NCBI RefSeq assembly: GCF_007743815.1
Contig: NZ_CP036265.1
Span: 4,967,823-5,031,822, forward strand
DNA from: Alienimonas californiensis
Lineage (GTDB): Bacteria; Planctomycetota; Planctomycetia; Planctomycetales; Planctomycetaceae
Direction of reading: 5' to 3'
DNA length: 64,000 nt
The notes beneath the pieces were generated by a model. That model did no database searches, was not told where the DNA came from, and worked only from the letters and a program-made list of their open reading frames with translations. Shown here piece after piece: positions 1-64,000 of this stretch (within the stretch, counting starts at the first letter, position 1; every line of letters starts with the position of its first letter). A program made the translations under genes and the position numbers.

Positions 1-73
1 AGAGAATTAGAATCCGCACGCCGGCCGGGTTGTGCGCGTCGACCGTCGCAGAATCGGCGACGGCGTCGGACAC
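1..73 (-). CDS. gmk: guanylate kinase, N-terminal fragment (cut by window edge)
   Basis: Only the first 24 codons are visible; the gene runs off the left edge. Read from a GTG at 73 on the minus strand, the peptide ends in VRILIL followed by a Ser codon beginning, which is what precedes the P-loop (SGPSGxGK) of guanylate kinase. Guanylate kinase phosphorylates GMP to GDP in nucleotide metabolism. The position just downstream of yicC (39 bases after its stop) supports the call, because yicC-gmk adjacency is common in bacteria. No ATG is available in this frame and no clear ribosome binding site is seen. The identity is inferred from context plus a short peptide. Confidence 0.5.
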   Translation of the reverse strand, partial: MSDAVADSATVDAHNPAGVRILIL

Positions 74-112
74 GGGCGAAACTTGCGGAAGAGGGGCGGG
101 GGGAGTGCCGGG

Positions 113-982
113 CTATTCGAGATTCTGCAGGATTTCCCGCAGTTTTTCGACCGCCCCCTTCATCCCGACCACGGCTCCGGCGAGATCGGCGTCGTTCGCC
201 TTGGAACCGACGGTGTTGATCTCCCGGTTGATTTCCTGCGTGAGGAAATCCAGCTTGCGGCCGGGGGCGTCTTCGGAGAGCGCCGCGCCGAAAGCGGTCA
301 GGTGCGTGCGCAGCCGGACGATCTCCTCGGTGACGTCAGCCTTATCCGCGTAGACGATGACTTCCCGCGTCAGGTCGGCGGGGCTCATTTCGGCACCGGC
401 CTCCGCCAGCAGGCCGCTAATCCGGGCGTGCAGCTTCGCGCGGAACTCCTCCGCCAGGCCGGGGGCGCGGGTTTCGATCTGGGCGAGGTGGGTGCGGAGC
501 GTTTCGATCTGCCCCCGTAATTCCTCCGCCATCGCGGCGCCTTCGCGGTCGCGGAAGGCGTTGAGGGCGTCCAGCGCCTCCTCGGCGGCCCGCAGCAGGA
601 GGGCGGCGTCCGCCGCCGGGTCGCCGGGTTCGGCGGACTCCTCCCGCACCACGCCCGGCAGGCGGAGGTAGGCGGAGAGGTTGGACGGGGCAGCGAGGCC
701 GGTGGCGAGGGCGTAGGTCTCCGCATCGGCCCGGTAGCCGTCGAGCACGTCCGCCGCCAGGGTGAGCCGCCCGGCCCGGCCCGCCGTTTCGAGCCGCACG
801 CCGATTGAAACGGCGCCGCGGTTCAGCCGCTTGCGGACGGCCGCCTCGATGCGGGGCTCAATCTCCGCGAAGCCGTCCGGCAGGCGCGTCTGCACCTTGA
901 GGAAGCGGTTGTTGACGCTCCGCACCTCGACGGCGACGGAGGTGCCCCCCGCCGACGCGGCGGCGGCGCCGAATCCGGTCAT
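113..982 (-). CDS. yicC: YicC family endoribonuclease/stress-induced protein
   Basis: Encodes 289 residues beginning with the family signature MTGFG, followed by EVRSVNNRFLK. The C-terminus carries the conserved QEINREINTVGSKAND block of the DUF1732 domain. YicC proteins are cytoplasmic and have been reported as endoribonucleases that affect small-RNA stability in E. coli; the role here is inferred from that. The start at 982 is chosen because the MTGFG motif begins there; the open frame continues 60 codons upstream, but that extension is proline/arginine-rich and overlaps secG. It begins 16 bases after the secG stop and is followed by gmk, so it is probably part of one transcript. Confidence 0.95.
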   Translation of the reverse strand: MTGFGAAAASAGGTSVAVEVRSVNNRFLKVQTRLPDGFAEIEPRIEAAVRKRLNRGAVSIGVRLETAGRAGRLTLAADVLDGYRADAETYALATGLAAPSNLSAYLRLPGVVREESAEPGDPAADAALLLRAAEEALDALNAFRDREGAAMAEELRGQIETLRTHLAQIETRAPGLAEEFRAKLHARISGLLAEAGAEMSPADLTREVIVYADKADVTEEIVRLRTHLTAFGAALSEDAPGRKLDFLTQEINREINTVGSKANDADLAGAVVGMKGAVEKLREILQNLE

Positions 983-998
983 GCTCCGCGGCACGGGG

Positions 999-1466
999 CT
1001 ACTCGTTCGCCGGCAGGGCAGGGCCGGCGTCGCCGGCCGCAGCGCCGGCGTCGGCGCCGCCGAACGCCTCGTCGAAGGCTTCGTCGCTGTCCAGTTCCGC
1101 GTCCGTCGCGGCCGGGGCGGCGGCTTCGTCCCCGGAGGGAAGCACGGGCAGATCGTCCTCAACCTCCCCGTCCGCCGGAGCGAGGGTCGCGGCGCCGGCG
1201 CCCGGGCCTTCCTCGAAACGCTCGGCCGCGCCCTTCAACACGTAGATGTTGACGCAGGCCAACACAATCCAGGCGACGGCCAGGCCGACCGTGATCTTGG
1301 TGAACACGTCGCCGGCCCGGGTGCCCAGCGCGCTCTGCCCGCCGGCGCCGCCGAAGGCGCCGGCGAGGCCTCCGCCGCGGCCCCGCTGGAGCAGGATGAT
1401 GAGGATCAGGACGACGCTCAGCCCGGCGAGGGCGAACATCATCAGGGCGGCGTAGGGGATGTCCAT
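999..1466 (-). CDS. secG: preprotein translocase subunit SecG with long acidic tail
   Basis: A 155-residue protein with the SecG layout: a first membrane segment at about residues 4-24 ending in LLQRGRGGGL, a glycine-rich loop, and a second membrane segment at about 58-76. SecG assists SecYE in protein export across the inner membrane. Typical SecG is about 75-120 residues; here an Ala/Asp/Glu-rich tail of about 75 residues follows the second segment and shows no recognisable domain. The start ATG at 1466 (MDIPYAAL) is chosen because the frame upstream is antisense-like sequence. It lies 82 bases downstream of tpiA, an adjacency also seen in many other bacteria. Confidence 0.92.
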   Translation of the reverse strand: MDIPYAALMMFALAGLSVVLILIILLQRGRGGGLAGAFGGAGGQSALGTRAGDVFTKITVGLAVAWIVLACVNIYVLKGAAERFEEGPGAGAATLAPADGEVEDDLPVLPSGDEAAAPAATDAELDSDEAFDEAFGGADAGAAAGDAGPALPANE

Positions 1467-1548
1467 TGCCCCGGGGGCTTTCAAACAGACGAACGCGGTG
1501 GTGAAGGAACGGCGCCGGGCCGGCGCCGGCGGCCGAGTTCGGCCCAGG

Positions 1549-2337
1549 TCAGACCTGGGCGAAGGCCGCTTCGACGATCGGGAGGAAGTTCTCCGCGGAC
1601 AGGCTCGCCCCGCCGACCAGCGCCCCGTCCACGTCGGGTTGGGCGAGCAGTTCGGCGGCGTTCGCCGGCTTGACGCTCCCACCGTATTGAATGCGCGTCG
1701 CCGCGGCTAGGTCGTCGCCCCACCCCTCGGCGAGCTTGCCGCGCAGAAAGGCGTGGGCCTCCTGAGCCATCTCCGGCGTGGCGGTCTTGCCGGTGCCGAT
1801 CGCCCAAACCGGCTCGTAGGCCAGCACCAAGTCGTCGTTCCCGCCGACCCCGCCGGCCAACTGATCCGCGGCGAGCCCCTTCAGACCGCCGGAGAGCTGC
1901 CGGGCCAGCACCTCGTTCGTCTGACCGGCTTCCCGTTCCTCCAGCGTCTCGCCGACGCACAGGATCACGCCCAGCCCCGCGGCAAGCGCCGCGGTCACCT
2001 TCTTGTTGATGTCCTCGTCGGTCTCTCCGAGGATGTGGCGCCGCTCGGAGTGGCCGAGGATCACGTAATCCACGTCGAGGTCGGCCAGCATCTGCGGGGA
2101 GACCTCCCCGGTGAAGGCGCCCTCTTTTTCGTGGTAGCAGTTCTGGGCCCCGAGCATCACGGCGCTCTTGGCCAGTTCGTCGTCCACGCAGTCCAGGTAG
2201 GGCAGGGGCGGAGCGACGAGCACGTCGACCGCGTCCCGGCTGGTGGGCACCGCCTCCGCGATCGCACGGGCCAACTCGCAGCCGGAGGCCGCGGTGGTAT
2301 TCATCTTCCAGTTACCGGCGACGAAGGGGCGACGCAT
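1549..2337 (-). CDS. tpiA: triose-phosphate isomerase
   Basis: Encodes 262 residues, close to the usual 250. The enzyme interconverts dihydroxyacetone phosphate and glyceraldehyde 3-phosphate in glycolysis. Visible motifs in order are GNWKMN (substrate Lys) near the N-terminus, ILGHSERR with the electrophilic His, AYEPVWAIGTGKTA with the catalytic Glu and mobile loop, YGGSV, and DGALVGGASL at the phosphate-binding end. The ATG at 2337 gives MRRPFVAGNWKMN; upstream codons in the open frame do not look coding. It starts 19 bases after the stop of the preceding hypothetical gene, which suggests co-transcription with pheA. Confidence 0.98.
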   Translation of the reverse strand: MRRPFVAGNWKMNTTAASGCELARAIAEAVPTSRDAVDVLVAPPLPYLDCVDDELAKSAVMLGAQNCYHEKEGAFTGEVSPQMLADLDVDYVILGHSERRHILGETDEDINKKVTAALAAGLGVILCVGETLEEREAGQTNEVLARQLSGGLKGLAADQLAGGVGGNDDLVLAYEPVWAIGTGKTATPEMAQEAHAFLRGKLAEGWGDDLAAATRIQYGGSVKPANAAELLAQPDVDGALVGGASLSAENFLPIVEAAFAQV

Positions 2338-2356
2338 GGGGGGGCTCCTCAGCAGT

Positions 2357-2875
2357 TCACGAGATTGGCGGGGTGGGAGTATGGCGAACCTTTCCGTGGG
2401 CGAAAGTCGGTCGACGTCCGATCTTCCGCCGCGGCGGCCCCGCCGTGTGAACCCGCGCCCGGGTCTCACGGTCCGGGGCGTAGATCGTCACCCCGAACGA
2501 CGCCCCGACCGCGGCGACCCGCCGCACGGTCTCCGCCGACAGCGGCGTCTGCCAGCAGAAAGGCCGCCAGCGGGCGTTGAACCCCATATCGAACGCCCGC
2601 AATTCGCAGCGGCCCCAGTCGATCCGCAAATCCGACGGCAGCGCCTCGATCACATCGAGAAGAAGCCGGAGCGACGTCTCCGGATCTCGGGGCGTCCCCT
2701 CGTCCTCGCACTCGCGTTCCAAGATCGCCTGCCATCGACCGGGCCGCACCTCGGTGCAGTGCAGTGCGTACATTCCACCGGCAACCAGTCCCTCACAGAG
2801 CGGTCGCAGATCGAAGTCCGCGTGCAGGTCGAGGTCCGTTTGTTGATACGGCCTCGTCGGAAGGGGCGGGTTCAT
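2357..2875 (-). CDS. conserved hypothetical protein, 172 aa
   Basis: Not assigned a function. The 172-residue soluble protein contains a region around residues 14-60 (DLHADFDLRPLCEGL, GMYALHCTEVRPGRW) and a block with PETSLRLLLDVIEALPSD followed by RIDWGRCELRAFDMGFN at about 84-117. The W-x2-C-x2-R-x-F-x-x-G arrangement looks like that of small cytosolic proteins in planctomycetes and myxobacteria, but that is from memory. The last 35 residues are basic and low complexity. Its ATG overlaps the pheA stop as ATGA, so translation is probably coupled, and tpiA follows after 19 bases. No signal peptide or membrane segment is seen. Confidence 0.75.
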   Translation of the reverse strand: MNPPLPTRPYQQTDLDLHADFDLRPLCEGLVAGGMYALHCTEVRPGRWQAILERECEDEGTPRDPETSLRLLLDVIEALPSDLRIDWGRCELRAFDMGFNARWRPFCWQTPLSAETVRRVAAVGASFGVTIYAPDRETRARVHTAGPPRRKIGRRPTFAHGKVRHTPTPPIS

Positions 2876-3885
2876 ACCGCCTCCCGCACCCGCGGGTAGC
2901 TGCCCAGCACGGAGACTGACTTGGCCACCCGGCCCAGCGACCGCAGGCAGGCGGCGACGGGCGGGTCGGCGGCGTGGCCGTCGCAGTCGAGGAAGAAGAG
3001 GTAGCCGGGCTCCCCACCTGGCAGGGGGAAGGATTCGATGAGCGACAGGTTGATCTCGTGCCGGGCGAAGACAGCAAGGGCGTCCGCCAGCGAACCGGGT
3101 TCGTGCGGGATGCGGAGCAGCAGGGCGGTTCGGTCGTCGCCGGTTGGCTCAGCGGGTTCGGTTCCCAGCACGGCGAAACGGGTCACGTTGCGGGGGTTGT
3201 CCTCGATCTGGGAGGCGAGGACCGTCAGCCCGTGCTCCACGGCGAGGCGTTCCCCGCCGACGGCCGCGGCGCCAGGTTCGGTCTTCGCCCGGGCGGCGGC
3301 GGCGGCGGTGCTGGACTCCGGCAGGATCTCCGCCCCCGGCAGGTTCTCCGCCAGCCACCCGCGGCACTGCGAGAGCGCCTGCGGTTTCGAATAGACCCGC
3401 TTCACCGCCGATCGCGGGCCGGCGCTCATCAGATGGTGGTGAATCGGCAGCGGCACCTCCCCGCAGATCACGACCGGGGAGGAGTCGGCCTCGGCGAGAC
3501 GGGCGAAGGCGGCGAGGGTGTCCACCACGCGGCCGTCCGTACTGTTCTCGACCGGCACCAGGCCGAACGCGGTCTCGCCGCGGGTGACCGCGTCGAACGT
3601 CGCCCCGATCGAGGCCACCGGGCAGAGGTCCGCCGTCTCCCCAAACCTCAGGGCCGCCGCCCGATGGGAGAAACTGTGCTCCGGCCCCAAATACGCCACC
3701 CGTACGGGGGCGAGGCGGTTCCGCTCCGCAGCGAGCAGTTCACGACCGATCGTCCGCAGTACATCGTCCGGCAACCGACCCGGATTCCCGGCGACCAGCG
3801 CGGCGACCGCCGCGTCGTCCGCCTCCGCCGCCCACGCGGAGAGGGAGCGGGCCAACTCGGCAGGGGTCGGGGCGTGAGAATCCAT
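2872..3885 (-). CDS. pheA: prephenate dehydratase
   Basis: A 337-residue cytoplasmic enzyme that converts prephenate to phenylpyruvate in phenylalanine synthesis. Residues about 73-250 form the dehydratase domain: [15 protein letters not shown] at its start, [14 protein letters not shown], and NVTRFAVLG with the catalytic Thr-Arg-Phe. The C-terminal ~80 residues are an ACT domain ([24 protein letters not shown]), which in the family binds phenylalanine for feedback control; the usual ESRP reads ESFP here. The N-terminal ~70 residues sit where bifunctional P-proteins carry chorismate mutase, but I cannot see a convincing mutase. The ATG at 3885 is the first good start; the longer frame to 4050 enters the intergenic region shared with dnaK. 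Confidence 0.95.
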
Positions 3886-4079
3886 GCCGGCAGTCTCCCG
3901 CCGCGGCCCCTCCCGCTCAACGCCGCGGACTGCCAATCCGGCACACGCCCCGGGGGAAACGCTTTCCCCGCAAGAGGATCCGCGCTTTGGCGCTGCGGTT
4001 GCTATGGAGTGTCCGGCGACCGTTCGGCCCGCCGGCCGGCCGCGTATCACTCACTCCACGTTCCTATCGAAAGTATTTC

Positions 4080-5981
4080 ATGGCCGCTTCCGGCGAAAAG
4101 ATTATCGGCATCGACCTGGGCACGACGAACTCCGTCGTCGCCGTCCTCGAGGGCGGCGAAGCCAAGGTGATCGAGAACCAGGAGGGCGCCCGCACGACGC
4201 CCTCCGTCGTCGCCTTCACAGAAAAGGGCGAGACCTACGTCGGCGAGCCCGCCAAGCGGCAGGCCGTCACCAACCCGAAGTCCACCATCTACTCCGTCAA
4301 GCGCTTCATGGGGCGCCGGCACAATGAGGTGAAAGCGGAGGAGAAGGCCGTCTCCTACGAGGTGACCGGCGCCGACGACGACTACGTGAAGATCAAGGCC
4401 GGCGGCAAGGAGATGACCCCGCCGGAAGTCTCCGCGGTGGTGCTGCGCAAGCTGAAGGAAGCCGCCCAGAACTACCTCGGGCACAAGGTCAACAAGGCGG
4501 TCATCACCGTCCCGGCCTACTTCAACGACGCCCAGCGGCAGGCCACCAAGGACGCCGGCCAACTCGCCGGCCTTGAAGTAGCCCGGATCATCAACGAGCC
4601 GACCGCCGCGGCCCTCGCCTACGGGTTGGACAAGAAGGCCGACGAAAAGATCGTCGTGTTCGACCTCGGCGGCGGGACGTTCGACGTCTCCGTGCTGGAG
4701 GTCGGCGACGACGTGGTCGAGGTGCTCGCCACCAACGGCGACACCCACCTCGGCGGCGACGACTTCGACGAACTGCTCATCGGCCACATCGCCGGGGCGT
4801 TCCAGAAGAACGAGGGCATTGATCTCCGCAAGGACCCGATGGCCCTCCAGCGGCTCCGCGAAGCGGCGGAGAAGGCCAAGAAGGAGCTGTCCAGCGCCTC
4901 CTCGACCGACATCAACCTGCCGTTCATCACCGCGGACGCCTCCGGCGCCAAGCACCTTCAGCAGACGATCACCCGGGCGGACTTCGAGCGCCTGATCGAC
5001 CCGCTGATCGACCGCCTGAAGGGCCCGGTGCAGAACGCGCTGAAGGACGCCGGGCTGTCCAAGAAGGACATCGACGAGGTGGTGCTCGTCGGCGGCTCCA
5101 CCCGCGTGCCGGCCGTGCACGCCCTGGTGAAGGAGCTGTTCGGCAAGGAGCCCAACAAGGGCGTGAACCCGGACGAGGTGGTCGCCCTCGGCGCCGCCAC
5201 GCAGGGCGGCATCCTCACCGGCGACGTCGAAAGCGTCACCCTGCTGGACGTGACCCCGCTCTCCCTCGGCATCGAGACCGAGGGCGGCGTGATGACGGTG
5301 CTGGTCGAGCGCAACACGACCATCCCGGCGACCAAGAAGGAGACCTTCTCCACCGCGGCAGACAATCAGCCGGCCGTCACGGTGCGGGTCTTCCAGGGCG
5401 AACGGCCGATGGCGGAGGACAACCGCCTGCTGGATCAGTTCACCCTCGACGGCATCCCGCCGGCCCCCCGCGGCATGCCGCAGGTGGAGGTCACCTTCGA
5501 CCTCGACGTGAACGGCATCCTGAACGTCTCCGCCAAGGATAAGGCGACGGGCAAGGAGCAGAATGTCAAGATCGAGCAGTCCGGCGGCCTGTCCGAGGAC
5601 GAGATCAAGGCGAAGCTGAAAGAGGCCGAGGCCAACGCCGACGCCGACAAGCAGCGTCGCAAGCTCGCCGAGGCGAAGAACCAGGCGAACACGGTCGCCT
5701 TCCAGGCCGAGAAGCTGCTCACCGAGCAGGGCGATAAGCTGGACGAGTCGGCGAAGACCGCGTTGCAGGGCCCGATCGACAAGGTGAAGTCCGCCGCCGA
5801 GGGGGACGACGCCGGGGCGATCGAGTCCGCGATCAACGACCTCAACACCGCGATGCAGGCGTTCGCCTCTCAGTTGCAGAGCGCCGACGCCGGCGATCAG
5901 GCCGCGCCGGACGCGTCTGGCGACGGATCGGCCGCCGCGGACGAAGACGTGATCGACGCGGAGTTCGAAACGAAGAGCTGA
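4080..5981 (+). CDS. dnaK: molecular chaperone DnaK (Hsp70)
   Basis: Encodes 633 residues, the normal DnaK length. The ATPase domain shows [18 protein letters not shown] (about residues 8-25), [16 protein letters not shown] and [16 protein letters not shown]; the substrate-binding domain follows from about 390; the C-terminus is Ala/Asp-rich and ends in the common EDVIDAEFE-type tail. It folds proteins with DnaJ and GrpE, neither of which is in this window. The ATG at 4080 is chosen because [14 protein letters not shown] begins there; the frame extends 31 codons upstream without support. The 194-base gap to divergent pheA must hold both promoters; I saw no CIRCE operator there. Confidence 0.99.
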
Positions 5982-5993
5982 GGCCAAAGCGAG

Positions 5994-6023
5994 CGGGGGG
6001 CGTCAGCCCCCCGTGTTTTCTTT
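5994..6023 (+). terminator. intrinsic terminator of dnaK
   Basis: A perfect 8-bp GC stem (cggggggc / gccccccg) with loop gtca, followed by the T-rich stretch tgttttcttt. It starts 12 bases after the dnaK stop codon. Confidence 0.8.
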
Positions 6024-6035
6024 CGCTCCCAAAAC

Positions 6036-6074
6036 GAAACGACCCGGACGCTGCGAGAGCGTCCGGGTCGTTTC
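6036..6074. terminator. 17-bp perfect hairpin between convergent genes, probably bidirectional terminator
   Basis: Left arm 6036-6052 and right arm 6058-6074 are perfectly complementary over 17 bp, with loop gcgag. The minus-strand side is followed by a T-rich run (complement of aaaac at 6031-6035), so it most likely ends the convergent small gene at 6168-6362 and backs up the dnaK terminator. Confidence 0.7.
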
Positions 6075-6096
6075 ATATGTCGCGGAAGCGTTCTCA

Positions 6097-6154
6097 GGAC
6101 GCAGAGCGTCCGGCCGCTCCGCGGCCCCGGCGTCCCGACGCCGAGCGTCGGGAC
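6097..6154. repeat. two further GACGC/GCGTC hairpins
   Basis: Hairpin ggacgc-aga-gcgtcc lies at 6097-6111, and gtcccgacgc-cga-gcgtcgggac at 6132-6154 with a 10-bp perfect stem. Both share the core GACGC-n(GA)-GCGTC with the large hairpin at 6036-6074, so three copies of one palindromic core lie within 120 bases. Confidence 0.55.
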
Positions 6155-6167
6155 GAGAGCGAACGAA

Positions 6168-6362
6168 TCAGGCGGAGACCCGCGTGAACGGTTCGTCAAA
6201 GGTCTCGCGGGGCACGAAGGGGCTGATGCGGCGCGCCTTGGCGAAGATTTCGTCCTTCTCCTCCGCGCTGTTGGCGGCGACGTACTTCACGCGCAGCTTC
6301 TTCAGCTTGATCTTGCGATGCCGGCGGCGGGCCAGCTCTTTTTGCCGCTCGGGTTTGGGCAT
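6168..6362 (-). CDS. small basic conserved protein (DUF6800-like), 64 aa
   Basis: A 64-residue protein starting MPKPERQKELARRRHRKIKLKKL, with more than a third Lys/Arg in the first 30 residues, followed by an acidic stretch around AEEKDEIFAKA and the end FVPRETFDEPF. It resembles short basic proteins conserved in planctomycetes that I recall as DUF6800; function unknown. The strongly basic helical N-terminus would suit nucleic-acid or ribosome contact, which is inference only. It stands alone on the minus strand, convergent with dnaK, with hairpins downstream. The ATG at 6362 is the only plausible start. Confidence 0.7.
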   Translation of the reverse strand: MPKPERQKELARRRHRKIKLKKLRVKYVAANSAEEKDEIFAKARRISPFVPRETFDEPFTRVSA

Positions 6363-6529
6363 ACCGGGTCTTCGGACGTTGAACGAGGTGGCGGCGAGAA
6401 GCCGCGGGGGAATGCGGGGGGCACGCGCGGGGGCGCGGGGTCGGGCAGGGTAGCCGCCGCGGCCCGCCGCGACAACGGCCGGGCCGGTCCCCGTTGACGG
6501 CGACGACGGTTTTCGCCTACGCCCGCCCG

Positions 6530-7564
6530 ATGCCCCGCGCCCTCCCCGCCGCCGTTCTGCTCTTCGCGGGTCTGTTGTTCGCGGGACCGCGGGGCGCCGC
6601 CGCGGAGATCACCACGGAGCAGCTCCACGAGCACAGCGCCCTGGCCAGGGCGTTGAACGCCCGCGTCCATCCGCCCGCCCCGCCCTCGGGCGTCCGGCTG
6701 CCGCCGCTCGATTCCCCGGTCCCCGCCGGCGCGGCAGCCCCGCCGGCGCCCCCGGAACCGTCCTGGCTGAAAATGCTCTCGCCGCGGTCGGCGCAGGGGC
6801 AGGTCACGCAGGTGGTCGGCGACGGACTGTCGTTCGCGGAGGTCTCCCTGCAGAGCACGCACGGCCTACGGGGCGTCCCTCCGTACGTCACCGTCACGCC
6901 GGCTCTCAGCGTGCTGGCCGTCGACGACCCTGACCTCGCCGATTTCCCCCCGCCGGGGCCTGATCTGCCCTCACGGCTTTGGGGGGCGAGCGCCGGCTTC
7001 ACCGCGATCATGCCGCTCTCGGAGCAGTGGATCGTGCAGGCCGGGGTCTCGCCGGGCTTCTACTCCGACCTCGACAACACCTCCGGCGACGCCTTCCGCA
7101 TGCCGGGGCAGGCGGTGGGCATCTACACCTACTCCCCGCAAACGCAGTTCACCGTGGGCGTGGTGTTTCTGGATCGCGAAGACCTCTCCTGGCTGCCGGC
7201 ACTCGGCGTGATCCACCGTCCGAACGCCCGCACGACCTACGAGTTCATCCTGCCCCGACCGCGGATCGTGCAGCAGCTCTCCGGCTGCGATCCGCAAACC
7301 GGGTGCTTCGGCTACCTCGCCGGCGAACTCGGCGGCGGCAGCTGGGCGATCGAGAGGGACGCCCGCCCCGGCGTGCCGACGGACGACGTGGCGACGATCT
7401 CCGACCTCCGGCTGCTCGCCGGGGTGGAGTTGAAGCGGGAGGGCCGCGTCGGCTTCCTCGCCGAAACCGGCTGGGTGTTCAGCCGGGAAGTGGAATACGA
7501 GAGCGGCATCGGCGACGCGGAGTTCGGCGACGCCTGGCTGCTGCGCTTCGGCCTGCGAAAGTGA
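6530..7564 (+). CDS. exported outer-membrane beta-barrel-like protein (DUF6268-like)
   Basis: A 344-residue protein with a signal peptide (MPRALPAAVLLFAGLLFAG, cleavage near GAAAE, about residue 25), a Pro-rich linker at about 45-85, and then alternating polar/hydrophobic strands typical of an outer-membrane barrel. Examples are LWGASAGFTAIMPLSEQWIVQAGVSPGFYSD and the final strand ending LLRFGLRK. The pattern recalls DUF6268 barrel proteins, a tentative match. The ATG at 6530 is preferred over a TTG at 6494 because the signal peptide begins there. The stop codon overlaps the GTG of the next gene (GTGA), so the two are probably co-translated. Transported substrate is unknown. Confidence 0.75.
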   Translation: MPRALPAAVLLFAGLLFAGPRGAAAEITTEQLHEHSALARALNARVHPPAPPSGVRLPPLDSPVPAGAAAPPAPPEPSWLKMLSPRSAQGQVTQVVGDGLSFAEVSLQSTHGLRGVPPYVTVTPALSVLAVDDPDLADFPPPGPDLPSRLWGASAGFTAIMPLSEQWIVQAGVSPGFYSDLDNTSGDAFRMPGQAVGIYTYSPQTQFTVGVVFLDREDLSWLPALGVIHRPNARTTYEFILPRPRIVQQLSGCDPQTGCFGYLAGELGGGSWAIERDARPGVPTDDVATISDLRLLAGVELKREGRVGFLAETGWVFSREVEYESGIGDAEFGDAWLLRFGLRK

Positions 7565-8016
7565 GTCGGCGACCGCTCGCGACGCTGCTCTGCTGCCTGC
7601 CGCTCGTCGGCTGCGCCGCCATGATGGACGGCGGTTCGCTGACGCTGAGCTGGCGACTTGAAACTCTCGATGCAGCGCGGGTCGCCACGTCGCTCCGCCT
7701 CGTCACGGACAGTGGCACTAGGCTGGTCGACGATCCGGCGGCGATCGACCGTCTGCTGGCGATCTGCTCAGGCCGCCGGTGGAAGTCCTGGGACACAACC
7801 ATGCCAGGCTTCTCTCCCCGACAGGAAATTATCCTCCTGGACGGCGACCAGACACTGAAGCACTTCTCCCTCTGGGGTTGTGCGCTTTGGACGAGCGACG
7901 GTCTCAGCAAGCCGCGGTTCACCCCGCTTGGGGCAGAAGACCGGCAGTGGGTCGAGTGCTTGTTCTTCCCGGTCTCGATGAACGCCGGCTGCCCGGAAGA
8001 CGGCATCACACCGTGA
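7561..8016 (+). CDS. hypothetical lipoprotein, 151 aa
   Basis: Translated from GTG at 7561, the N-terminus VSRRPLATLLCCLPLVGCAAM is a lipoprotein signal with lipobox LVGC, so the mature protein should start at Cys18 and be lipid-anchored. The remaining ~130 residues contain no domain I recognise; there are several Trp residues and a segment LLDGDQTLKHFSLWGCALW. The start overlaps the stop of the barrel-like protein by four bases, suggesting coupled expression and perhaps a shared envelope role. Its last 11 bases overlap the convergent oxidoreductase gene. Confidence 0.7.
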   Translation: MSRRPLATLLCCLPLVGCAAMMDGGSLTLSWRLETLDAARVATSLRLVTDSGTRLVDDPAAIDRLLAICSGRRWKSWDTTMPGFSPRQEIILLDGDQTLKHFSLWGCALWTSDGLSKPRFTPLGAEDRQWVECLFFPVSMNAGCPEDGITP

Positions 8017-9097
8017 CCCAGCCGGCGCCGTCGCTGCTGGCGAGGACGGCGTCGGCGATCTGCTGGGCCCGCACGCCGTGGTGGAAGTCCGGCAAGGCCG
8101 GCCGACCCTGGACGATGGCGCTGACGAACTCCGTCACCAGGTCGTAGCGGAACACGGTGCTCGGTTTACCCGCGTGGGGGTCCCGGGGGCTGTCCGGGTG
8201 CTTCAGAAATTCCTCAGGCACGGCCACGTGCTCCAAGTCTTTCCCGCCGGTCCCCACCAGCACCTTGGACGGGTCGGTCAGTTGGTAAGCGGCGGAGCCG
8301 GTGGAGCCGTTCACCTCGGCCCACTCGTAGCCGACGCCGTCATTGTGGTGGCCCTTCATCAAAACGCTGCCCTCCCACACGCCGGTGCCGCCGGCCTTGA
8401 AGCGGCCAATGAGGGAGCTCCAGTCGTCCACCTCGCTGGGCGCGACCGGGGAACCGTCGGGCCCGACGGTTCGTTCCTTGAACCGGGCGACCGATCCGCA
8501 GACGGACGCCAGCTTGCCCATCAGGTCCTCGGCGAAGTCGATCCGGTGGATCGTCATGTCGTACAAATCGCCGGCCCCGGCGGTCTTCTTGTACTGCCGC
8601 CAGCCCCACGACTTTTCGCCCCAGTCCAGCCAGCGCTGGCTGCGGAAGTGATAGGGCGTGCCAAGCGCCCCGGTCTCCGTGAGGTGCTTGACGTACCGCA
8701 TGCTGGGGGCGAAGCGGTAGGTGAAGGCCGTCATGTGCACGACCCCGGCGGCGTCCGCGGCGGCGGCCATCGCGGCGGCGTCCTCGGCGGTTAAGGCCAG
8801 CGGCTTCTCGCACATCACGTGCTTGCCGGCGGCGCAGAGGGCCTCCGTGATCTCGCGGTGCGTGAAGTTCGGCGTGGCCACGACCGCCGCGTCGACGTTC
8901 GGGTCGTCGCAGACGGCCTGGTAGTCCGTCACATAGCTGGCGTCCCCCCACTCACCCCGCCGTTGCTCCAGCAGGGCGGGGTTTGGGTCGCAAACCGCCG
9001 CGAGTTCGCAGCGGGGATCAAGGTCGATCGCCGGCTTGTGGTGGAAGTCAGAAACCTGGCCGGCCCCGATCAGGGCGATGCGGATTTTCGAGGACAT
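8006..9097 (-). CDS. Gfo/Idh/MocA family NAD(P)-dependent oxidoreductase
   Basis: A 363-residue protein with an N-terminal Rossmann fold (IRIALIGAGQVSDFHH at about 5-20), the family motif CEKPLALTAEDA (about residues 95-107) with the conserved Lys, and a C-terminal alpha/beta domain with GDLYDMTIHRIDFAEDLMG carrying the usual His. Members oxidise or reduce sugars and related polyols; the substrate cannot be read from the sequence. Planctomycetes carry many paralogues. No signal peptide is present, so it should be cytoplasmic. It lies 9 bases downstream of the CCA-adding enzyme gene on the same strand. Confidence 0.93.
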   Translation of the reverse strand: MSSKIRIALIGAGQVSDFHHKPAIDLDPRCELAAVCDPNPALLEQRRGEWGDASYVTDYQAVCDDPNVDAAVVATPNFTHREITEALCAAGKHVMCEKPLALTAEDAAAMAAAADAAGVVHMTAFTYRFAPSMRYVKHLTETGALGTPYHFRSQRWLDWGEKSWGWRQYKKTAGAGDLYDMTIHRIDFAEDLMGKLASVCGSVARFKERTVGPDGSPVAPSEVDDWSSLIGRFKAGGTGVWEGSVLMKGHHNDGVGYEWAEVNGSTGSAAYQLTDPSKVLVGTGGKDLEHVAVPEEFLKHPDSPRDPHAGKPSTVFRYDLVTEFVSAIVQGRPALPDFHHGVRAQQIADAVLASSDGAGWVTV

Positions 9098-9106
9098 GCG
9101 GGGAGG

Positions 9107-10345
9107 CTACAAAACGAACGCGAGGGCGTCCTCCGTCGTCCTGACTCGACCGTCGAGCTGCGCGTCGTACGCCCGATCCAACAGCGCCTTGAACTCCGGC
9201 CCCGGCCGCATCCCCGCGGCGATGAGGTCCGCCCCGGTCAGCAGCGGGGCGGGGGCCAGTTCCTCCCGGGCGTGAGCGGCGAGGTACGCGGCGGCGGCGT
9301 CCGCATCGACCGTCGGCCGCCCGTCCGCCCGTCGCAGCGCGGCGGTGAGGGCGATCAGGTCGGCCGCGTGATCCCGGGCCAGCAACCGCTTTTTGCGGTG
9401 CGGGGGGAGTGCGTCGAATCCGTCGAGGGCCGTCGCGTCCGCCAGCAGATCGCCGGCCCGCTGGGCCTCGTCGTTCGACAGCCGCCAGGCCGCCGCGGTC
9501 TTTCGCACCGACCCGACCTCGATCAGCAGCGCGGCCAGCCCCAGCGGGAAGGGGACTGGCTCCGCTCCCAATGCGTCCAACACGGCGACGGTGCGTTCCC
9601 GCCGCTCCGCGGGTAGGGCGTCCACCGCGGGGGCCACGGGCCCCAGCAGCGCCACCTCCTCTAACAGCCGCACGCCCGCGGCCCGCTGCGGGTCGGCGAG
9701 GATTCGCCGCATCTCCGCCCCGATCCGCTCGCCGCTCACCGACGGCAAACCGTCAGCCTCGGATCGCACCGCGTCCGCCGTGGACGGGTCCAGCGTGAAC
9801 TTCAGCGTGGCCGCGAACCGCACGGCCCGCAGCAGGCGGAGTTTGTCCTCCCGCATCCGCTCCGCCGGATCGCCAATCGCCCGCAACACGCCGGCTTTAA
9901 GATCCGCGGCCCCGGCGACGTAGTCAATCACCCCCCCCGTCGCCGGGTTTTCGAAGAGCCCGTTGATCGTGAAGTCGCGGCGCTGGGCATCCGCCTCGGG
10001 CGTGCTGAACCGCACGGCGTCGGGCCGGCGGCCGTCGGCGTAGCCGGTCTCTTCCCGAAAGGTGGCGACCTCGACCTGCTGGGCGCCGGGAAACCGCTGG
10101 CGGTCCGGCAGGACGACGATCACGCCGAAGCTCTCGCCCACCGCCAGCGTTCGCCGGCGCCCGAACAGTTTACGGACCGCCGCCGGCGGGGCGTCGGTGG
10201 CGACGTCGTAATCCTTCGGCGCCTTCCCGAGCAGCCGGTCTCGCACGCAGCCGCCGGCGAACAGGGCGACGTGCCCCGCGCGCGACAGTTCCCCCGCGAC
10301 GTGAACGGCGAAGTCTCGATTCGGGTCGGCGGGGCGGTCGGTCAC
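9107..10345 (-). CDS. cca: CCA tRNA nucleotidyltransferase / poly(A) polymerase family
   Basis: A 412-residue class II nucleotidyltransferase. Visible motifs are FAGGCVRDRLLGKAPKDYDVATDA (about residues 29-52, containing the metal-binding D-x-D), RRDFTINGLF, and LRLLRAVRFAATLKFTLD, the order found in CCA-adding enzymes and bacterial poly(A) polymerases. The family adds CCA to tRNA 3' ends. The two tRNA genes in this window do not encode CCA, which fits a need for this activity. CCA-adding versus A-adding specificity cannot be told from sequence alone. The ATG at 10345 gives MTDRPADPN. Confidence 0.9.
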   Translation of the reverse strand: MTDRPADPNRDFAVHVAGELSRAGHVALFAGGCVRDRLLGKAPKDYDVATDAPPAAVRKLFGRRRTLAVGESFGVIVVLPDRQRFPGAQQVEVATFREETGYADGRRPDAVRFSTPEADAQRRDFTINGLFENPATGGVIDYVAGAADLKAGVLRAIGDPAERMREDKLRLLRAVRFAATLKFTLDPSTADAVRSEADGLPSVSGERIGAEMRRILADPQRAAGVRLLEEVALLGPVAPAVDALPAERRERTVAVLDALGAEPVPFPLGLAALLIEVGSVRKTAAAWRLSNDEAQRAGDLLADATALDGFDALPPHRKKRLLARDHAADLIALTAALRRADGRPTVDADAAAAYLAAHAREELAPAPLLTGADLIAAGMRPGPEFKALLDRAYDAQLDGRVRTTEDALAFVL

Positions 10346-10638
10346 CGCCCCAGCGGACCCGAGGCGGTCTGGCGACGCAATCCTCCGTGCGCGAAGGTTC
10401 CGCGGGGCGAGGGTTCCTTGGGGGCGACGGGTTTCCGCCGCGCGCTACGGTTCCTCGCCCCCCCCGGCTGCGCGACCGACTGTGCGAACCTTCGAGCGCG
10501 ACGGTTCCGCGATGACTGAACCCCCGCCTCCCACGGTTCCCGATCACGACCCCCTCCCTCCCGGGCGTTGCGCCCCCCGGTTCCACGCGTGAATCCATCG
10601 CGCGCGACGGTTCCCCGTCTCCGGTGGAGCCGATCACG
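10346..10638. other. intergenic region between divergent cca and MFS genes, rich in ACGGTTCC words
   Basis: No convincing gene. The stretch must carry promoters for two divergent genes. The word acggttcc occurs at 10447, 10501, 10533 and 10607, with a further copy at 10745 inside the first codons of the transporter, and near-matches such as gaaggttcc and cccggttcc lie between. No -35/-10 pair or terminator stands out. Confidence 0.5.
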
Positions 10639-12090
10639 ATGGGTCTGCCGGCGGAAACCGCAGCGCGCGGAGGATTCGCGACGAACAGATTCGCGGAACC
10701 GCGATCCGGGGACGGTCCGTCCGAGTCCGCATCCTCCGGCGCCGACGGTTCCACGCCGTCATCAGATCGATCTGACGACGTCCGACTGCCCGACGGAACC
10801 GGCACGGAGCGTCGCAATCTCGCGACGCTCGCCGCTTACACCGTCGCCCTGCGGGTGAGCTGGATCTTTAAAACGGAAAGCGTGGTGATGCCGGCGCTGC
10901 TGGACACGCTGACCGCGCCGCTGGTGGGGGTCGGGGGAACCGGCGGCGCCGGGTGGGTGCAGGGGTTTTTGCCGCTGCTGAACCGGGCCGGGCAGAGCGT
11001 CCCGCCGATGCTGTACGCGGACAGCCTCCGCGACCGTCCGGTGAAGAAGTGGAGCGTCTGGGCGACGACGCTGGGCATGGCTCTCCCGTTCGCCCTCTTG
11101 GCCGTGCTGCTCTGGACGCTCCGCGAACGCTTCGCCGGCACGGCCGCGGTGGCGGGGTTCCTGGCGCTCTACGGGCTGTTTTTCGCAGCGACCGGGCTGA
11201 ACCAGTTGGGGTTCAGCACTCTGCAGGCGAAGCTCATCCCGCCGGCACGCCGGGGGCGGCTGATCGCGGCGGGCGGGGTGCTGGGGTCGTTCGCGGCGGT
11301 GACGGTCGCCTACGGGTTTCTCGCTGGCTGGCGGGCGGAGGGCCCGGCGAGCTTTGCCGCCCCCTTCGCCGCGACCGCCGCGGGAATGCTGCTCAGTTCC
11401 GCGCTCGTGCTGTTCGTGCGGGAGGCGCCGGACGAACCGGCCGGGAACCGTGGGAGCCGACGGTTCTCCGTGCGAGGCCAGGCCCGCGACGCCGCGGCCG
11501 TGCTCCGTTCCGACGGAAACTTCCGCAGAATCGCCGCGGTCGCCAGCCTGTTCGTGACCGCGCAACTCGTCTTCCCGCACTACATCGTGTTGGCCCGCGA
11601 GTCCCACGGGGCGGGAAGCCTGCCGTTGATTCTGTTCGTCGCGGCCCAGAACGTGGGGGCGGGGCTGTTCAGCGTGGCGGTGGGATGGGTCGCGGACCGC
11701 CGCGGCAACCGACTGGCGGTGCGGGGTTGCCTGATCGGACTCGCGGCCCTACCGCCGCTGGCGTTGGTTTTGGCCCGGCAGGAGGACCCCCGCCTGCTGG
11801 CCGCGCTGTTTTTTCTGCTGGGACTCACGCCGGTGGCCTTCAAGGCGGTGACCAACTGGACGCTGGAACTGACCGAGCCGGAGAACCATCCTCGGTACGT
11901 CAGCACGCTGAAGCTGTGCATGGCGGCGCCGTTCCTGCTGGCGGTGCCCGTGGGGGCGTTGGTGGACGTCGCCGGTCACGGCCCGGCGTTCCTCGGCGTG
12001 TCGGCGCTGGTGGCGGCGGGGTGCGGATTGACGTGGCTGGCGCCGGAACCGCGAAGCTTCTTCACGGAACCGTCCCCGAAACGCAGTTGA
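10639..12090 (+). CDS. MFS transporter
   Basis: About 483 residues with roughly 10-12 hydrophobic segments spread from about residue 75 to 470, the pattern of a major facilitator permease. Examples are WATTLGMALPFALLAVLLWTL, GVLGSFAAVTVAYGFLAG, and ALFFLLGLTPVAFKAVTNW. A cytoplasmic loop near the middle (FSVRGQARDAAAVLRSD) separates two halves. The substrate is not apparent. The first ~70 residues are low complexity (Ser/Asp/Gly) and may not be translated; starts at GTG 10624 or ATG 10639 are both possible and I took the ATG. It is followed after 106 bases by the kinase gene. Confidence 0.85.
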   Translation: MGLPAETAARGGFATNRFAEPRSGDGPSESASSGADGSTPSSDRSDDVRLPDGTGTERRNLATLAAYTVALRVSWIFKTESVVMPALLDTLTAPLVGVGGTGGAGWVQGFLPLLNRAGQSVPPMLYADSLRDRPVKKWSVWATTLGMALPFALLAVLLWTLRERFAGTAAVAGFLALYGLFFAATGLNQLGFSTLQAKLIPPARRGRLIAAGGVLGSFAAVTVAYGFLAGWRAEGPASFAAPFAATAAGMLLSSALVLFVREAPDEPAGNRGSRRFSVRGQARDAAAVLRSDGNFRRIAAVASLFVTAQLVFPHYIVLARESHGAGSLPLILFVAAQNVGAGLFSVAVGWVADRRGNRLAVRGCLIGLAALPPLALVLARQEDPRLLAALFFLLGLTPVAFKAVTNWTLELTEPENHPRYVSTLKLCMAAPFLLAVPVGALVDVAGHGPAFLGVSALVAAGCGLTWLAPEPRSFFTEPSPKRS

Positions 12091-12196
12091 ACCGGGGGAA
12101 AACGGGGGCGAAGATGCGGAGCGCCCCACAGCGGGGCCGCCCGCCGGTCGGGCGCCGTCCGATCGCAGGGAGGTCCGCGTTCGCCCCTGTCGCCGC

Positions 12197-14170
12197 ATGA
12201 CCGCCCCGACGCCGCCCGCCGACCTGCCCCCCACGGTCGACGCCCCCGCGCCGGAACCGGATCCGACCCCGGACGACGACGCCTACGCCGCGGCGGGGGC
12301 AACCCAGGAGAGCGACGCGGTCGATCGGGCGTCCCAGCGGACGCGCATTTCCGACGCCACGGCCGAGGCGAATCGCGAAATTCCTGAACCCGACGGCGCC
12401 CCGGCGAAGTCGCGGCGGCTGGGGCCGTTCACGATGGGCCGCCGTCTGGGCGTCGGTGGGATGGGCGTGGTTTACGCGGCCCAGTACACCGAAGGCGACG
12501 GCCGCCCGGTCGCCGTCAAGGTGCTCACCCCCTCGCTGGCGGCGGACCCGAAGGTCCGCAAGCGGTTCAACCGCGAGATGGAGATCTTCAAGAAGCTCCG
12601 TCACCCGCACATTGTCCGCTACTTCGGCGGCGGGCAGACCGGCGGGAAGCTGTTCTACGCCATGGAGTTGCTGACCGGCGGCAGCCTGGAGGACACCCTG
12701 CGGGAGGCCGGCCCCGTCGACTGGCGCCGGGCCGTCGATCTGGCGGCCCAGACCGCGGACGCCCTGCAGCACGCGCACTCCCGCGGGGTGATCCACCGGG
12801 ACCTCAAGCCGGCGAACCTGTTCATCGACGCTCGGGGGAACCTGAAACTGGGCGACTTCGGCATCGCCCGGGACGCGAACGCCACCGCCCTTACCGCCGC
12901 CGGCCGCACCGTGGGCACCTACGCCTACATGGCGCCGGAGCAGATCAGCGCCGCCCGGGAAGTCGGTCCGAAGACGGACCTGTACGCCCTCGGCTGCGTG
13001 CTGCACGAGATGCTGACCGGCAAGCCGCCCTTCGCGGCGCAGAACCCGGCCAAATTGCTGCACTGTCACATGACGGAGCCGCCCCCGCGGGTCCGCAGCC
13101 CGGACTGCCCCCGCTGGCTGGCGGATCTGGTCGACTCGATGCTCGCCAAGGACCCGGCGGACCGGCCGTTCGACGCCCTCGCCGTGCGGGAGTTATTGCG
13201 GGAACGGGCCGAACAGGAGGCCAACCGCAGCGTGATCGGCCGCACCGCCGCCGCGGAGGTCACGGTTCCCGGGGCGACGGTCGCGGAGGTCCGCAAGAAC
13301 CGCGACTTCGCCCGCAAACTGCTGGGCCGCAAGAAGAAGCGGAAGAAAGGCCCCGCCGTCCCGGTGTACGAGCGGTCCTGGTTCCTCGCTCTGCTGCTGC
13401 TGGCGATCGCCGGCGGGGTCGCGTGGGCGGTTTGGCCGGCGGGGGAGGAGGAGCTGTATCGAAACGCCGCGCAGCTGATGGCCAGCGAGGACGTCAACGA
13501 CTGGCGCACCGCCCGCGAGGAGTACATCGATCCGCTGCGGGCCCGTTTCCCGGAGTCGAAGCACGAGCCGGAGCTCGCCGCCTGGATCGACCGGATCGAG
13601 GTGGACATCCTCCGTCGGCAGATCCGCACGCAGATGGCGAATCCGTTCTTCAACGCCCGGAACGAGCTGGAAAGGCAGTACCAAGAGGTCGAACGCCTCG
13701 CCGATTTCGGCGACTACTGGGGCGCCGCCGACCAGGTGGATCTGCTGCTCGATCTGCTCAAGGACAACGCCTGGACGAAGCGGGAGGAGATCGGCCCGGA
13801 GAACGCCCGGTATTACCGGCTGTTGCTCGAACAGCGGGCCGGGGAACTGGAGGAGGAGTTGAAGGACGACACGCTGGGCCGGCAGCAGTTCGTGGCCGAC
13901 GCCCTGCGGGCTGCGGAACGCGCCTACGCCGACGGGCGGGCCCCGGAGGCCCGGCAGAAGTGGAACGGCGTCATTGAACTCTACGAATCGACGCCGGACT
14001 TGGCGCCGCTGGTCGACTGGGCACGCGCCCGACTGGAGGGCGAATCCCCGCCGCCGCCGGCGTTCCTCAACGAACCCCCGCCCGAAATCGCCCCGGAGGA
14101 ACCCGAGACGCCTCCCGCCGACGACGACGCCGCTTTGGAGCCCGCCGCGGCCGCCGAGTCGGCAGGGTAG
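12197..14170 (+). CDS. membrane-anchored Hanks-type Ser/Thr protein kinase
   Basis: A 657-residue protein. The kinase domain spans about residues 75-335: glycine loop LGVGGMGVVYAA, VAVKVL with Lys108, HRDLKPAN (about 200-207), GDFGIA with Asp220, APEQ and DLYALGCVLHEML. A basic stretch (RKKKRKKG, about 378-385) precedes one membrane segment at about 395-415, so the kinase is cytoplasmic and the ~240-residue C-terminal part is exterior. The exterior part is helical and charged, with TPR-like character, and ends in a Pro/Glu/Ala-rich tail. All catalytic residues are present. The signal it senses and its substrates are unknown. Confidence 0.95.
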   Translation: MTAPTPPADLPPTVDAPAPEPDPTPDDDAYAAAGATQESDAVDRASQRTRISDATAEANREIPEPDGAPAKSRRLGPFTMGRRLGVGGMGVVYAAQYTEGDGRPVAVKVLTPSLAADPKVRKRFNREMEIFKKLRHPHIVRYFGGGQTGGKLFYAMELLTGGSLEDTLREAGPVDWRRAVDLAAQTADALQHAHSRGVIHRDLKPANLFIDARGNLKLGDFGIARDANATALTAAGRTVGTYAYMAPEQISAAREVGPKTDLYALGCVLHEMLTGKPPFAAQNPAKLLHCHMTEPPPRVRSPDCPRWLADLVDSMLAKDPADRPFDALAVRELLRERAEQEANRSVIGRTAAAEVTVPGATVAEVRKNRDFARKLLGRKKKRKKGPAVPVYERSWFLALLLLAIAGGVAWAVWPAGEEELYRNAAQLMASEDVNDWRTAREEYIDPLRARFPESKHEPELAAWIDRIEVDILRRQIRTQMANPFFNARNELERQYQEVERLADFGDYWGAADQVDLLLDLLKDNAWTKREEIGPENARYYRLLLEQRAGELEEELKDDTLGRQQFVADALRAAERAYADGRAPEARQKWNGVIELYESTPDLAPLVDWARARLEGESPPPPAFLNEPPPEIAPEEPETPPADDDAALEPAAAAESAG

Positions 14171-14213
14171 CGCCGCCTCGTCCGCCCGCCCGGGGCAGGG
14201 AACCGAACGCTAC

Positions 14214-14252
14214 AAAAACAGCCGCCCGAGCGACGAGTCGCTCGGGCGGCTG
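14214..14252 (-). terminator. intrinsic terminator of tRNA-Cys
   Basis: A perfect 15-bp stem (14219-14233 with 14238-14252, loop cgag). Read on the minus strand it is followed by gtttttg, and it lies 6 bases beyond the 3' end of the tRNA gene. It also lies downstream of the convergent kinase gene. Confidence 0.85.
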
Positions 14253-14258
14253 CGGAAG

Positions 14259-14332
14259 AGGTGGTGGGCGGATTCGAACCGCCGAATGATGGATTTGCAA
14301 TCCATTGCCTTAGACCACTTGGCTACACCACC
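14259..14332 (-). tRNA. tRNA-Cys (anticodon GCA)
   Basis: A 74-base cloverleaf can be folded: acceptor GGTGGTG/CACCACC, D-arm around AGCCAAGTGGTCTAAGGC, anticodon stem ATGGA/TCCAT with loop TTGCAAA (anticodon GCA), and T-arm GGCGG-TTCGAAT-CCGCC. The discriminator base is T(U) and no CCA is encoded. A TACAAC hexamer on the minus strand at 14374-14369, 37 bases upstream, is a possible -10 box. Confidence 0.95.
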
Positions 14333-14633
14333 TTTTGGTCTGACTGGCCGGGCGAACCGGCTGTGCCTGTTGTATCGGACGAACCGCCGCGACCCCTTGA
14401 GCGAGTTCGGCGATTTTTCCAATCGACGGACTCGCGTCCCATCGACAGACACGCGGACGGCGCTGCGGTTCGGGATCGTAAAGTCGCCTTCCGTGACGGT
14501 CAAGACGATCAGGCAGGTTCTGCCGGAGAGGTCGGCATTCCGGCGAGGCGGGGTTCCGTCCTAGGGTCCCTCGCGGGTCGCTCGGCACGGGCGGCCCGCT
14601 TCATCGCCGAGCCCCACGCCGCAGGACGCCCCC
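14333..14633. other. intergenic region upstream of tRNA-Cys and of the HTH-like gene
   Basis: Three hundred bases with no supportable gene. It should contain the divergent promoters of tRNA-Cys and of the gene starting at 14634. Short open frames here have no start or composition that sets them apart, and no strong hairpin is seen. Confidence 0.5.
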
Positions 14634-15545
14634 GTGACCGCCGCCGCCCCCGTCGCACCCGAGGCCGCCGTCGCCGCCCCGGGTTCCGAAACCGAATCGC
14701 AGCTCGTTGAAACGGCCCAACTCGCCGTCAGCCAGTGCAACTGGGTCGTCGGCCGCTGTGCGGCGGAGTGGACGAAACGCTACGCCCGCGGGCGGACCGA
14801 CGCCGACTTCGCGGCCCTGGTCGGGCTGTCGGCGGATCAGGTCTACCAGCGGCGGCGGGTCTGGGAGACCTTCGCGGACGTGCGGGACCGCTACGAGGCC
14901 GACGCCGCTCCCGGGACCCCGAAGCGGGGGCCGCGGTGGTCCCACTTCTATGTAGCCCTCACCTGGGACGACGCCCCGGAGTGCCTGGAGTGGGCCGCGG
15001 AGAACGAGGCGACCGTGGCGGAAATGAAGGCCTACCGTCGGGCGCTGCACGGGGAGGACCTGTCTTCCCCGGCGGCCCGCGGCCCGGCGGACGACTTCGC
15101 CGGCGACCCATCCGTCATCCGCCTGCCGACCGATCCAGTGCCGGTGCGGGACCCGGACGAGTTCGGCGGCCCCTCGGGCGAACGGGCGCCGTGGGATGAC
15201 GAGGACGAAGAGGTCTCCCGGCCGCAGGCGCTCGCCGCCCACCGTGAAACGGGTCCCGGGGGCGACGACGACGGAGACGACGCCCGGCCCGGGGACGGCT
15301 ACGCCCCGTTCTCCTCCGGGGCCGTGACTCCGCCGGGGGGCAATTCCGGTACGGACGCGGAGGACAAAACCGACGCCAACGCCGCACGACTCACCAAGAC
15401 TCTCCAGCGGATCGACGCAACGCTCACCGAGGCGGTAATGGACTCTTTCCGACGCCTGCCTGACTCCCGCCGGGAAGACATGGCGGAGTCCGCTCGGGCC
15501 GTGTTGGGCAAGCTGCAGATCCTGGCGAGCCTCGACGAGGCGTGA
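14634..15545 (+). CDS. conserved hypothetical protein with HTH-like N-terminal region
   Basis: A 303-residue soluble protein starting at GTG 14634. Residues about 25-125 look well conserved in style: LVETAQLAVSQCNWVVG, RTDADFAALVGLSADQVYQRR (a likely helix-turn-helix, about 53-73), WSHFYVALTWDDAPECLEW and ATVAEMKAYRRA. The arrangement recalls DUF3102/ParB-like helical DNA-binding modules, but this is inference. A charged low-complexity linker (Asp/Gly/Pro) follows from about 140 to 245, then a helical C-terminus (TKTLQRIDATLTEAVMDSF) that could mediate dimerisation. I cannot name the family. It is transcribed alone, ahead of the protease gene. Confidence 0.7.
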   Translation: MTAAAPVAPEAAVAAPGSETESQLVETAQLAVSQCNWVVGRCAAEWTKRYARGRTDADFAALVGLSADQVYQRRRVWETFADVRDRYEADAAPGTPKRGPRWSHFYVALTWDDAPECLEWAAENEATVAEMKAYRRALHGEDLSSPAARGPADDFAGDPSVIRLPTDPVPVRDPDEFGGPSGERAPWDDEDEEVSRPQALAAHRETGPGGDDDGDDARPGDGYAPFSSGAVTPPGGNSGTDAEDKTDANAARLTKTLQRIDATLTEAVMDSFRRLPDSRREDMAESARAVLGKLQILASLDEA

Positions 15546-15610
15546 ATCTCGCCTGATCCCGGCGCGATCTGCCCCGGGGGCTATGGGCGGGGGGGCGGTT
15601 GCGGGGCACA

Positions 15611-17023
15611 ATGCCCGCCCCGCCCCCGGTTCCGCCGCCAGAGATGTCCCAGTTCGACGCCGCCCGGTCGCCCGATCCCCGGTCGCCCGCTGAGGATCCG
15701 CACGACGGCGGCGAGGGGTTGTTCCGCGCTGAGCCGGCGGACGCCCCGTTCCGCTACCCGGGGCAGGGGCGGGCGGCGGAGCAGTTCGTCGAGGGCGTCC
15801 CGGACCACGGATACGACGAGGCCCCCCCCCGCCGACGAGGAGGGCGGGGGGTCTCGCCCTGGCTGGTGTTCGTCCTGCTGGTGATCATTGCCGGGCTGAT
15901 GTTCCGGCTGGGGCTGCTCAGCGGGGGGAGCGTGCTCGATCCCAGCGCCGTGCCGCGGCCGGTGACGCCGCGGGGGGAATTGGCGCCGGCGGAGCAGACG
16001 GTCACGGAGATCTACGAGCGCGTCTCCCCCAGCGTGGTGCACCTCGTCGGCACCGTGCCGGAGTACGGCGTCGATTCCACGGGGCGGCGGGCGCGGATCG
16101 CAGACCGGCAGGTCTCCGGCAGCGGGTTCGTCTGGAACGGGGAAGGGCACGTCGTCACGAACGCCCACGTCATCGCCGGGGCGGAGGACCTCCGGGTCAC
16201 GCTCGCGGACGGCACGACCTACAACGGCCGCCCGGTCGGCGCCCTGCCGGGCCGGGACATCGCGGTGCTGAAGATCGACGCCCCGCCGGTCGCGCTGGTG
16301 CCGATCCCCGTGGGCGAGAGCGGCGACCTGCGGGTCGGGCAGGCGGCGTTCGCCATCGGCAGCCCCTTCGGACTGGATCAGACGCTGACCACCGGCGTGG
16401 TCAGCGGACTGGACCGCGCGATTCCCTCCGGAGCCACCGGCGCCGAGGCGCTCGGCGCCGGGCCGCAGCGGATCACCGGCGCGATCCAGACGGACGCGGC
16501 CATCAACGTGGGCAACTCCGGCGGCCCGCTGCTGGACTCCGCGGGGCGGCTGATCGGCATGAACACCGCCATCTTCACCGACAACGGCGGTCGCAGCGGC
16601 GGCATCGGCTTCGCGGTGCCGGTGGACGACCTGAACCGCTTCGTCCCGGAACTGATCCGCACCGGCGAGGTGCGGCCGGTGGGGATCGGCGTGGGCCTCG
16701 TGATCGACGCCGGGATGCGGCGCGACGTACGGATGGGCCGCATCCCGCGGGAGGGGGCGCTGGTCGGCCGCGTCCTACCGGGCAGCACCGCGGACCGGGC
16801 GGGGGTGCTGGGGACCCGCTTCGGCGAGAATCGCACGCTGCCGGGGGACCTCATCATCGCGGTCGACGGCCGTGATATCGGCAGCGGTTCCGACCTGCAG
16901 GACGTCCTCCGCCGCCGCAAAGCGGGGGAGACCGTCGTGTTGACAATCCTCCGGGCCGGGCAGCCGGAGCCGCTGACGTTGCCGGTCACCCTGCAGGAAC
17001 TGCCGGAGTTCGAATCGCCCTGA
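15611..17023 (+). CDS. membrane-anchored HtrA/DegP-type serine protease with PDZ domain
   Basis: 470 residues. A cytoplasmic Pro/Asp-rich N-terminus (about 1-80) is followed by one membrane segment (WLVFVLLVIIAGLMFRLGLL, about 84-103) and a trypsin-like S1C domain in the periplasm. The triad is visible: His186 in VVTNAHVIAG, Asp216 in GRDIAVLKI, Ser303 in NVGNSGGPLLDS. A PDZ domain covers about 345-455 (GALVGRVLPGSTADRAG, LPGDLIIAVDGRDIGSG). The domain order is that of DegS-like proteases, which sense misfolded envelope proteins, though no sigma-E/RseA pair adjoins it. A start at ATG 15644 (MSQFDAARS) is an equally good choice. Confidence 0.93.
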   Translation: MPAPPPVPPPEMSQFDAARSPDPRSPAEDPHDGGEGLFRAEPADAPFRYPGQGRAAEQFVEGVPDHGYDEAPPRRRGGRGVSPWLVFVLLVIIAGLMFRLGLLSGGSVLDPSAVPRPVTPRGELAPAEQTVTEIYERVSPSVVHLVGTVPEYGVDSTGRRARIADRQVSGSGFVWNGEGHVVTNAHVIAGAEDLRVTLADGTTYNGRPVGALPGRDIAVLKIDAPPVALVPIPVGESGDLRVGQAAFAIGSPFGLDQTLTTGVVSGLDRAIPSGATGAEALGAGPQRITGAIQTDAAINVGNSGGPLLDSAGRLIGMNTAIFTDNGGRSGGIGFAVPVDDLNRFVPELIRTGEVRPVGIGVGLVIDAGMRRDVRMGRIPREGALVGRVLPGSTADRAGVLGTRFGENRTLPGDLIIAVDGRDIGSGSDLQDVLRRRKAGETVVLTILRAGQPEPLTLPVTLQELPEFESP

Positions 17024-17056
17024 CCGTGGGTCGGCCGGTCTCGAACGATCGGCCGG

Positions 17057-17281
17057 TCAGCGGGCGACGGCGGCGAATCGCACCTGCTCCGCCGCGTCGG
17101 CGTCGGTTTCGGCGGGGTCCACCCGCAGGGAGACTTCGCCGTTGACGATGTCCACGACGGTGCAGATCAGGTCGCCCACCTGCACGCTGTCGCCCACGGC
17201 CAGTTCCACCTCGACGACCCGGTTCAACTCCAGATCAAAGCTGCGGGGGAGGCGGCCGGCGGACGAAGCGGGGCGGGACAT
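17057..17281 (-). CDS. small CsrA-like protein, 74 aa
   Basis: A 74-residue protein. Its middle, from VGDSVQVGDLICTVVDIV to NGEVSLRVDPAE (about residues 29-57), has the spacing of the CsrA/RsmA core (GE-x2-x-IGD, x-V-x2-I-x-G/N-x-V-R-x-G-I-x-AP). CsrA dimers bind GGA-containing mRNA leaders. The N-terminus differs from CsrA (no MLVLTRK), and the key Arg of the VR-x-GI strand is present only as LRVD, so RNA binding is uncertain. It could instead be a CsrA-fold relative or an unrelated small beta protein. It is convergent with the protease gene (33 bases away) and divergent from manA. Confidence 0.6.
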   Translation of the reverse strand: MSRPASSAGRLPRSFDLELNRVVEVELAVGDSVQVGDLICTVVDIVNGEVSLRVDPAETDADAAEQVRFAAVAR

Positions 17282-17465
17282 ACAGATCGCGATACGGGCA
17301 GGCGGGGCGGCCGACGGCCGAGGGCGGTTCGTATAGGGGTTGGCCCCTCGGGAGGGAACCCAGGTTCGGCCGTTCTCGCCGCTTCACCCCCGCCGGGCTC
17401 CTGACCGGCAGGCGGCAGACCGCCACAATCATGGCGTTCCCGCCGATCTGGAGAAAACGCCCGCG

Positions 17466-18512
17466 ATGGCCGACGCGACCGCCGCCCCCGCCCGCCCCGA
17501 CGCCAGCCCCGCAGACGACGCCGGTCCGCTGGAGCCGGCGCCGCTGCTCAAACGCATCCGCTGGGGCGGAACGAAGCTAGGTACGTTGCTAGGCAAGGAG
17601 CTGGGCGAGGGGAACGATTGGGCCGAAAGCTGGGAGGTCGCCGATCACGGCGACGATCAGACTGTCGTGACTGCCGGGCGGTACGCCGGCTGGCCTCTGG
17701 GACGGCTGGTCGCGGAGCGCCCGCGGGTGTTGTTCGGCCGGCACGCGACGAAGCCGGACGACTCCCCGCGGACGCAGTTCCCGCTGCTCATCAAATTTCT
17801 CGACGCGTCGGACACGCTCAGCGTGCAGGTCCATCCCAACGACGAACAGGCGGTCCAATACGACCCGCGGGAGAACGGCAAGACGGAAGCATGGGTCATC
17901 GTCGACGCGGAGCCCGGGGCCGTCCTGTACGCGGGGCTGAAGCCGGGGACGGACGCCGACGCCCTCCGCAGCGCCAGCGAGGCCGGCACGGTCGCGGACC
18001 TGCTCCACCGGTTCGAAGTGCAGGCCGGGGACTGCGTGTTCATCCCCGCCGGTACGGTGCACGCGATCGGGGCGGGGGTCGTGCTGGCGGAGATCCAGCA
18101 GTCCAGCGACCTCACGTTCCGCCTGTACGACTGGGGCTACCGCGACCCGCGGGGGAACCCGCGGCAGATTCACCTGGACGAATCGATCGCCTGCACCGAC
18201 TTCGACCGCGGCCCCGTCGATCCGGTCACGCCCCGCCCGCTGCCGGGGCCGTCGGGGCGGAGCGAACGGCTGGTCGAGGGCGACTACTTCGTCATCGACC
18301 GCCATCAGGCGGGGGAGCCGTTTCCGCTGCCGAGTGACGACCGCTTCCGGGTGGTGATGACGCTCGTCGGCTCCGCCACGCTGAGCGGCGGCCCTGAGCC
18401 GATCGCCCTGCAGCCCGGCAAAACCGTGTTGGTTCCGGCCGCGTGCGGGCCGCTGACGGTGGAGCCCGGCCCGGGGGGCGTCACCCTGCTGGACAGCTAC
18501 CTGCCGAACTGA
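17466..18512 (+). CDS. manA: mannose-6-phosphate isomerase, class I type
   Basis: A 348-residue cupin-fold metalloenzyme that interconverts mannose 6-phosphate and fructose 6-phosphate. Zinc-site motifs are visible: SVQVHPNDEQA (Gln and His ligands, about residues 119-128), EAWVIVDAEPGAVLY, and IPAGTVHAIGAGVVLAEIQQSSD with the later His. A second cupin-like part lies at the C-terminus. The ATG at 17466 is taken because MADATAAP precedes the conserved KRIRWGGTKLGTLLGK start; the frame upstream is intergenic. A CACAAT sequence about 40 bases upstream is a possible -10 box. It is convergent with glnD, 27 bases apart. Confidence 0.93.
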   Translation: MADATAAPARPDASPADDAGPLEPAPLLKRIRWGGTKLGTLLGKELGEGNDWAESWEVADHGDDQTVVTAGRYAGWPLGRLVAERPRVLFGRHATKPDDSPRTQFPLLIKFLDASDTLSVQVHPNDEQAVQYDPRENGKTEAWVIVDAEPGAVLYAGLKPGTDADALRSASEAGTVADLLHRFEVQAGDCVFIPAGTVHAIGAGVVLAEIQQSSDLTFRLYDWGYRDPRGNPRQIHLDESIACTDFDRGPVDPVTPRPLPGPSGRSERLVEGDYFVIDRHQAGEPFPLPSDDRFRVVMTLVGSATLSGGPEPIALQPGKTVLVPAACGPLTVEPGPGGVTLLDSYLPN

Positions 18513-18539
18513 CGAACGATTCCAGGAGCTCGGCCGGCA

Positions 18540-21935
<3,396 letters not shown>

Positions 21936-21977
21936 GGACCGGCGGAGTTTTTCAATTCCGACCCGGCCCGTCGCCGC

Positions 21978-22571
21978 TCACACCCGGTCGAGTTTGCTGT
22001 GGCGGCGGGGGCGGGGTTTGCGGGCCTCGCGCGACAGGCCGTAAACCTCCAGCCGGTGCCCTTCGACGCGGAAGCCGTGCTCCGCGGCGACGCGTTCCAG
22101 GATCGCGTCCAGTTCCGGGCTGCGGAACTCGATCAGCTCGCCCGTTTCCCGGCAGATCAGGTGATCGTGGTGCGGGTAGCCGTAGGAGTGCTCGTACAGA
22201 TCGCGGTCGTCCTGCCGGGCGATCTTGCGGATGAGCCCCGCCTCCTCCATCGCGGCCACGTGCCGGTAGACGCTGGACCGGCTGACCCGGCGCCCGTCGC
22301 TCTTTGCGGCGAGCCGCTCGGCGAGGGTCTCCACGTCGAAGTGCTCGTGATCGGCGAAGACTTCTTCCACCGTAATCCGCCGCTCCGGAGTGAGCCGCTG
22401 CCCGCGGGTGATGAGGAACTCGCGAAACTTTTCCGTCGGCGAGACGGCCACCGGCACCGGCGGCAGGTCGGTGCGACCGCGCGGATTCGGCGCCGCCTCC
22501 TCCTGCGACGCGGCGCGAGACCGCGCGCCGTCCGCGGAACTGGAATCAGAGTGGGGGCCGAGATGCGACAA
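21978..22571 (-). CDS. Fur family transcriptional regulator
   Basis: A 197-residue regulator: low-complexity N-terminus (about 1-45), winged helix (LTPERRITVEEVFADHEHFDVETL, SRSSVYRHVAAMEEAGLIRKI, about 60-118), and a metal-binding C-terminal domain with YPHHDHLICRETGELIEF. The His cluster matches the regulatory metal site of Fur/Zur/PerR. However, the usual CxxC after HHDH is a single Cys here and no second CxxC pair is found, so the structural zinc site seems absent. The metal specificity cannot be assigned. The only start giving the full frame is TTG at 22571; GTG codons near residue 40 are alternatives. It sits upstream of glnB on the same strand. Confidence 0.88.
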   Translation of the reverse strand: MSHLGPHSDSSSADGARSRAASQEEAAPNPRGRTDLPPVPVAVSPTEKFREFLITRGQRLTPERRITVEEVFADHEHFDVETLAERLAAKSDGRRVSRSSVYRHVAAMEEAGLIRKIARQDDRDLYEHSYGYPHHDHLICRETGELIEFRSPELDAILERVAAEHGFRVEGHRLEVYGLSREARKPRPRRHSKLDRV

Positions 22572-22653
22572 ACGAACGACCGTGGAAGCGAAAAACGGGG
22601 GGGGGCGAACCGCGGGGGAGCGGCGACCAGTCGGGGCGATCCGTCGGGAACGT

Positions 22654-22893
22654 TCAGTCGAGGAGGTCCGCCAGCAATCCGTCGAGGGCGGCGTCGAGCC
22701 GATCCGGAGTATCGTAGGCGCCGGTGGCGATCTGCTCGCGAATCAACTCCAGCCGGGCCGCCCGCAGGGTCCTCGCCTCGTCGCGGGACCCGCCCTCGGC
22801 GGCCGGCGAGGAAGGGGAGTCGGTCGCGGCGTCGGCCGTCGCCGGCTCTGCGGCGTCACCGGGGGAACGATCGGGGCGGGGGGGCGACTCCAT
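22654..22893 (-). CDS. FlgM-like small protein, 79 aa
   Basis: A 79-residue protein with a disordered Pro/Ala/Ser-rich N-terminal half and a C-terminal helical part RLELIREQIATGAYDTPDRLDAALDGLLADLL. The (E/D)-x2-R-x-x-I-x2-G-x-Y-x-x-P-x(2)-(I/L)-x-x-A-x-x-(L) pattern resembles the sigma-28-binding part of FlgM anti-sigma factors. No flagellar gene is in the window, so a role in flagellar control is not shown; similar orphan proteins are, to my memory, frequent in planctomycetes. The ATG at 22893 is clear. It lies between threonine aldolase and the Fur-type regulator on the same strand. Confidence 0.65.
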   Translation of the reverse strand: MESPPRPDRSPGDAAEPATADAATDSPSSPAAEGGSRDEARTLRAARLELIREQIATGAYDTPDRLDAALDGLLADLLD

Positions 22894-22974
22894 GGCGCAA
22901 CGGTTCCCGGGGACGGGGTCGCCCGGCAGTGTACGCCCGCGCCGGAGTCCGGGGCAACGGGGCTTCGCCGCGGC

Positions 22975-24009
22975 CTACGCCGACAGGATCTCCGCCAACG
23001 CGTCCGCCGCGATTCGCACCTGCTCCGCCGAAACGTCCAGGTGCGTGCAGGCCCGCACCCGCCCCGGCCCCGCCGGCTCCATCCCCACCCCGCGTTCCCG
23101 CAAGCGATCGCACAGCTCCCGCGGCGTCGGCAGGTGCGGGGCGAGGGTGAAGAAGACGAGGTTCGTCTCCGGCGGCTCGCCGCTCACCCCTTCGAGGGCC
23201 GATACCCGCTCCCAGAACGCGCTCGCGTTCGCATGATCCTCCGCCAGCCGCTCGACGTGATGGGCCAAGGCATACCGGGCCGTGCCGGCGATCACCCCCG
23301 CCTGCCGGCAGGCCCCGCCGACGATCTTGCGGGCCCGCCGGGCGCCGCGCACGTCCGCGGCGGTTCCCACGAGGATCGACCCCATCGGGCAGCCGAGGCC
23401 CTTGCTGAAGCAGATCGACACGGTATCGCAGCAGTCGGCGATCTCCCGCGGCGTGCCGCCGCCGGCGACGACGGCGTTGAAGAAGCGGGCGCCGTCCAGG
23501 TGCACCTTCAAGCCGCGACCCCGCGCCCAACCGGAGACTTCCCGCAGCCGGTCCAGCGGCCAGACGCGGCCGCCGGCCATGTTGGTGGTGTTTTCCAGAC
23601 AAATCGCCGCGGTGGACGACAGGTAGACGGCGTCCGCCCGCACGTGCGGGGCGAAGTCGTCGATCCCCGGCATGCCGCCCTCGCCGGGCACCAGTCGGCA
23701 GGTCACGCCGGAGAGGGCCGCCGCGGCGCCGCCCTCGTAATTGGCGATGTGCCCGGTCTCGTGGATCAACACCTCGTCCCCCGGCCGGGCGTGGCAGCGG
23801 ACGCCGAGCTGGTTGCTCATCGTGCCGGACAGGCAGAACAGCGCCGCCTCCTTGCCCAGCAGGTCGGCGACCTCCGCTTCCAGCGCGTTGACCGTGGGGT
23901 CCTCGCCGGCCATGTCGTCGCCCAGTTCGGCCTCGCACATCGCCCGGTACATGCCGGGGGTGGGCTTGGTGACGGTGTCGCTACGGAGGTCGATCACGTC
24001 GTGCGGCAT
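22975..24009 (-). CDS. ltaE: low-specificity L-threonine aldolase (PLP enzyme)
   Basis: 344 residues. The PLP-dependent enzyme cleaves threonine or allo-threonine to glycine and acetaldehyde. Motifs: DLRSDTVTKPTPGMYRAM at the N-terminus, GDDMAGEDPTVNALE, CLSGTMSNQLGV, HLDGARFFNAVVA with the PLP-binding Asp, and SICFSKGLGCPMGS containing the Schiff-base Lys. All are in the expected order. It is divergent from hisD (52 bases apart). Together with glyA and thiO it adds to glycine metabolism in this window, although the genes are not in one operon. Confidence 0.95.
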   Translation of the reverse strand: MPHDVIDLRSDTVTKPTPGMYRAMCEAELGDDMAGEDPTVNALEAEVADLLGKEAALFCLSGTMSNQLGVRCHARPGDEVLIHETGHIANYEGGAAAALSGVTCRLVPGEGGMPGIDDFAPHVRADAVYLSSTAAICLENTTNMAGGRVWPLDRLREVSGWARGRGLKVHLDGARFFNAVVAGGGTPREIADCCDTVSICFSKGLGCPMGSILVGTAADVRGARRARKIVGGACRQAGVIAGTARYALAHHVERLAEDHANASAFWERVSALEGVSGEPPETNLVFFTLAPHLPTPRELCDRLRERGVGMEPAGPGRVRACTHLDVSAEQVRIAADALAEILSA

Positions 24010-24022
24010 GACAGCATCCTAT

Positions 24023-24052
24023 CGCAGAGGCGTCTCAAAGCCTCTGCGTTAC
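24023..24052. repeat. hairpin in the hisD leader, sequence shared with the downstream gene's leader
   Basis: The 9-bp stem cgcagaggc (24023-24031) / gcctctgcg (24040-24048) has an 8-base loop. The segment gcctctgcgttac (24040-24052) is repeated exactly at 25450-25462, in both cases with the following ATG starting 10 bases after the segment's last base. Confidence 0.7.
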
Positions 24053-24061
24053 ATTGGGGGC

Positions 24062-25432
24062 ATGCGCACGATCGACACCCGGACCGACGACTGGCGAGCC
24101 GCCCTCGACGCCCTACGGGACACGCTGGGCGTGGACGGGGACGTGGTCTCCGAGGCCGGCCGCGCCAAGACGATTGAGCTGTTCGGCGAGCCGCTTTCGC
24201 CCCGGCAGGTCGTGGACCGCATCTGCGACGACGTGCGGGCCGGCGGACTGGAGGCCGTGCTGGACTACACTCGCCGGCTGGACGGCAAGAACCTCACCGC
24301 GGAGACGGTCCGGGTCAGCGAGGCCGAGTTCGCCGAAGCCGAGGCCGCCGCCGACCCGGCGTTCCTCGACGCGATCCGCCGGGCCGCGGAGAACGTGCGG
24401 GAGTTTCAGTCTGCCATCCGGCACCGGGACGTCCCCGTCCGCCGCGACCTGCCCGGCGGCGGGGCGGTGCACCTCGTTCAGCGCTACGTGCCGATGAAGC
24501 GCGTCGGCCTCTGTGTGCCCGGCGGGGCGGCGGCGTACCCCTCGACGCTGCTGATGACCGCCGTGCCGGCCCAGGTCGCGGGGGTGAAGGAGATCGCCGT
24601 CTCCGTGCCGCCCACCGCCTTCGGCGGCTACAACGCGGACCTGCTGGCGACCTGCAAAGCGATCGGCGTGACCGAGGTCTTCCGCACCGGCGGCGCCCAG
24701 GGCGTCGCCGCCCTCGCCTACGGCGCCCCGACAAAGAACGGGGCAGGGGGGGTGAAGCCGGTCGACTTCATCGGCGGGCCGGGCAATCTGTTCGTGGCCC
24801 TCGCAAAGCGGCGGGCGTTCGGGACGGTGGGAATCGATTCCATCGCCGGCCCCAGCGAAGTGATCGTGCTGGCGGACGAGACGGCGAACCCGCAGTTCGT
24901 CGCCGCGGACCTCATCGCCCAAGCGGAGCACAGCCCCGGCAGCGCGGTGCTGATCACTTGGCACGAACCCCTGATCGTCGCGGTGCGGGCGGCGGTGGAG
25001 ACCCAACTGGCGCAGCTCAGCCGGGCGGACCTGATTCGCCCGAGCCTGGAGGCGTACGGCGCCTGCGTGCTGGCCCGGGACGAAACGGAGGCCTGCGAAC
25101 TGACGGACGAACTCGCCACCGAACACCTCCACATCCAAACCGCCGACCCGGAGCGACTGGCGGAGCGCATCACCAACGCTGGGGCGATCTTCCTCGGGCA
25201 TCACACCCCGGTGGCGCTGGGCGACTACTACGCCGGACCCAGCCACGTGCTGCCCACCGGGGGCACTGCCCGCTTCGCCAACGGCCTGTGCGTGAACGAT
25301 TTTCTGAAACGCAGCAGCGTGATCCGTTACGACGCAGCCGCCCTGCAGGCCGCCGCGGACGACGTGATCCGTTTGGCGGAGAAGGAAGCCCTCACCGCCC
25401 ACGCCGCGAGCGTCTCGATCCGCTGCCGGTAA
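24062..25432 (+). CDS. hisD: histidinol dehydrogenase
   Basis: A 456-residue zinc enzyme that performs the last two steps of histidine synthesis (histidinol to histidine with NAD). Conserved blocks: CVPGGAAAYPSTLLMTAVPAQVAGV, GGAQGVAALAYG, IDSIAGPSEVIVLADE, IAQAEHSPGSAVLIT (Gln/His zinc ligands), and SHVLPTGGTARFANGLCVNDFLKRSS. The ATG at 24062 gives MRTIDTRTDDW; the upstream frame is antisense to ltaE. No other his genes are in the window, so hisD stands apart from any his operon. Its stop codon lies within the hairpin at 25429-25462. Confidence 0.97.
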   Translation: MRTIDTRTDDWRAALDALRDTLGVDGDVVSEAGRAKTIELFGEPLSPRQVVDRICDDVRAGGLEAVLDYTRRLDGKNLTAETVRVSEAEFAEAEAAADPAFLDAIRRAAENVREFQSAIRHRDVPVRRDLPGGGAVHLVQRYVPMKRVGLCVPGGAAAYPSTLLMTAVPAQVAGVKEIAVSVPPTAFGGYNADLLATCKAIGVTEVFRTGGAQGVAALAYGAPTKNGAGGVKPVDFIGGPGNLFVALAKRRAFGTVGIDSIAGPSEVIVLADETANPQFVAADLIAQAEHSPGSAVLITWHEPLIVAVRAAVETQLAQLSRADLIRPSLEAYGACVLARDETEACELTDELATEHLHIQTADPERLAERITNAGAIFLGHHTPVALGDYYAGPSHVLPTGGTARFANGLCVNDFLKRSSVIRYDAAALQAAADDVIRLAEKEALTAHAASVSIRCR

Positions 25433-25462
25433 CGCAGAGGCTCTACAGAGCCTCTGCGTTAC
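25429..25462. repeat. 16-bp perfect hairpin spanning the hisD stop and the next gene's leader
   Basis: The left arm 25429-25444 pairs perfectly with 25447-25462. It contains the hisD TAA and ends 9 bases before the ATG of the serine hydrolase. No T-run follows, so termination is uncertain; the arms share their core (gcagaggc/gcctctgc) with the hisD leader hairpin. Confidence 0.75.
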
Positions 25463-25471
25463 GATCGGGGC

Positions 25472-26599
25472 ATGAGCCTCGACGCCCTCCCCCAGACCCG
25501 CGCCGTTCTCGAACAGGGCCGTGCCGACGGCCTGCACCACGGGGTGCAGCTGTTCGTGCAGTACCGCGGCGAGATCCTCTGCGACGCGGCGACCGGCGAG
25601 GCGCGGCCGGGCGAACCGCTGACGGCGGACCATCTCATGTTGTGGCTCTCCGCCGGCAAACCGGTGACGGCGGCGGCGATCGTGAAGCTCTGCGACGGCC
25701 GCGGGGGACAGCCGTACCCGAAGATCGCGTTGGACGACCCGGTGACGCGACACCTGCCGGAGTTCGGGAAAGGGAACGGCGAACGGCGTCGTATCACCGT
25801 TCGCCATCTCCTCACCCACACCGCCGGCCTGCCGAACGCCGATCCAGCCTACCCGGAGGTCGACTGGGACGAATCCGTCCGCCGAATCTGCGACGCCCCC
25901 CTGGAGGACGATTGGATCGTCGGCCGCACGGCCGGCTACCATCCGAAGTCCTCCTGGTTCCTGTTAGGAGAGATCGTCAACCGAGTCACCGGCGAGCCGA
26001 TGATCGCCTGGATCGAACGGGCGCTGCTGTCTCCCGCGTGTCTGGAGGGCCTGCGGTTTCAGTTTGCCGCGGAGGAACTTGAATCCCTGCGGCAGCGACT
26101 GGCGCCGATGTACCGCCGGCAGGGGAGGGAACTGGTCGACGCGGAGATGTCGACCGACGCCCATCTCACGCGAACGTCCCCGGGATCGTCCCTGCGGGCG
26201 ACCGCCCGGAACGTCGGCGACTTCTACGCGGCAATCGACGAGAGCCGAGCCTACTGCGACTTCCCGCTCTTCAGTGAGACGGCCGCCGAGGCGATGACCG
26301 CCCGCCATCGCGTCGGGGAGTTCGATCGCACGCTCGGCCACGTCGTCGACTTCGGCCTCGGGGTGATCGTCGACTCGAACCGCTACGGGGCCGACACTGT
26401 GCCGTACGGGTTCGGGCCGCACTGCTCGCCCCGGACGTTCGGGCACGGGGGGAGCCAATCTTCGATGGCCTTCTGCGATCCCGAAAACGACCTCGTCGTC
26501 GCCTGGGCGACCAACGGGATGTGCGGCGAACCGAAGCACCAGCGCCGCAATCGGGCGATCAACGCGGCGATCTACGAAGACCTCGGTCTCGCCGGTTAG
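25472..26599 (+). CDS. serine beta-lactamase/transpeptidase-like hydrolase (class C type fold)
   Basis: A 375-residue protein of the beta-lactamase-related (PF00144-type) family. The active-site SxxK reads SAGK at about residues 60-63, followed by VRHLLTHTAGLP, a Tyr motif at GYHPKSSWFLLGEIV (YxN position, with Asn replaced), and the third motif HGG in FGHGGSQSSMAF near the C-terminus. No signal peptide is visible, so it is probably cytoplasmic and more likely an esterase or amidase than a drug-degrading lactamase. It follows hisD after 39 bases, but the hairpin between them may separate the transcripts. Confidence 0.88.
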   Translation: MSLDALPQTRAVLEQGRADGLHHGVQLFVQYRGEILCDAATGEARPGEPLTADHLMLWLSAGKPVTAAAIVKLCDGRGGQPYPKIALDDPVTRHLPEFGKGNGERRRITVRHLLTHTAGLPNADPAYPEVDWDESVRRICDAPLEDDWIVGRTAGYHPKSSWFLLGEIVNRVTGEPMIAWIERALLSPACLEGLRFQFAAEELESLRQRLAPMYRRQGRELVDAEMSTDAHLTRTSPGSSLRATARNVGDFYAAIDESRAYCDFPLFSETAAEAMTARHRVGEFDRTLGHVVDFGLGVIVDSNRYGADTVPYGFGPHCSPRTFGHGGSQSSMAFCDPENDLVVAWATNGMCGEPKHQRRNRAINAAIYEDLGLAG

Positions 26600-26625
26600 C
26601 CGTCCTCTTCAAGAGGGCGGCTAAC
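26595..26625. terminator. hairpin shared by two convergent genes, overlapping both stop codons
   Basis: gttagccgtcctct pairs with agagggcggctaac with one G-T wobble and a 3-base loop. The TAG of the serine hydrolase (26597-26599) and the TAG of the convergent BRCT gene (26621-26623) both lie inside the arms. It has no T-run; a bidirectional terminator role is inferred. Confidence 0.6.
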
Positions 26626-27952
26626 GCAGGTCGTTCGTCATTTTCAAGCGGGCGCGAGCCAGTTGCGCCCAGGGGCCGCGGTCGTCGTGGGCGAGGTAGG
26701 CCCGGTAATGCGGCTCCGCCCCCTCGTCGCCGAGGGCGTGCAGGCTTTCGGCAAGATGAAAGTGGGCCTCCGGCAGGTCGCCGTGGATCTCCAGCGCCGT
26801 GCGGAACGCGGCGGCGGCGGAGCGGTGTTCGCCCCCGCTGGCCCGCACGCAGCCGAGTTGCACCCAGGCTTCGAGGTACCGCGGGTCGTGCTCCGTGGCG
26901 GCCCGGTAGCGTTCGGCGGCGGCGTCCGGACGGCCGGTGCGGAACAAGGCGTCGGCGAGGTGGAAGTGGGCCTCCGGGTGCGTCGGTTCCTTCGCCAGAC
27001 AGGCCCGCAGGGCGGGCTCCGCGGCGGCGGGGTCGTCGGCGTCCAACCGCTCCACGCCCAGCCGCAGCCACTCGGCGGCCGAGCGACGGGCCGCCCGCCC
27101 GCCGTCCGGGTCCGGCAGGCGGAGCAGGGCGGGGGAGGGCGGTTCGTCGGGGGCGTCGCCGGTGCGATGCGGGTCGTCCGGGGCGAACTCCAGCACCCGC
27201 TGACCGGTCGCCGGCTCCCGCAGACCGGCGTCGTCGCGGATCAGCAACCGGCCGTCGCGGGCCAGCAGATCGAGCCGCCCTGCCGCGACCGCCTCTTCGC
27301 CGAACACCTCGGACAGCGCCGACAACCCCGCGGCGAGGTCCGCCTTCGACACCCCCGCCGCCAGCAGCTTGGCCAGGGTGCGGGTGCGGGCGACCTCGGC
27401 AAAGTCGAAGTAGGGCAGCCGGTGCACCGTCTTGACCGGGCGGATCAGGCCGTCCCGCGCCCAACTGCGGATGCGGCCTGGCGTGACGTCCAGCAGGCCG
27501 GAGAGCATCGCCGGCGTGTACAGCCGCCGCACCCCGGCTGCCAGATCGCCGCCCAAGGGAGAACTGAGGCCGGCGAGCCGCAGCCAGTCGCTCTCGGCGA
27601 GCAGCCGCACGGTCGCCTCGCCGGTCCGGTTCCACTCGGCGGCGTGTCGGAACTTCACCGTGGGGGCGCCGTCGTCCGCCAGCGGCCAGCCCTCCTCGCC
27701 CACGACCAGCAGCGTCGTGCCGCGGGTCAAATGTTCCGTGAACGTCCCGCCGAGGTCGTCCACCAGCCGGGCGGCCGCGGCGTGCGTCATGCTGGCCAGC
27801 GTGCCGGTGAAGGCGACGACCTCCCCGGCCAGAGGGGGCGGCTCCGCGGGCTCCGCCGACGGCGAGTCGACGGGTTCGTCCCGGCCCTCTTCCCCGTCGA
27901 CGTGCTCCGCCGCGGCGGCCGGTTCGGCGGGTGGGAGGGATACCGCGGGCAC
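26621..27952 (-). CDS. BRCT - MerR-type HTH - TPR fusion protein
   Basis: 443 residues with three recognisable parts. Residues about 41-126 look like a BRCT domain (GEVVAFTGTLASMTH, LVDDLGGTFTEHLTRGTTLLVVG). Residues about 143-215 look like a MerR-family DNA-binding domain (LYTPAMLSGLLDVTPGRIRSW, GLIRPVKTVHRLPYFDFAEVA). Residues about 292-438 contain at least three TPR-like repeats (EAHFHLADALFRTGRPDAAAERY, EAWVQLGCVRASGGEHRSAAAAF, EAHFHLAESLHALGD). BRCT domains bind phosphopeptides or DNA ends, MerR domains bind promoters, and TPRs bind proteins, so a DNA-linked regulatory scaffold is inferred. The start is GTG at 27952. It is divergent from glyA (115 bases). Confidence 0.85.
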   Translation of the reverse strand: MPAVSLPPAEPAAAAEHVDGEEGRDEPVDSPSAEPAEPPPLAGEVVAFTGTLASMTHAAAARLVDDLGGTFTEHLTRGTTLLVVGEEGWPLADDGAPTVKFRHAAEWNRTGEATVRLLAESDWLRLAGLSSPLGGDLAAGVRRLYTPAMLSGLLDVTPGRIRSWARDGLIRPVKTVHRLPYFDFAEVARTRTLAKLLAAGVSKADLAAGLSALSEVFGEEAVAAGRLDLLARDGRLLIRDDAGLREPATGQRVLEFAPDDPHRTGDAPDEPPSPALLRLPDPDGGRAARRSAAEWLRLGVERLDADDPAAAEPALRACLAKEPTHPEAHFHLADALFRTGRPDAAAERYRAATEHDPRYLEAWVQLGCVRASGGEHRSAAAAFRTALEIHGDLPEAHFHLAESLHALGDEGAEPHYRAYLAHDDRGPWAQLARARLKMTNDLR

Positions 27953-28067
27953 GGGGGAGCCGGGCGGGGGAGCGGGAGGGTGTGGCGGGCGGCCGCGTGT
28001 CGGACCGGGATTCTCGGCGGTAGTTTAGGCGTTCCACCCGCCCCGCGCGATCCTCACCGGCCCCCCG

Positions 28068-29351
28068 ATGTCCTCGTCCGCTCCTCACTCCGGCCTCCAG
28101 ACCGCCTCGCTGCCGGAGGCCGATCCCGAAGTCTTCGCCGCGATCGAGCGCGAACGCGGCCGGCAGGTCGACGGCCTCGAACTGATCGCCAGCGAGAACT
28201 ACACCAGCGCCGCGGTGATGCAGGCGCAGGGCTCCTGCCTGACGAACAAGTATGCCGAGGGCTACCCCGGCCGCCGCTACTACGGCGGGTGCGAATACGT
28301 CGACCAGATCGAAAACCTCGCCCGGGACCGGGCCAAGGAACTGTTCGGGGCGGAGCATGCCAACGTCCAGCCGCACGCCGGCAGCCAAGCGAACTTCGCC
28401 GCCTTCACCGCGATCCTGCAGCCGGGGGACACCTTCCTGGCGATGGACCTCGCCCACGGCGGGCACCTGACGCACGGCATGCACCTGAACGTCAGCGGGC
28501 AGTTCTTCAAGCCCGTGCACTACGGCGTGCGGCAGAGCGACCACCGGATCGACTTCGATCAGGTCGCCAAGCTGGCCCGGGAGCACAAGCCGAAGATGAT
28601 CGTCGCCGGCGCCAGCGCCTACCCGCGGGAGATCGAGCACGCCCGCTTCGCCGAGATCGCCCGGGAAGTCGGCGCCAGGTTGCTGGTCGACATGGCCCAC
28701 TACAGCGGGCTGGTCGCGGCGAAGTTGCACGACGACCCGGTCGCGGTCGCGGACGTCGTCACCAGCACGACGCACAAGACGCTCCGCGGCCCCCGCAGCG
28801 GCGTGATTCTCTGCCGGGAGGAACTGGCGAAGGCGATCGATCGGCAGGTGTTCCCCGGCAGTCAGGGCGGCCCGCTGATGCACGCGATCGCGGGCAAAGC
28901 GGTCTGTTTCAAGGAGGCTCTGCAACCGGAGTACAAGCAGTACGCCCAGCAGGTGATGGACAACGCCAAAGTCCTCGGCGAAGCCCTGGCGGCCGGCGGC
29001 GTGACGCTGGTGTCCGGCGGCACGGACAACCACCTCCTGCTCTGCGACGTCACCACCGTCGGGACCACCGGCAAGATCGCGGAGAAGGCCCTCGACGCCG
29101 CCGGGATCACCGTCAACAAGAACATGATCCCGTTCGACCCCCGCAAGCCGATGGACCCGTCCGGCATCCGCTTCGGCACCGCCGCCCTGACGACCCGCGG
29201 CATGAAACAGGACGAGATGAAGCGGGTGGCCGCGTGGATCCTCGAAGTGCTCTCCAATCCGGAGGACGAGGCCCTCTTGCAGCGCACCCACGAAGCCGTC
29301 ACCGAGTTCGCCCGCGGCTACCCGGTCCCGGGCGTCAGCGCGGCGGCGTGA
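28068..29351 (+). CDS. glyA: serine hydroxymethyltransferase
   Basis: 427 residues. The PLP enzyme interconverts serine and glycine while charging tetrahydrofolate with a one-carbon unit. Motifs: [81 protein letters not shown] with the PLP Lys, and [11 protein letters not shown]. Length and order match the family throughout. The ATG at 28068 begins MSSSAPHSG. Its last 17 bases overlap the convergent larE gene. Confidence 0.98.
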
Positions 29352-30195
29352 GGGTCAGCGGCGTAAGCGCCGCATTCAGGCTTCCGCTGCGAAAGCCCTC
29401 CAGATCGAGGGTGACGTAGCGGAAGCCCAGTCGTCTCAGTTCCTCGCTGACCGTTGCCGCCTCGCCGACGACGCGGGGCAGGGCGGGGCGGGGGACTTCG
29501 ACGCGGGCCAGGTCGTTCGCCTCGCAGCGGACGCGGCACTCCCGTAGGTCGAATCGTTCTTTCAACCACGCTTCAGCGGCGTCGACGCGGCGGACGCGGG
29601 CCTCGGTCACCGGCACGCCGTAGGCGATGCGGCTGCTCAGGCAGGGGCTGGCCGGCTTGTCCCAGACTGGCAGGCCCCAGGCCTTCGCCAAGGTTCGCAC
29701 CTCGGCCTTCGTGACGCCGCACTCCAGCAGGGGGCTGCGAACGCCGCGGTCGCTCGCGGCCCGCATGCCGGGGCGATGGTCGCCGACGTCGTCGGCGTTC
29801 GCCCCGTTGACCACGGCGTCCGCGTTCAGTTCGGACAGCCGCTCGCCGAGGCGATCGTAGAGCTCGCTTTTGCAGTGAAAGCAGCGGTCCGAGGCGTTGG
29901 CGAGGTAGTCCGGGGAGGCGAACTCGTTCGTCCTCAACACCCGATGCCGAATGCCGATCGCCGCGGCGACGGAGGACGCGGTCTCCAACTCGCCGGACGC
30001 GAGGCTGGGGCTGTCCGCGGTGACGGCGACGGCGTCCTCTCCGCAGGCCAGCGCCGCGGCTTTGGCGACGACGGCGCTGTCCACCCCGCCGCTGAACGCC
30101 ACCGCGACCCGGCCCAGTGTGCGCAACGCGTCCAGCAGCCGATCGCGTTTCTCGGCGAGCTCGGGGGGCAGGGGGGGGGATTGAGCGGCGGGCAT
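29335..30195 (-). CDS. larE: LarE-type ATP-dependent sulfur transferase
   Basis: A 286-residue PP-loop protein. [16 protein letters not shown] (about 33-48) is the ATP pyrophosphatase loop; [10 protein letters not shown] is at 105-114; [13 protein letters not shown] (181-193) contains Cys185 at the position of the sacrificial Cys of LarE. LarE donates sulfur to make the nickel-pincer cofactor of lactate racemase. Two more Cys, 220 and 224 ([11 protein letters not shown]), lie near the C-terminus, which recalls LarE forms proposed to use an Fe-S cluster instead of sacrificing a Cys; this is inference. No larA, larB or larC is in the window, so a wider sulfur-transfer role is possible. Confidence 0.88.
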
Positions 30196-30254
30196 CGGCC
30201 GATTCTAACGGCAGCGGCTCGGATCGCGGCGAACCTTGCGGTCCGCAATCCGGT

Positions 30255-30260
30255 TACAAT
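30255..30260 (+). promoter_or_regulatory. candidate -10 box for the cytochrome gene
   Basis: TACAAT lies 43 bases upstream of the ATG at 30304, in the 108-base gap divergent from larE. The matching -35 is weak: TTGCGG at 30236 is only 13 bases away. Tentative. Confidence 0.25.
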
Positions 30261-30303
30261 CACTGTTCCGCACCGCCCGTCGCCTCCTTCCCAGCCCCTG
30301 CCG

Positions 30304-31998
30304 ATGCGCCCGCCCCGTTCCCGTCTCCTCGCGGCCGCCGTCGCCCTCGGCGTCGTCGCCGCGGTCGCCGTCACGCCCAGTCCCGCTGAGGGGCGGACCG
30401 ACCTGACCCGGGCCCAGCGGGTCGAACTGGCAAGCTTGAAGCGGGATGCGGTGCGGCTGGGCGGCCTGTTGCGACGCGGGGTCACCGACGACGCCAAAGA
30501 GCTGCTAGCCGAGGTGGAGGCCCGCTTCGCCAAGCTGAAGGAAGACGCCGGCGGTCTGGAGGGCGAACGCTACGCCGAGTTGATCGAGGAAGACCTCGCC
30601 GAAGCCCGCACCGCCCTCGAGCCCGGTGCCGCGCCGATCGTCGAGGAGCCGCACCCGGAGATAACGGACATGCCCGCGGACGACGCCGCCATGCCCGCCA
30701 TGAGCATGAACCGAGACGGCGGGGCGATGGCCGGCGCCGCGACGGACGGCGGCGGGGCGGGGGGGCTCACCTTTTCCAAGGACGTCGCCCCCACGCTGGT
30801 GAACTCCTGCGGGCGCTGCCACATGAACGGCCAGTCCCGCGGCGGGTTCTCCATGAACAGCTATCAGGAGCTGATGGACAGCGGCTACGTCGACACCGAC
30901 GACCCGGAGGGCGGCCGGATGATCCGGCTGATGGGACAGGTCGAGCAGCCCAAGATGCCGCCCGGCAACGCTCGCATCAAACGGAGCCAGTGGGAGAACG
31001 CCCGTGACTGGGCGGTCGCCGGCGCCAAACTGGACAAAGGCGACCCCGGCGCCCCGATGCGTCTGCTGGTCCCCACGGAAGCCCAGTTGCTGCGGGCAGC
31101 GATGGCGAAAATGAGCGACGAGGAACTCGCCGCCTCCCGGCGGGAGCGGGCGAACGAACTGTTCAAGAAGGCATTGCGGCGCTCCACGCCCTCGGTCGTC
31201 GAGGTCCCCGCCGGCGAATCGGCCGCGACCGGGGGGCTGATCCTGATCGGCAACGTGGACGAATCCCGGCTGGAGCAGATCGCCGGCTGGATCAAGACGG
31301 ACGCCGCCCGCCTCGCCCCGCTGGCCGGGGAAGACGGCCTCGGCGGCCGCGGCCCGCTGACCGTGTTCGTCATGAAAAGCCGGTTCGACTACCAGGAGTT
31401 CCACGCCGCCGCCCACGGCCTGTTCGAGGTGCCGGCCAACGTCACCGCGGACGCCACCGTGCCCGCCGACGGCAGCGACGCCTACATCGCCCTTCAGGAT
31501 CTGCGGGACGACGCCACCCGCGACGACCCGGGCATGCGGGCGAACGTGATCTTCGGCCTCGCCGAAGCCGCCATGCAGGGCCGGGGCGGCGACGTGCCTT
31601 CCTGGCTGTCCGCGGGGCTCGGCCCGGCGCTCGCCTTCGAGGTCGACCCCCAGAACCCGGCCCTGCGGGCGATGGCCGACCAGTTGCCGGGGGCGCTCTC
31701 CCGGCTGTCGAAGCCGGACGACCTGCTCAAAAACGGAACCTTCGCCCCGGAGGAGATGCCCGCCGTCGGCGCCGCGCTGGTCTCCGTGCTGCGGAGCAAC
31801 GGCGGCGACAAAAAACTCGGCCAGTTGCTGGACGTGATGGCCGCCGCCGCCCCGGCCGAGGAACCGGCGATGATGAACAACAACATGCGTCGCGGCGGGT
31901 ACCGAGACCGCGGCGACGGCGGGGCCGCCGCCCTGTGGCAGGTCTACGGCGCCGCCCCGGCCCAGTTGGCCGCCCGGTTGGCGGCGGCGGCTCGCTGA
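30304..31998 (+). CDS. secreted cytochrome c-type domain protein
   Basis: 564 residues. Residues 1-29 are a signal peptide (RLLAAAVALGVVAAVAV). A helical region follows (30-105). A c-type cytochrome domain starts near 157: DVAPTLVNSCGRCHMNG with CXXCH at 169-173, and PKMPPG at 216-221 giving the likely axial Met218. This matches the planctomycete cytochrome style (PSCyt1-like). The C-terminal half (about 265-560) is a separate globular part without a family I recognise, including MTVFVMKSRFDYQEFHAAAHGL-like strands and a Met-rich MMNNNMRRGG near the end. It probably acts in the periplasm in electron transfer or adhesion. A TACAAT at 30255 may be the -10 box. Confidence 0.85.
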   Translation: MRPPRSRLLAAAVALGVVAAVAVTPSPAEGRTDLTRAQRVELASLKRDAVRLGGLLRRGVTDDAKELLAEVEARFAKLKEDAGGLEGERYAELIEEDLAEARTALEPGAAPIVEEPHPEITDMPADDAAMPAMSMNRDGGAMAGAATDGGGAGGLTFSKDVAPTLVNSCGRCHMNGQSRGGFSMNSYQELMDSGYVDTDDPEGGRMIRLMGQVEQPKMPPGNARIKRSQWENARDWAVAGAKLDKGDPGAPMRLLVPTEAQLLRAAMAKMSDEELAASRRERANELFKKALRRSTPSVVEVPAGESAATGGLILIGNVDESRLEQIAGWIKTDAARLAPLAGEDGLGGRGPLTVFVMKSRFDYQEFHAAAHGLFEVPANVTADATVPADGSDAYIALQDLRDDATRDDPGMRANVIFGLAEAAMQGRGGDVPSWLSAGLGPALAFEVDPQNPALRAMADQLPGALSRLSKPDDLLKNGTFAPEEMPAVGAALVSVLRSNGGDKKLGQLLDVMAAAAPAEEPAMMNNNMRRGGYRDRGDGGAAALWQVYGAAPAQLAARLAAAAR

Positions 31999-32112
31999 CG
32001 CTGGGGGCCCACGGCGGGCGGCGATGAGTCGCGGCGCCGGATGGGAATGGGGCGGGGCGGGGGCGTACACTGCCCCCGTCCCGCCCCGTTTCGTTTTGAT
32101 TCCTCGCCCCAG

Positions 32113-33276
32113 ATGCCTTCGCCGGACGTGCTGATCGTCGGCGGCGGGGTGATCGGGCTGAGTTGCGGCGTCGAACTCGCGCGCCGGGGACGATCGGTCC
32201 TCCTGCTGGAACGCGACGCCGTCGCCTCCCGGACCGGCGCCGCCAGTTGGGCCGGCGCCGGCATGCTGCCGCCGGCGTCGCTAGAACACGCTGAGAGCCC
32301 CCGCGACCGGCTGCGGGCTCTCTCCCACGCGCGCTGGGACGACTGGACCGCGATGCTGCGAGGGTCGACCGGCGTGGACATCGGCTACGAACGGCACGGG
32401 TCGCTGCACGTCTCCCACCCGGATCTGGGCGGCGATTTCCCCGCGGACGCGGCGGAGCACGCCGTCGCCGCGTTTCACCGCCACGGCATCCGGGCTGAGC
32501 GGATCTCTGAGGACGAACAACGGCTCGACGCCCCGTTTCTGTCCCGCGACGTCGCCGCGGTCGTGCGGCTGCCGGACGCCGGGCAGGTCCGCAACCCCCG
32601 CCTGCTGCGCGCGTTGCGTGCGGCGGGGGGCGAGCGACTGGAGATCCGCGAAGGGGCGCCCGTCGGCGCCGTCCGTCTGGCGGGCGGGCGGGCTGTCGGC
32701 GTCACGACGCACGCCGGGGAGTGGATCGACGCCGGGTCCGTCCTGCTGTGCGGCGGGGCGTGGACCGGCGGGCTGCTGACGGACACGGGGTTCGCCGCCC
32801 CCGTGCGTCCGGTGCGGGGGCAAATCGCGCTGCTCCGCACGCCGGCCCGGCCGTTCCTCCCGGTCGTGGAATGCGGAGCCCGCTACCTCGTGCCGCGGGC
32901 CGACGGCCGGACGGTCGTCGGGGCGACGCAGGAGGAGGTCGGCTTCCACCCGGTCACCACGGCGGCGGGCCTCGCCGGACTGCTCAACTTCGCCGCCGCC
33001 CTCGTGCCGGCGCTGGGGGAGGCGTCGGTGGAACGCTGCTGGGCGGGCCTGCGTCCCGGCACGCCGGACGGCAACCCGCTGCTCGGCCGCGTGCCGCATT
33101 CGGAGGGCGGCGAGTTCGAGAACCTGTTCCTCGCCGCCGGCCACTTCCGCGACGGCCTGCAACAGAGCCCCGGCACTGCCGCGATCGTCGCGGATCTGAT
33201 CGAAGATCGCCCCCCGCAGACGCCATTGGGGGGGCTCGCCCCCGGGCGGTTCTCGACGGCGGAGAACCGGGTATGA
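32113..33276 (+). CDS. thiO: FAD-dependent glycine/D-amino acid oxidase (ThiO type)
   Basis: A 387-residue DAO-family flavoprotein. The FAD-binding fold is clear at the N-terminus ([21 protein letters not shown]), with [14 protein letters not shown] following as in ThiO, and a C-terminal [16 protein letters not shown] and [16 protein letters not shown] as in glycine oxidases. ThiO converts glycine to iminoglycine for thiazole synthesis. No thiS or thiG is adjacent, so the role in thiamine synthesis rests on family only. The ATG at 32113 begins [12 protein letters not shown]. It overlaps dtd by ATGA. Confidence 0.88.
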
Positions 33277-33758
33277 GGGCGGTCGTGCAACGGGTGTCGG
33301 AGGCGTCGGTGACGGTCGACGGCGAGGTCGTGGGCGCCGTCGGCCGCGGCTTGCTCGTCCTATTGGGCGTGGAGGAGGGCGATGCCGAAACGGACGCGAA
33401 GTGGCTCGCCGCGAAGATCGCCGGGCTGCGGATCTTCCCCGACGCGGACGGCAAGATGAACCGCTCCGTCGCCGATGTCGCGGGAGACGCCGGGGAGGCG
33501 GCGGCGGGCGAACCGCCCGCGGGGGCCCTGGTGGTCAGCCAGTTCACGCTGCTGGGCGACTGCCGGACCGGACGCCGGCCGAGCTTTACCGCGGCGGCCC
33601 CGCCGGCGGAGGCGGATCGGCTCTACCAAACCGTTTGCGAGCGACTGCGCGGCGGCGGGCTGTTCGTCGCCACGGGGGTCTTTCGGGCGGACATGGCGGT
33701 CTCGCTGACGAACGACGGCCCGGTCACCCTGCTGCTGGACAGCCGCAAGCGGTTCTGA
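33273..33758 (+). CDS. dtd: D-aminoacyl-tRNA deacylase
   Basis: A 161-residue, normal-length protein. It hydrolyses D-amino acids (and glycine mischarged on tRNA-Ala) from t[20 protein letters not shown] begins the family; [19 protein letters not shown] holds the SQFTL motif, and [11 protein letters not shown] the GP motif that together form the active site across the dimer. The loop between about residues 65 and 85 is Ala/Gly-rich and slightly longer than usual. The start codon overlaps the thiO stop (ATGA), indicating coupling with a D-amino-acid/glycine oxidase. Confidence 0.97.
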
Positions 33759-33911
33759 GGCGGGCGCCCGGGCTCTCCGGGATCGGAGCGGCCCGCGAAA
33801 CCCTCGCGCACCAACCGCCCTTCCCGTCCATCCGGTTGATCCGATACCGTGGTCGGATTCGCTCCGGAGGACCGGGGCTGCGCACGCCGTTCCGTCAGGA
33901 CGACTCGACCC

Positions 33912-35270
33912 ATGTGGTACGACCTCGCCGTCGCCGCCATTCTGCTGTTCTGCATGATCCGGGGGGCCAAAAAAGGCTTCCTCTGGCAGCTCGCCGGGAT
34001 CGCCGCGGTGGTGCTCTGCTTCGTGTTCGCGGAGACCGCCTCCTTGGCGATCGCGCCCTACCTGAAGATCGACCCGCCGCTGAACCGGTGGGTCTCGATG
34101 CTGCTGCTCTACGTCGCCTGCTCGTTCCTCTGCTTCGCCGTCGCCCGGGCGATGCAGAACGGACTGGAGAAGGCGAAGTTCGAGGACTACGACCGGCACC
34201 TCGGCGGGGTGGTCGGCCTGCTCAAGGGAGGCGGCATCGCCGTCGTCGTCACGTTCTTCGCCGTCACGCTGTCGGAAACGCTGCGTCCGATCGTGTTGGC
34301 GTCCCACAGCGGGCATGCCGCGGCGGTGGTGATGGACAAGCTCTCGCCGGTGTTCCCGGAGGAGCTGGGCAAGGTTCTCAAACCGCACCTGGACGAGTTC
34401 CACGGCTTTGAGGAGGAGTTCCACGGCGGTCAGCTCGCCGACGGCAGCGACGACCCCGGCAACCTGTTCGGCGACGACCCCTTCGGCGAAGGCTCCGGCG
34501 AGTTCGGCGACTTCGACGGGTTCGGCGAGACCAGCCCCGGCGATCCCTGGGTCGAACCGCGAGGCGACTCGACGCAGGGGCCGCTCGCGGGGGGTGGTTC
34601 GAACCCGGCAGGCGATGGCTCCGGCCGCGATCCGTTCGGATGGGGCGTCGACCCGCGGACCAATGCGGACCGCCTCAACGGGCGTCCGGTCAGCGGCGAC
34701 GGGTCCTTCGGCGACTCGACCCGCGGCGATTTCGGATCGGCGCCGGGGGAAGGGGGCGACTGGTTCGACGACGGCGGACTGAACGCGGACCGCCTGCGGA
34801 ACGAAGCCGGCACCGTGGCCCGTGACCTGTGGAACGACGTGCCCGAGGAGACGCGGCGGAACCTCACGGACTCGCTGACCGAATCGGCGACCAACGCCGC
34901 CCGCCGTCGGGTCGAGGACGGGTTGGGCGTGCGACTGGACAACTTCCTCAGCGACCCGGCCCAGCCCGGCGCCGACCCGGCCGCGACTCAACCGACGCGG
35001 CAGGAACTGATTGCGGAGATCGCCGCGATCTACAACCGGGACGAGAACGTGCAGGCGATGATCCGCCAGCAGTCCGCCCGGACGCTCGGTCCCGTGCCGG
35101 AGGACGCGGCAATCGACGTGCTCCAAGACTGGCTCGCCGACCTCCGCGGCCCGGCCGCCGGGCCGGACCCGGACCCGGTCACCACCAAGGCGACCACGCT
35201 GCGGGAGCGGATCACCCGCCGCCTGACCGCCCGCACGGCCCGGCCGGGGGAGACGGCGCCGCGGCGCTGA
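33912..35270 (+). CDS. CvpA family membrane protein with long Gly/Asp-rich extension
   Basis: 452 residues. Residues about 1-135 form a CvpA-like membrane domain with four hydrophobic segments (about 4-20, 26-50, 60-80, 105-125) and the CvpA-style RGAKKGFLWQLAGI after the first segment. CvpA in E. coli is tied to colicin V production and envelope stress. From about 165 to 310 the protein is low complexity, dominated by Gly, Asp, Phe and Pro (for example FGDDPFGEGSGEFGDF). The last ~140 residues are soluble and helical (TRNLTDSLTESATNAARRRV-like, QELIAEIAAIYNRDENVQAMI) without a known family. The ATG at 33912 gives MWYDLAVAA. Confidence 0.85.
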   Translation: MWYDLAVAAILLFCMIRGAKKGFLWQLAGIAAVVLCFVFAETASLAIAPYLKIDPPLNRWVSMLLLYVACSFLCFAVARAMQNGLEKAKFEDYDRHLGGVVGLLKGGGIAVVVTFFAVTLSETLRPIVLASHSGHAAAVVMDKLSPVFPEELGKVLKPHLDEFHGFEEEFHGGQLADGSDDPGNLFGDDPFGEGSGEFGDFDGFGETSPGDPWVEPRGDSTQGPLAGGGSNPAGDGSGRDPFGWGVDPRTNADRLNGRPVSGDGSFGDSTRGDFGSAPGEGGDWFDDGGLNADRLRNEAGTVARDLWNDVPEETRRNLTDSLTESATNAARRRVEDGLGVRLDNFLSDPAQPGADPAATQPTRQELIAEIAAIYNRDENVQAMIRQQSARTLGPVPEDAAIDVLQDWLADLRGPAAGPDPDPVTTKATTLRERITRRLTARTARPGETAPRR

Positions 35271-35415
35271 GAACCCGGTCCGACCGCCGGCCGCAACGTC
35301 GCGGCCGCGGCGGCCGATCGCCGCAAACCCTATCCTCACAGGGCTGGAATCAGACCCAGCTTGACATAACGGGCATTATCGGACGTTGTTCGTATCCCGC
35401 GAACGGGACGGCGAA

Positions 35416-36441
35416 TCACTCCGCGGCGACCGCCTCGGCCTCCGTCGGGACGGCCTCCCCCGCGGCGGCAAGTTCCTCGAACTGGCCGATCCTGCGGAAG
35501 CGTTCGTAGCGGCGGTTCAGCAGTTCGTCGGCCGGGAGATCGGCGAGTTCGCGGACGGCCCGGCCGAGAGCCTCCTTCAGCGCCCCGGCCGCGGCCCGGT
35601 GATCGCGGTGGGCGCCACCGGGCGGCTCCTCGACGATCTCCTCGATGATGCCGAACCTCAGCAGGTGCTCGCTGGTGAACTTCAGGGCGTTGGCGGCCCG
35701 GTCGACGTTCGCCGGCGTCGCGCCGCCCTCGGCCCGATACAGGATGCCGGCGCAGCCCTCGGGGCTGATGACGGAATAGTAGGCGAACTGCAGCACGGCG
35801 ACGTGATCGCCGATGCCGATGCCCAGCGCTCCGCCGCTGCCGCCCTCGCCGATCACGCAGCAGACGATCGGCGTCTTCAGCCGAGCCATCTCGCGGAGGT
35901 TCAGCGCGATCGCGTAGCTCTGGCCGCGCTCCTCAGCGCCGACGCCCGGGTACGCGCCGGGGGTGTCGATCAGACAGACGATCGGCAGGCCGAACTTCTC
36001 GGCGAGCCGCATCTTCTCCAGCGCCTTGCGGTAGCCTTCCGGGTGGGCGCAGCCGTAGTAGCACTCGGTGCGTTCCTTGAGCGTGCGGCCCTTCTGCTGG
36101 CCGACCAACAACACCCGCTGTCCGTCCAGCTTGGCGAAGCCGGTGAGGATCGCCCGGTCGTCGCCGAAGGCCCGGTCGCCGTGCAGTTCGACGAACTCGT
36201 CGAAGACCAGCTCGATATAGTCGCGGGTCTGGGGCCGCTCCGCGTGGCGGGCGACCTTCACCGTTTGGGCGGCGTCGAGGCCGCCGAACACCTCGCGGGT
36301 CTTCTCTCGAATCTCCCGCCGCAACGCCCGGACGGCGTCACGCAGGTGCGTCGAGGGATCGGGATCCGCCTCCAAGGCGGCGAGTTTTTCTTCGAGCTGG
36401 CGGATCGGCCGCTCGAACGGCAACAGGGGGGCGGGGGGCAT
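35416..36441 (-). CDS. accA: acetyl-CoA carboxylase carboxyltransferase subunit alpha
   Basis: 341 residues. It transfers CO2 from carboxybiotin to acetyl-CoA, forming malonyl-CoA for fatty-acid synthesis, together with AccD (not in the window). Motifs match AccA: PFERPIRQLEEKLAALE at the N-terminus, FVELHGDRAFGDDRAI, GQQKGRTLKERTECYYGCAHPEGYRKA, LIDTPGAYPGVGAEERGQ, GEGGSGGALGIGIGD, and YYSVISPEGCAGILY. An ATG at 36441 directly follows a GTG at 36444; I took the ATG. Upstream (36442-36597) is the gap after the kinase gene on the same strand. Confidence 0.98.
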   Translation of the reverse strand: MPPAPLLPFERPIRQLEEKLAALEADPDPSTHLRDAVRALRREIREKTREVFGGLDAAQTVKVARHAERPQTRDYIELVFDEFVELHGDRAFGDDRAILTGFAKLDGQRVLLVGQQKGRTLKERTECYYGCAHPEGYRKALEKMRLAEKFGLPIVCLIDTPGAYPGVGAEERGQSYAIALNLREMARLKTPIVCCVIGEGGSGGALGIGIGDHVAVLQFAYYSVISPEGCAGILYRAEGGATPANVDRAANALKFTSEHLLRFGIIEEIVEEPPGGAHRDHRAAAGALKEALGRAVRELADLPADELLNRRYERFRRIGQFEELAAAGEAVPTEAEAVAAE

Positions 36442-36597
36442 CACGCGACCGGACGGAACGGGAACCCGCCAGCGGCGGGGTCGCCGAGTCTACGACCGCG
36501 GTCCCGGATCGCCCAGTCCACCGCCCCGCTCCGCGGCGCCCCGACCGCCCCCCTGCGGAACGGCGGTTCACGGCGGCGACGGGGTCGCCTCAATCGT

Positions 36598-38199
36598 TCA
36601 GAGGATCTCCGGCAGTTCGGTCATCAGCGGAAGGTCCTCTTCCTCGGAGGCGTTCTTCTGACTGGCGTGCTGCTTCTGGCTGGCGTGCTGGGCGTCCGTC
36701 GGACGGGTCAGGCCGGGAACCTGCACCTGCGGGCCCGACGGCACGATTTTGATTGCCGGCTGCGCCTGCGGAGCGCCCGCCGGCGCCGGCGGGCGCTGGG
36801 ACGGCTGACCCGGTCCCGGCTGGCCCGGCGGCCGTTGGCCCTGCGACGGCTGACCCTGCGGCGGCTGGCCCGGAGGCCGTTGGGCCTGGGGCGGCTGAAC
36901 TTGGTTCGGCTGCCCCTGGTTCGGCTGTCCCTGTGGCGGCGGATAGGCCCCGGGCGGGAACTGGCCCGGCGGCGGCCCTTGGGCGTAGGGTTGCGGAGCG
37001 TATTGCGGCTGCGGAGCGAACTGCGGCTGCGGGTAGTACCCGGGCGGCGGATAGCCCGGTGGGTAGCCTTGGGGCATACCGGGGGGCGGGGCCTGCGGCG
37101 GTTGCGGTTGCCGCTGCGCCGTGCGGGCGGCCGCCTTTTTCGCCTCGCCGCCGACGTCCGCGCGGCGAGCTTGCCGGGCCGCCGCCTTGGCCGGCGCCTT
37201 GATGCCCTTTTGCGTCCGGACGGCGTCGGCCCGGCTGTCGAGCAGACTGGCCCCCTGCAGCTCCTCCTCCTCCTTCCGACGCTTAATCTCGGCGAGCAGT
37301 TCCTGCGGGTCCTTTTTGAAGAGCGTCGTGCTGCGGAATTCTGCGAAGACCTCGGTCGGCGACTGATGCCGATCCTTGGGCTTTTTGGCGAGCATCTTCG
37401 CGAGCAGCCGATCGGCCTCCGGGGTGACGTTGTCGTTGAAGAAACTGGCCGGGGGCACCGCCTCCTTGAGGTGTTGCCGGAGCATGTGGCTCGGATCGTT
37501 TCCCGCAAACGGGGGACGGCCGGTCAGCAGTTCGAACAGCGTGATCCCCAGACTGTAGACGTCCGTGGCGGCGGTCTTCGGCTTTTTGAGGATCGTTTCC
37601 GGGGCGATATAGGTGCGGGTGCCCCGGATCACGGAACTGCCGCCGAACAGCGCCGCCAAGCCCCCCGCCGGTTTTTCGCACAGCGAGAAGTCGATCACCC
37701 GCACCTCGCCGGTCGGCGTGACCAACAGGTTGTCCGGTTTGAGGTCCAGGTGGAGCCAGCCCTTTTCGTGCATGTGGGACAGGCCCTGGCAGACCCCCTC
37801 CACGATCTTCTGCACGTTCGCCCGGAGTTCCGTGGGGTTGTTCTTCAGCCCCGCCTTCAAGTTCGGATACTTGAAGAGCTCCATCACCAGGTACACGTTC
37901 GTCTTCGATTTGAAGAACCCCCCGGTGTGAATCACGTTCGGGTGATTCATCGAGGAACCGACCTTCTGCTCGTGCTTGAGCGTCGCGACCTGATCCTTGT
38001 CCTTGATCAGCGAGGGCTGAAGCAGTTTGAGGGCGTGCGTTTGCCCGCTGGCCCGCTCCAGGGCCTCCCAGATGACCGTGGCCCCGCCGGAGGCGACCTT
38101 CTCCACGAGGTCGAATCCGTCCACGGCGCTGCGGCCGCTGCCCTCCATGGAGGAAGCGGCTTCAGCGTGAACGTCGGGGGGCGCGTCGGATTCGGCCAT
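36598..38199 (-). CDS. cytoplasmic Ser/Thr protein kinase with Pro/Gln-rich tail
   Basis: 533 residues. The kinase domain covers about 29-300: VEKVASGGATVIWEAL, LKLL with Lys58, HLDLKPDNLL (150-159), VIDFSLCE (DFG replaced by DFS, 170-172), TYIAPE and DVYSLGITLFELL. Catalytic Lys, Asp152 and Asp170 remain. Residues about 300-370 are basic and helical; about 370-500 is a Pro/Gln/Tyr-rich tail with repeated PPGQ/PQGQ units; the C-terminus (about 500-533) is acidic, with two QKHASQKN-like repeats. No membrane segment is present. The ATG at 38199 is preferred over a GTG at 38271. Substrates are unknown. Confidence 0.9.
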   Translation of the reverse strand: MAESDAPPDVHAEAASSMEGSGRSAVDGFDLVEKVASGGATVIWEALERASGQTHALKLLQPSLIKDKDQVATLKHEQKVGSSMNHPNVIHTGGFFKSKTNVYLVMELFKYPNLKAGLKNNPTELRANVQKIVEGVCQGLSHMHEKGWLHLDLKPDNLLVTPTGEVRVIDFSLCEKPAGGLAALFGGSSVIRGTRTYIAPETILKKPKTAATDVYSLGITLFELLTGRPPFAGNDPSHMLRQHLKEAVPPASFFNDNVTPEADRLLAKMLAKKPKDRHQSPTEVFAEFRSTTLFKKDPQELLAEIKRRKEEEELQGASLLDSRADAVRTQKGIKAPAKAAARQARRADVGGEAKKAAARTAQRQPQPPQAPPPGMPQGYPPGYPPPGYYPQPQFAPQPQYAPQPYAQGPPPGQFPPGAYPPPQGQPNQGQPNQVQPPQAQRPPGQPPQGQPSQGQRPPGQPGPGQPSQRPPAPAGAPQAQPAIKIVPSGPQVQVPGLTRPTDAQHASQKQHASQKNASEEEDLPLMTELPEIL

Positions 38200-38356
38200 C
38201 GCCTCACCGCCTTCGTCGATTGCACAAACGACCGATCCGGCGGCGCGCCGGATCGGGAAACCATTTTCCACTATAGCCCCGCCTCGGGGCCGGAGGCGCG
38301 ATTCGTCGGAGGCGAAGCCCGGGTTCGAGCCGGTTCGGCCCTCCGTCGCGGCCTGC

Positions 38357-40063
38357 TCAGAAGCCGTCGGCCCCCCCGCCCTTGCGCGGATCGGCGGCGG
38401 CGGAGAGCGTGCCGTCGGCGTTCCGCACCGCCATCTGGGCCGCCCCGAGCGCCGCCCGCTCCCGAACCTCGTGACCGAGCGGCTCCAGTTCCCGCCGCAC
38501 CTGTTCGTAGGCTTCCGGCTCCACCTCCAGCCAGTTCGGCGCCCATTGGTGGTGCATCCGCGGGGCGGTGATCGCCGCGGCGGGGCTCATCCCGCCCCGC
38601 ACCCGGTTCAGCACGGTCTGCAGGGTGGCGGTGATGATCCGCGGCCCGCCGCTGGCCCCCGCGGCCAGCACGGCCTGACCGTCGCGGACGCCGATGGTCG
38701 GCGACATGCTGGAGAGCGGCACCCGCCCCGGCCCGACGGCGTTCGCCTCGCTCTGGATTAGTCCGAAAGCGTTCGGCCTGCCGGGGATCGCGGCGAAATC
38801 GTCCATCTCGTTGTTCAACACCACGCCGTCGGCGGTCGCCACCAGACTGCCGAAGATCAGGTTGATGGTCTCCGTGCAGGCGACGGCGTTGCCGGCGGCG
38901 TCGATGACGGACAGGTGGCTCGTCCCCGCGTCCGGCGTCGGGGCGATGCGGCCGTAATGCGCGGGGGGAAAGGTGCGGGTCGGGTCGATCTTCGCCGCCA
39001 ACGCCGCCGCGTACTCCGGCGACGCCAGCCGCGCCGTCGGCAGCGGCGTCCCCTGCCGGACGGCGTGGTACGGGTCGCCGAGGAACGCCGCCCGGTCCGC
39101 GAAACTGTGCTTCAGCGCCTCGACCAGCCGGTGCCGGCCCGCGGCGGAGTCCGGTTCGACCCGCCCGGCGATCCGCTCCCGGGCCGTGAGCAGATTGAGC
39201 GTCTCCAGCATCGCGATCCCGCCCGAGGAGGGCGGCGGCATCACGTGCAGCGTGACGCCGTCGAGCGTCCCCGCCAGCGGTTCCACCAATCGCGGTTTGT
39301 AGGCGGCGAGATCCGCTTCGGTCAGCCCTCCGCCGGCCGCCTGCACGGCGGCGACCAGCGACGCGGCTCCCTGCCCCGCGTAAAACGCTGACGGCCCCTC
39401 CGCGGCGATCCGTTCCAGCAGGGCGAGCTGCGGCGAAGGAACCGGCTCCCCCGTCCCCGGCAGGACGCCGGCGAACAGGTAGTCGGTCCAGAACGCGGCG
39501 AACCGCGTCTTCAGGGCCGGGTTCGCCTCAAACCCCTTGATGAAATCGGCCCGCTGGGCGCGGTCGTGCTCGTCCAGCGGCACCCCCTCCCGGGCGAGGC
39601 GGACGGCCGGGGCGCAGACGTCCGCCCACGCCAGTTCGCCCCACTCCGATTGGGCGAAGTGCAACCCGGCGACGGTGCCCGGCACGGCGACGGCCTTCCC
39701 CCCGCGGCGGCTGCCCTCGGGGTCGTCCAGGAACATGTCGCGGGTCGCCGCGGCGGGAGCGACCTCCCGGTAGTCCAGCGCCCGGCACACGCCGCCCTCG
39801 TCCGGGCCGCCGTCGGCGTCGTAGAAGAGGAGAAACCCGCCCCCGCCCAGCCCGCAGGAGTACGGCCGCACCACCGACAGCGCCAGACTCGTCGCCGCCG
39901 CGGCGTCCACCGCGTTTCCGCCGGCCCGCAGGGCTTCCGCCCCCGCCGCCGCGGCGGCGGGGTGATCCGCGGCGACCGCGGCCCGGGCGAAGGTCCCGCT
40001 CCCCGCGGGCACTGCGGGTTCGGACTGGGCGAGCGCGGCGATCAGCAGCAGGGAGACGCACAT
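38357..40063 (-). CDS. ggt: gamma-glutamyltransferase
   Basis: A 568-residue Ntn-hydrolase that cleaves or transfers the gamma-glutamyl group of glutathione-like compounds. Motifs: AADHPAAAAAGAEALRAGGNAVDAAAA at the N-terminus; PPPSSGGIAMLETLN; the autocleavage site GTSHLSVIDAAGNAV with Thr of TSH as the expected nucleophile; PLSSMSPTI; and GASGGPRIITATLQT near the C-terminus. A short hydrophobic signal (MCVSLLLIAALAQSEP) suggests export to the periplasm. The start codon at 40063-40061 overlaps, on the opposite strand, a possible ATG of mtaB (the CATG at 40061-40064). Confidence 0.95.
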   Translation of the reverse strand: MCVSLLLIAALAQSEPAVPAGSGTFARAAVAADHPAAAAAGAEALRAGGNAVDAAAATSLALSVVRPYSCGLGGGGFLLFYDADGGPDEGGVCRALDYREVAPAAATRDMFLDDPEGSRRGGKAVAVPGTVAGLHFAQSEWGELAWADVCAPAVRLAREGVPLDEHDRAQRADFIKGFEANPALKTRFAAFWTDYLFAGVLPGTGEPVPSPQLALLERIAAEGPSAFYAGQGAASLVAAVQAAGGGLTEADLAAYKPRLVEPLAGTLDGVTLHVMPPPSSGGIAMLETLNLLTARERIAGRVEPDSAAGRHRLVEALKHSFADRAAFLGDPYHAVRQGTPLPTARLASPEYAAALAAKIDPTRTFPPAHYGRIAPTPDAGTSHLSVIDAAGNAVACTETINLIFGSLVATADGVVLNNEMDDFAAIPGRPNAFGLIQSEANAVGPGRVPLSSMSPTIGVRDGQAVLAAGASGGPRIITATLQTVLNRVRGGMSPAAAITAPRMHHQWAPNWLEVEPEAYEQVRRELEPLGHEVRERAALGAAQMAVRNADGTLSAAADPRKGGGADGF

Positions 40064-40181
40064 GACGGTTTCGGACCGATCCGGGGGCGGTACTATCAAC
40101 CCCCGCATCATCCCCTTCCCGACCCGCCCCCCCAAGCCGCGGCGCCATCTCTGGCAAACCCCGCGCCCCGATTCGGCCCCC

Positions 40182-41534
40182 GTGCAGCTTCCCGTCCTCA
40201 CCGCCGCCCCGTCCCCTGCCCCCGCAGCGAGCGCCGCCGCGACGGACGGCGCCGCCCCGACCTGCCGGTTGGTGACGCTCGGCTGCAAGGTGAATCAGTA
40301 CGAAACGCAACTGGTCCGCGAGACTCTGCTGGCCAATGGCTACCGGGAAGCCGGCGACGGCGAGGGCGCCGACCTGTGCGTCGTCAACACCTGTACCGTG
40401 ACCGCGGCGGGCGATAAGAAGGGCCGTCAGCTGGTGCGGCGACTGGCCAAGGACAACCCCAACACCCGCACTGTGGTGATGGGCTGCTACGCCACCCGCG
40501 ATCCGCAGGCCGTCGCCAAATTGCCGAACGTCGCGGAGGTCGTCCCCGACAAGCGCGAGCTACCGGACGTCTTCGACCGCCTCGGCCTGCTGAACCGGCC
40601 GGACGGGATCAGCGCCTTCGACGGCCGGCACCGGGCGTTCGTCAAGGTGCAGGACGGCTGCATCCTGAAGTGCACCTACTGCATCATCCCGCAGGTGCGG
40701 CCTGGGCTGCGGACCCGCCCGGCGGCGTCGATCGTGGAGGAAGTGAAGCGACTGGTGGCGAACGGCTACCGCGAGGTCGTGCTGTCCGGCATTCACATCG
40801 GCCACTACGGGGTCGAATCGACCCGCGGCCGCAGCGGGAAGGCTCCCTATCGCCTCTGGCACCTGTTCCGGGAGCTGGATCGGATCCCGGGCGACTGGCG
40901 GATGCGGCTCTCCAGCGTGGAGGCCGCGGAGATCCACGACGATTTCCTCAAAGCCGCCGCGGACTGCGAACGCCTCTGCCCGCAGTTCCATCCCTCGATG
41001 CAATCCGGCAGCGACACGGTCCTCAAGCGGATGCGGCGCCGCTACCGCATCGGCCGGTTCCTCGAAAAACTGGACCGTATGCGGGATGTGCTGGGCGAGG
41101 TCGCCTTCACCACGGACGTGATCGTCGGCTTCCCCGGCGAGACGGAGGCGGAGTTTGAAGAAACCCTCGCCGCCTGCGAGCGGGCCGGCTACGTAAAGGT
41201 GCACGTCTTCCCCTTCTCCGCCCGCCGCGGCACCCCCGCCGCGACGATGCCGGACCAGGTGCCGGGGGACGTGAAGAAGGAACGGGTCGCCCGCCTCGGC
41301 GAGTTCGAGCGCGGCCTGGCCCGTGAGGTCTACCGCTCCCGCGTGGGCCGGCCGACGGAGGTTTTGGTCGAACGCCCCGTCCCCGACCGTCCCGGCTGGG
41401 TCCGCGGCACGGACCGTTTCTTCTGCCCCGTCGACCTGCCCGGCGACTTCGCCGCGGACGAGAGCCGGTTGGTGCATGGGATGGTCGAGGCCGAGAGCGA
41501 ATCCGGCCTGACCGCCCGACGGGTCGACCGATGA
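40182..41534 (+). CDS. mtaB: tRNA t6A37 methylthiotransferase MtaB
   Basis: About 450 residues. A radical-SAM enzyme that converts t6A37 to ms2t6A37 in ANN-decoding tRNAs. The N-terminal MTTase domain has Cys in LGCKVNQYE, VVNTCTVT and VMGCYATRDP (second Fe-S cluster), the radical-SAM motif is CILKCTYCIIPQ, then GIHIGHYG, TDVIVGFPGETE and a C-terminal TRAM-like part. I chose GTG 40182, 26 codons before LVTLGCKV; an ATG at 40062 would add 40 Pro/Arg-rich residues and overlap the ggt start codon. A TACTAT at 40090 is a possible -10 box. tmk follows with an ATGA overlap. Confidence 0.93.
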   Translation: MQLPVLTAAPSPAPAASAAATDGAAPTCRLVTLGCKVNQYETQLVRETLLANGYREAGDGEGADLCVVNTCTVTAAGDKKGRQLVRRLAKDNPNTRTVVMGCYATRDPQAVAKLPNVAEVVPDKRELPDVFDRLGLLNRPDGISAFDGRHRAFVKVQDGCILKCTYCIIPQVRPGLRTRPAASIVEEVKRLVANGYREVVLSGIHIGHYGVESTRGRSGKAPYRLWHLFRELDRIPGDWRMRLSSVEAAEIHDDFLKAAADCERLCPQFHPSMQSGSDTVLKRMRRRYRIGRFLEKLDRMRDVLGEVAFTTDVIVGFPGETEAEFEETLAACERAGYVKVHVFPFSARRGTPAATMPDQVPGDVKKERVARLGEFERGLAREVYRSRVGRPTEVLVERPVPDRPGWVRGTDRFFCPVDLPGDFAADESRLVHGMVEAESESGLTARRVDR

Positions 41535-42217
41535 CCGCCCGCCTGATCGCTGTTGAGGGCGTCGACGGGTCCGGCAAGGGCACGCAGTCCCGGTTGCTGG
41601 TCGACGCCCTGATCGCCGCCGGCCGTAGCGCCTCCCTGCTGAGCTTTCCCCGCTACAGCGAAACGTTCTTCGGGGCCCGCATCGGCGACTTTCTGAACGG
41701 TCGGTTCGGCTCGCTGGAGGCGGTGGACCCGTTCCTCGCCTCGCTGCTGTTCGCCGGGGATCGGTTGGAGTCGCTGCCGGTCCTCGCAGCGGCCCTCGCG
41801 GAACACGAGTTCGTCGTGCTGGACCGCTACGTCGCCAGTAACGTCGCCCATCAGGGGGCAAAGCGGGAGGGGGCGGAGCGGACGGAGTTGATCCGCCGGA
41901 TCGAGCACGTGGAGTTCGCCCTGAACGCCCTGCCCCGCCCCGACGCGACCGTCTGGCTGGACCTGCCCGTTCCGCTGGCGACCCAGTTGATCGCCGCGAA
42001 GGCCCGGCGGGACTACACGGACAAAGCGGCCGACCTGCAGGAGGCGGACTCCGCCTACCTGTCCCGCGTCGCCGCCGTGTACGCGGAACTGGCGACGGGC
42101 GACGGCTGGGTGCGGGTCCCCTGCTCCGCCGCGGGCGCGGTGCGTCCGATGGCGGCGATCGCCGCCGACGTATTGTCAGCCGCGACCGGGGAATGCGGGT
42201 TCCCCGATCGCGGCTAA
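41531..42217 (+). CDS. tmk: thymidylate kinase
   Basis: 228 residues. It phosphorylates dTMP to dTDP. The P-loop EGVDGSGKGTQ is at residues 9-19, the DRY motif appears as LDRYVASNVAHQGAK, and the lid region is around LIAAKARRDYTDKAADLQEAD. Length is slightly above the usual 205-215 because of a short C-terminal extension. The start codon overlaps the mtaB stop as ATGA, so the two genes are coupled. It is convergent with scpB, 13 bases apart. Confidence 0.95.
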   Translation: MTARLIAVEGVDGSGKGTQSRLLVDALIAAGRSASLLSFPRYSETFFGARIGDFLNGRFGSLEAVDPFLASLLFAGDRLESLPVLAAALAEHEFVVLDRYVASNVAHQGAKREGAERTELIRRIEHVEFALNALPRPDATVWLDLPVPLATQLIAAKARRDYTDKAADLQEADSAYLSRVAAVYAELATGDGWVRVPCSAAGAVRPMAAIAADVLSAATGECGFPDRG

Positions 42218-42230
42218 CGCCGCCCCCGAC

Positions 42231-42875
42231 CTATGCGGGCCGCGGCAAACCTTCGACGTCCGGGAGCTCGGCCAAACTTTTCAGGCCGAACGTCTCGAGA
42301 AACTTGGGCGTCGTTTCGTACAGGAACGGCCGGCCGAGGGTCTGCTCCTCGCCGGCGGTGCGAATCAGTTTCTTGTCGATCAGCAGTTGTTTGAGCAGGT
42401 CGGCGCTCTGCACGCCGCGGACGGCGTCGACGTCGGCCCGGGTGCAGGGCTGGCGGTAGGCGACGACGGTGAGCGTCTCCAACAGCGGGGCCGACAGCGA
42501 ATGCACCGTCGGCCGGGCGTGCAGCCGATCCAGCCACGGGGCGAGATGCCGCCGGGTAAGCAACCGCCAGCCACGGGCGACGCGTTCGACGCGGAACGCG
42601 GTGCCGGCGGCGTCGTTGCGGGCGTTGAGGGCCTCCAGCAAGGTCGCTGCCTCTTTCGAATCGATCAGCGAGGCGGCCTCCGCCAGCCGCCGGGTCGACA
42701 ACGGCCGGTCCGCCGCCATCAGAGCCGCTTCCAGCCGGGCGAGTTTCGCCGTCGCCACGTTCTCCCGCCGCCGCGGGGCCGCAAACCGTGCGACGCGTAC
42801 CCGCTCCGAAGCCGTCGACCGCCACCCCGGAGCGAATCGGTCAGGGGCGGAGAACGCCGAGCGGCCGCGATTCAA
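42231..42875 (-). CDS. scpB: SMC-Scp complex subunit ScpB
   Basis: 214 residues. ScpB is the winged-helix kleisin-binding subunit of the bacterial condensin with SMC and ScpA. Evidence: LARLEAALMAADRPLSTRRLAEAA (first winged helix), RHLAPWLDRL, LSAPLLETLTVVAYRQPCTRADVDAVRGV (the most conserved ScpB block), LLKQLLIDKKLIRTAG and PFLYETTPKFLETFGLKSL. No scpA is in the window. The frame starts at TTG 42875, whose last bases overlap the preceding stop (TTGA); later starts such as GTG near residue 26 are possible. Confidence 0.92.
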   Translation of the reverse strand: MNRGRSAFSAPDRFAPGWRSTASERVRVARFAAPRRRENVATAKLARLEAALMAADRPLSTRRLAEAASLIDSKEAATLLEALNARNDAAGTAFRVERVARGWRLLTRRHLAPWLDRLHARPTVHSLSAPLLETLTVVAYRQPCTRADVDAVRGVQSADLLKQLLIDKKLIRTAGEEQTLGRPFLYETTPKFLETFGLKSLAELPDVEGLPRPA

Positions 42876-43579
42876 CGGGCCGGTTCGGCGAGGGCCAGAT
42901 CGCCGGTCTCCGCCCCGCCGGCGGTCGCCACGCGGAAGCGGCGCACCTGGGCGAGTACGTCGCCGGCCGCTTCGGCGAGCGTGTCGGCCTCGGCCTCGAA
43001 CCGCCGGTCCACCTTCGGCCCGCCCGGCCCGGCGGCACTCGCCAGCGTGCAGCCGAAGTAGAACTGATCGCCGGAGGCTTCCTGATCGAGTCGCTCCGCC
43101 CCCAGCTCTTCCAGTTGAGCGATGATCAAACGCACGCTGGCGGCCGAGACCTCGTCGGCCTCCGCGGTGCGGGCGGCGGTCGGCCGCGTCGGGTCGGCGG
43201 GCACCAGGCTGGCGATCGGGGACTCGGCCGCGACGTCGCCCGAGGAACCGCTCGCGGTGGAAACGGCCCCGGGAAACAGCGGATCGTCGCCGAAGGTCTG
43301 CGTCGGTTCGCCGCCCGCCCAGCGGACGCCCTCGGCGGCGGGGGGGAGTTCGTCCGCGGCTTCGCCGAGGCGGCCGTCGACGCCGCCGGCGAAGGCGTCG
43401 TCAAAGCCTTCCTCCGCAAACAGGTCCGCTGCGTCCTCGTCTCCGGCTTCGCCCAAGGTCAGCCCGGGGCGACCGGAGGCCGCGTCCATCCCCGGCAGAC
43501 CGATCGCGGCGAGGGTGGGGACCACCAGCAGCGGGGCGGTCAGCAGAAGCGTCGAAAATGGACCGTGGGCGTCACGCAT
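42872..43579 (-). CDS. hypothetical exported protein, 235 aa
   Basis: Function not recognised. From ATG 43579 the N-terminus MRDAHGPFSTLLLTAPLLVVPTLAAIGLPG is a signal peptide or membrane anchor (about residues 9-27). The next ~130 residues are acidic and Ala/Gly-rich. The C-terminal ~80 residues look folded: ASVRLIIAQLEELGAERL, GDQFYFGCTLASAAG, ADTLAEAAGDVLAQVRRFRVA. The stop overlaps the presumed scpB start (TTGA), so it would be co-translated with a chromosome-segregation subunit. The open frame continues 71 codons further upstream but that part looks non-coding. Confidence 0.6.
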   Translation of the reverse strand: MRDAHGPFSTLLLTAPLLVVPTLAAIGLPGMDAASGRPGLTLGEAGDEDAADLFAEEGFDDAFAGGVDGRLGEAADELPPAAEGVRWAGGEPTQTFGDDPLFPGAVSTASGSSGDVAAESPIASLVPADPTRPTAARTAEADEVSAASVRLIIAQLEELGAERLDQEASGDQFYFGCTLASAAGPGGPKVDRRFEAEADTLAEAAGDVLAQVRRFRVATAGGAETGDLALAEPAR

Positions 43580-44020
43580 CGCGGCCGCCTCCTGACGGAC
43601 ATTGGGATGCACGGAGTGCCGGCGAAACCACCGGCGGGAACGCGGGTCGGACACGAGGCGAACCGCCGGCGGCGGTCGATCGAGGAACCCGGGGAGAGGC
43701 GACCGCGAGGCGGCCGGGTCTCCGGCGGGGGAGGATGCAACCGGCGTACCGCTGGAGGCGAGAATCCGGGGGGATTCCTCTAGCCATGGCACGAGGGTTG
43801 CGTCGAGAGTCGGGGCGCGGCGAACGGCGCCCGGACGTCGGGCGAGGAGGATCGCTCCGGAGCCGGAAAGTTCAAGGCCCCTGCGTCAGATTCCTCCCCC
43901 CAGTTGTAAGACTGACATCCGCCGCGACCCAGTCGCCGCCCGCGATTCCCCCCGGCGAATTGCCGGGGGAGCGGGCGGCCCGGACAATCCTTCGGCCCTC
44001 CACGCCCCGATTCCACCGCC
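43580..44020. other. intergenic region between divergent exported-protein genes
   Basis: About 440 bases. Open frames in both directions exist but have no good start or domain. A short palindrome (gaatcc-ggggg-ggattc) lies near 43767. It should hold promoters for the hypothetical gene and for the DUF1571 gene; none is certain. Confidence 0.45.
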
Positions 44021-44911
44021 ATGAGTCGCCCGGTCGTCTCTCGCCCGCCCCGCCCCGTCGGATCGTCCCGGTCCCTCCGGTCGTCCGCCCCCCCGCCCGC
44101 GGCGTCCCCGCTGGTGCGGTGGGCCGCGCCGATTCTGCTCGCGGCGCCGGTCGGGCTGGCCGTGTTGATCGGCGGGAGCCTGCCGGACGTCGCCCGCGGC
44201 CAGGACGCAGGTCAGCAAGGCGCGGCGGCGAAGGCGCACCCGCTGGAGAAGGCCCTCCAGTACGCCAAGGTGAGCCTGAAGGCGGCGGAGTCCCTGCCCT
44301 CCTACACCGCGACGCTGAAGCGCCGCGAGATCGTGGACGGCAAGCCGGTCGAGAACGAGGCCCGCATGAAGTTCCGGGCGGAGCCGTTCAGCGTCTACCT
44401 GCAGTTCACCAACCCGGAGAACGCCGGCCGGCAGGTGCTCTACGTCGAGGGGGCCAACGACGGCAAGATGCTGGTCCGGGAGGCCGCGGGGATCTCCAGC
44501 CTCGCCGGGACCGTCAGCCTCGCGCCGGACAGCGCCCTGGTCTCGGCGAACAGCCGTCACCCCATCACCCGGGCCGGTCTGGCGAACCTCACCCGCAAGA
44601 TTGTGCAGCAGTGGACGACGGAGTCCCGCTACGGCGAGTGCGACGTCAAATACTACGCCGACGCCCAACTGGACGGACGTCCGGTCGTGGTGATCGAGTC
44701 CAGTCACCCGATCCCCCGGCACGAGTTCCGCTTCGCCCGCACCCGCTTGTGGATGGATAAGGAAACGAAGCTGCCCGTTCGCCTGCAGCAGTACGAGTTC
44801 CGCCGCGGCGGCGGCGAACCGGTCCTCGCCGAGGATTACACCTACACAGACATCAAAGGCGACGTCCGCCTCACCGACCGCGACTTCCACCCGGCGAGCT
44901 ACAAGCTGTGA
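44021..44911 (+). CDS. DUF1571 family exported protein (LolA-like fold)
   Basis: 296 residues. A Ser/Pro/Arg-rich N-terminus precedes a hydrophobic segment (WAAPILLAAPVGLAVLIGGSL, about 34-54), then a beta-rich domain: ALQYAKVSLKAAESLPSYTATLKRREIVDGK, MKFRAEPFSVYLQF, QVLYVEGANDGKMLVREA, ITRAGLANLTRKI and RTRLWMDKETKLPVRLQQYEF. This order matches DUF1571, a family common in planctomycetes with lipoprotein-carrier (LolA/LppX)-like topology. It probably works in the periplasm, perhaps binding lipid; that is inferred from fold. panC follows with a GTGA overlap. Confidence 0.85.
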   Translation: MSRPVVSRPPRPVGSSRSLRSSAPPPAASPLVRWAAPILLAAPVGLAVLIGGSLPDVARGQDAGQQGAAAKAHPLEKALQYAKVSLKAAESLPSYTATLKRREIVDGKPVENEARMKFRAEPFSVYLQFTNPENAGRQVLYVEGANDGKMLVREAAGISSLAGTVSLAPDSALVSANSRHPITRAGLANLTRKIVQQWTTESRYGECDVKYYADAQLDGRPVVVIESSHPIPRHEFRFARTRLWMDKETKLPVRLQQYEFRRGGGEPVLAEDYTYTDIKGDVRLTDRDFHPASYKL

Positions 44912-45849
44912 GCGCCACGGCCTCCTCTGACGACGAACTGGACGGCCCGGCGGGGCTCACCCTCGCCCGCGGTCTGGAAGAACTGACGTTCGCCCCCGGC
45001 GTGGGGGACGTCCTGCAGGGCCGTCTCCCGCCGGTGGCGTTCGTGCCGACGATGGGCGCCCTGCATGCGGGCCACGCGACCCTGATCGAGCGGGCGGCCG
45101 CAGCGATGCGAAGGGTGAAGGGCGGAACGGTCGTCGTGTCGATCTTCGTGAACCCCACGCAGTTCGGGCCCGGCGAAGATCTCGAGCGGTATCCCCGCAC
45201 GCTGGAGGCGGACCTGAAGCTTTGCCGGGAGGCCGGCGCCGACGTCGTGTTCGCCCCGAGCGTCCGCGACATGTACCCCGACGAGCACCTGCACCCCGGC
45301 GGGATCGCCACGACCGTGCGCGTCGGCGGACCGCTGACGAACACGCTGGAAGGTGCCCACCGGCCCAATCACTTCGACGGCGTGGCGACCGTGGTGCTCA
45401 AGCTGCTGAACATGGTCCGCCCGGCCTTCGCCTTCTTTGGGGAGAAGGATTGGCAGCAGTTGGCCGTCGTCCGCACGATGGCGAACGACCTGAACCTGCC
45501 GTACCTGATCGAATCCGTGCCGACGGTGCGGGACGCCGACGGCCTCGCGCTGTCCAGCCGGAACCGGTACCTCTCGCCGGAACAGCGGAAGACCGCCGCG
45601 GAACTGCCCGCCGCCCTGTTCGCCGCCCGGGACGCGATCGAAGCGGGCGCGGTTCCCGCAGACGTGGAACGCACGCTGGCCGACCGGCTGACGGCCGCCG
45701 GCTTCGCGGTCGATTACGCCGCCGTTCGCTGTCCCACGACGCTCCGCCTGCCGCCGGAGTGGCCGCCATTCTCTGTGCGAATCCTCGTCGCCGCCAAGCT
45801 GGGCGGCACGCGGCTGATTGATAACGTGGCCGCGACGCAACGCGTCTGA
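44908..45849 (+). CDS. panC: pantoate-beta-alanine ligase
   Basis: 313 residues. It condenses pantoate and beta-alanine with ATP to make pantothenate, the coenzyme A precursor. Motifs: VAFVPTMGALHAGHATLIERA (HIGH-like), VVSIFVNPTQFGPGEDLERYPRTLE, GAHRPNHFDGVATVVLKLLN, FFGEKDWQQLAVVR (KMSKS-like region around LALSSRNRYLS). About 27 residues precede the family's usual start. The GTG at 44908 overlaps the DUF1571 stop, an unusual partner for panC; no panB or panD is nearby. lgt follows after 48 bases. Confidence 0.97.
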   Translation: MSATASSDDELDGPAGLTLARGLEELTFAPGVGDVLQGRLPPVAFVPTMGALHAGHATLIERAAAAMRRVKGGTVVVSIFVNPTQFGPGEDLERYPRTLEADLKLCREAGADVVFAPSVRDMYPDEHLHPGGIATTVRVGGPLTNTLEGAHRPNHFDGVATVVLKLLNMVRPAFAFFGEKDWQQLAVVRTMANDLNLPYLIESVPTVRDADGLALSSRNRYLSPEQRKTAAELPAALFAARDAIEAGAVPADVERTLADRLTAAGFAVDYAAVRCPTTLRLPPEWPPFSVRILVAAKLGGTRLIDNVAATQRV

Positions 45850-45897
45850 GGCCCCCTGCCCTCTTCGTTCTTCACGTCATCCCACGGACGGGCCGCG

Positions 45898-47040
45898 ATG
45901 CTGCCGATTCTGCTCCGCATCCATCCCGACGAGTGGTTCGCCGCGCGGATGGAGGACGGCGTGCCGATCGTGGGCGTCTGGCTGCCCTGCCTGCTGTGGG
46001 CGCTGTACGCCGCGGTCAGCCTGCGGCTGGCCCGCCGGGCGGACGAGACCCGCGGAGACGGCGACCCGACGGAGGTCGTCGCCCAGCGGTGGGTGGCGCT
46101 CGCGGGATTCGGGGCGCTGCTGTCGTTGCCGCTGTGGATCGGAGCCGTGCTGCCGAAAGACTTCGCCGGGGTGCCGGTGTTCGGCTACGGGGTGATGATC
46201 TTCTGCGGGTTCGCGGCCGCCGGCTGGACCGGCCTGCGGCGAGCCCGCCGGGCCGGGCTGCCGGACGGGCTGGTCTACGACTTAACATTCTGGGCCTTCG
46301 CGGCGGGCATCGGCGGGGCCCGGCTGAACTACCTGCTCCGCTTTCACGACCGCGTCTTCGCCGCGCCGGAGGGGCGTTCGCTGAGCCTTCTTGAGGCGGC
46401 CTATCGGGCGGTGAACCTGACCGACGGCGGCCTCGTGCTGCTGGGCGGGGTCGTCGGGGCGGCGCTGGCGTTTACGCTCGTCTGTCGGCGGTGGAAGGTG
46501 AGCGCACTGCTGGTCGCGGACGTCGCCATCCCCAGCGCCTTTCTCGGGCTGGCGTTCGGGCGGATCGGCTGCCTGATGTACGGCTGCTGTTGGGGCGATC
46601 GCTGCGAACTGCCGTGGGCGATCCATTTTCCCGAGGGCGGCGTGACCTACGAGGCCCTCGTCGGCCGCGGGTTCCTCTCGCCCGACGCCCCCCGCACCTA
46701 CGGCCTGCACCCGACGCAGCTGTATAGCTCGTTCAACGCGCTGGTCCTGTCGGCCCTCACCGCCGCCTACTTCCCCCGCCGACCGCGGAACGGGGCGGTC
46801 CTGGCGCTCGCCCTGCTGACCTACCCGCCCGCCCGGGCGACGCTGGAGGCGCTGCGGGGGGACGACACCGGGTTCCTCGACACCGGCCTGACGCATGCCC
46901 AGACGGTGGCGATCATCCTGTTTGCCCTCGGCGTCCTGCTCGCGGCGTGGCTGACCTGGGGTCCCAGAGAACCAAACGGGACTGCTTCGTCCGCCGTCTC
47001 CGGCTCGGGGGGCCGCGGTCCGGGGAGCGTGGCGGGGTGA
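45898..47040 (+). CDS. lgt: prolipoprotein diacylglyceryl transferase
   Basis: 380 residues, longer than the usual 260-300 because of an N-terminal region with two extra hydrophobic segments (about 28-44 and 64-84) and a tail. It attaches diacylglycerol to lipobox Cys of lipoproteins in the inner membrane. Visible motifs: VFGYGVMIFCGF, GIGGARLNYLL, DGGLVLLGGVVGA (position of HGG in E. coli; His is Leu here), GRIGCLMYGCCWG with the essential Arg, HPTQLYSS and the final membrane segment. Several lipoproteins in this window would be its substrates. Confidence 0.93.
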   Translation: MLPILLRIHPDEWFAARMEDGVPIVGVWLPCLLWALYAAVSLRLARRADETRGDGDPTEVVAQRWVALAGFGALLSLPLWIGAVLPKDFAGVPVFGYGVMIFCGFAAAGWTGLRRARRAGLPDGLVYDLTFWAFAAGIGGARLNYLLRFHDRVFAAPEGRSLSLLEAAYRAVNLTDGGLVLLGGVVGAALAFTLVCRRWKVSALLVADVAIPSAFLGLAFGRIGCLMYGCCWGDRCELPWAIHFPEGGVTYEALVGRGFLSPDAPRTYGLHPTQLYSSFNALVLSALTAAYFPRRPRNGAVLALALLTYPPARATLEALRGDDTGFLDTGLTHAQTVAIILFALGVLLAAWLTWGPREPNGTASSAVSGSGGRGPGSVAG

Positions 47041-47062
47041 CGCGGGGACCGGCAGAATCGGC

Positions 47063-47824
47063 GTGATCCGGCGTTCGCCGGCTCCCGCGGGTTCGCGGGA
47101 ACTTTACCCCTCGCTGCGACGTCCAACGATCGCACCCGGCCGGAAGGCCCGCCCCATTCCCCACCCCCCGCCGACCGCCGACTCCCCCGCCCCGCCCGCC
47201 GGTCCCCTGTCGACCGCCCCCTGCCCGATCGACGCCGCCCTCATCGCCCGCGCCGTGGACGGCCGGGCGACGGCGGCCGACCGGCGGGCGGCGTTCGGGG
47301 GACTGGTGGATCGGCACGCCGATCGCGTTCACGACACCCTCGCCAAGCTGCTGGGCGACCCGCACGAGGCGTCGGACGCGGCTCAGGAGGCGTTTTTGAA
47401 GGCCTGGCGGAAGTTACACACCTTCCGGGGGGACAGTTCATTTCGGACCTGGCTGACCCGCATCGCGTTGAACGCCGCCGCCTCCCGCCGCCGCACCGCC
47501 GCCCGCCGCGGCACCCGCACCGGCCTCCCGCCGGGACCGCGGGAGGACGTGCGCGCCGCCGCCCCGGACGCGGCGACCCTCGGGGACGAACGCGACCGGG
47601 CCGTGCGGGCCGCCGTCGCCGAACTGGCCGAAGAGTTCCGCGTGGTGGTCGTGCTCAAGGAGTTCGAGGAACTCTCCTATGAGGCGATCGCGGAGATCGT
47701 CGACGTTCCAGTCGGCACCGTCCGCAGCCGTCTGCACCGGGGCCGGGCGGAGTTGAAGCGCCGGCTCGCCCCGCTGCTGCGGGAGTCGGCCGGTAAATCG
47801 CGGACCGCGGAGGCGCCGCGATGA
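47063..47824 (+). CDS. ECF-type RNA polymerase sigma factor
   Basis: 253 residues. Region 2 is at about 75-145 (GGLVDRHADRVHDTLAKLLGD, DAAQEAFLKAWRKLHTF, SSFRTWLTRIALNAA) and region 4 at about 175-235 (VAELAEEFRVVVVLKEFEELSYEAIAEIVDVPVGTVRSRLHRGRAELK). No region 3 or extra C-terminal domain is present, as in ECF sigmas. The first ~55 residues are Pro/Ala/Arg-rich and probably not real; the only in-frame start found upstream of region 2 is GTG 47063, so the true start may be a rare codon nearer 47215. It overlaps the next gene by ATGA, the usual layout of sigma and anti-sigma. Confidence 0.9.
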   Translation: MIRRSPAPAGSRELYPSLRRPTIAPGRKARPIPHPPPTADSPAPPAGPLSTAPCPIDAALIARAVDGRATAADRRAAFGGLVDRHADRVHDTLAKLLGDPHEASDAAQEAFLKAWRKLHTFRGDSSFRTWLTRIALNAAASRRRTAARRGTRTGLPPGPREDVRAAAPDAATLGDERDRAVRAAVAELAEEFRVVVVLKEFEELSYEAIAEIVDVPVGTVRSRLHRGRAELKRRLAPLLRESAGKSRTAEAPR

Positions 47825-49395
47825 GCGAACCCCTTCCCCCCGCCGCCCCGGATGGACCGCAGCCTGAGCCTCTGGACGACGCGGCTCTGACGAGCCTGCT
47901 GACGGCCCTGCCGCGGACCCCCGCCCCGGCCGGCTTCCGCGACGCCGTCCTCGCCGCAATCGCCGCGGACGATGTGGACGCCGAGGAGAGGTCCGCCGAC
48001 ACCCCCGGTCTGGACGAGGCCGCCGAGGGACCGTCCCCGCAGATCGCCCCCGCCGCGGCCCCGACGCCGCCGCCCCGGTGGCGGCGGGCGGCGGGCGTTC
48101 TCGCGGGGCTGGCGATGACCGCGGCGGCGCTCAGCGGCGTGGCGGTGCTGTGGTCCTGGTCGACGGAAGACCGGGCCGTGGATGTGGCCGTGCGGGACTC
48201 CGCCGCCGTGAACGCGCCGGCCTCCCGTTGGATGGGCGAGAGCGAAGGGGAACTGTCGTTCGCCCCCGCCCCCGCGTCCGCCCCGCTCATGGAAGCGGCG
48301 CCCGCGCACCTTGCGGACGAAGAGCTTGCCGAAAGCATCAAGGCCGACTGGGACGCGGGCGGCGGCATCGCCCCCGACGCGGCGGACGCCTTGGCCGTCG
48401 CTCCGGCGCCGCGGGCGTTGACGGAAGACGTGGGAACCGACGGCGCCGATTTCTCCGCCGTGCGCGTCCTGCGGGTGCAAACGCCCTCGGAACTGTCGAA
48501 TCAGTTGGCGGTGCTGCAATTCGAAAGAACCGCATTGCGGAACGCGATTCCGCCGCGGCTCGCCGAGTTGGAAAGCGGGTTGGAGGGCATGATCGATCAA
48601 ACCGCGACCGCACGCTCCGCCCCGGCGGAGTCCGAGGGGTCCGCCGGGGCGGCGGCGGGGGCGCCGGCCGGCGGGTCGCTGGCGGACCGCCCGCAGAGCG
48701 GGCCGGTCGGGGTGCTGGTGATGGCGGAACCGGATCGTTTCGAGGCGACGCTGCGCGAGTTCCGCACCGATCTGGCTCTGAACGCCGCGACCGCCGGGGC
48801 GACGATCGCCGACGCCGGCCCCCTGCCCCGGGGCGCGGCGGGCAAGTTGCTGGAACAGGCGGAGCCGAATCGGGACGCCGCCCTGCAGTTTGAAGCCACT
48901 CTGAGCGCGACCGGAAGCCCCAGTGCCGCCTCGAACCTCGAAATGGAGGCGCCGACCGCGGCCCGACCGCTGGGCAACGCGATGGGGGGCCTTGGCGGCG
49001 GGGCTCAGCCCGCCGACGGGGAGGCTTTCGAAGGGGACGCTTTCCACGGGGGCGTTCGGGGTCCGGGCCAGGCGGGGGACGCTCCGTTTCGCGAAGGAGA
49101 ATCCCTGTCTCGCAACGCCCCGTATCAGCTGCGCATCGCCCCGCCGACCGCGGAGGCGTTCAGTCGTTCTCAGGATCCGGCTGCGAAAGGTTCGCGCCCG
49201 CAATCGGCCCCCTCGGAGCCCGGCGAGTCGGACGACGCCCGCCCGCCGAGCGAGATGCAACGCCGGGGACTTGACGCTCTGGAGCTACGCACGCTGGCTC
49301 GCAGGCGTGGCAACGACGCGCGGGTGCCGGTCCTGTTGCTGTTCGAACCGCCGCCGGAACCGGCGGCGGAGTCCGCCGCCGAGCCGCCGCGCTGA
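47821..49395 (+). CDS. probable anti-sigma factor with large exported domain
   Basis: 524 residues. N-terminal cytoplasmic part (1-89), one membrane segment (about 90-112, AAGVLAGLAMTAAALSGVAVLWSW), and a ~410-residue exterior part. The short N-terminal helix AALTSLLTALPRTPAPAGFRDAVLAAIA could be the sigma-binding region; no zinc-binding HxxxCxxC is seen. The exterior part contains VRVLRVQTPSELSNQLAVLQFERTAL and GVLVMAEPDRFEATLREFR, but otherwise Ala/Gly/Pro-rich stretches. The role is inferred from the ATGA overlap with the sigma factor and topology. The signal that would release the sigma is unknown. Confidence 0.7.
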   Translation: MSEPLPPAAPDGPQPEPLDDAALTSLLTALPRTPAPAGFRDAVLAAIAADDVDAEERSADTPGLDEAAEGPSPQIAPAAAPTPPPRWRRAAGVLAGLAMTAAALSGVAVLWSWSTEDRAVDVAVRDSAAVNAPASRWMGESEGELSFAPAPASAPLMEAAPAHLADEELAESIKADWDAGGGIAPDAADALAVAPAPRALTEDVGTDGADFSAVRVLRVQTPSELSNQLAVLQFERTALRNAIPPRLAELESGLEGMIDQTATARSAPAESEGSAGAAAGAPAGGSLADRPQSGPVGVLVMAEPDRFEATLREFRTDLALNAATAGATIADAGPLPRGAAGKLLEQAEPNRDAALQFEATLSATGSPSAASNLEMEAPTAARPLGNAMGGLGGGAQPADGEAFEGDAFHGGVRGPGQAGDAPFREGESLSRNAPYQLRIAPPTAEAFSRSQDPAAKGSRPQSAPSEPGESDDARPPSEMQRRGLDALELRTLARRRGNDARVPVLLLFEPPPEPAAESAAEPPR

Positions 49396-49601
49396 CGACC
49401 GCGGGTTCAGCACATTCGTTACAGCTTCTCACCGTCGCGGGCCGACAGGTGACGAGGAACGAGAGTCGTACGGCCGCCCGGCCGGCGCCTCCCGCCCGGG
49501 CGATGGCACGCTGCGGAGACCCCGCACCCCGTGCCTCGCCGCCCCCGCCGGTGCGGCGAGCGTCTTCGCCCCGCCCGGCCGCCGCGAACTGAGCTGGACC
49601 G

Positions 49602-51338
49602 ATGCGCCGCACCCCCGCGCCCCGCCCCACCGCCGCCCCGCTCCGCCCGACGGCGTTCGTCCGTCGCCGCCTGGCCCTCCGGGTTGCCGGGGCGGCGTTG
49701 TGCGCCGGTTGTCTGGCGCCGGTCTCTGCGTGGGCCCAGTCGGGGCCGTCGGGGGGGATTCTCGGTTCGGTGCTGCCCTCCAGTCAGAAAAACGAGCGGG
49801 GCATCATCGCGAAGATGTTCCACCTGCCGTCCAAGAACGCGTCCGCCGGGCGGGCGCCGGGCGGCCCGCCGCCGCCGCCGCCGGCGCCGCACCTCAAATA
49901 CGATTTCCGCGCCGCCCAGGCCCGGGCCGCCGCCCATTCCGCCTCGCGGACCGCCGCCCCGTCAGTCGCTCGCGTCGCCCCGGTTCAGCCGACGGACGCC
50001 ACGCCCCATTTGGACGCCGCCGCCCCGCAGCGGACGGCCCAGCGGGCGCCGGCCCCGGAGTCCCCAGCGCAGTCGCGTTCGATCGCCGTGTCCGCGGAAG
50101 CTGCCGTCGGCCGGGTCTCCATGGCTTCGCCCGCCGTGGGAACCCGGCAGCAGGGCCAGTACATGGCGCCGCGGACCGCCGGCGTCGCGGCGGCCCCCCC
50201 GTCGGACGCGACCGCAATCCGGGCCCCTGCCCCGCCGACGCTGGTCGCGGACGACGTGAACTTCTTCCCGGAGCAATCCGAAGCTGAGGCGGACCACCGC
50301 TTCGTCCACCCCCGCACGGTCGCCGTGCGGGCGCCGGAACCGGAGCCGGCGACCCCGACGCTTGAGCCGTCGCCAACCCCGGCCGCTCCGGCCCGCGTGC
50401 CCGCCCCGGACCGCGTCGCGGTTGCCCGCATCGCCGCCGCCCCGGTCCGGCAGCCCGCCCCCGTCGTCGAGACCGCGCCGTTCGAGGTCGAGGAAGACGC
50501 CGCGGAGGAGAGCGGCACCCCGTTCAGCGGCCTGTCGCTGACCGCCTCGGAACCGCCTCCGCAGTACCTGACGCCAGCCGCCGCCCCGGTTGAAGCGGAA
50601 TCGCCCCCCGCCGCGACGCCGAAGCTCGAGGCGACGCCGGAACTGCTCGCTGTCGCCCCCGCCGAGGACGAAGGCTTCGCCCTGTCCGCGGCCGACGACG
50701 AGGAGGAAGCCGGGTGGGATCTGGCGGTCTCCGCCCGGCAACCGGCGGCCCCGGCCCCGGTGCAGCAGTCGAAACCGGCCCCCGCGACGGTCGAGGAGCC
50801 GGCCGTCGCTCAAACAACCGAGCCCGAACCGACCCGCACTGCGGCGACCGCTCCCCCGCAAGCGCCGCAGGTCACCGCGTCCTCGCCCCAGCCGCCGGCC
50901 GCCCAGCCGCCGGCCGCCCAGCCGACGGCCGCCCAGCCGACGGCCGCCCAGCCGACGGGGCCGGGCCGGCCGGACCCGACGAAGCTGCTGGAGAAACTCG
51001 CCGCCCGGGCGGACCGCTCGCTGCTGATGGGCTTCTGCCCGGTGACGCTGCGGGACGACCGGGACCTCGCCGAGGGCGACGACCACTACACCGCCGAGTT
51101 CGAGGGCGTCGATTACCGCTTCGCCTCCGCCGCGGCCCGCGACAAGTTCGTCGCCGACCCAGCCCGCTATGCCCCCGCGGCCGGCGGGCGGGACCTGGTC
51201 ATCGCCTCCACCGGCTGGGGCGAGACGGTCGGCAGTCTGGCCCACGCCGCCTGGTACAAGGGCCGGCTGTACCTGTTCGCTTCCCGCGAATCGATGCGGC
51301 GGTTCGTCGCCAACCCCCGCGACTATCTCGACGGCTGA
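49602..51338 (+). CDS. exported protein with C-terminal tandem YHS-like domains
   Basis: 578 residues. Signal peptide about 20-46 (RLALRVAGAALCAGCLAPVSAWA). Residues about 80-465 are disordered, Ala/Pro-rich, including a PPAAQ/PTAAQ repeat. The C-terminal ~105 residues are folded: LLEKLAARADRSLLMGFCPVTLRDD, then YTAEFEGVDYRFASAAARDKFVADPARYAP, and a second similar unit AWYKGRLYLFASRESMRRFVANPRDYLD. The two units look like YHS domains (Y/F-x-x-G-x-x-Y-x-F-A-S, x-F-x-x-(D/N)-P-x-x-Y), sometimes metal-binding; only one Cys of the usual set is kept. The membrane/metal role is unknown. It lies 206 bases after the anti-sigma gene. Confidence 0.75.
   Translation: MRRTPAPRPTAAPLRPTAFVRRRLALRVAGAALCAGCLAPVSAWAQSGPSGGILGSVLPSSQKNERGIIAKMFHLPSKNASAGRAPGGPPPPPPAPHLKYDFRAAQARAAAHSASRTAAPSVARVAPVQPTDATPHLDAAAPQRTAQRAPAPESPAQSRSIAVSAEAAVGRVSMASPAVGTRQQGQYMAPRTAGVAAAPPSDATAIRAPAPPTLVADDVNFFPEQSEAEADHRFVHPRTVAVRAPEPEPATPTLEPSPTPAAPARVPAPDRVAVARIAAAPVRQPAPVVETAPFEVEEDAAEESGTPFSGLSLTASEPPPQYLTPAAAPVEAESPPAATPKLEATPELLAVAPAEDEGFALSAADDEEEAGWDLAVSARQPAAPAPVQQSKPAPATVEEPAVAQTTEPEPTRTAATAPPQAPQVTASSPQPPAAQPPAAQPTAAQPTAAQPTGPGRPDPTKLLEKLAARADRSLLMGFCPVTLRDDRDLAEGDDHYTAEFEGVDYRFASAAARDKFVADPARYAPAAGGRDLVIASTGWGETVGSLAHAAWYKGRLYLFASRESMRRFVANPRDYLDG
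50890..50957 (+). repeat. 15-bp tandem repeat within the YHS-like gene
   Basis: Copies start at 50890, 50905, 50920, 50935 and a partial one at 50950: cagccgccggccgcc twice, then cagccgacggccgcc twice. They encode the Gln-Pro-(Pro/Thr)-Ala-Ala repeat in the linker. Confidence 0.9.
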
Positions 51339-51390
51339 GGCTCGACGGCGGCTGAGGCGAGCCGGGCGTCGATTTGTCTACAGTGCGGGC

Positions 51391-52395
51391 ATGACCGCCC
51401 GCCTGCTCTCCGCCGCCGACCCCGCCGCAATCGGCGAGGCGGCGGCGGTTCTGCGTGAGGGGGGTCTGGTCGCGTTCGGCACGGAAACCGTCTACGGGCT
51501 GGGGGCGAACGCCCTCGATCCGACCGCCGTGGCGAAGGTCTTCGCTGCCAAGGACCGGCCACGGTTCGACCCGCTCATCGTGCACCTGCCGGGCGGCGAC
51601 GACGCCCCGGGACTGGCGACCGTCGTCGCGGATCTGCCGGACGACGCGCGAGCGCTGGCGGAGCGGTTCTGGCCCGGTCCGCTGACGCTCGTGCTGCCGA
51701 AGGCCGCCGCCGTGCCGGATCTGGTGACCGCGGGGCTGGGCTCCGTCGCGGTGCGGGTGCCGGCGAGCGAACCGGCCCGGGCGCTGCTGCGCGCGGCCGG
51801 CGTGCCGGTCGCGGCCCCGAGCGCCAATCGGTTCGGCGGCATCAGCCCCACAACCGCCGCCCATGTCGCGGAGGGATTGGGCGAGGCGGTCGACCTGATC
51901 CTCGACGCCGGCCCCTGTGAAGTGGGGATCGAATCGACGGTGGTCGGGTTCGAAACGGACGCCGGCGGAGCACGCCGCCCCGTCGTCCTGCGCCCCGGCG
52001 CCGTGACCGCGGAGGCGCTGGGCGCGGCACTGGGCCGCACGATCGAGGTGCGCACCGGCAACGCCGATCCGGGGGCGGCCCAGACCTCGCCCGGGTCGCT
52101 GTCGCGGCACTACGCCCCGCGGACGCCGCTCACATTGGTCGACGATGCGGAGGAGGTTGAGGCCGCCGGCGCGTGCGGCCTGCTGGCGTTCCTCCCGCCT
52201 CCGCGGCCGGAGCGGTTCGCCGCCTGCGAAACGCTCTCCGCGACCGGCGATCTCACCGAGGCCGCGGCCGGTTTCTACGCGGCGCTCAGGCGGCTGGATG
52301 CGCTCGGCCTGCCCCGACTCGCGGCGGTCCGGTTCCCCCCGCACGGCCTCGGCGCCGCGCTGAACGATCGCCTGCGTCGAGCCGCGGCGGGTTAG
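51391..52395 (+). CDS. L-threonylcarbamoyladenylate synthase (Sua5 type)
   Basis: 334 residues, the longer Sua5 form (the TsaC form is ~190). It makes threonylcarbamoyl-AMP from threonine, bicarbonate and ATP, the first step of t6A37 in tRNA. Evidence: LREGGLVAFGTETVYGLGANA, VFAAKDRPRFDPLIVH, FWPGPLTLVLPK, AVRVPASEPARALL, PSANRFGGISPTTAAHV, and the C-terminal Sua5 domain with SPGSLSRHYAPRTPL joined by the linker SPG-x-x-x-x-HY. MtaB in this window uses its downstream product t6A. The ATG at 51391 is preceded by TACAGT, a possible -10 box. Confidence 0.95.
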   Translation: MTARLLSAADPAAIGEAAAVLREGGLVAFGTETVYGLGANALDPTAVAKVFAAKDRPRFDPLIVHLPGGDDAPGLATVVADLPDDARALAERFWPGPLTLVLPKAAAVPDLVTAGLGSVAVRVPASEPARALLRAAGVPVAAPSANRFGGISPTTAAHVAEGLGEAVDLILDAGPCEVGIESTVVGFETDAGGARRPVVLRPGAVTAEALGAALGRTIEVRTGNADPGAAQTSPGSLSRHYAPRTPLTLVDDAEEVEAAGACGLLAFLPPPRPERFAACETLSATGDLTEAAAGFYAALRRLDALGLPRLAAVRFPPHGLGAALNDRLRRAAAG

Positions 52396-52401
52396 CGGGC
52401 C

Positions 52402-52737
52402 TCACCAACGCTGCTGGGCGACGAGCAGCTCCCGGGCCGCCGCCGCCGCGGCCTCCCACTGCCCGTCCTCGGCCAGATCCAGCGGGCCGAGCAATGCGTC
52501 CCGCTCCTCCGCCGTGAGCGCGCCCGCCGCAAGATCCGCCTCGATCAGCCCGCGGGCCGTCGCCGCCTGCTCCGGGCGACGGTACTCGGTCAGGTTCTCG
52601 ATCAATTTGGCCCGTTCGTACGCCTGCGGCCCCAGCGTCGGCGGTCCACACCCAGCCGCGAGCAGCGTCGCCCCACAGCAGGCCAGCCCAACAACGAGTT
52701 GCCGCAGCGGCCGAGGACGTGACGGTTCAGCGTTCAT
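52402..52737 (-). CDS. hypothetical lipoprotein, 111 aa
   Basis: The N-terminus LRQLVVGLACCGATLLAAGCGPP is a lipoprotein signal (lipobox LAAGC, mature start about residue 30). The rest, about 80 residues, is helical (AYERAKLIENLTEYRRPEQAATARGLIEADLAAGALTAEE) with a final LLVAQQRW. No family is recognised. It starts within the last 11 bases of the DUF1559 gene on the same strand, so it is probably its operon partner and membrane-anchored next to it. Confidence 0.7.
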   Translation of the reverse strand: MNAEPSRPRPLRQLVVGLACCGATLLAAGCGPPTLGPQAYERAKLIENLTEYRRPEQAATARGLIEADLAAGALTAEERDALLGPLDLAEDGQWEAAAAAARELLVAQQRW

Positions 52738-53821
52738 CGAACACCTCTCCCTCGGCGATGCTGGAGAGGGCCGCGAAGACCTCCTTGCGGGCCGTCTCGG
52801 ACCAGAAGCGGACCGACCCGTCGCCCAGCAGCAGGTTCCCCCCGCCGGGGTGGTCCGCGACCATCTGGCCGACGTGCAGCGCCGGGAAGTTGGGCGGGTG
52901 AATAATCGGGTTGCCCAACACGTCCCGCTCCCCGGCGGCCGGCCCGCTGTGGACCAGCGTGAGGACGGCGGCGGTCTCCGCCGCGTTGTCCGGGGTGTGG
53001 ACGCTGGGGTGCACGAAGGCGCCGGGCACGACGCCGACCCAGGTTTTGTCGCTGAGCGAAGAGGCGTGCTCCCCGCAGAAGACGGTGTTCGTCAGCCCGT
53101 CCCGGACGGTGGCGAATCGGGTGTCGGAGTTGCGAAAGAACGGCCCGTCGGCGACGCGGGCGACGTTCCCGCCCACCGGACTCCCCTCGAACGTCCCTCC
53201 GGGGCCGGAGCAGTCGCCCCAGCACTCCTCCTGGCCGTGACTGGCGACGTAGTGACTGCGGCCCAGCGTGATCTCCCGGCCGTTCTTCCGCAGCGGCTTG
53301 CCCGCTTCATCCACACATTGGAACGGCCCCGCCGGCCCGGAGGATGACGGACAGAGGAAGCTGGGAACCTGCAACGATACGACCTCCGCGTAGTCCTCCT
53401 GCCAGAGCGGGCCGCCGCGGGTCGTGACGTCCGCCGCGTTCGCCTGATCCAGCTCCGGCAGGATCAGGGCCGCCCAGCCCCAGCCGGGCGCCGCGTCCCA
53501 GGTGAGGGGATCGAGCGATTCGTGGTCGCCGGACGGGAACGCCTCCGGCCTGCTTGAAACGTACCCCGGCGGCAGGACGTTCCGGCGGTCGTGATAGTTG
53601 TGCAGAGCCAAGCCGATCTGCTTGAGGTTGTTCTGACACTGCGAACGCCGGGCCGCTTCCCGAGCCTGCTGGACCGCGGGCAGTAGCAGGCTGACCAGAA
53701 CCGCGATCACGGCGATCACCACCAGCAGTTCGATCAGCGTGAAGCCCGTCCGCGAGGGCCGCATCGGGTCCGGCCGCGCCTGCCAGCGTCGGGTGGGAAC
53801 GGGAGCGGTGCGTCGGAACAT
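52727..53821 (-). CDS. DUF1559 domain protein with pilin-like N-terminus
   Basis: 364 residues. Residues about 25-58 are a type IV pilin-like motif ([34 protein letters not shown]). The DUF1559 body follows, with CQNNLKQIGLALHNYHD, and the C-terminal H-x9-DG motif at HPGGGNLLLGDG. Planctomycete genomes carry many such proteins; they are thought to be processed like pseudopilins and to lie at the cell surface, but exact role is unknown. Start at 53821 or, 19 codons later, at MRPSRTGFTL. It is divergent from a second DUF1559 gene across a 703-base gap. Confidence 0.93.
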   Translation of the reverse strand: MFRRTAPVPTRRWQARPDPMRPSRTGFTLIELLVVIAVIAVLVSLLLPAVQQAREAARRSQCQNNLKQIGLALHNYHDRRNVLPPGYVSSRPEAFPSGDHESLDPLTWDAAPGWGWAALILPELDQANAADVTTRGGPLWQEDYAEVVSLQVPSFLCPSSSGPAGPFQCVDEAGKPLRKNGREITLGRSHYVASHGQEECWGDCSGPGGTFEGSPVGGNVARVADGPFFRNSDTRFATVRDGLTNTVFCGEHASSLSDKTWVGVVPGAFVHPSVHTPDNAAETAAVLTLVHSGPAAGERDVLGNPIIHPPNFPALHVGQMVADHPGGGNLLLGDGSVRFWSETARKEVFAALSSIAEGEVFDER

Positions 53822-54524
53822 GGACGGATCAGCCTTTCAATCAGGAACGAAGAACGAGCCGAGCCGACAGGCGTAGCAAGGGCTACAAGGCACCCCGCCG
53901 ATCGTAGCCTTCGCTACGACACATGCAAGCATGTGCGTTCCGGCGGGCGGCCCCGGGCGGAGGCGCCGCCTGTCCGCAGCGCGGCGACGTCCGCCCCAGG
54001 CGGGGCCGGCCGAGTCTGCAGCCTTCCCCTGCCGACGAATCCGGCTAAGGTGCGGGTCGACACGGGTGTCCGCCGGCGCGTCGCCGGGGGATGAAACGGG
54101 AAGGTCGGTGTAGCTTCCGGACGACGCGTCCGGCTTGCGGTTCCGCTGCGGCGGAACCGGGCGACTCCGCCGCGGACCCGCCGCCGTGACCGGGGACGCC
54201 GTTCCGATTTGCCACTGATCGCTTTTGTCCCGTGCGTTGCAGGGCGATGGGATTGGGAAGGCGGGGACGGCGGACGATCCGGGAGCCGGAAGACCGGCCC
54301 GTTGTCGGTAATCGCCACCCCCTCGGGGACGGGGGCCGCGCGAACGTCTTCACCGCAGGTGCGCCGCGCCCCCCGACCGGGGCCGAATCCGTCATCCCGC
54401 CGCTGCTCCGCCCGCCGCTGCGCGGGCCGTGCGCGTTCGTCCCATGCCGGGGCGACTCGTCGCCGGTCCGACGTCGCCCCCGCGGAGCCCCTGAAGACCG
54501 ATCGCGCGGCTCTCGCAGCCGTCG
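53822..54524. other. 703-base gap between divergent DUF1559 genes, rich in short hairpins
   Basis: No gene supported. Small palindromes seen: gtagc-aagg-gctac near 53873, gtagc-cttc-gctac near 53904, cacatgc-aa-gcatgtg near 53921, and ccgga-cgacgcg-tccgg near 54118. The first two arms also complement each other imperfectly. It must contain promoters for both divergent operons; no -10/-35 pair is convincing. Confidence 0.5.
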
Positions 54525-55433
54525 ATGTCGCTCCCGTTTCGTCCGCCGCCCGATTCGTTAACGCCCCCCGCGTCGCGGGGGGGGCGAGGCGGGTTCACGC
54601 TGATCGAACTGCTGGTGGTGATCGCCGTGATCGCCCTGCTGGTCGCGTTGCTGTTGCCTGCAGTGCAGCAGGCCCGGGAGGCGGCCCGCCGGACGGCCTG
54701 CTTCAACAACCTCAAGCAGATCGCGCTGGGTCTGCACAACTACGAGTCGCTGCACCGCAGCTTCCCGATCGGCTGCGACGGGTGCTCGATCAAGACCTTC
54801 CCGCCGCCGCCCGGCTTCCGGCTGAAACGGATCGCCTGGACCGTACCGCTGTTGCCGTTCCTGGACGCCGGTCCGGTCGCCGACGGGTTCGACACCAGGC
54901 TGTCGCATGACGACGCCGCCAACGTCGTCGCGGCGGGCACGCGGCTGCCCACGTTCCTCTGCCCCTCCTCCGATCAGACCGACCGCCCCGGCCCCACCAC
55001 CGGCGACCGGGACGGCGACGGGCAGCACGACCCCGGCGACGGCCTCGCCTGGACGGACTACGGCGGGCTGTACGGCGTGAGTTTCAACACCCCCCGCATC
55101 CTGCCGGAGCACGAGGGGGTAATGCTGTACGACCGCGTCGTCACCGTCGCCGGCGTGCGGGACGGGCTGTCGAACACCGCGGTGATCGGCGAGTGCACCG
55201 GCCGCGGCCTCGCCTTCGACGGGCAGTGGGCGAACGGCCACAACCTGTTCGACCACCGCTTCGATCAGCCGGTGAACTTCACGCGGAACAACGAGCTGTT
55301 CTCCGACCACCCGGACGGCGTGAACCTCGCTCGCGGCGACGGCGGCGCAGTGTTTCTCAGCGAATCGACGGACCAGCAGGTCCTGAACGCCTTCCTCACC
55401 CGGGCCGGCGGCGAAGTCGTCGCCGGACCGTGA
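54525..55433 (+). CDS. DUF1559 domain protein (second)
   Basis: 302 residues. The pilin-like helix [34 protein letters not shown] is at about 23-56, then [37 protein letters not shown], a short calcium-binding-like [13 protein letters not shown] at about 162-174, [13 protein letters not shown], and the H-x9-DG motif [12 protein letters not shown] near the C-terminus. It is shorter than its divergent neighbour (364). The ATG at 54525 is used. A PEP-CTERM protein follows after 47 bases, suggesting an envelope operon. Confidence 0.93.
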
Positions 55434-55480
55434 GCGGCCCTCCACCGCCCCCCCCCCCTCCCTCCCCCTCTCGAAAACGC

Positions 55481-56236
55481 ATGTCGAGCCCTCTGAAGAA
55501 CCGACTTTCCCCCGCGCTCGCAGGCCTCTGGCCCTTGGTCGCGGCGTCCGTGACCCTCCTGGTTCCCCATCCCGCAGTCGCGGACCTGGTGACGTCGCTC
55601 GACGGGGTGCAGATCGATCGCTGGATCGGTTCGGGCGAGAACAGCGCGGGGTTCGTCCTCGATTGGAACGACGGCGCCGAGGCGGAGGTTTGGGGCTACC
55701 GCTGGTCGGGAACCGTCACCGGCGAGGAGATGTTCCGTGACATCGTCACCACGGACGACTCGTTGTTCGCGAAGTGGGACGCCCCGGGCAGCTTCGGCCG
55801 CCCGGTGTACGGCATCGGATACGACCGCGACCCGCAGAACTTTGCGCTCGACGACGGCACGACGTTCCCAGCGAACGGGCTGCTCGAAACCTCGCCCCCG
55901 GACGCGGACGGCATTGCCGCGAATGCGATCGCCGCGGAGGACAGCTACTTCGAGGGGTGGTTTACCAACGGGTACTGGTCCTATTGGAACGCTCAAAATC
56001 CGTTCGGCGCCCCCGGGGCGGACGGCTGGACCAGCAACTTCGGGGCGAACACGCGCGTTATGGTCGACGGCGACTGGGACGGCTGGTCCGCCGCCGTCGG
56101 CTTCTCCGCAACCGCCCCGGACGTTCCCGCCGCCGTGCCCGAACCCGGCACGTGGCTCCTCGTGCTGCTGGCGGCCGGGGGCGGCGGACTCGCGACCCGT
56201 CGTCGCGGTCTGGGACGGGCGGCCACCGATGTTTAA
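55481..56236 (+). CDS. PEP-CTERM sorting domain protein
   Basis: 251 residues. Signal peptide at about 1-34 (ALAGLWPLVAASVTLLVPHPAVA), a beta-rich body with conserved aromatic residues (GFVLDWNDGAEAEVWGYRW, YFEGWFTNGYWSYWNA), and a C-terminal VPEPGTWLLVLLAAGGGG followed by an Arg cluster, the PEP-CTERM sorting signal processed by exosortase. No exosortase is in the window. The body recalls putative surface-attached structural proteins but I cannot name a family. Its stop overlaps the next gene's start by 8 bases. Confidence 0.88.
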   Translation: MSSPLKNRLSPALAGLWPLVAASVTLLVPHPAVADLVTSLDGVQIDRWIGSGENSAGFVLDWNDGAEAEVWGYRWSGTVTGEEMFRDIVTTDDSLFAKWDAPGSFGRPVYGIGYDRDPQNFALDDGTTFPANGLLETSPPDADGIAANAIAAEDSYFEGWFTNGYWSYWNAQNPFGAPGADGWTSNFGANTRVMVDGDWDGWSAAVGFSATAPDVPAAVPEPGTWLLVLLAAGGGGLATRRRGLGRAATDV

Positions 56237-56867
56237 GCTGATCCCCATGCTCCGCACCGACGCTCCCCTCACCGCTCCGACGCGCCTCCTGATCTTCGGG
56301 GCGCTGATTGTCCTGACCTTCGGCCTGGCCCTGCTGCCGTTCGTGCTGGCGGGTCAGGGTATTGACCTGTCGAGCTACCCCTGGGGCTTCTCGCCGATCC
56401 TGCCGCTGGGGCTGTACGCCGCCGCCACCCTGCGGAGCCGAACCTGGGCCGTGACGCTGCCCGTGGCCGTCTGGGCGACGGCCTGCGGCGCCCTCTGGCT
56501 GTACACCGGAAACCGGGCGATCGCCTTCCCGGAGGTGATCCTCTGGGTCTTCGCCGGGCTGGCGCTGGCGGCCTGTTGCGGGTTGCCCCTGTCGCAGAAC
56601 CGTCGCTGGTGGAGTGTCGGCATCATGGGATTGGGGGCGGGCGTGACCTTCTTCCTCGTCACGAACTTCGGCGCATGGCTGGGCGGCGAGTACGCACGCT
56701 CCTGGAGCGGCCTGTGGAAGTGCTACTGGCTCGCCCTGCCCTTCTTCCGCGGCACGCTACTGAGCCTCGTCGTGTTCCTGCCGGCCCTGTTCGCCCCCGC
56801 GACCCTGCGGCTCTCCTCTCCCGCCCCGCGCTCCGTCGCGGCCTCCGCCCCCCGTTCCGCCGCCTGA
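56229..56867 (+). CDS. DUF6580-like integral membrane protein
   Basis: 212 residues. Five to six membrane segments are seen (for example RLLIFGALIVLTFGLALLPFVLA; LPVAVWATACGALWLY; VILWVFAGLALAACCGL; MGLGAGVTFFLVTNFGAWL; WLALPFFRGTLLSLVVFLPALF). The block TNFGAWLGGEYARSWSGLWKCYWLALPFFRGT closely fits the signature I associate with DUF6580, thought to be related to ECF-type transporter S components. Substrate is unknown; no ATPase partner is nearby. It overlaps the PEP-CTERM gene by 8 bases and the NHL gene by one base (TGATG). Confidence 0.8.
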   Translation: MFKLIPMLRTDAPLTAPTRLLIFGALIVLTFGLALLPFVLAGQGIDLSSYPWGFSPILPLGLYAAATLRSRTWAVTLPVAVWATACGALWLYTGNRAIAFPEVILWVFAGLALAACCGLPLSQNRRWWSVGIMGLGAGVTFFLVTNFGAWLGGEYARSWSGLWKCYWLALPFFRGTLLSLVVFLPALFAPATLRLSSPAPRSVAASAPRSAA

Positions 56868-57985
56868 TGAATTTCGCCCTCTGCGCCGCCCTCCTGTTTC
56901 CCGCGGCCGGCGCCGCGGAGGACGCCCCGCCGGCGCGGCAGGCGGTCGTGGTCGCCGGCACGGGCGAGGCGGCCTCCCACGGCGACGGCGGCCTCGCGAC
57001 CGAGGCGGCCGTCAGCAACCCCTTTGGCGTCGCCGTCGCCCCGGACGGCGGCATCCTGATCTGCGAAGTCGACGGCCACCGCGTCCGTCGCGTGGATCCC
57101 GTCACCGGGATCATCACCACCGTCGTCGGCGCCGGCGAGGCCGGCAACGACGGCGACGGCGGCCCCGCGACGCAGGCCCGGCTCATGGAGCCCTATGAAA
57201 TCACCTTCGACGCCCAGGGCCGCTGGCTGATCGTCGACATGCTGGCCCACGTCGTCCGCCGCGTCGATCCGTCCACGGGACTGATCGAAACCGTCGCCGG
57301 CAGCGGCGAGGCGGGCTTCTCCGGCGACGGCGGCTCGGCGACCAAGGCGAAGCTGAACCGTCCGCACTCCGTCGTGGTGGCGACGGACGGCACGATTCTG
57401 ATCTGCGACATCGGCAATCACCGCGTCCGGTCGATCGACTCGAAGAGCGGCGTGATCCGCACCCTCGCCGGCGACGGCACGAAGGGGAAGACGCCGCCGG
57501 ACGCCCCCTTCGCCCCGACGACCGCCCTCGCGGGCCCGCGGGCGATGTTCATCGCCCCCGCCGCGGACGGCGGCCCGGGCGACTGGCTGCTCGCCCTGCG
57601 GGAAGGCAACGCCCTGTTCCGGATCCCGGCCCCGGAGGAGGATTCGTCCGCCCGCCTGCTCCGCCGCATCGCGGGCTCCGGACGCTCCGGCCACACCGGC
57701 GACGGCAACCCGGCGCTCCGGGCGACGCTGGCCGGTCCGAAAGGGGTGACCGTTTTGCCCAACGGCGACGTCGTGCTGGCCGACACGGAGAACCACGCGA
57801 TCCGGGTGATCGACGCCGCGGACGGCACGATTCGCACGATCCTCGGCCGCGACGCGGCAGGCAAGGTGCAGGGCGGCTTCACGCTGGCCCGCCCGCACGG
57901 CGTCGGGGCGATGGCGGACGGTTCGATCCTCGTGGGCGACAGCGAGAACCACCGGGTCCTCCGCCTCCCGCCGCCGGCCGAATAG
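56867..57985 (+). CDS. secreted NHL-repeat beta-propeller protein
   Basis: 372 residues. Signal peptide about 1-17 (FALCAALLFPAAGA), then about six NHL repeats. Recurring units are GDGGLATEAAVSNPFGVAVAPDG, DGGILICEVDGHRVRRVDP, GNDGDGGPATQARLMEPYEI, GFSGDGGSATKAKLNRPHSVVV, NHRVRSID, TGDGNPALRATLAGPKGVTVLP and NHAIRVIDAADGTIRT, with the G-D-G-G turn characteristic of exported NHL proteins. Such propellers bind proteins or other ligands; no enzymatic residue stands out. It is translated in coupling with the DUF6580 gene (TGATG). Confidence 0.9.
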   Translation: MNFALCAALLFPAAGAAEDAPPARQAVVVAGTGEAASHGDGGLATEAAVSNPFGVAVAPDGGILICEVDGHRVRRVDPVTGIITTVVGAGEAGNDGDGGPATQARLMEPYEITFDAQGRWLIVDMLAHVVRRVDPSTGLIETVAGSGEAGFSGDGGSATKAKLNRPHSVVVATDGTILICDIGNHRVRSIDSKSGVIRTLAGDGTKGKTPPDAPFAPTTALAGPRAMFIAPAADGGPGDWLLALREGNALFRIPAPEEDSSARLLRRIAGSGRSGHTGDGNPALRATLAGPKGVTVLPNGDVVLADTENHAIRVIDAADGTIRTILGRDAAGKVQGGFTLARPHGVGAMADGSILVGDSENHRVLRLPPPAE

Positions 57986-58134
57986 GTCGGCGCCGGGAGA
58001 GGCTCCGGCGAAAATCGAGCGTCCGGAGGGCGAACATCATTGCCGCGGCGGTGTCGGGTTCGTATCGTCCCGCTCCCTCACGCGGCCCGCCTCGGGTCGC
58101 GTCCGCGGTTTCGACCGCAACAGGACGTTCACCA

Positions 58135-58220
<86 letters not shown>

Positions 58221-58372
58221 CTATCGCAGGCCGCACCCGGAGGCGCCGGGCGGCCGTCGGCGACAGCAGGGACTGATTGCCAAAGGTTTGCGGCAGTCGG
58301 CGCCGATCCCCTCGAGACTCTCCGTAGCACAGGGCGCCGCGCGTGGCGTGCCGGGCGGCGCCGGGGAACTTG

Positions 58373-59551
58373 CTAGAAGCCGATGCCGCCGCCGGTGGCC
58401 GGGGCGGCGGGGCGGGTCGTCCCCGAACGGTTCGGGACGGAGCCGCCGGGGGCGGTGTCCAGCAGCGGGTTGGCGGCCGCGGCGAGCACCGTGCCGTCCG
58501 GCAGGTCGCGGGAGGTCGAGAGGATCACCTCGTCGCCCTCCGCGAACGGGCCGCTGAGGAAGGCCCGGTCCTCCCCGACGCGGCCCAGCAGCCGCACCGG
58601 CAGGTCTCGCACCACGTTCTCCCGCACGACCTGCACCAGCCGTCCGCCGTCCGCGGCGGGGATCAGCGCCTCGGTGGGCACCTCCGCCACGGGATCGCGG
58701 GGCAGGATGGGCACGTAGACCGTCTGACCGTCGCGGAAGCGATCCCCGGGCAGCGTCACGCGGGCCAGCGCCGGGGAGGCGACGAGGTCCCGCACCGGTT
58801 CGAACCGTTCTCCCAGCGGCAGCAGGGCCGTAATGGTCGCCTCCACGTCGGTTCCCTCCACGGAGATTTTCGTCGTGCTGCCGACTTCTGGCGGGGCCGG
58901 CGGGGGCGAGCCGGGGGCGGCGTCCGGGGCGGGCTCGGCCGGGGACCGATCAATCGGCACGACGGCGACCAACTCCGACGTCTCCGCGAGGGTCACCAGC
59001 GGATCGCCCGGCCGCACCGGCTGACCCGCGACCACGTGCACCTCATAAACCGTGCCGGCGAACGGCGCCCGCGCGCTGCGACGGGAGGCCCGCAACTTCG
59101 CCAGATCGAGCGCCGCCTGGGCGGCCCGCACGGCCGCCTCTTTCGCGGGGCCGGCGCCGGCCTGGGCGACTTCCAGCAGGGCTTTGGCCTGCTCCACTTC
59201 CAACGCCTGCTCTTCCGAGTCGAGCGTTACCAGTTCCGCCCCGGCGTTGGCCGCTTTGCCGGGCTCGGCGATGACCGCGGCGACCGTCCCGAGGCCGGGG
59301 GCGACCAGCGTCACCTTCTTCGCCGGCTCCAGGTGCAGGCCGAACTGGTACGGCCGCGGATCGCGCGGGGCGACCGCCCGGCGGCGGATCACGACTTCCC
59401 CGCCCGCGGCCGGCTCGCGGCCGGCGGCGTTCGCCCCCCCGGCCGGCGACCGCCCCCCCTGCCCCGCAGCCGAGCTCGGCAGGACGCACAGTCCGGCGGC
59501 GAGCCCGCCGCAGAGGATCAACCGGCGGACGGGGTGTGAAGTCGGGACCAT
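58373..59551 (-). CDS. HlyD/RND-type periplasmic adaptor protein
   Basis: 392 residues. Signal peptide about 10-30 (LILCGGLAAGLCVLPSSAAG). Then the membrane-fusion-protein layout: lipoyl half-motif (VAPGLGTVAAVIAEPGKAANAGAELVTLDS, about 82-111), coiled coil (EEQALEVEQAKALLEVAQAGAG... ALDLAKLRASR), second lipoyl half (APFAGTVYEVHVVAGQPVRPGDPLVTLAE), beta-barrel and C-terminal region with VYVPILPRDPVAEVPTEALI. Such adaptors connect inner-membrane pumps to outer-membrane channels. No pump or channel gene is adjacent in this window. ATG 59551 is chosen; an upstream in-frame start exists at 59626. Confidence 0.9.
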   Translation of the reverse strand: MVPTSHPVRRLILCGGLAAGLCVLPSSAAGQGGRSPAGGANAAGREPAAGGEVVIRRRAVAPRDPRPYQFGLHLEPAKKVTLVAPGLGTVAAVIAEPGKAANAGAELVTLDSEEQALEVEQAKALLEVAQAGAGPAKEAAVRAAQAALDLAKLRASRRSARAPFAGTVYEVHVVAGQPVRPGDPLVTLAETSELVAVVPIDRSPAEPAPDAAPGSPPPAPPEVGSTTKISVEGTDVEATITALLPLGERFEPVRDLVASPALARVTLPGDRFRDGQTVYVPILPRDPVAEVPTEALIPAADGGRLVQVVRENVVRDLPVRLLGRVGEDRAFLSGPFAEGDEVILSTSRDLPDGTVLAAAANPLLDTAPGGSVPNRSGTTRPAAPATGGGIGF

Positions 59552-59677
59552 GGCGGGAGCTTTCGACAATCGGTCAGCAGGCGGAGCGAGCCGCGCCACG
59601 CTAAGTCCGCCGATCGAGCGGTGCAATCGGAGCGGTCGCCGGGTCGGAATCCTGCTCCCACCGCCTCCGGCCGCCCC

Positions 59678-60793
59678 CTACCGCTTCCGGCCGCGGACGA
59701 CGTGGTAGCGACGAACCTCCTCGGAGGAGACGTCCGCGAAGCGTTCCCCCATCGATTCCAGAAACCAACTGGGCTGCTTTGTGACCATCAACACGACGCC
59801 GCCGGGCTTCAGCGCCGCGTCGGCGGCGGCGAGGAACAGGCCGGCGATGCGCTGGTGACTAAAGTAGGGCGGATTGCCGACGGCGAGGTCGAAGGTCCCC
59901 CGCAGCTCCGCCGGCGGGAGGGCGTCCGCGGTGAGGGAGGCGGTCACGCGGTCCGACAGGTCGTTCAGCGCCGCCCCGCGCAGGGTGCACTCCACCGCCC
60001 GAGGGTTGCTGTCGACGCCGTGCACCGTGATGCCCTCCCCGCGGGCCGCGGCGGCCAGAGAGACCACCCCGGAGCCGCAGCCCAGGTCCAGCACGCGGTC
60101 GCCGTCTGCCGGGGCCATCGCCTCGATCAGCGAGCGCCCGCCCGGGTCGATCCGCCGGTGACTGAACACGCCCGGCCGACTGACGGCTTTCAGCAGCGTA
60201 CCGCGATCGCGGAAGGCGAACTCGCAGTCGTATTCCTTCTGCTTGCGCAGCGGGGCGTCCTTCGTGCCGCCGTAGACCACGCCCCGCGGCTTGCCGCCGG
60301 TGGGGTTTTCGTCCGTGACGACCGTGACCTTCGGGAACAACTCCCGCATGCGGTCGTGGGTCCAGCTGTCCGAGACGTTGTCCACCGAGATCAGCAGACG
60401 CCCGCCGATCCGCAGCCGGTTGTGGGCCTCGCGGAGCAGTTCCCGCGTCAGTTCGCTCTCCCCGCCGGCCGTGGTGGGCAGGGCGGCGAGGTCGAAGCCT
60501 TCGCCGGCGGAGTCAACGACTCCCGTTGACTCTCCATTCCGTGAGTCCGCGGGAGACAGCGGGAAGTCGGGGATACAGACGGTCTCCAGCCGGCCGCCGT
60601 AGGAACCTTGGACCGCGACGGTTTCCTGCGCGTGGTACGCGTCGAGCGTGTGACAGACGACGCGGCTGTCGGGCCAGCGGGCCGCGATCAGCCCGGCGAG
60701 CTGGCCGCGGGCGCGGGTCGTACAGAGGGCCGTGCCGACGGGTTCGTCGGGCAGGTTCTCAATGAGCAGTTGTTCGGAGTCGGGCGCCCGCAC
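59678..60793 (-). CDS. RsmC/RlmG-like rRNA guanine-N2 methyltransferase
   Basis: 371 residues. Two halves: an N-terminal MTS-like domain lacking full motifs (about 1-195), and a C-terminal SAM methyltransferase with VLDLGCGSGVVSLAAA (about 248-263) and VGNPPYFSHQRIAG, whose NPPY is the N2-guanine methylation motif. The two-half layout and length match RsmC/RlmG, which methylate guanines in 16S or 23S rRNA; which nucleotide is not determined. It starts at GTG 60793, 22 bases after the upstream RlmI-like gene, so both are likely co-transcribed. Confidence 0.88.
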   Translation of the reverse strand: MRAPDSEQLLIENLPDEPVGTALCTTRARGQLAGLIAARWPDSRVVCHTLDAYHAQETVAVQGSYGGRLETVCIPDFPLSPADSRNGESTGVVDSAGEGFDLAALPTTAGGESELTRELLREAHNRLRIGGRLLISVDNVSDSWTHDRMRELFPKVTVVTDENPTGGKPRGVVYGGTKDAPLRKQKEYDCEFAFRDRGTLLKAVSRPGVFSHRRIDPGGRSLIEAMAPADGDRVLDLGCGSGVVSLAAAARGEGITVHGVDSNPRAVECTLRGAALNDLSDRVTASLTADALPPAELRGTFDLAVGNPPYFSHQRIAGLFLAAADAALKPGGVVLMVTKQPSWFLESMGERFADVSSEEVRRYHVVRGRKR

Positions 60794-60815
60794 AGTCTCT
60801 TTCGCGAGTTTGCAG

Positions 60816-62183
60816 TTAGTCTGCGACGCAGAGCAGGCACTTCAGGTACTCGCTCTCCGGGATCTGCGGGGCCGTCGGGTGATCCGGGGCGGCGCCGCGG
60901 TTTTCCAGGATCCGCAGCGGCCGGCCCACCCGGGCGGCGACGCCGGCGAGCATCTGGCCGAACTTCTCCCGGGAGATCAGCCCCGAGCAACAGCAAGTCA
61001 CCAGGACGCCGCCGGGGTTCAGCAGTTCCAGACAACTGGAGTTGAGCTGGTGGTAGCCGCGGAGAGCGTTTTCGACGCTCTTGCGGGTGCGGGTCATCTT
61101 CGGCGGGTCGCAGACGATCGCGTCGAAGCGTTCGCCGGAGGCCTTCAGCTCGTCCAACACCTGGAACGCCTTGCCGGCGGTCCAGGTGCAGGCGTCCGCG
61201 GAACCGTGGCGCGCGGCGTTCATCACGGCTAGGGCGAGGGCGGATTCGCTGGAGTCCACCCCCCGCACCGAGGCCGCGCCGCCGCGGGCCAACGCCGTCA
61301 GCCCGAAGCCGCCGGTGTAGCAGAACAGGTCGAGCACCTTCGCCCCGGGCGTGGCCGCGGCGATGAGATCGGCGGCGGCCCGACGGTTGTCGCGCTGGTC
61401 GAGGAACAGTCCGGTCTTCTGCCCGACGGCCAGGTCGACGCCCCACTGCAGGCCGTTCTCCTCCACGGCGAACCCCTCCGGCGGGGCCTCGCCGCGGACG
61501 ACGCCGTCGTTCAGATGGATGGCCTCGGCCTCGCCCATGCCCTTCTCCGTGCGGATCAGGATGCCCTTCGGCGAGAATTGCGCTTCGAGCAGGTCGAGAA
61601 CCGTCTCCGCGTGGGCCGCCAGCGGGCCGGCGGTGAACTGCACGGCGAGATACTCGCCGTAGCGGTCGACGGTCAGCCCGGAGAGGCCGTCCGCCTCGCT
61701 GAACAGTTCGCGACGGGCGTCCGTCGCGGAGGGGGCGCCGAACAGGCGGGTCCGCAGGTGCGCCGCGGAGGCGATCCGCTCGGCGAACAGTCCGCGATCA
61801 AGCGGACGGTCTGGGTCCCAGGAGTAGAGCCGCAGCTTGAGATTGGCGTCCGTGTGCAGCAGACCGCGGGCGACCCACTCGCCGGAGTCGGTGATGAGGT
61901 CCGCCACGCTGCCGGTCGTGAAATCGCCGGAGGCCTCGATGCGCTGCACCGCCCCGTCGAACACCCACGGGTGCCGAAAGTGGAACGGTTGCGCGCGACG
62001 GGGCTTGAGCGCCACGCGGGCGACCGGCTCGCCGAGCGTCGCCGGCCCGCCGGAGCCCGGCGCAATGCGGGGCGCGGGGGCGGCGGCCTGGGGCGGCGGC
62101 GGGGGGACCGGCTCCTCGCCGATCACCACCGTCCGCCGGCCGCGCGGGCCGTTGGACGAAGAAGAAGCTCCGGGATGGGTCAC
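60816..62183 (-). CDS. RlmI-like 23S rRNA cytosine-C5 methyltransferase
   Basis: 455 residues. After a Pro-rich N-terminus comes a PUA-like domain (VALKPRRAQPFHFRHPWVFDGAV, about 57-80), a central EEHEH-like part (GLSGLTVDRYGEYLAV), and the SAM fold: KVLDLFCYTGGFGLTAL, VRGVDSSESALALA, DAIVCDPPKMTRTRKSV, and LVTCCCSGLIS with the C-terminal catalytic Cys region. This matches RlmI, which makes m5C1962 in 23S rRNA. It starts at GTG 62183, overlapping the response-regulator stop as GTGA. Confidence 0.92.
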   Translation of the reverse strand: MTHPGASSSSNGPRGRRTVVIGEEPVPPPPPQAAAPAPRIAPGSGGPATLGEPVARVALKPRRAQPFHFRHPWVFDGAVQRIEASGDFTTGSVADLITDSGEWVARGLLHTDANLKLRLYSWDPDRPLDRGLFAERIASAAHLRTRLFGAPSATDARRELFSEADGLSGLTVDRYGEYLAVQFTAGPLAAHAETVLDLLEAQFSPKGILIRTEKGMGEAEAIHLNDGVVRGEAPPEGFAVEENGLQWGVDLAVGQKTGLFLDQRDNRRAAADLIAAATPGAKVLDLFCYTGGFGLTALARGGAASVRGVDSSESALALAVMNAARHGSADACTWTAGKAFQVLDELKASGERFDAIVCDPPKMTRTRKSVENALRGYHQLNSSCLELLNPGGVLVTCCCSGLISREKFGQMLAGVAARVGRPLRILENRGAAPDHPTAPQIPESEYLKCLLCVAD

Positions 62184-62737
62184 GCCTCGACCCCGGTCGG
62201 CTTTTCGCGGTCGTCGACCTCGGAGAGGTACGCCAGCAGGCGGTCGCGCTCGTTCGTGAGGTGGCGGACCCGCAACAGGCTCCGCACGCGGGTTTTCAGT
62301 TCCACGCCGTTGATCGGTTTTGAGAGGAAGTCGTCGCAGCCGGCGTCCACGGCCTTTTCAATATCGCCCGTCTCGTGCAGCGCCGTGACCATCAGCACGG
62401 GCGTGGCGGCGAGGGCGGGATCGGCCTTCATCCGCTGGCAGACCTCATAGCCGCTGAGCTTGGGCATCATGATGTCCAGCAGCACGAGGTCGAACGGTTT
62501 GCCGTCCGCGGCCGCGGCGGCCGCGACTTCCAGCGTCTCCGCCCCGTCGTGGGCGAACGCCACCTCGTGCCCCTGATCGGACAGCACGGCGTCCAGCAGT
62601 TCGCAGTTGGGGATGTTGTCGTCGGCGATCAGCAGCTTGGACGGCCCGGGCTCCGCGGCGCCGAGCAGTGAGTTCCTCGACGACGAGGCTCCGGGCGGCA
62701 CGGCTCCGGGCGGGAGGGCGGCGGGGGGATCGGCCAC
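62180..62737 (-). CDS. single-domain response regulator
   Basis: 185 residues. A receiver domain occupies about 40-165: LLIADDNIPNCELL (acidic pocket DD), LVLLDIMMPKLSG with the phospho-acceptor Asp, VTALHET with the Thr/Ser switch, and FLSKPING with the conserved Lys. A ~35-residue Pro/Ala-rich N-terminus precedes it and there is no output domain. The start is taken as GTG 62737; the open frame extends to 63085 but that part is antisense to the kinase gene. Its stop overlaps the RlmI-like start, linking signalling with rRNA methylation genes. The partner histidine kinase is not in the window. Confidence 0.82.
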   Translation of the reverse strand: MADPPAALPPGAVPPGASSSRNSLLGAAEPGPSKLLIADDNIPNCELLDAVLSDQGHEVAFAHDGAETLEVAAAAAADGKPFDLVLLDIMMPKLSGYEVCQRMKADPALAATPVLMVTALHETGDIEKAVDAGCDDFLSKPINGVELKTRVRSLLRVRHLTNERDRLLAYLSEVDDREKPTGVEA

Positions 62738-62966
62738 GGGAGCGGGACGGAACGGGAAGCGGGAAAACGAGCCGAACGGCGCAGTGACGACGAGTTCGGT
62801 CGGGCAGTGTACCGCCGGCGGTGCGGGTCGTCGCGGCGGCGCCGGGGGAAAGCCGGCGCCGCGACCCGGTTCCGCTTTCGGGCGATCGATTCGGGCGGCA
62901 TCATGCAGCGGGTCGCTCGACCGTCTCCCCCGCCAAGTCCGCTCTGTTCGCCCCCGCCGCGTCCCC

Positions 62967-64000
62967 TTGCCCGCCGCCGCCCCGCCCGACGCCGAGTCGT
63001 TTCTGGCCTGCCTGCGGCAGAGCGGGCTGGTCGGGAAAGCGAAGCTGGCGAAGTTCCTGGAGGACCGCGGCGGCTCGACCGCCAAGGATCTCGCGGCGGA
63101 CCTCGTCGCGGCGAAACTGCTGACGCGCTGGCAGGCGGAGAAGCTCCTCGCCGGCCGCTGCCGGGGCTTTCGGCTGGGGAGCTACGAGCTGCTGGGCCTG
63201 CTCGGCAAAGGCGGAATGAGCGCGGTGTACCTCGGCGAGCACGTCGTGATGAAACGCCGCTGCGCCATCAAGGTGCTGCCCGCGAAGCTGGTCGGCGGGG
63301 GGTCGCATCTCGAACGGTTCATGCGGGAGGCCCGGGCGGTCGCGGCGCTGGACCACCCGAACATCGTGCGGGCCTACGACGTCGCCAGCGAGGGCGAGGG
63401 CAACGCGGCGACCCACTTCCTCGTGATGGAACTGGTCGAGGGCCGCAGCCTGTACGACCTGGTCAAGCGGGACGGCCCGCCCGCCCCCGATCGCGTGCGG
63501 CAGATCGGCTACGAGTCCGCCAAGGGGCTCGCCCACGCCCACGCCGCCGGGATCGTGCACCGGGACGTCAAGCCGGGCAACATCCTGCTGGCCAGCAGCG
63601 GGGCGGTGAAGGTGACGGACCTCGGCCTGGCCCGCGGCGGGGAAGATGAGGAGCACAGCCTCACCGTCGCCCACGACGAAAAGGTGCTCGGCACCGCCGA
63701 CTACCTCGCCCCGGAGCAGGCGCTGGACAGCCACGCCGTCGATCACCGGGCGGACATTTACGGTCTGGGATGCACGCTGTACTTCAGTCTGTGCGGGCAC
63801 GGACCGTTCACGGAGGGGACGCTGACGCAGCGGTTGATGGCCCACCAGACCCAGCCGCCCCCGCCGATCGAGTCGCTGGTCGAGGGGGTGCCGCCGGAAC
63901 TGGCCCGGGCGGTCGCCCGGATGCTGGAAAAGAAGCCGGAGGACCGCTTCCAGTCGATGGACGAGGTGGCCGAGGCTCTCGCCCCCCCGGGCGTCGCGGC
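62967..64000 (+). CDS. Ser/Thr protein kinase, 5' part (runs off right edge)
   Basis: At least 344 codons are visible and the frame is open to the window end. The N-terminus (about 1-65) contains a helical leader (ESFLACLRQSGLVGKAKLAKFLEDRGG, AKLLTRWQAEKLLAGR) common before planctomycete kinases. The kinase domain starts at about 72: LLGKGGMSAVYLGEH, AIKVLPAK, HRDVKPGNILL, VTDLGLARGG (DFG is DLG), TADYLAPEQALD and ADIYGLGCTLYFSL. Catalytic residues are complete. The only start in frame just upstream is TTG 62967. It is divergent from the response regulator (229 bases). What follows past 64000, such as a membrane segment, cannot be seen. Confidence 0.92.
   Translation, partial: MPAAAPPDAESFLACLRQSGLVGKAKLAKFLEDRGGSTAKDLAADLVAAKLLTRWQAEKLLAGRCRGFRLGSYELLGLLGKGGMSAVYLGEHVVMKRRCAIKVLPAKLVGGGSHLERFMREARAVAALDHPNIVRAYDVASEGEGNAATHFLVMELVEGRSLYDLVKRDGPPAPDRVRQIGYESAKGLAHAHAAGIVHRDVKPGNILLASSGAVKVTDLGLARGGEDEEHSLTVAHDEKVLGTADYLAPEQALDSHAVDHRADIYGLGCTLYFSLCGHGPFTEGTLTQRLMAHQTQPPPPIESLVEGVPPELARAVARMLEKKPEDRFQSMDEVAEALAPPGVA

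Follow-up and report, generated by a model that had tools for sequence, protein, structure and literature searches.

What might a protein do that joins a BRCT domain, a MerR-type winged helix, and an array of TPR repeats in one chain? The question is raised by a gene of Alienimonas californiensis in the window analysed here, a stretch of 64,000 nucleotides from a genome of one contig (5.48 Mb). A sequence-only reading had described this gene as a three-part fusion that may bind phosphopeptides or DNA ends and link DNA integrity to transcription of a target in trans. The gene, the parts of its product, and its divergent neighbour are located as follows.

26621..27952, minus strand: gene for the 443-aa BRCT-MerR-hairpin-TPR protein, with a GTG start and a frame that is open throughout.
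27575..27841, minus strand: BRCT domain, residues ~38-126 (Pfam, PDB profile, fold), with the FTG motif (T49-G50), K100, and E120.
27332..27526, minus strand: MerR-type winged helix, residues ~143-207 (Pfam, alignment, PDB profile).
27179..27289, minus strand: beta-hairpin segment, residues 222-258, with conserved R239, L244, G250-Q251, and F256.
26639..27079, minus strand: TPR array, residues 292-438 (Pfam, model), most blocks with pLDDT >90.
27953..28067, no strand: short intergenic spacer that separates the gene from the divergently oriented glyA, in which no coherent operator was found.
28068..29351, plus strand: glyA (PF00464, E 8.5e-164), which encodes serine hydroxymethyltransferase and is the divergent neighbour.

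The open reading frame lies exactly where it had been placed, and the presence of all three domains in one 443-residue protein was confirmed by Pfam calls that each exceed the cut-off. BRCT (PF00533) matches residues 38-108 with E 9e-5 and 23.0 bits (cut-off 21.3), MerR_1 (PF13411) residues 145-207 with E 2e-7 and 31.3 bits (cut-off 21.6), and TPR_16 matches from residue 296 with E 2e-13. The worry that the domains might be brought together by a frame error can be set aside, because the frame is open and the same architecture is found in 37 of 37 genomes of the same family. The closest named relative is Alienimonas chondri (83% identical). The true start codon is uncertain within the first 36 codons, residues 1-36 being poorly conserved and of low confidence in the model. 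AlphaFold models of the protein are middling (mean pLDDT 65-68); in that of the whole protein the TPR array is confident and residues 224-287 have low confidence. PADLOC returned weak matches only.

BRCT is the weakest of the three domains by sequence, and its identity was confirmed by profile and fold. A profile of 10 N-terminal sequences matches the BRCT domains of E. coli LigA (E 7e-6) and human RFC1 (E 2e-5). As the fold search with the whole protein was filled by TPR rows, the N-terminal part (residues 36-262) was folded alone. The BRCT part of this model has the order beta-alpha-beta-beta-alpha-beta-alpha, most of its blocks with pLDDT 77-91 and two at ~56. Structurally it comes closest to the BRCT parts of LigA (the integrative model 9a6z) and of RFC1 from yeast (7u1a), both with Z 11.4 and with an rmsd of 1.7 and 2.0 Å, respectively, over 79 residues. 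Profile and model thus agree on the BRCT domain that had been read at residues 41-126 and for which an HHpred search had been suggested. The 50 structural matches listed are taken to be BRCT proteins, in part by their titles; the titles of 9hu3 (phage ligase) and 9cq3 (NHEJ complex) are silent on BRCT. No MerR protein is among the structural matches listed for residues 36-262, which counts nothing against the MerR reading. One BRCT domain and no tandem pair is present, with the MerR part next in the chain at residue 143. In the alignment, T49 is kept in all 37 rows of the window's family and K100 in 32 of the 37. T49 occurs in none of 13 rows from Pirellulaceae and kin, where the BRCT domain has drifted (identity 0.35), and is missing from 4 of 12 Ku-linked BRCT forms, which are described below. 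Together with G50, these residues fit the general BRCT phosphate pocket (T/S-G and K). According to two published reports, the isolated RFC1 BRCT prefers 5'-phosphate DNA ends (Kd ~10 nM) and the 5' phosphate has little effect once this domain is docked on RFC (PMC9293009), and affinity for dsDNA is raised by the LigA BRCT (PMC10504179). The likeness to LigA and RFC1 comprises profile, fold, and the shared FTG motif, and for LigA also the lysine; unlike these two, the window protein has no ligase or clamp-loader parts, and its BRCT domain is fused to MerR and TPR.

The MerR part shows the family pattern RLYTPAML...IRxWxRxGLI...RLPYFDFxEV. For this part, the PDB search with the profile of 10 N-terminal sequences retrieved BldC (E 0.0017) and, weakly, GlnR (E 0.03) and TnrA (E 0.19), all MerR regulators without a ligand domain. 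Behind the wing, where MerR regulators have a long antiparallel coiled-coil helix for dimerisation, the model, a monomer of middling confidence here, places short helices at residues 203-217 and 219-223. The protein resembles these regulators in the winged-helix part (E 0.0017 to 0.19) but continues into the conserved hairpin and the TPR repeats. The hairpin, which the earlier reading had not mentioned, is also kept in the aligned MerR-TPR relatives. Within the window's family, the BRCT (identity 0.59-0.65) and MerR (0.63-0.68) domains are better conserved than the TPR array (0.51-0.54). That BRCT and MerR are conserved in this planctomycete family suggests that the protein makes use of both its DNA-facing parts.

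How widely the architecture is shared was examined in two samples of planctomycete genomes. All 37 genomes of the window's family match at 1e-52 or better, four of them as two pieces of one ORF. Among 22 genomes from other families of the same class, the full architecture was found in five, which are all members of families f5 and f7 (those that bear names are Pirellulaceae and kin), and was absent from 17. In the second sample of 294 planctomycete genomes, 42 match at 1e-20, including 16 of 17 from the window's family; the exception is genome G316, which has no match at this threshold. The expectation that the three-domain order might be conserved across planctomycetes is thus borne out for the window's family, for f5 and f7, and for several uncultured lineages, but not for 17 of the 22 genomes from other families of the class. 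Some relatives lack the BRCT domain and are encoded by ORFs of 277-302 aa that start at MerR (L092-L095). Matches to residues 27-161 in ORFs of 1100-1200 aa from other families were rejected as architectural relatives; they are HEAT-BRCT proteins, as checked for two. In these two (1134-1156 aa; L185 36-3437 and L186 1945-5412), the HEAT repeats as well as the weak BRCT score below Pfam's cut-off.

The larger result is the linkage of this family to Ku and the existence of a Ku-free branch that holds the window gene. Ku grips broken DNA ends and is the end-binding protein of bacterial NHEJ, which is usually described as a system of two proteins, Ku and LigD. A plasmid search with one short (BRCT-less) relative first revealed Burkholderiales proteins annotated beside Ku. 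When the MerR-hairpin part alone was used, 33 plasmid records were retrieved, all from Burkholderiales, and in 32 of them, several being near-copies, a ku gene lies directly upstream on the same strand. The exception (H55) has a truncated ORF of 247 aa and no Ku within 3 kb. At 21 annotated loci (19 from Burkholderiales and two from Rhizobiales), no more than 15 nt separate the Ku stop from the partner start in 18 cases, and the genes overlap in nine. Such short gaps and overlaps are typical of translational coupling.

The same linkage exists in planctomycetes outside the window's class. In the second sample, Ku is encoded in 17 of 20 outside-class genomes that have the gene, compared with 18 of the 253 that lack it (Fisher p 1e-14, uncorrected for relatedness). 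These 20 genomes derive from 22 matches, two of which (G086, G128) were left out because only the TPR part matched. Ku is located upstream on the same contig and strand, at a distance of 0.3-3.4 kb, in 16 of the 17 Ku-bearing genomes (16/20 overall); G111, G300, and G314 carry the gene and lack Ku. Three genomes of the window's own family (G003, G021, G025) possess a second copy directly behind Ku in addition to the usual one. At some outside-class loci, a ligase-like ORF is situated between Ku and the gene. At L091 (3482-4363) this intervening ORF codes for a stand-alone ATP-dependent DNA ligase (PF01068 and PF04679); the ORFs at L090, L097, L103, and L105 resemble it by similarity only, and most of these five loci also have a LigD-like gene nearby.

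Full-length relatives in Sinorhizobium and Pararhizobium were retrieved with a Ku-linked planctomycete protein as query. On S. meliloti pSymB, the order is Ku, homologue, hydrolase, and xth, as annotated in strain ml47. Over this region, strain 1021 shows 99.4% identity and has both frames open, with the homologue at 1490714-1491736 of NC_003078.1. In Pararhizobium, ligD precedes Ku in the same cluster. The homologues of both organisms retain BRCT and TPR. In the 361-aa S. meliloti protein, the family's own profile detects the BRCT domain (33.6 and 18.8 bits), and the wing, hairpin, and TPRs are also present; no match covers the recognition part of its HTH, and neither MerR nor BRCT is called by Pfam. 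The alpha/beta hydrolase and exonuclease III (xth) genes follow the Ku/BRCT-TPR pair on the same strand (L182 6085-7507, L183 4082-5510), and the whole cluster suggests a larger repair operon in Rhizobiales.

Ku without the gene is common, too. No match at 1e-20 was obtained in 18 of 35 outside-class Ku genomes, and in six of the nine Ku genomes of the window's family no copy lies beside Ku in the loci examined, where some contigs are short. The same holds for the loci examined in Cupriavidus (H79) and Gemmatirosa (H96). What emerges, very probably, is a family that in other bacteria resides in NHEJ operons immediately after ku, in many cases close to ligD, and that has the history outlined below; we use the working name Ku-operon MerR-TPR family. 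Because its members are Ku-operon genes in other bacteria, the link to DNA integrity that had been guessed from the BRCT domain now has independent support. A full-text literature search, judged by titles and abstract openings, retrieved no account of this family, although some key NHEJ papers lay outside its scope and the S. meliloti gene may be mentioned in them. This result fits the earlier statement that no regulator with the BRCT-MerR-TPR combination has been characterised. In the text of a published survey of bacterial NHEJ that examined the ku-ligD neighbourhood (PMC7719229), the words MerR, TPR, tetratricopeptide, and planctomycet do not occur.

The window copy stands apart from this setting. 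The genome of A. californiensis has no PF02735 (Ku) candidate and belongs to the 28 of 37 genomes in the window's family from which Ku is absent; its one match to an ATP-dependent ligase is of the N-M-C type, without LigD modules. The known systems nearest to it are the Ku-LigD operons of bacterial NHEJ: homologues in Beta- and Alphaproteobacteria and in many planctomycetes are found directly behind ku, often overlapping it, whereas the window copy lies beside glyA in a genome with neither Ku nor a ligase match of the LigD kind. In a tree of 81 rows, the 51 rows from the window's family and f5/f7 form one clade (SH-aLRT 97) that is nested among Ku-linked rows, while the Burkholderiales and the short planctomycete forms fall outside it. 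When Rhizobiales rows were added, the clade of the window gene again occupied one side of a branch, and on this tree the BRCT state has to change three times, for instance by a single gain and two losses. The trees are quick searches with SH-aLRT support only and were rooted on Burkholderiales by choice; L162 and L072 in the first tree and seven further rows in that with Rhizobiales were left out as partial sequences, near-copies, or long branches. According to these trees, one departure from the Ku operon is the simplest account. The window copy belongs to a clade of Planctomycetales and Pirellulales whose genes are found away from the Ku operon and mostly in Ku-less genomes; the two order names rest in part on the named members of each clade.

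Around the gene in the window's family, glyA is the most constant element. Gene and glyA are oriented divergently in 22 of 30 loci of this family, with one locus counted per genome; of the eight others, L034 has too little upstream DNA to judge. In 17 wider loci of this family, glyA is the commonest neighbour, adjoining the gene in 12 and lying 5 kb away in one, followed by larE in seven and hisD in one; a beta-lactamase-like neighbour occurs in none. Little of what lies on the opposite side (genes for a beta-lactamase-like protein, hisD, threonine aldolase, Fur, and PII) is retained in these 17 loci. No glyA linkage was found in the loci of f5 and f7, and the tree suggests that this adjacency is old in the window's family, with several losses. 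Farther away in the window, at a distance of ~5-6 kb, glnD and genes for a PII-type and a Fur-type regulator (named by eye) stand in a row at 18540-22571; among the loci seen, only A. chondri shares this arrangement. NatA-like ABC ATPase genes that occur close to the gene in Rhodopirellula and Roseiconus (L008 4712-5446, L009 4873-5640) were dismissed as partners, being absent from most loci.

If the protein controlled transcription in trans, as had been proposed, its operator, with dyad symmetry as for MerR regulators, might be expected near the gene and glyA or upstream of ku. Palindromic and free motif EM was applied to 24 and 36 upstream regions and to a thinned set. The motifs scored above shuffled controls at every width (for a 20-base palindrome, 44.6 versus 27.6-31.0), where the controls had fewer starts (25 vs 60; 100 vs 300) and the upstream regions include some coding sequence. 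No coherent operator near the gene and glyA emerges from this search, because the consensus shifts with the width tried and the sites are scattered. A footprint of four rows from the same genus contains a conserved TATAAT-like block and no operator. For ku, a search that covered 13 ku upstream regions from loci with the partner, two from ligD, and one control without the partner (16 in all) yielded scores somewhat above controls and no coherent site. Scores above controls without a coherent site point neither way; in S. meliloti the HTH looks eroded inside the Ku operon, and transcriptional control in trans is a conjecture.

Taken as a whole, the gene likely represents an overlooked helper of DNA-break repair that has been kept in a planctomycete group mostly without Ku. 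For its mode of action we lean, with a confidence just short of even, toward an adaptor that binds DNA ends or nicks and descends from an NHEJ operon. The BRCT domain of the LigA/RFC1 type would hold a 5'-phosphorylated DNA end via T49-G50 and K100, the MerR winged helix would provide a second contact with the duplex, and the TPR superhelix would hold a protein client. In Ku operons this client could be Ku or LigD, made adjacent by coupled translation. Since there is no Ku in the window genome, the client there would have to be another protein, such as a ligase, a repair factor, or the transcription machinery, and the window protein would label or signal DNA breaks or nicks independently of Ku. 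Counting against the adaptor are the lack of Ku and of a LigD-type ligase match in the window genome, the many Ku genomes without the gene, the drifted BRCT of Pirellulaceae and kin, the loss of T49 from some Ku-linked forms, and the small effect of the 5' phosphate once the RFC1 BRCT is docked. The main alternative is a MerR-type transcription factor in which TPR replaces the ligand-binding domain and BRCT serves as a damage-sensing or partner-binding input; it would control the adjacent promoter, that of ku ancestrally and that of glyA in Planctomycetaceae. This alternative, which we consider possible and somewhat less probable than the adaptor, is favoured by the strong conservation of MerR in the window's family, where it is the best-kept domain with both helix and wing conserved, and by the divergent glyA. 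The regulators BldC, GlnR, and TnrA as nearest solved relatives of the MerR part point in the same direction, as do the upstream motif scores above those of shuffled controls. It fits less well with motif searches that gave no coherent operator at either site and with the lack of glyA linkage in f5/f7. The adaptor is preferred over a plain transcription factor because of the tight coupling to ku and because the HTH of S. meliloti, unmatched in its recognition part, appears to have decayed within the operon.

A BRCT domain that reads phosphopeptides, as in BRCA1, would instead make the protein answer to protein phosphorylation. T49, G50, and K100 fit the phosphate pocket of BRCT domains in general, and three phosphopeptide complexes of S. 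pombe Rad4 BRCT are among the top six structural matches. Yet the domain is single, its best matches in sequence and structure are the DNA-type domains of LigA and RFC1, and T49 is lost in Pirellulaceae and kin, which makes this function unlikely; phosphopeptide binding as such, which had been suggested, is not supported. Even less probable, with a slight chance at best, is a relic that drift alone has preserved after the loss of Ku and that has no specific function. The absence of Ku from most genomes of the family and the drifted BRCT of Pirellulaceae and kin would agree with such a fate, but a gene matched in every genome of the family, whose BRCT and MerR domains are ~59-68% identical across genera, does not look abandoned, and G003, G021, and G025 keep the usual copy beside the Ku-linked one. 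The adaptor can also be cast more specifically as an undescribed bacterial NHEJ factor that is made with Ku, binds the end beside it, and recruits the ligase, the version of Planctomycetales and Pirellulales being a Ku-independent sensor of ends or nicks kept by nearly every sampled genome of these families. This fuller proposal is tentative and, taken with all its parts, less likely than not.

Eukaryotic NHEJ employs several BRCT-containing factors, namely ligase IV, Pol mu and lambda, and TdT, which work beside Ku. By analogy, the family also places a BRCT protein beside Ku, and NHEJ complexes are among the weak fold matches; unlike the eukaryotic factors, the window protein has no polymerase or ligase, and its architecture is unrelated. 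If the proposal is true, it would be a bacterial counterpart of these proteins. A further gene directly behind ku in two phyla, often with a ligase-type BRCT, would change the two-protein picture of bacterial NHEJ, and the planctomycete branch, in which such a factor would live on without Ku, raises the question of its role at DNA ends. A physical union of the two partners may exist in a single genome, Burkholderia ambifaria B21-006. On its plasmid NZ_CP086300.1 (L162), one open frame, which spans the record start and was read from one side, contains the C-terminal part of Ku and MerR-TPR and is perhaps a natural Ku fusion or a frameshift.
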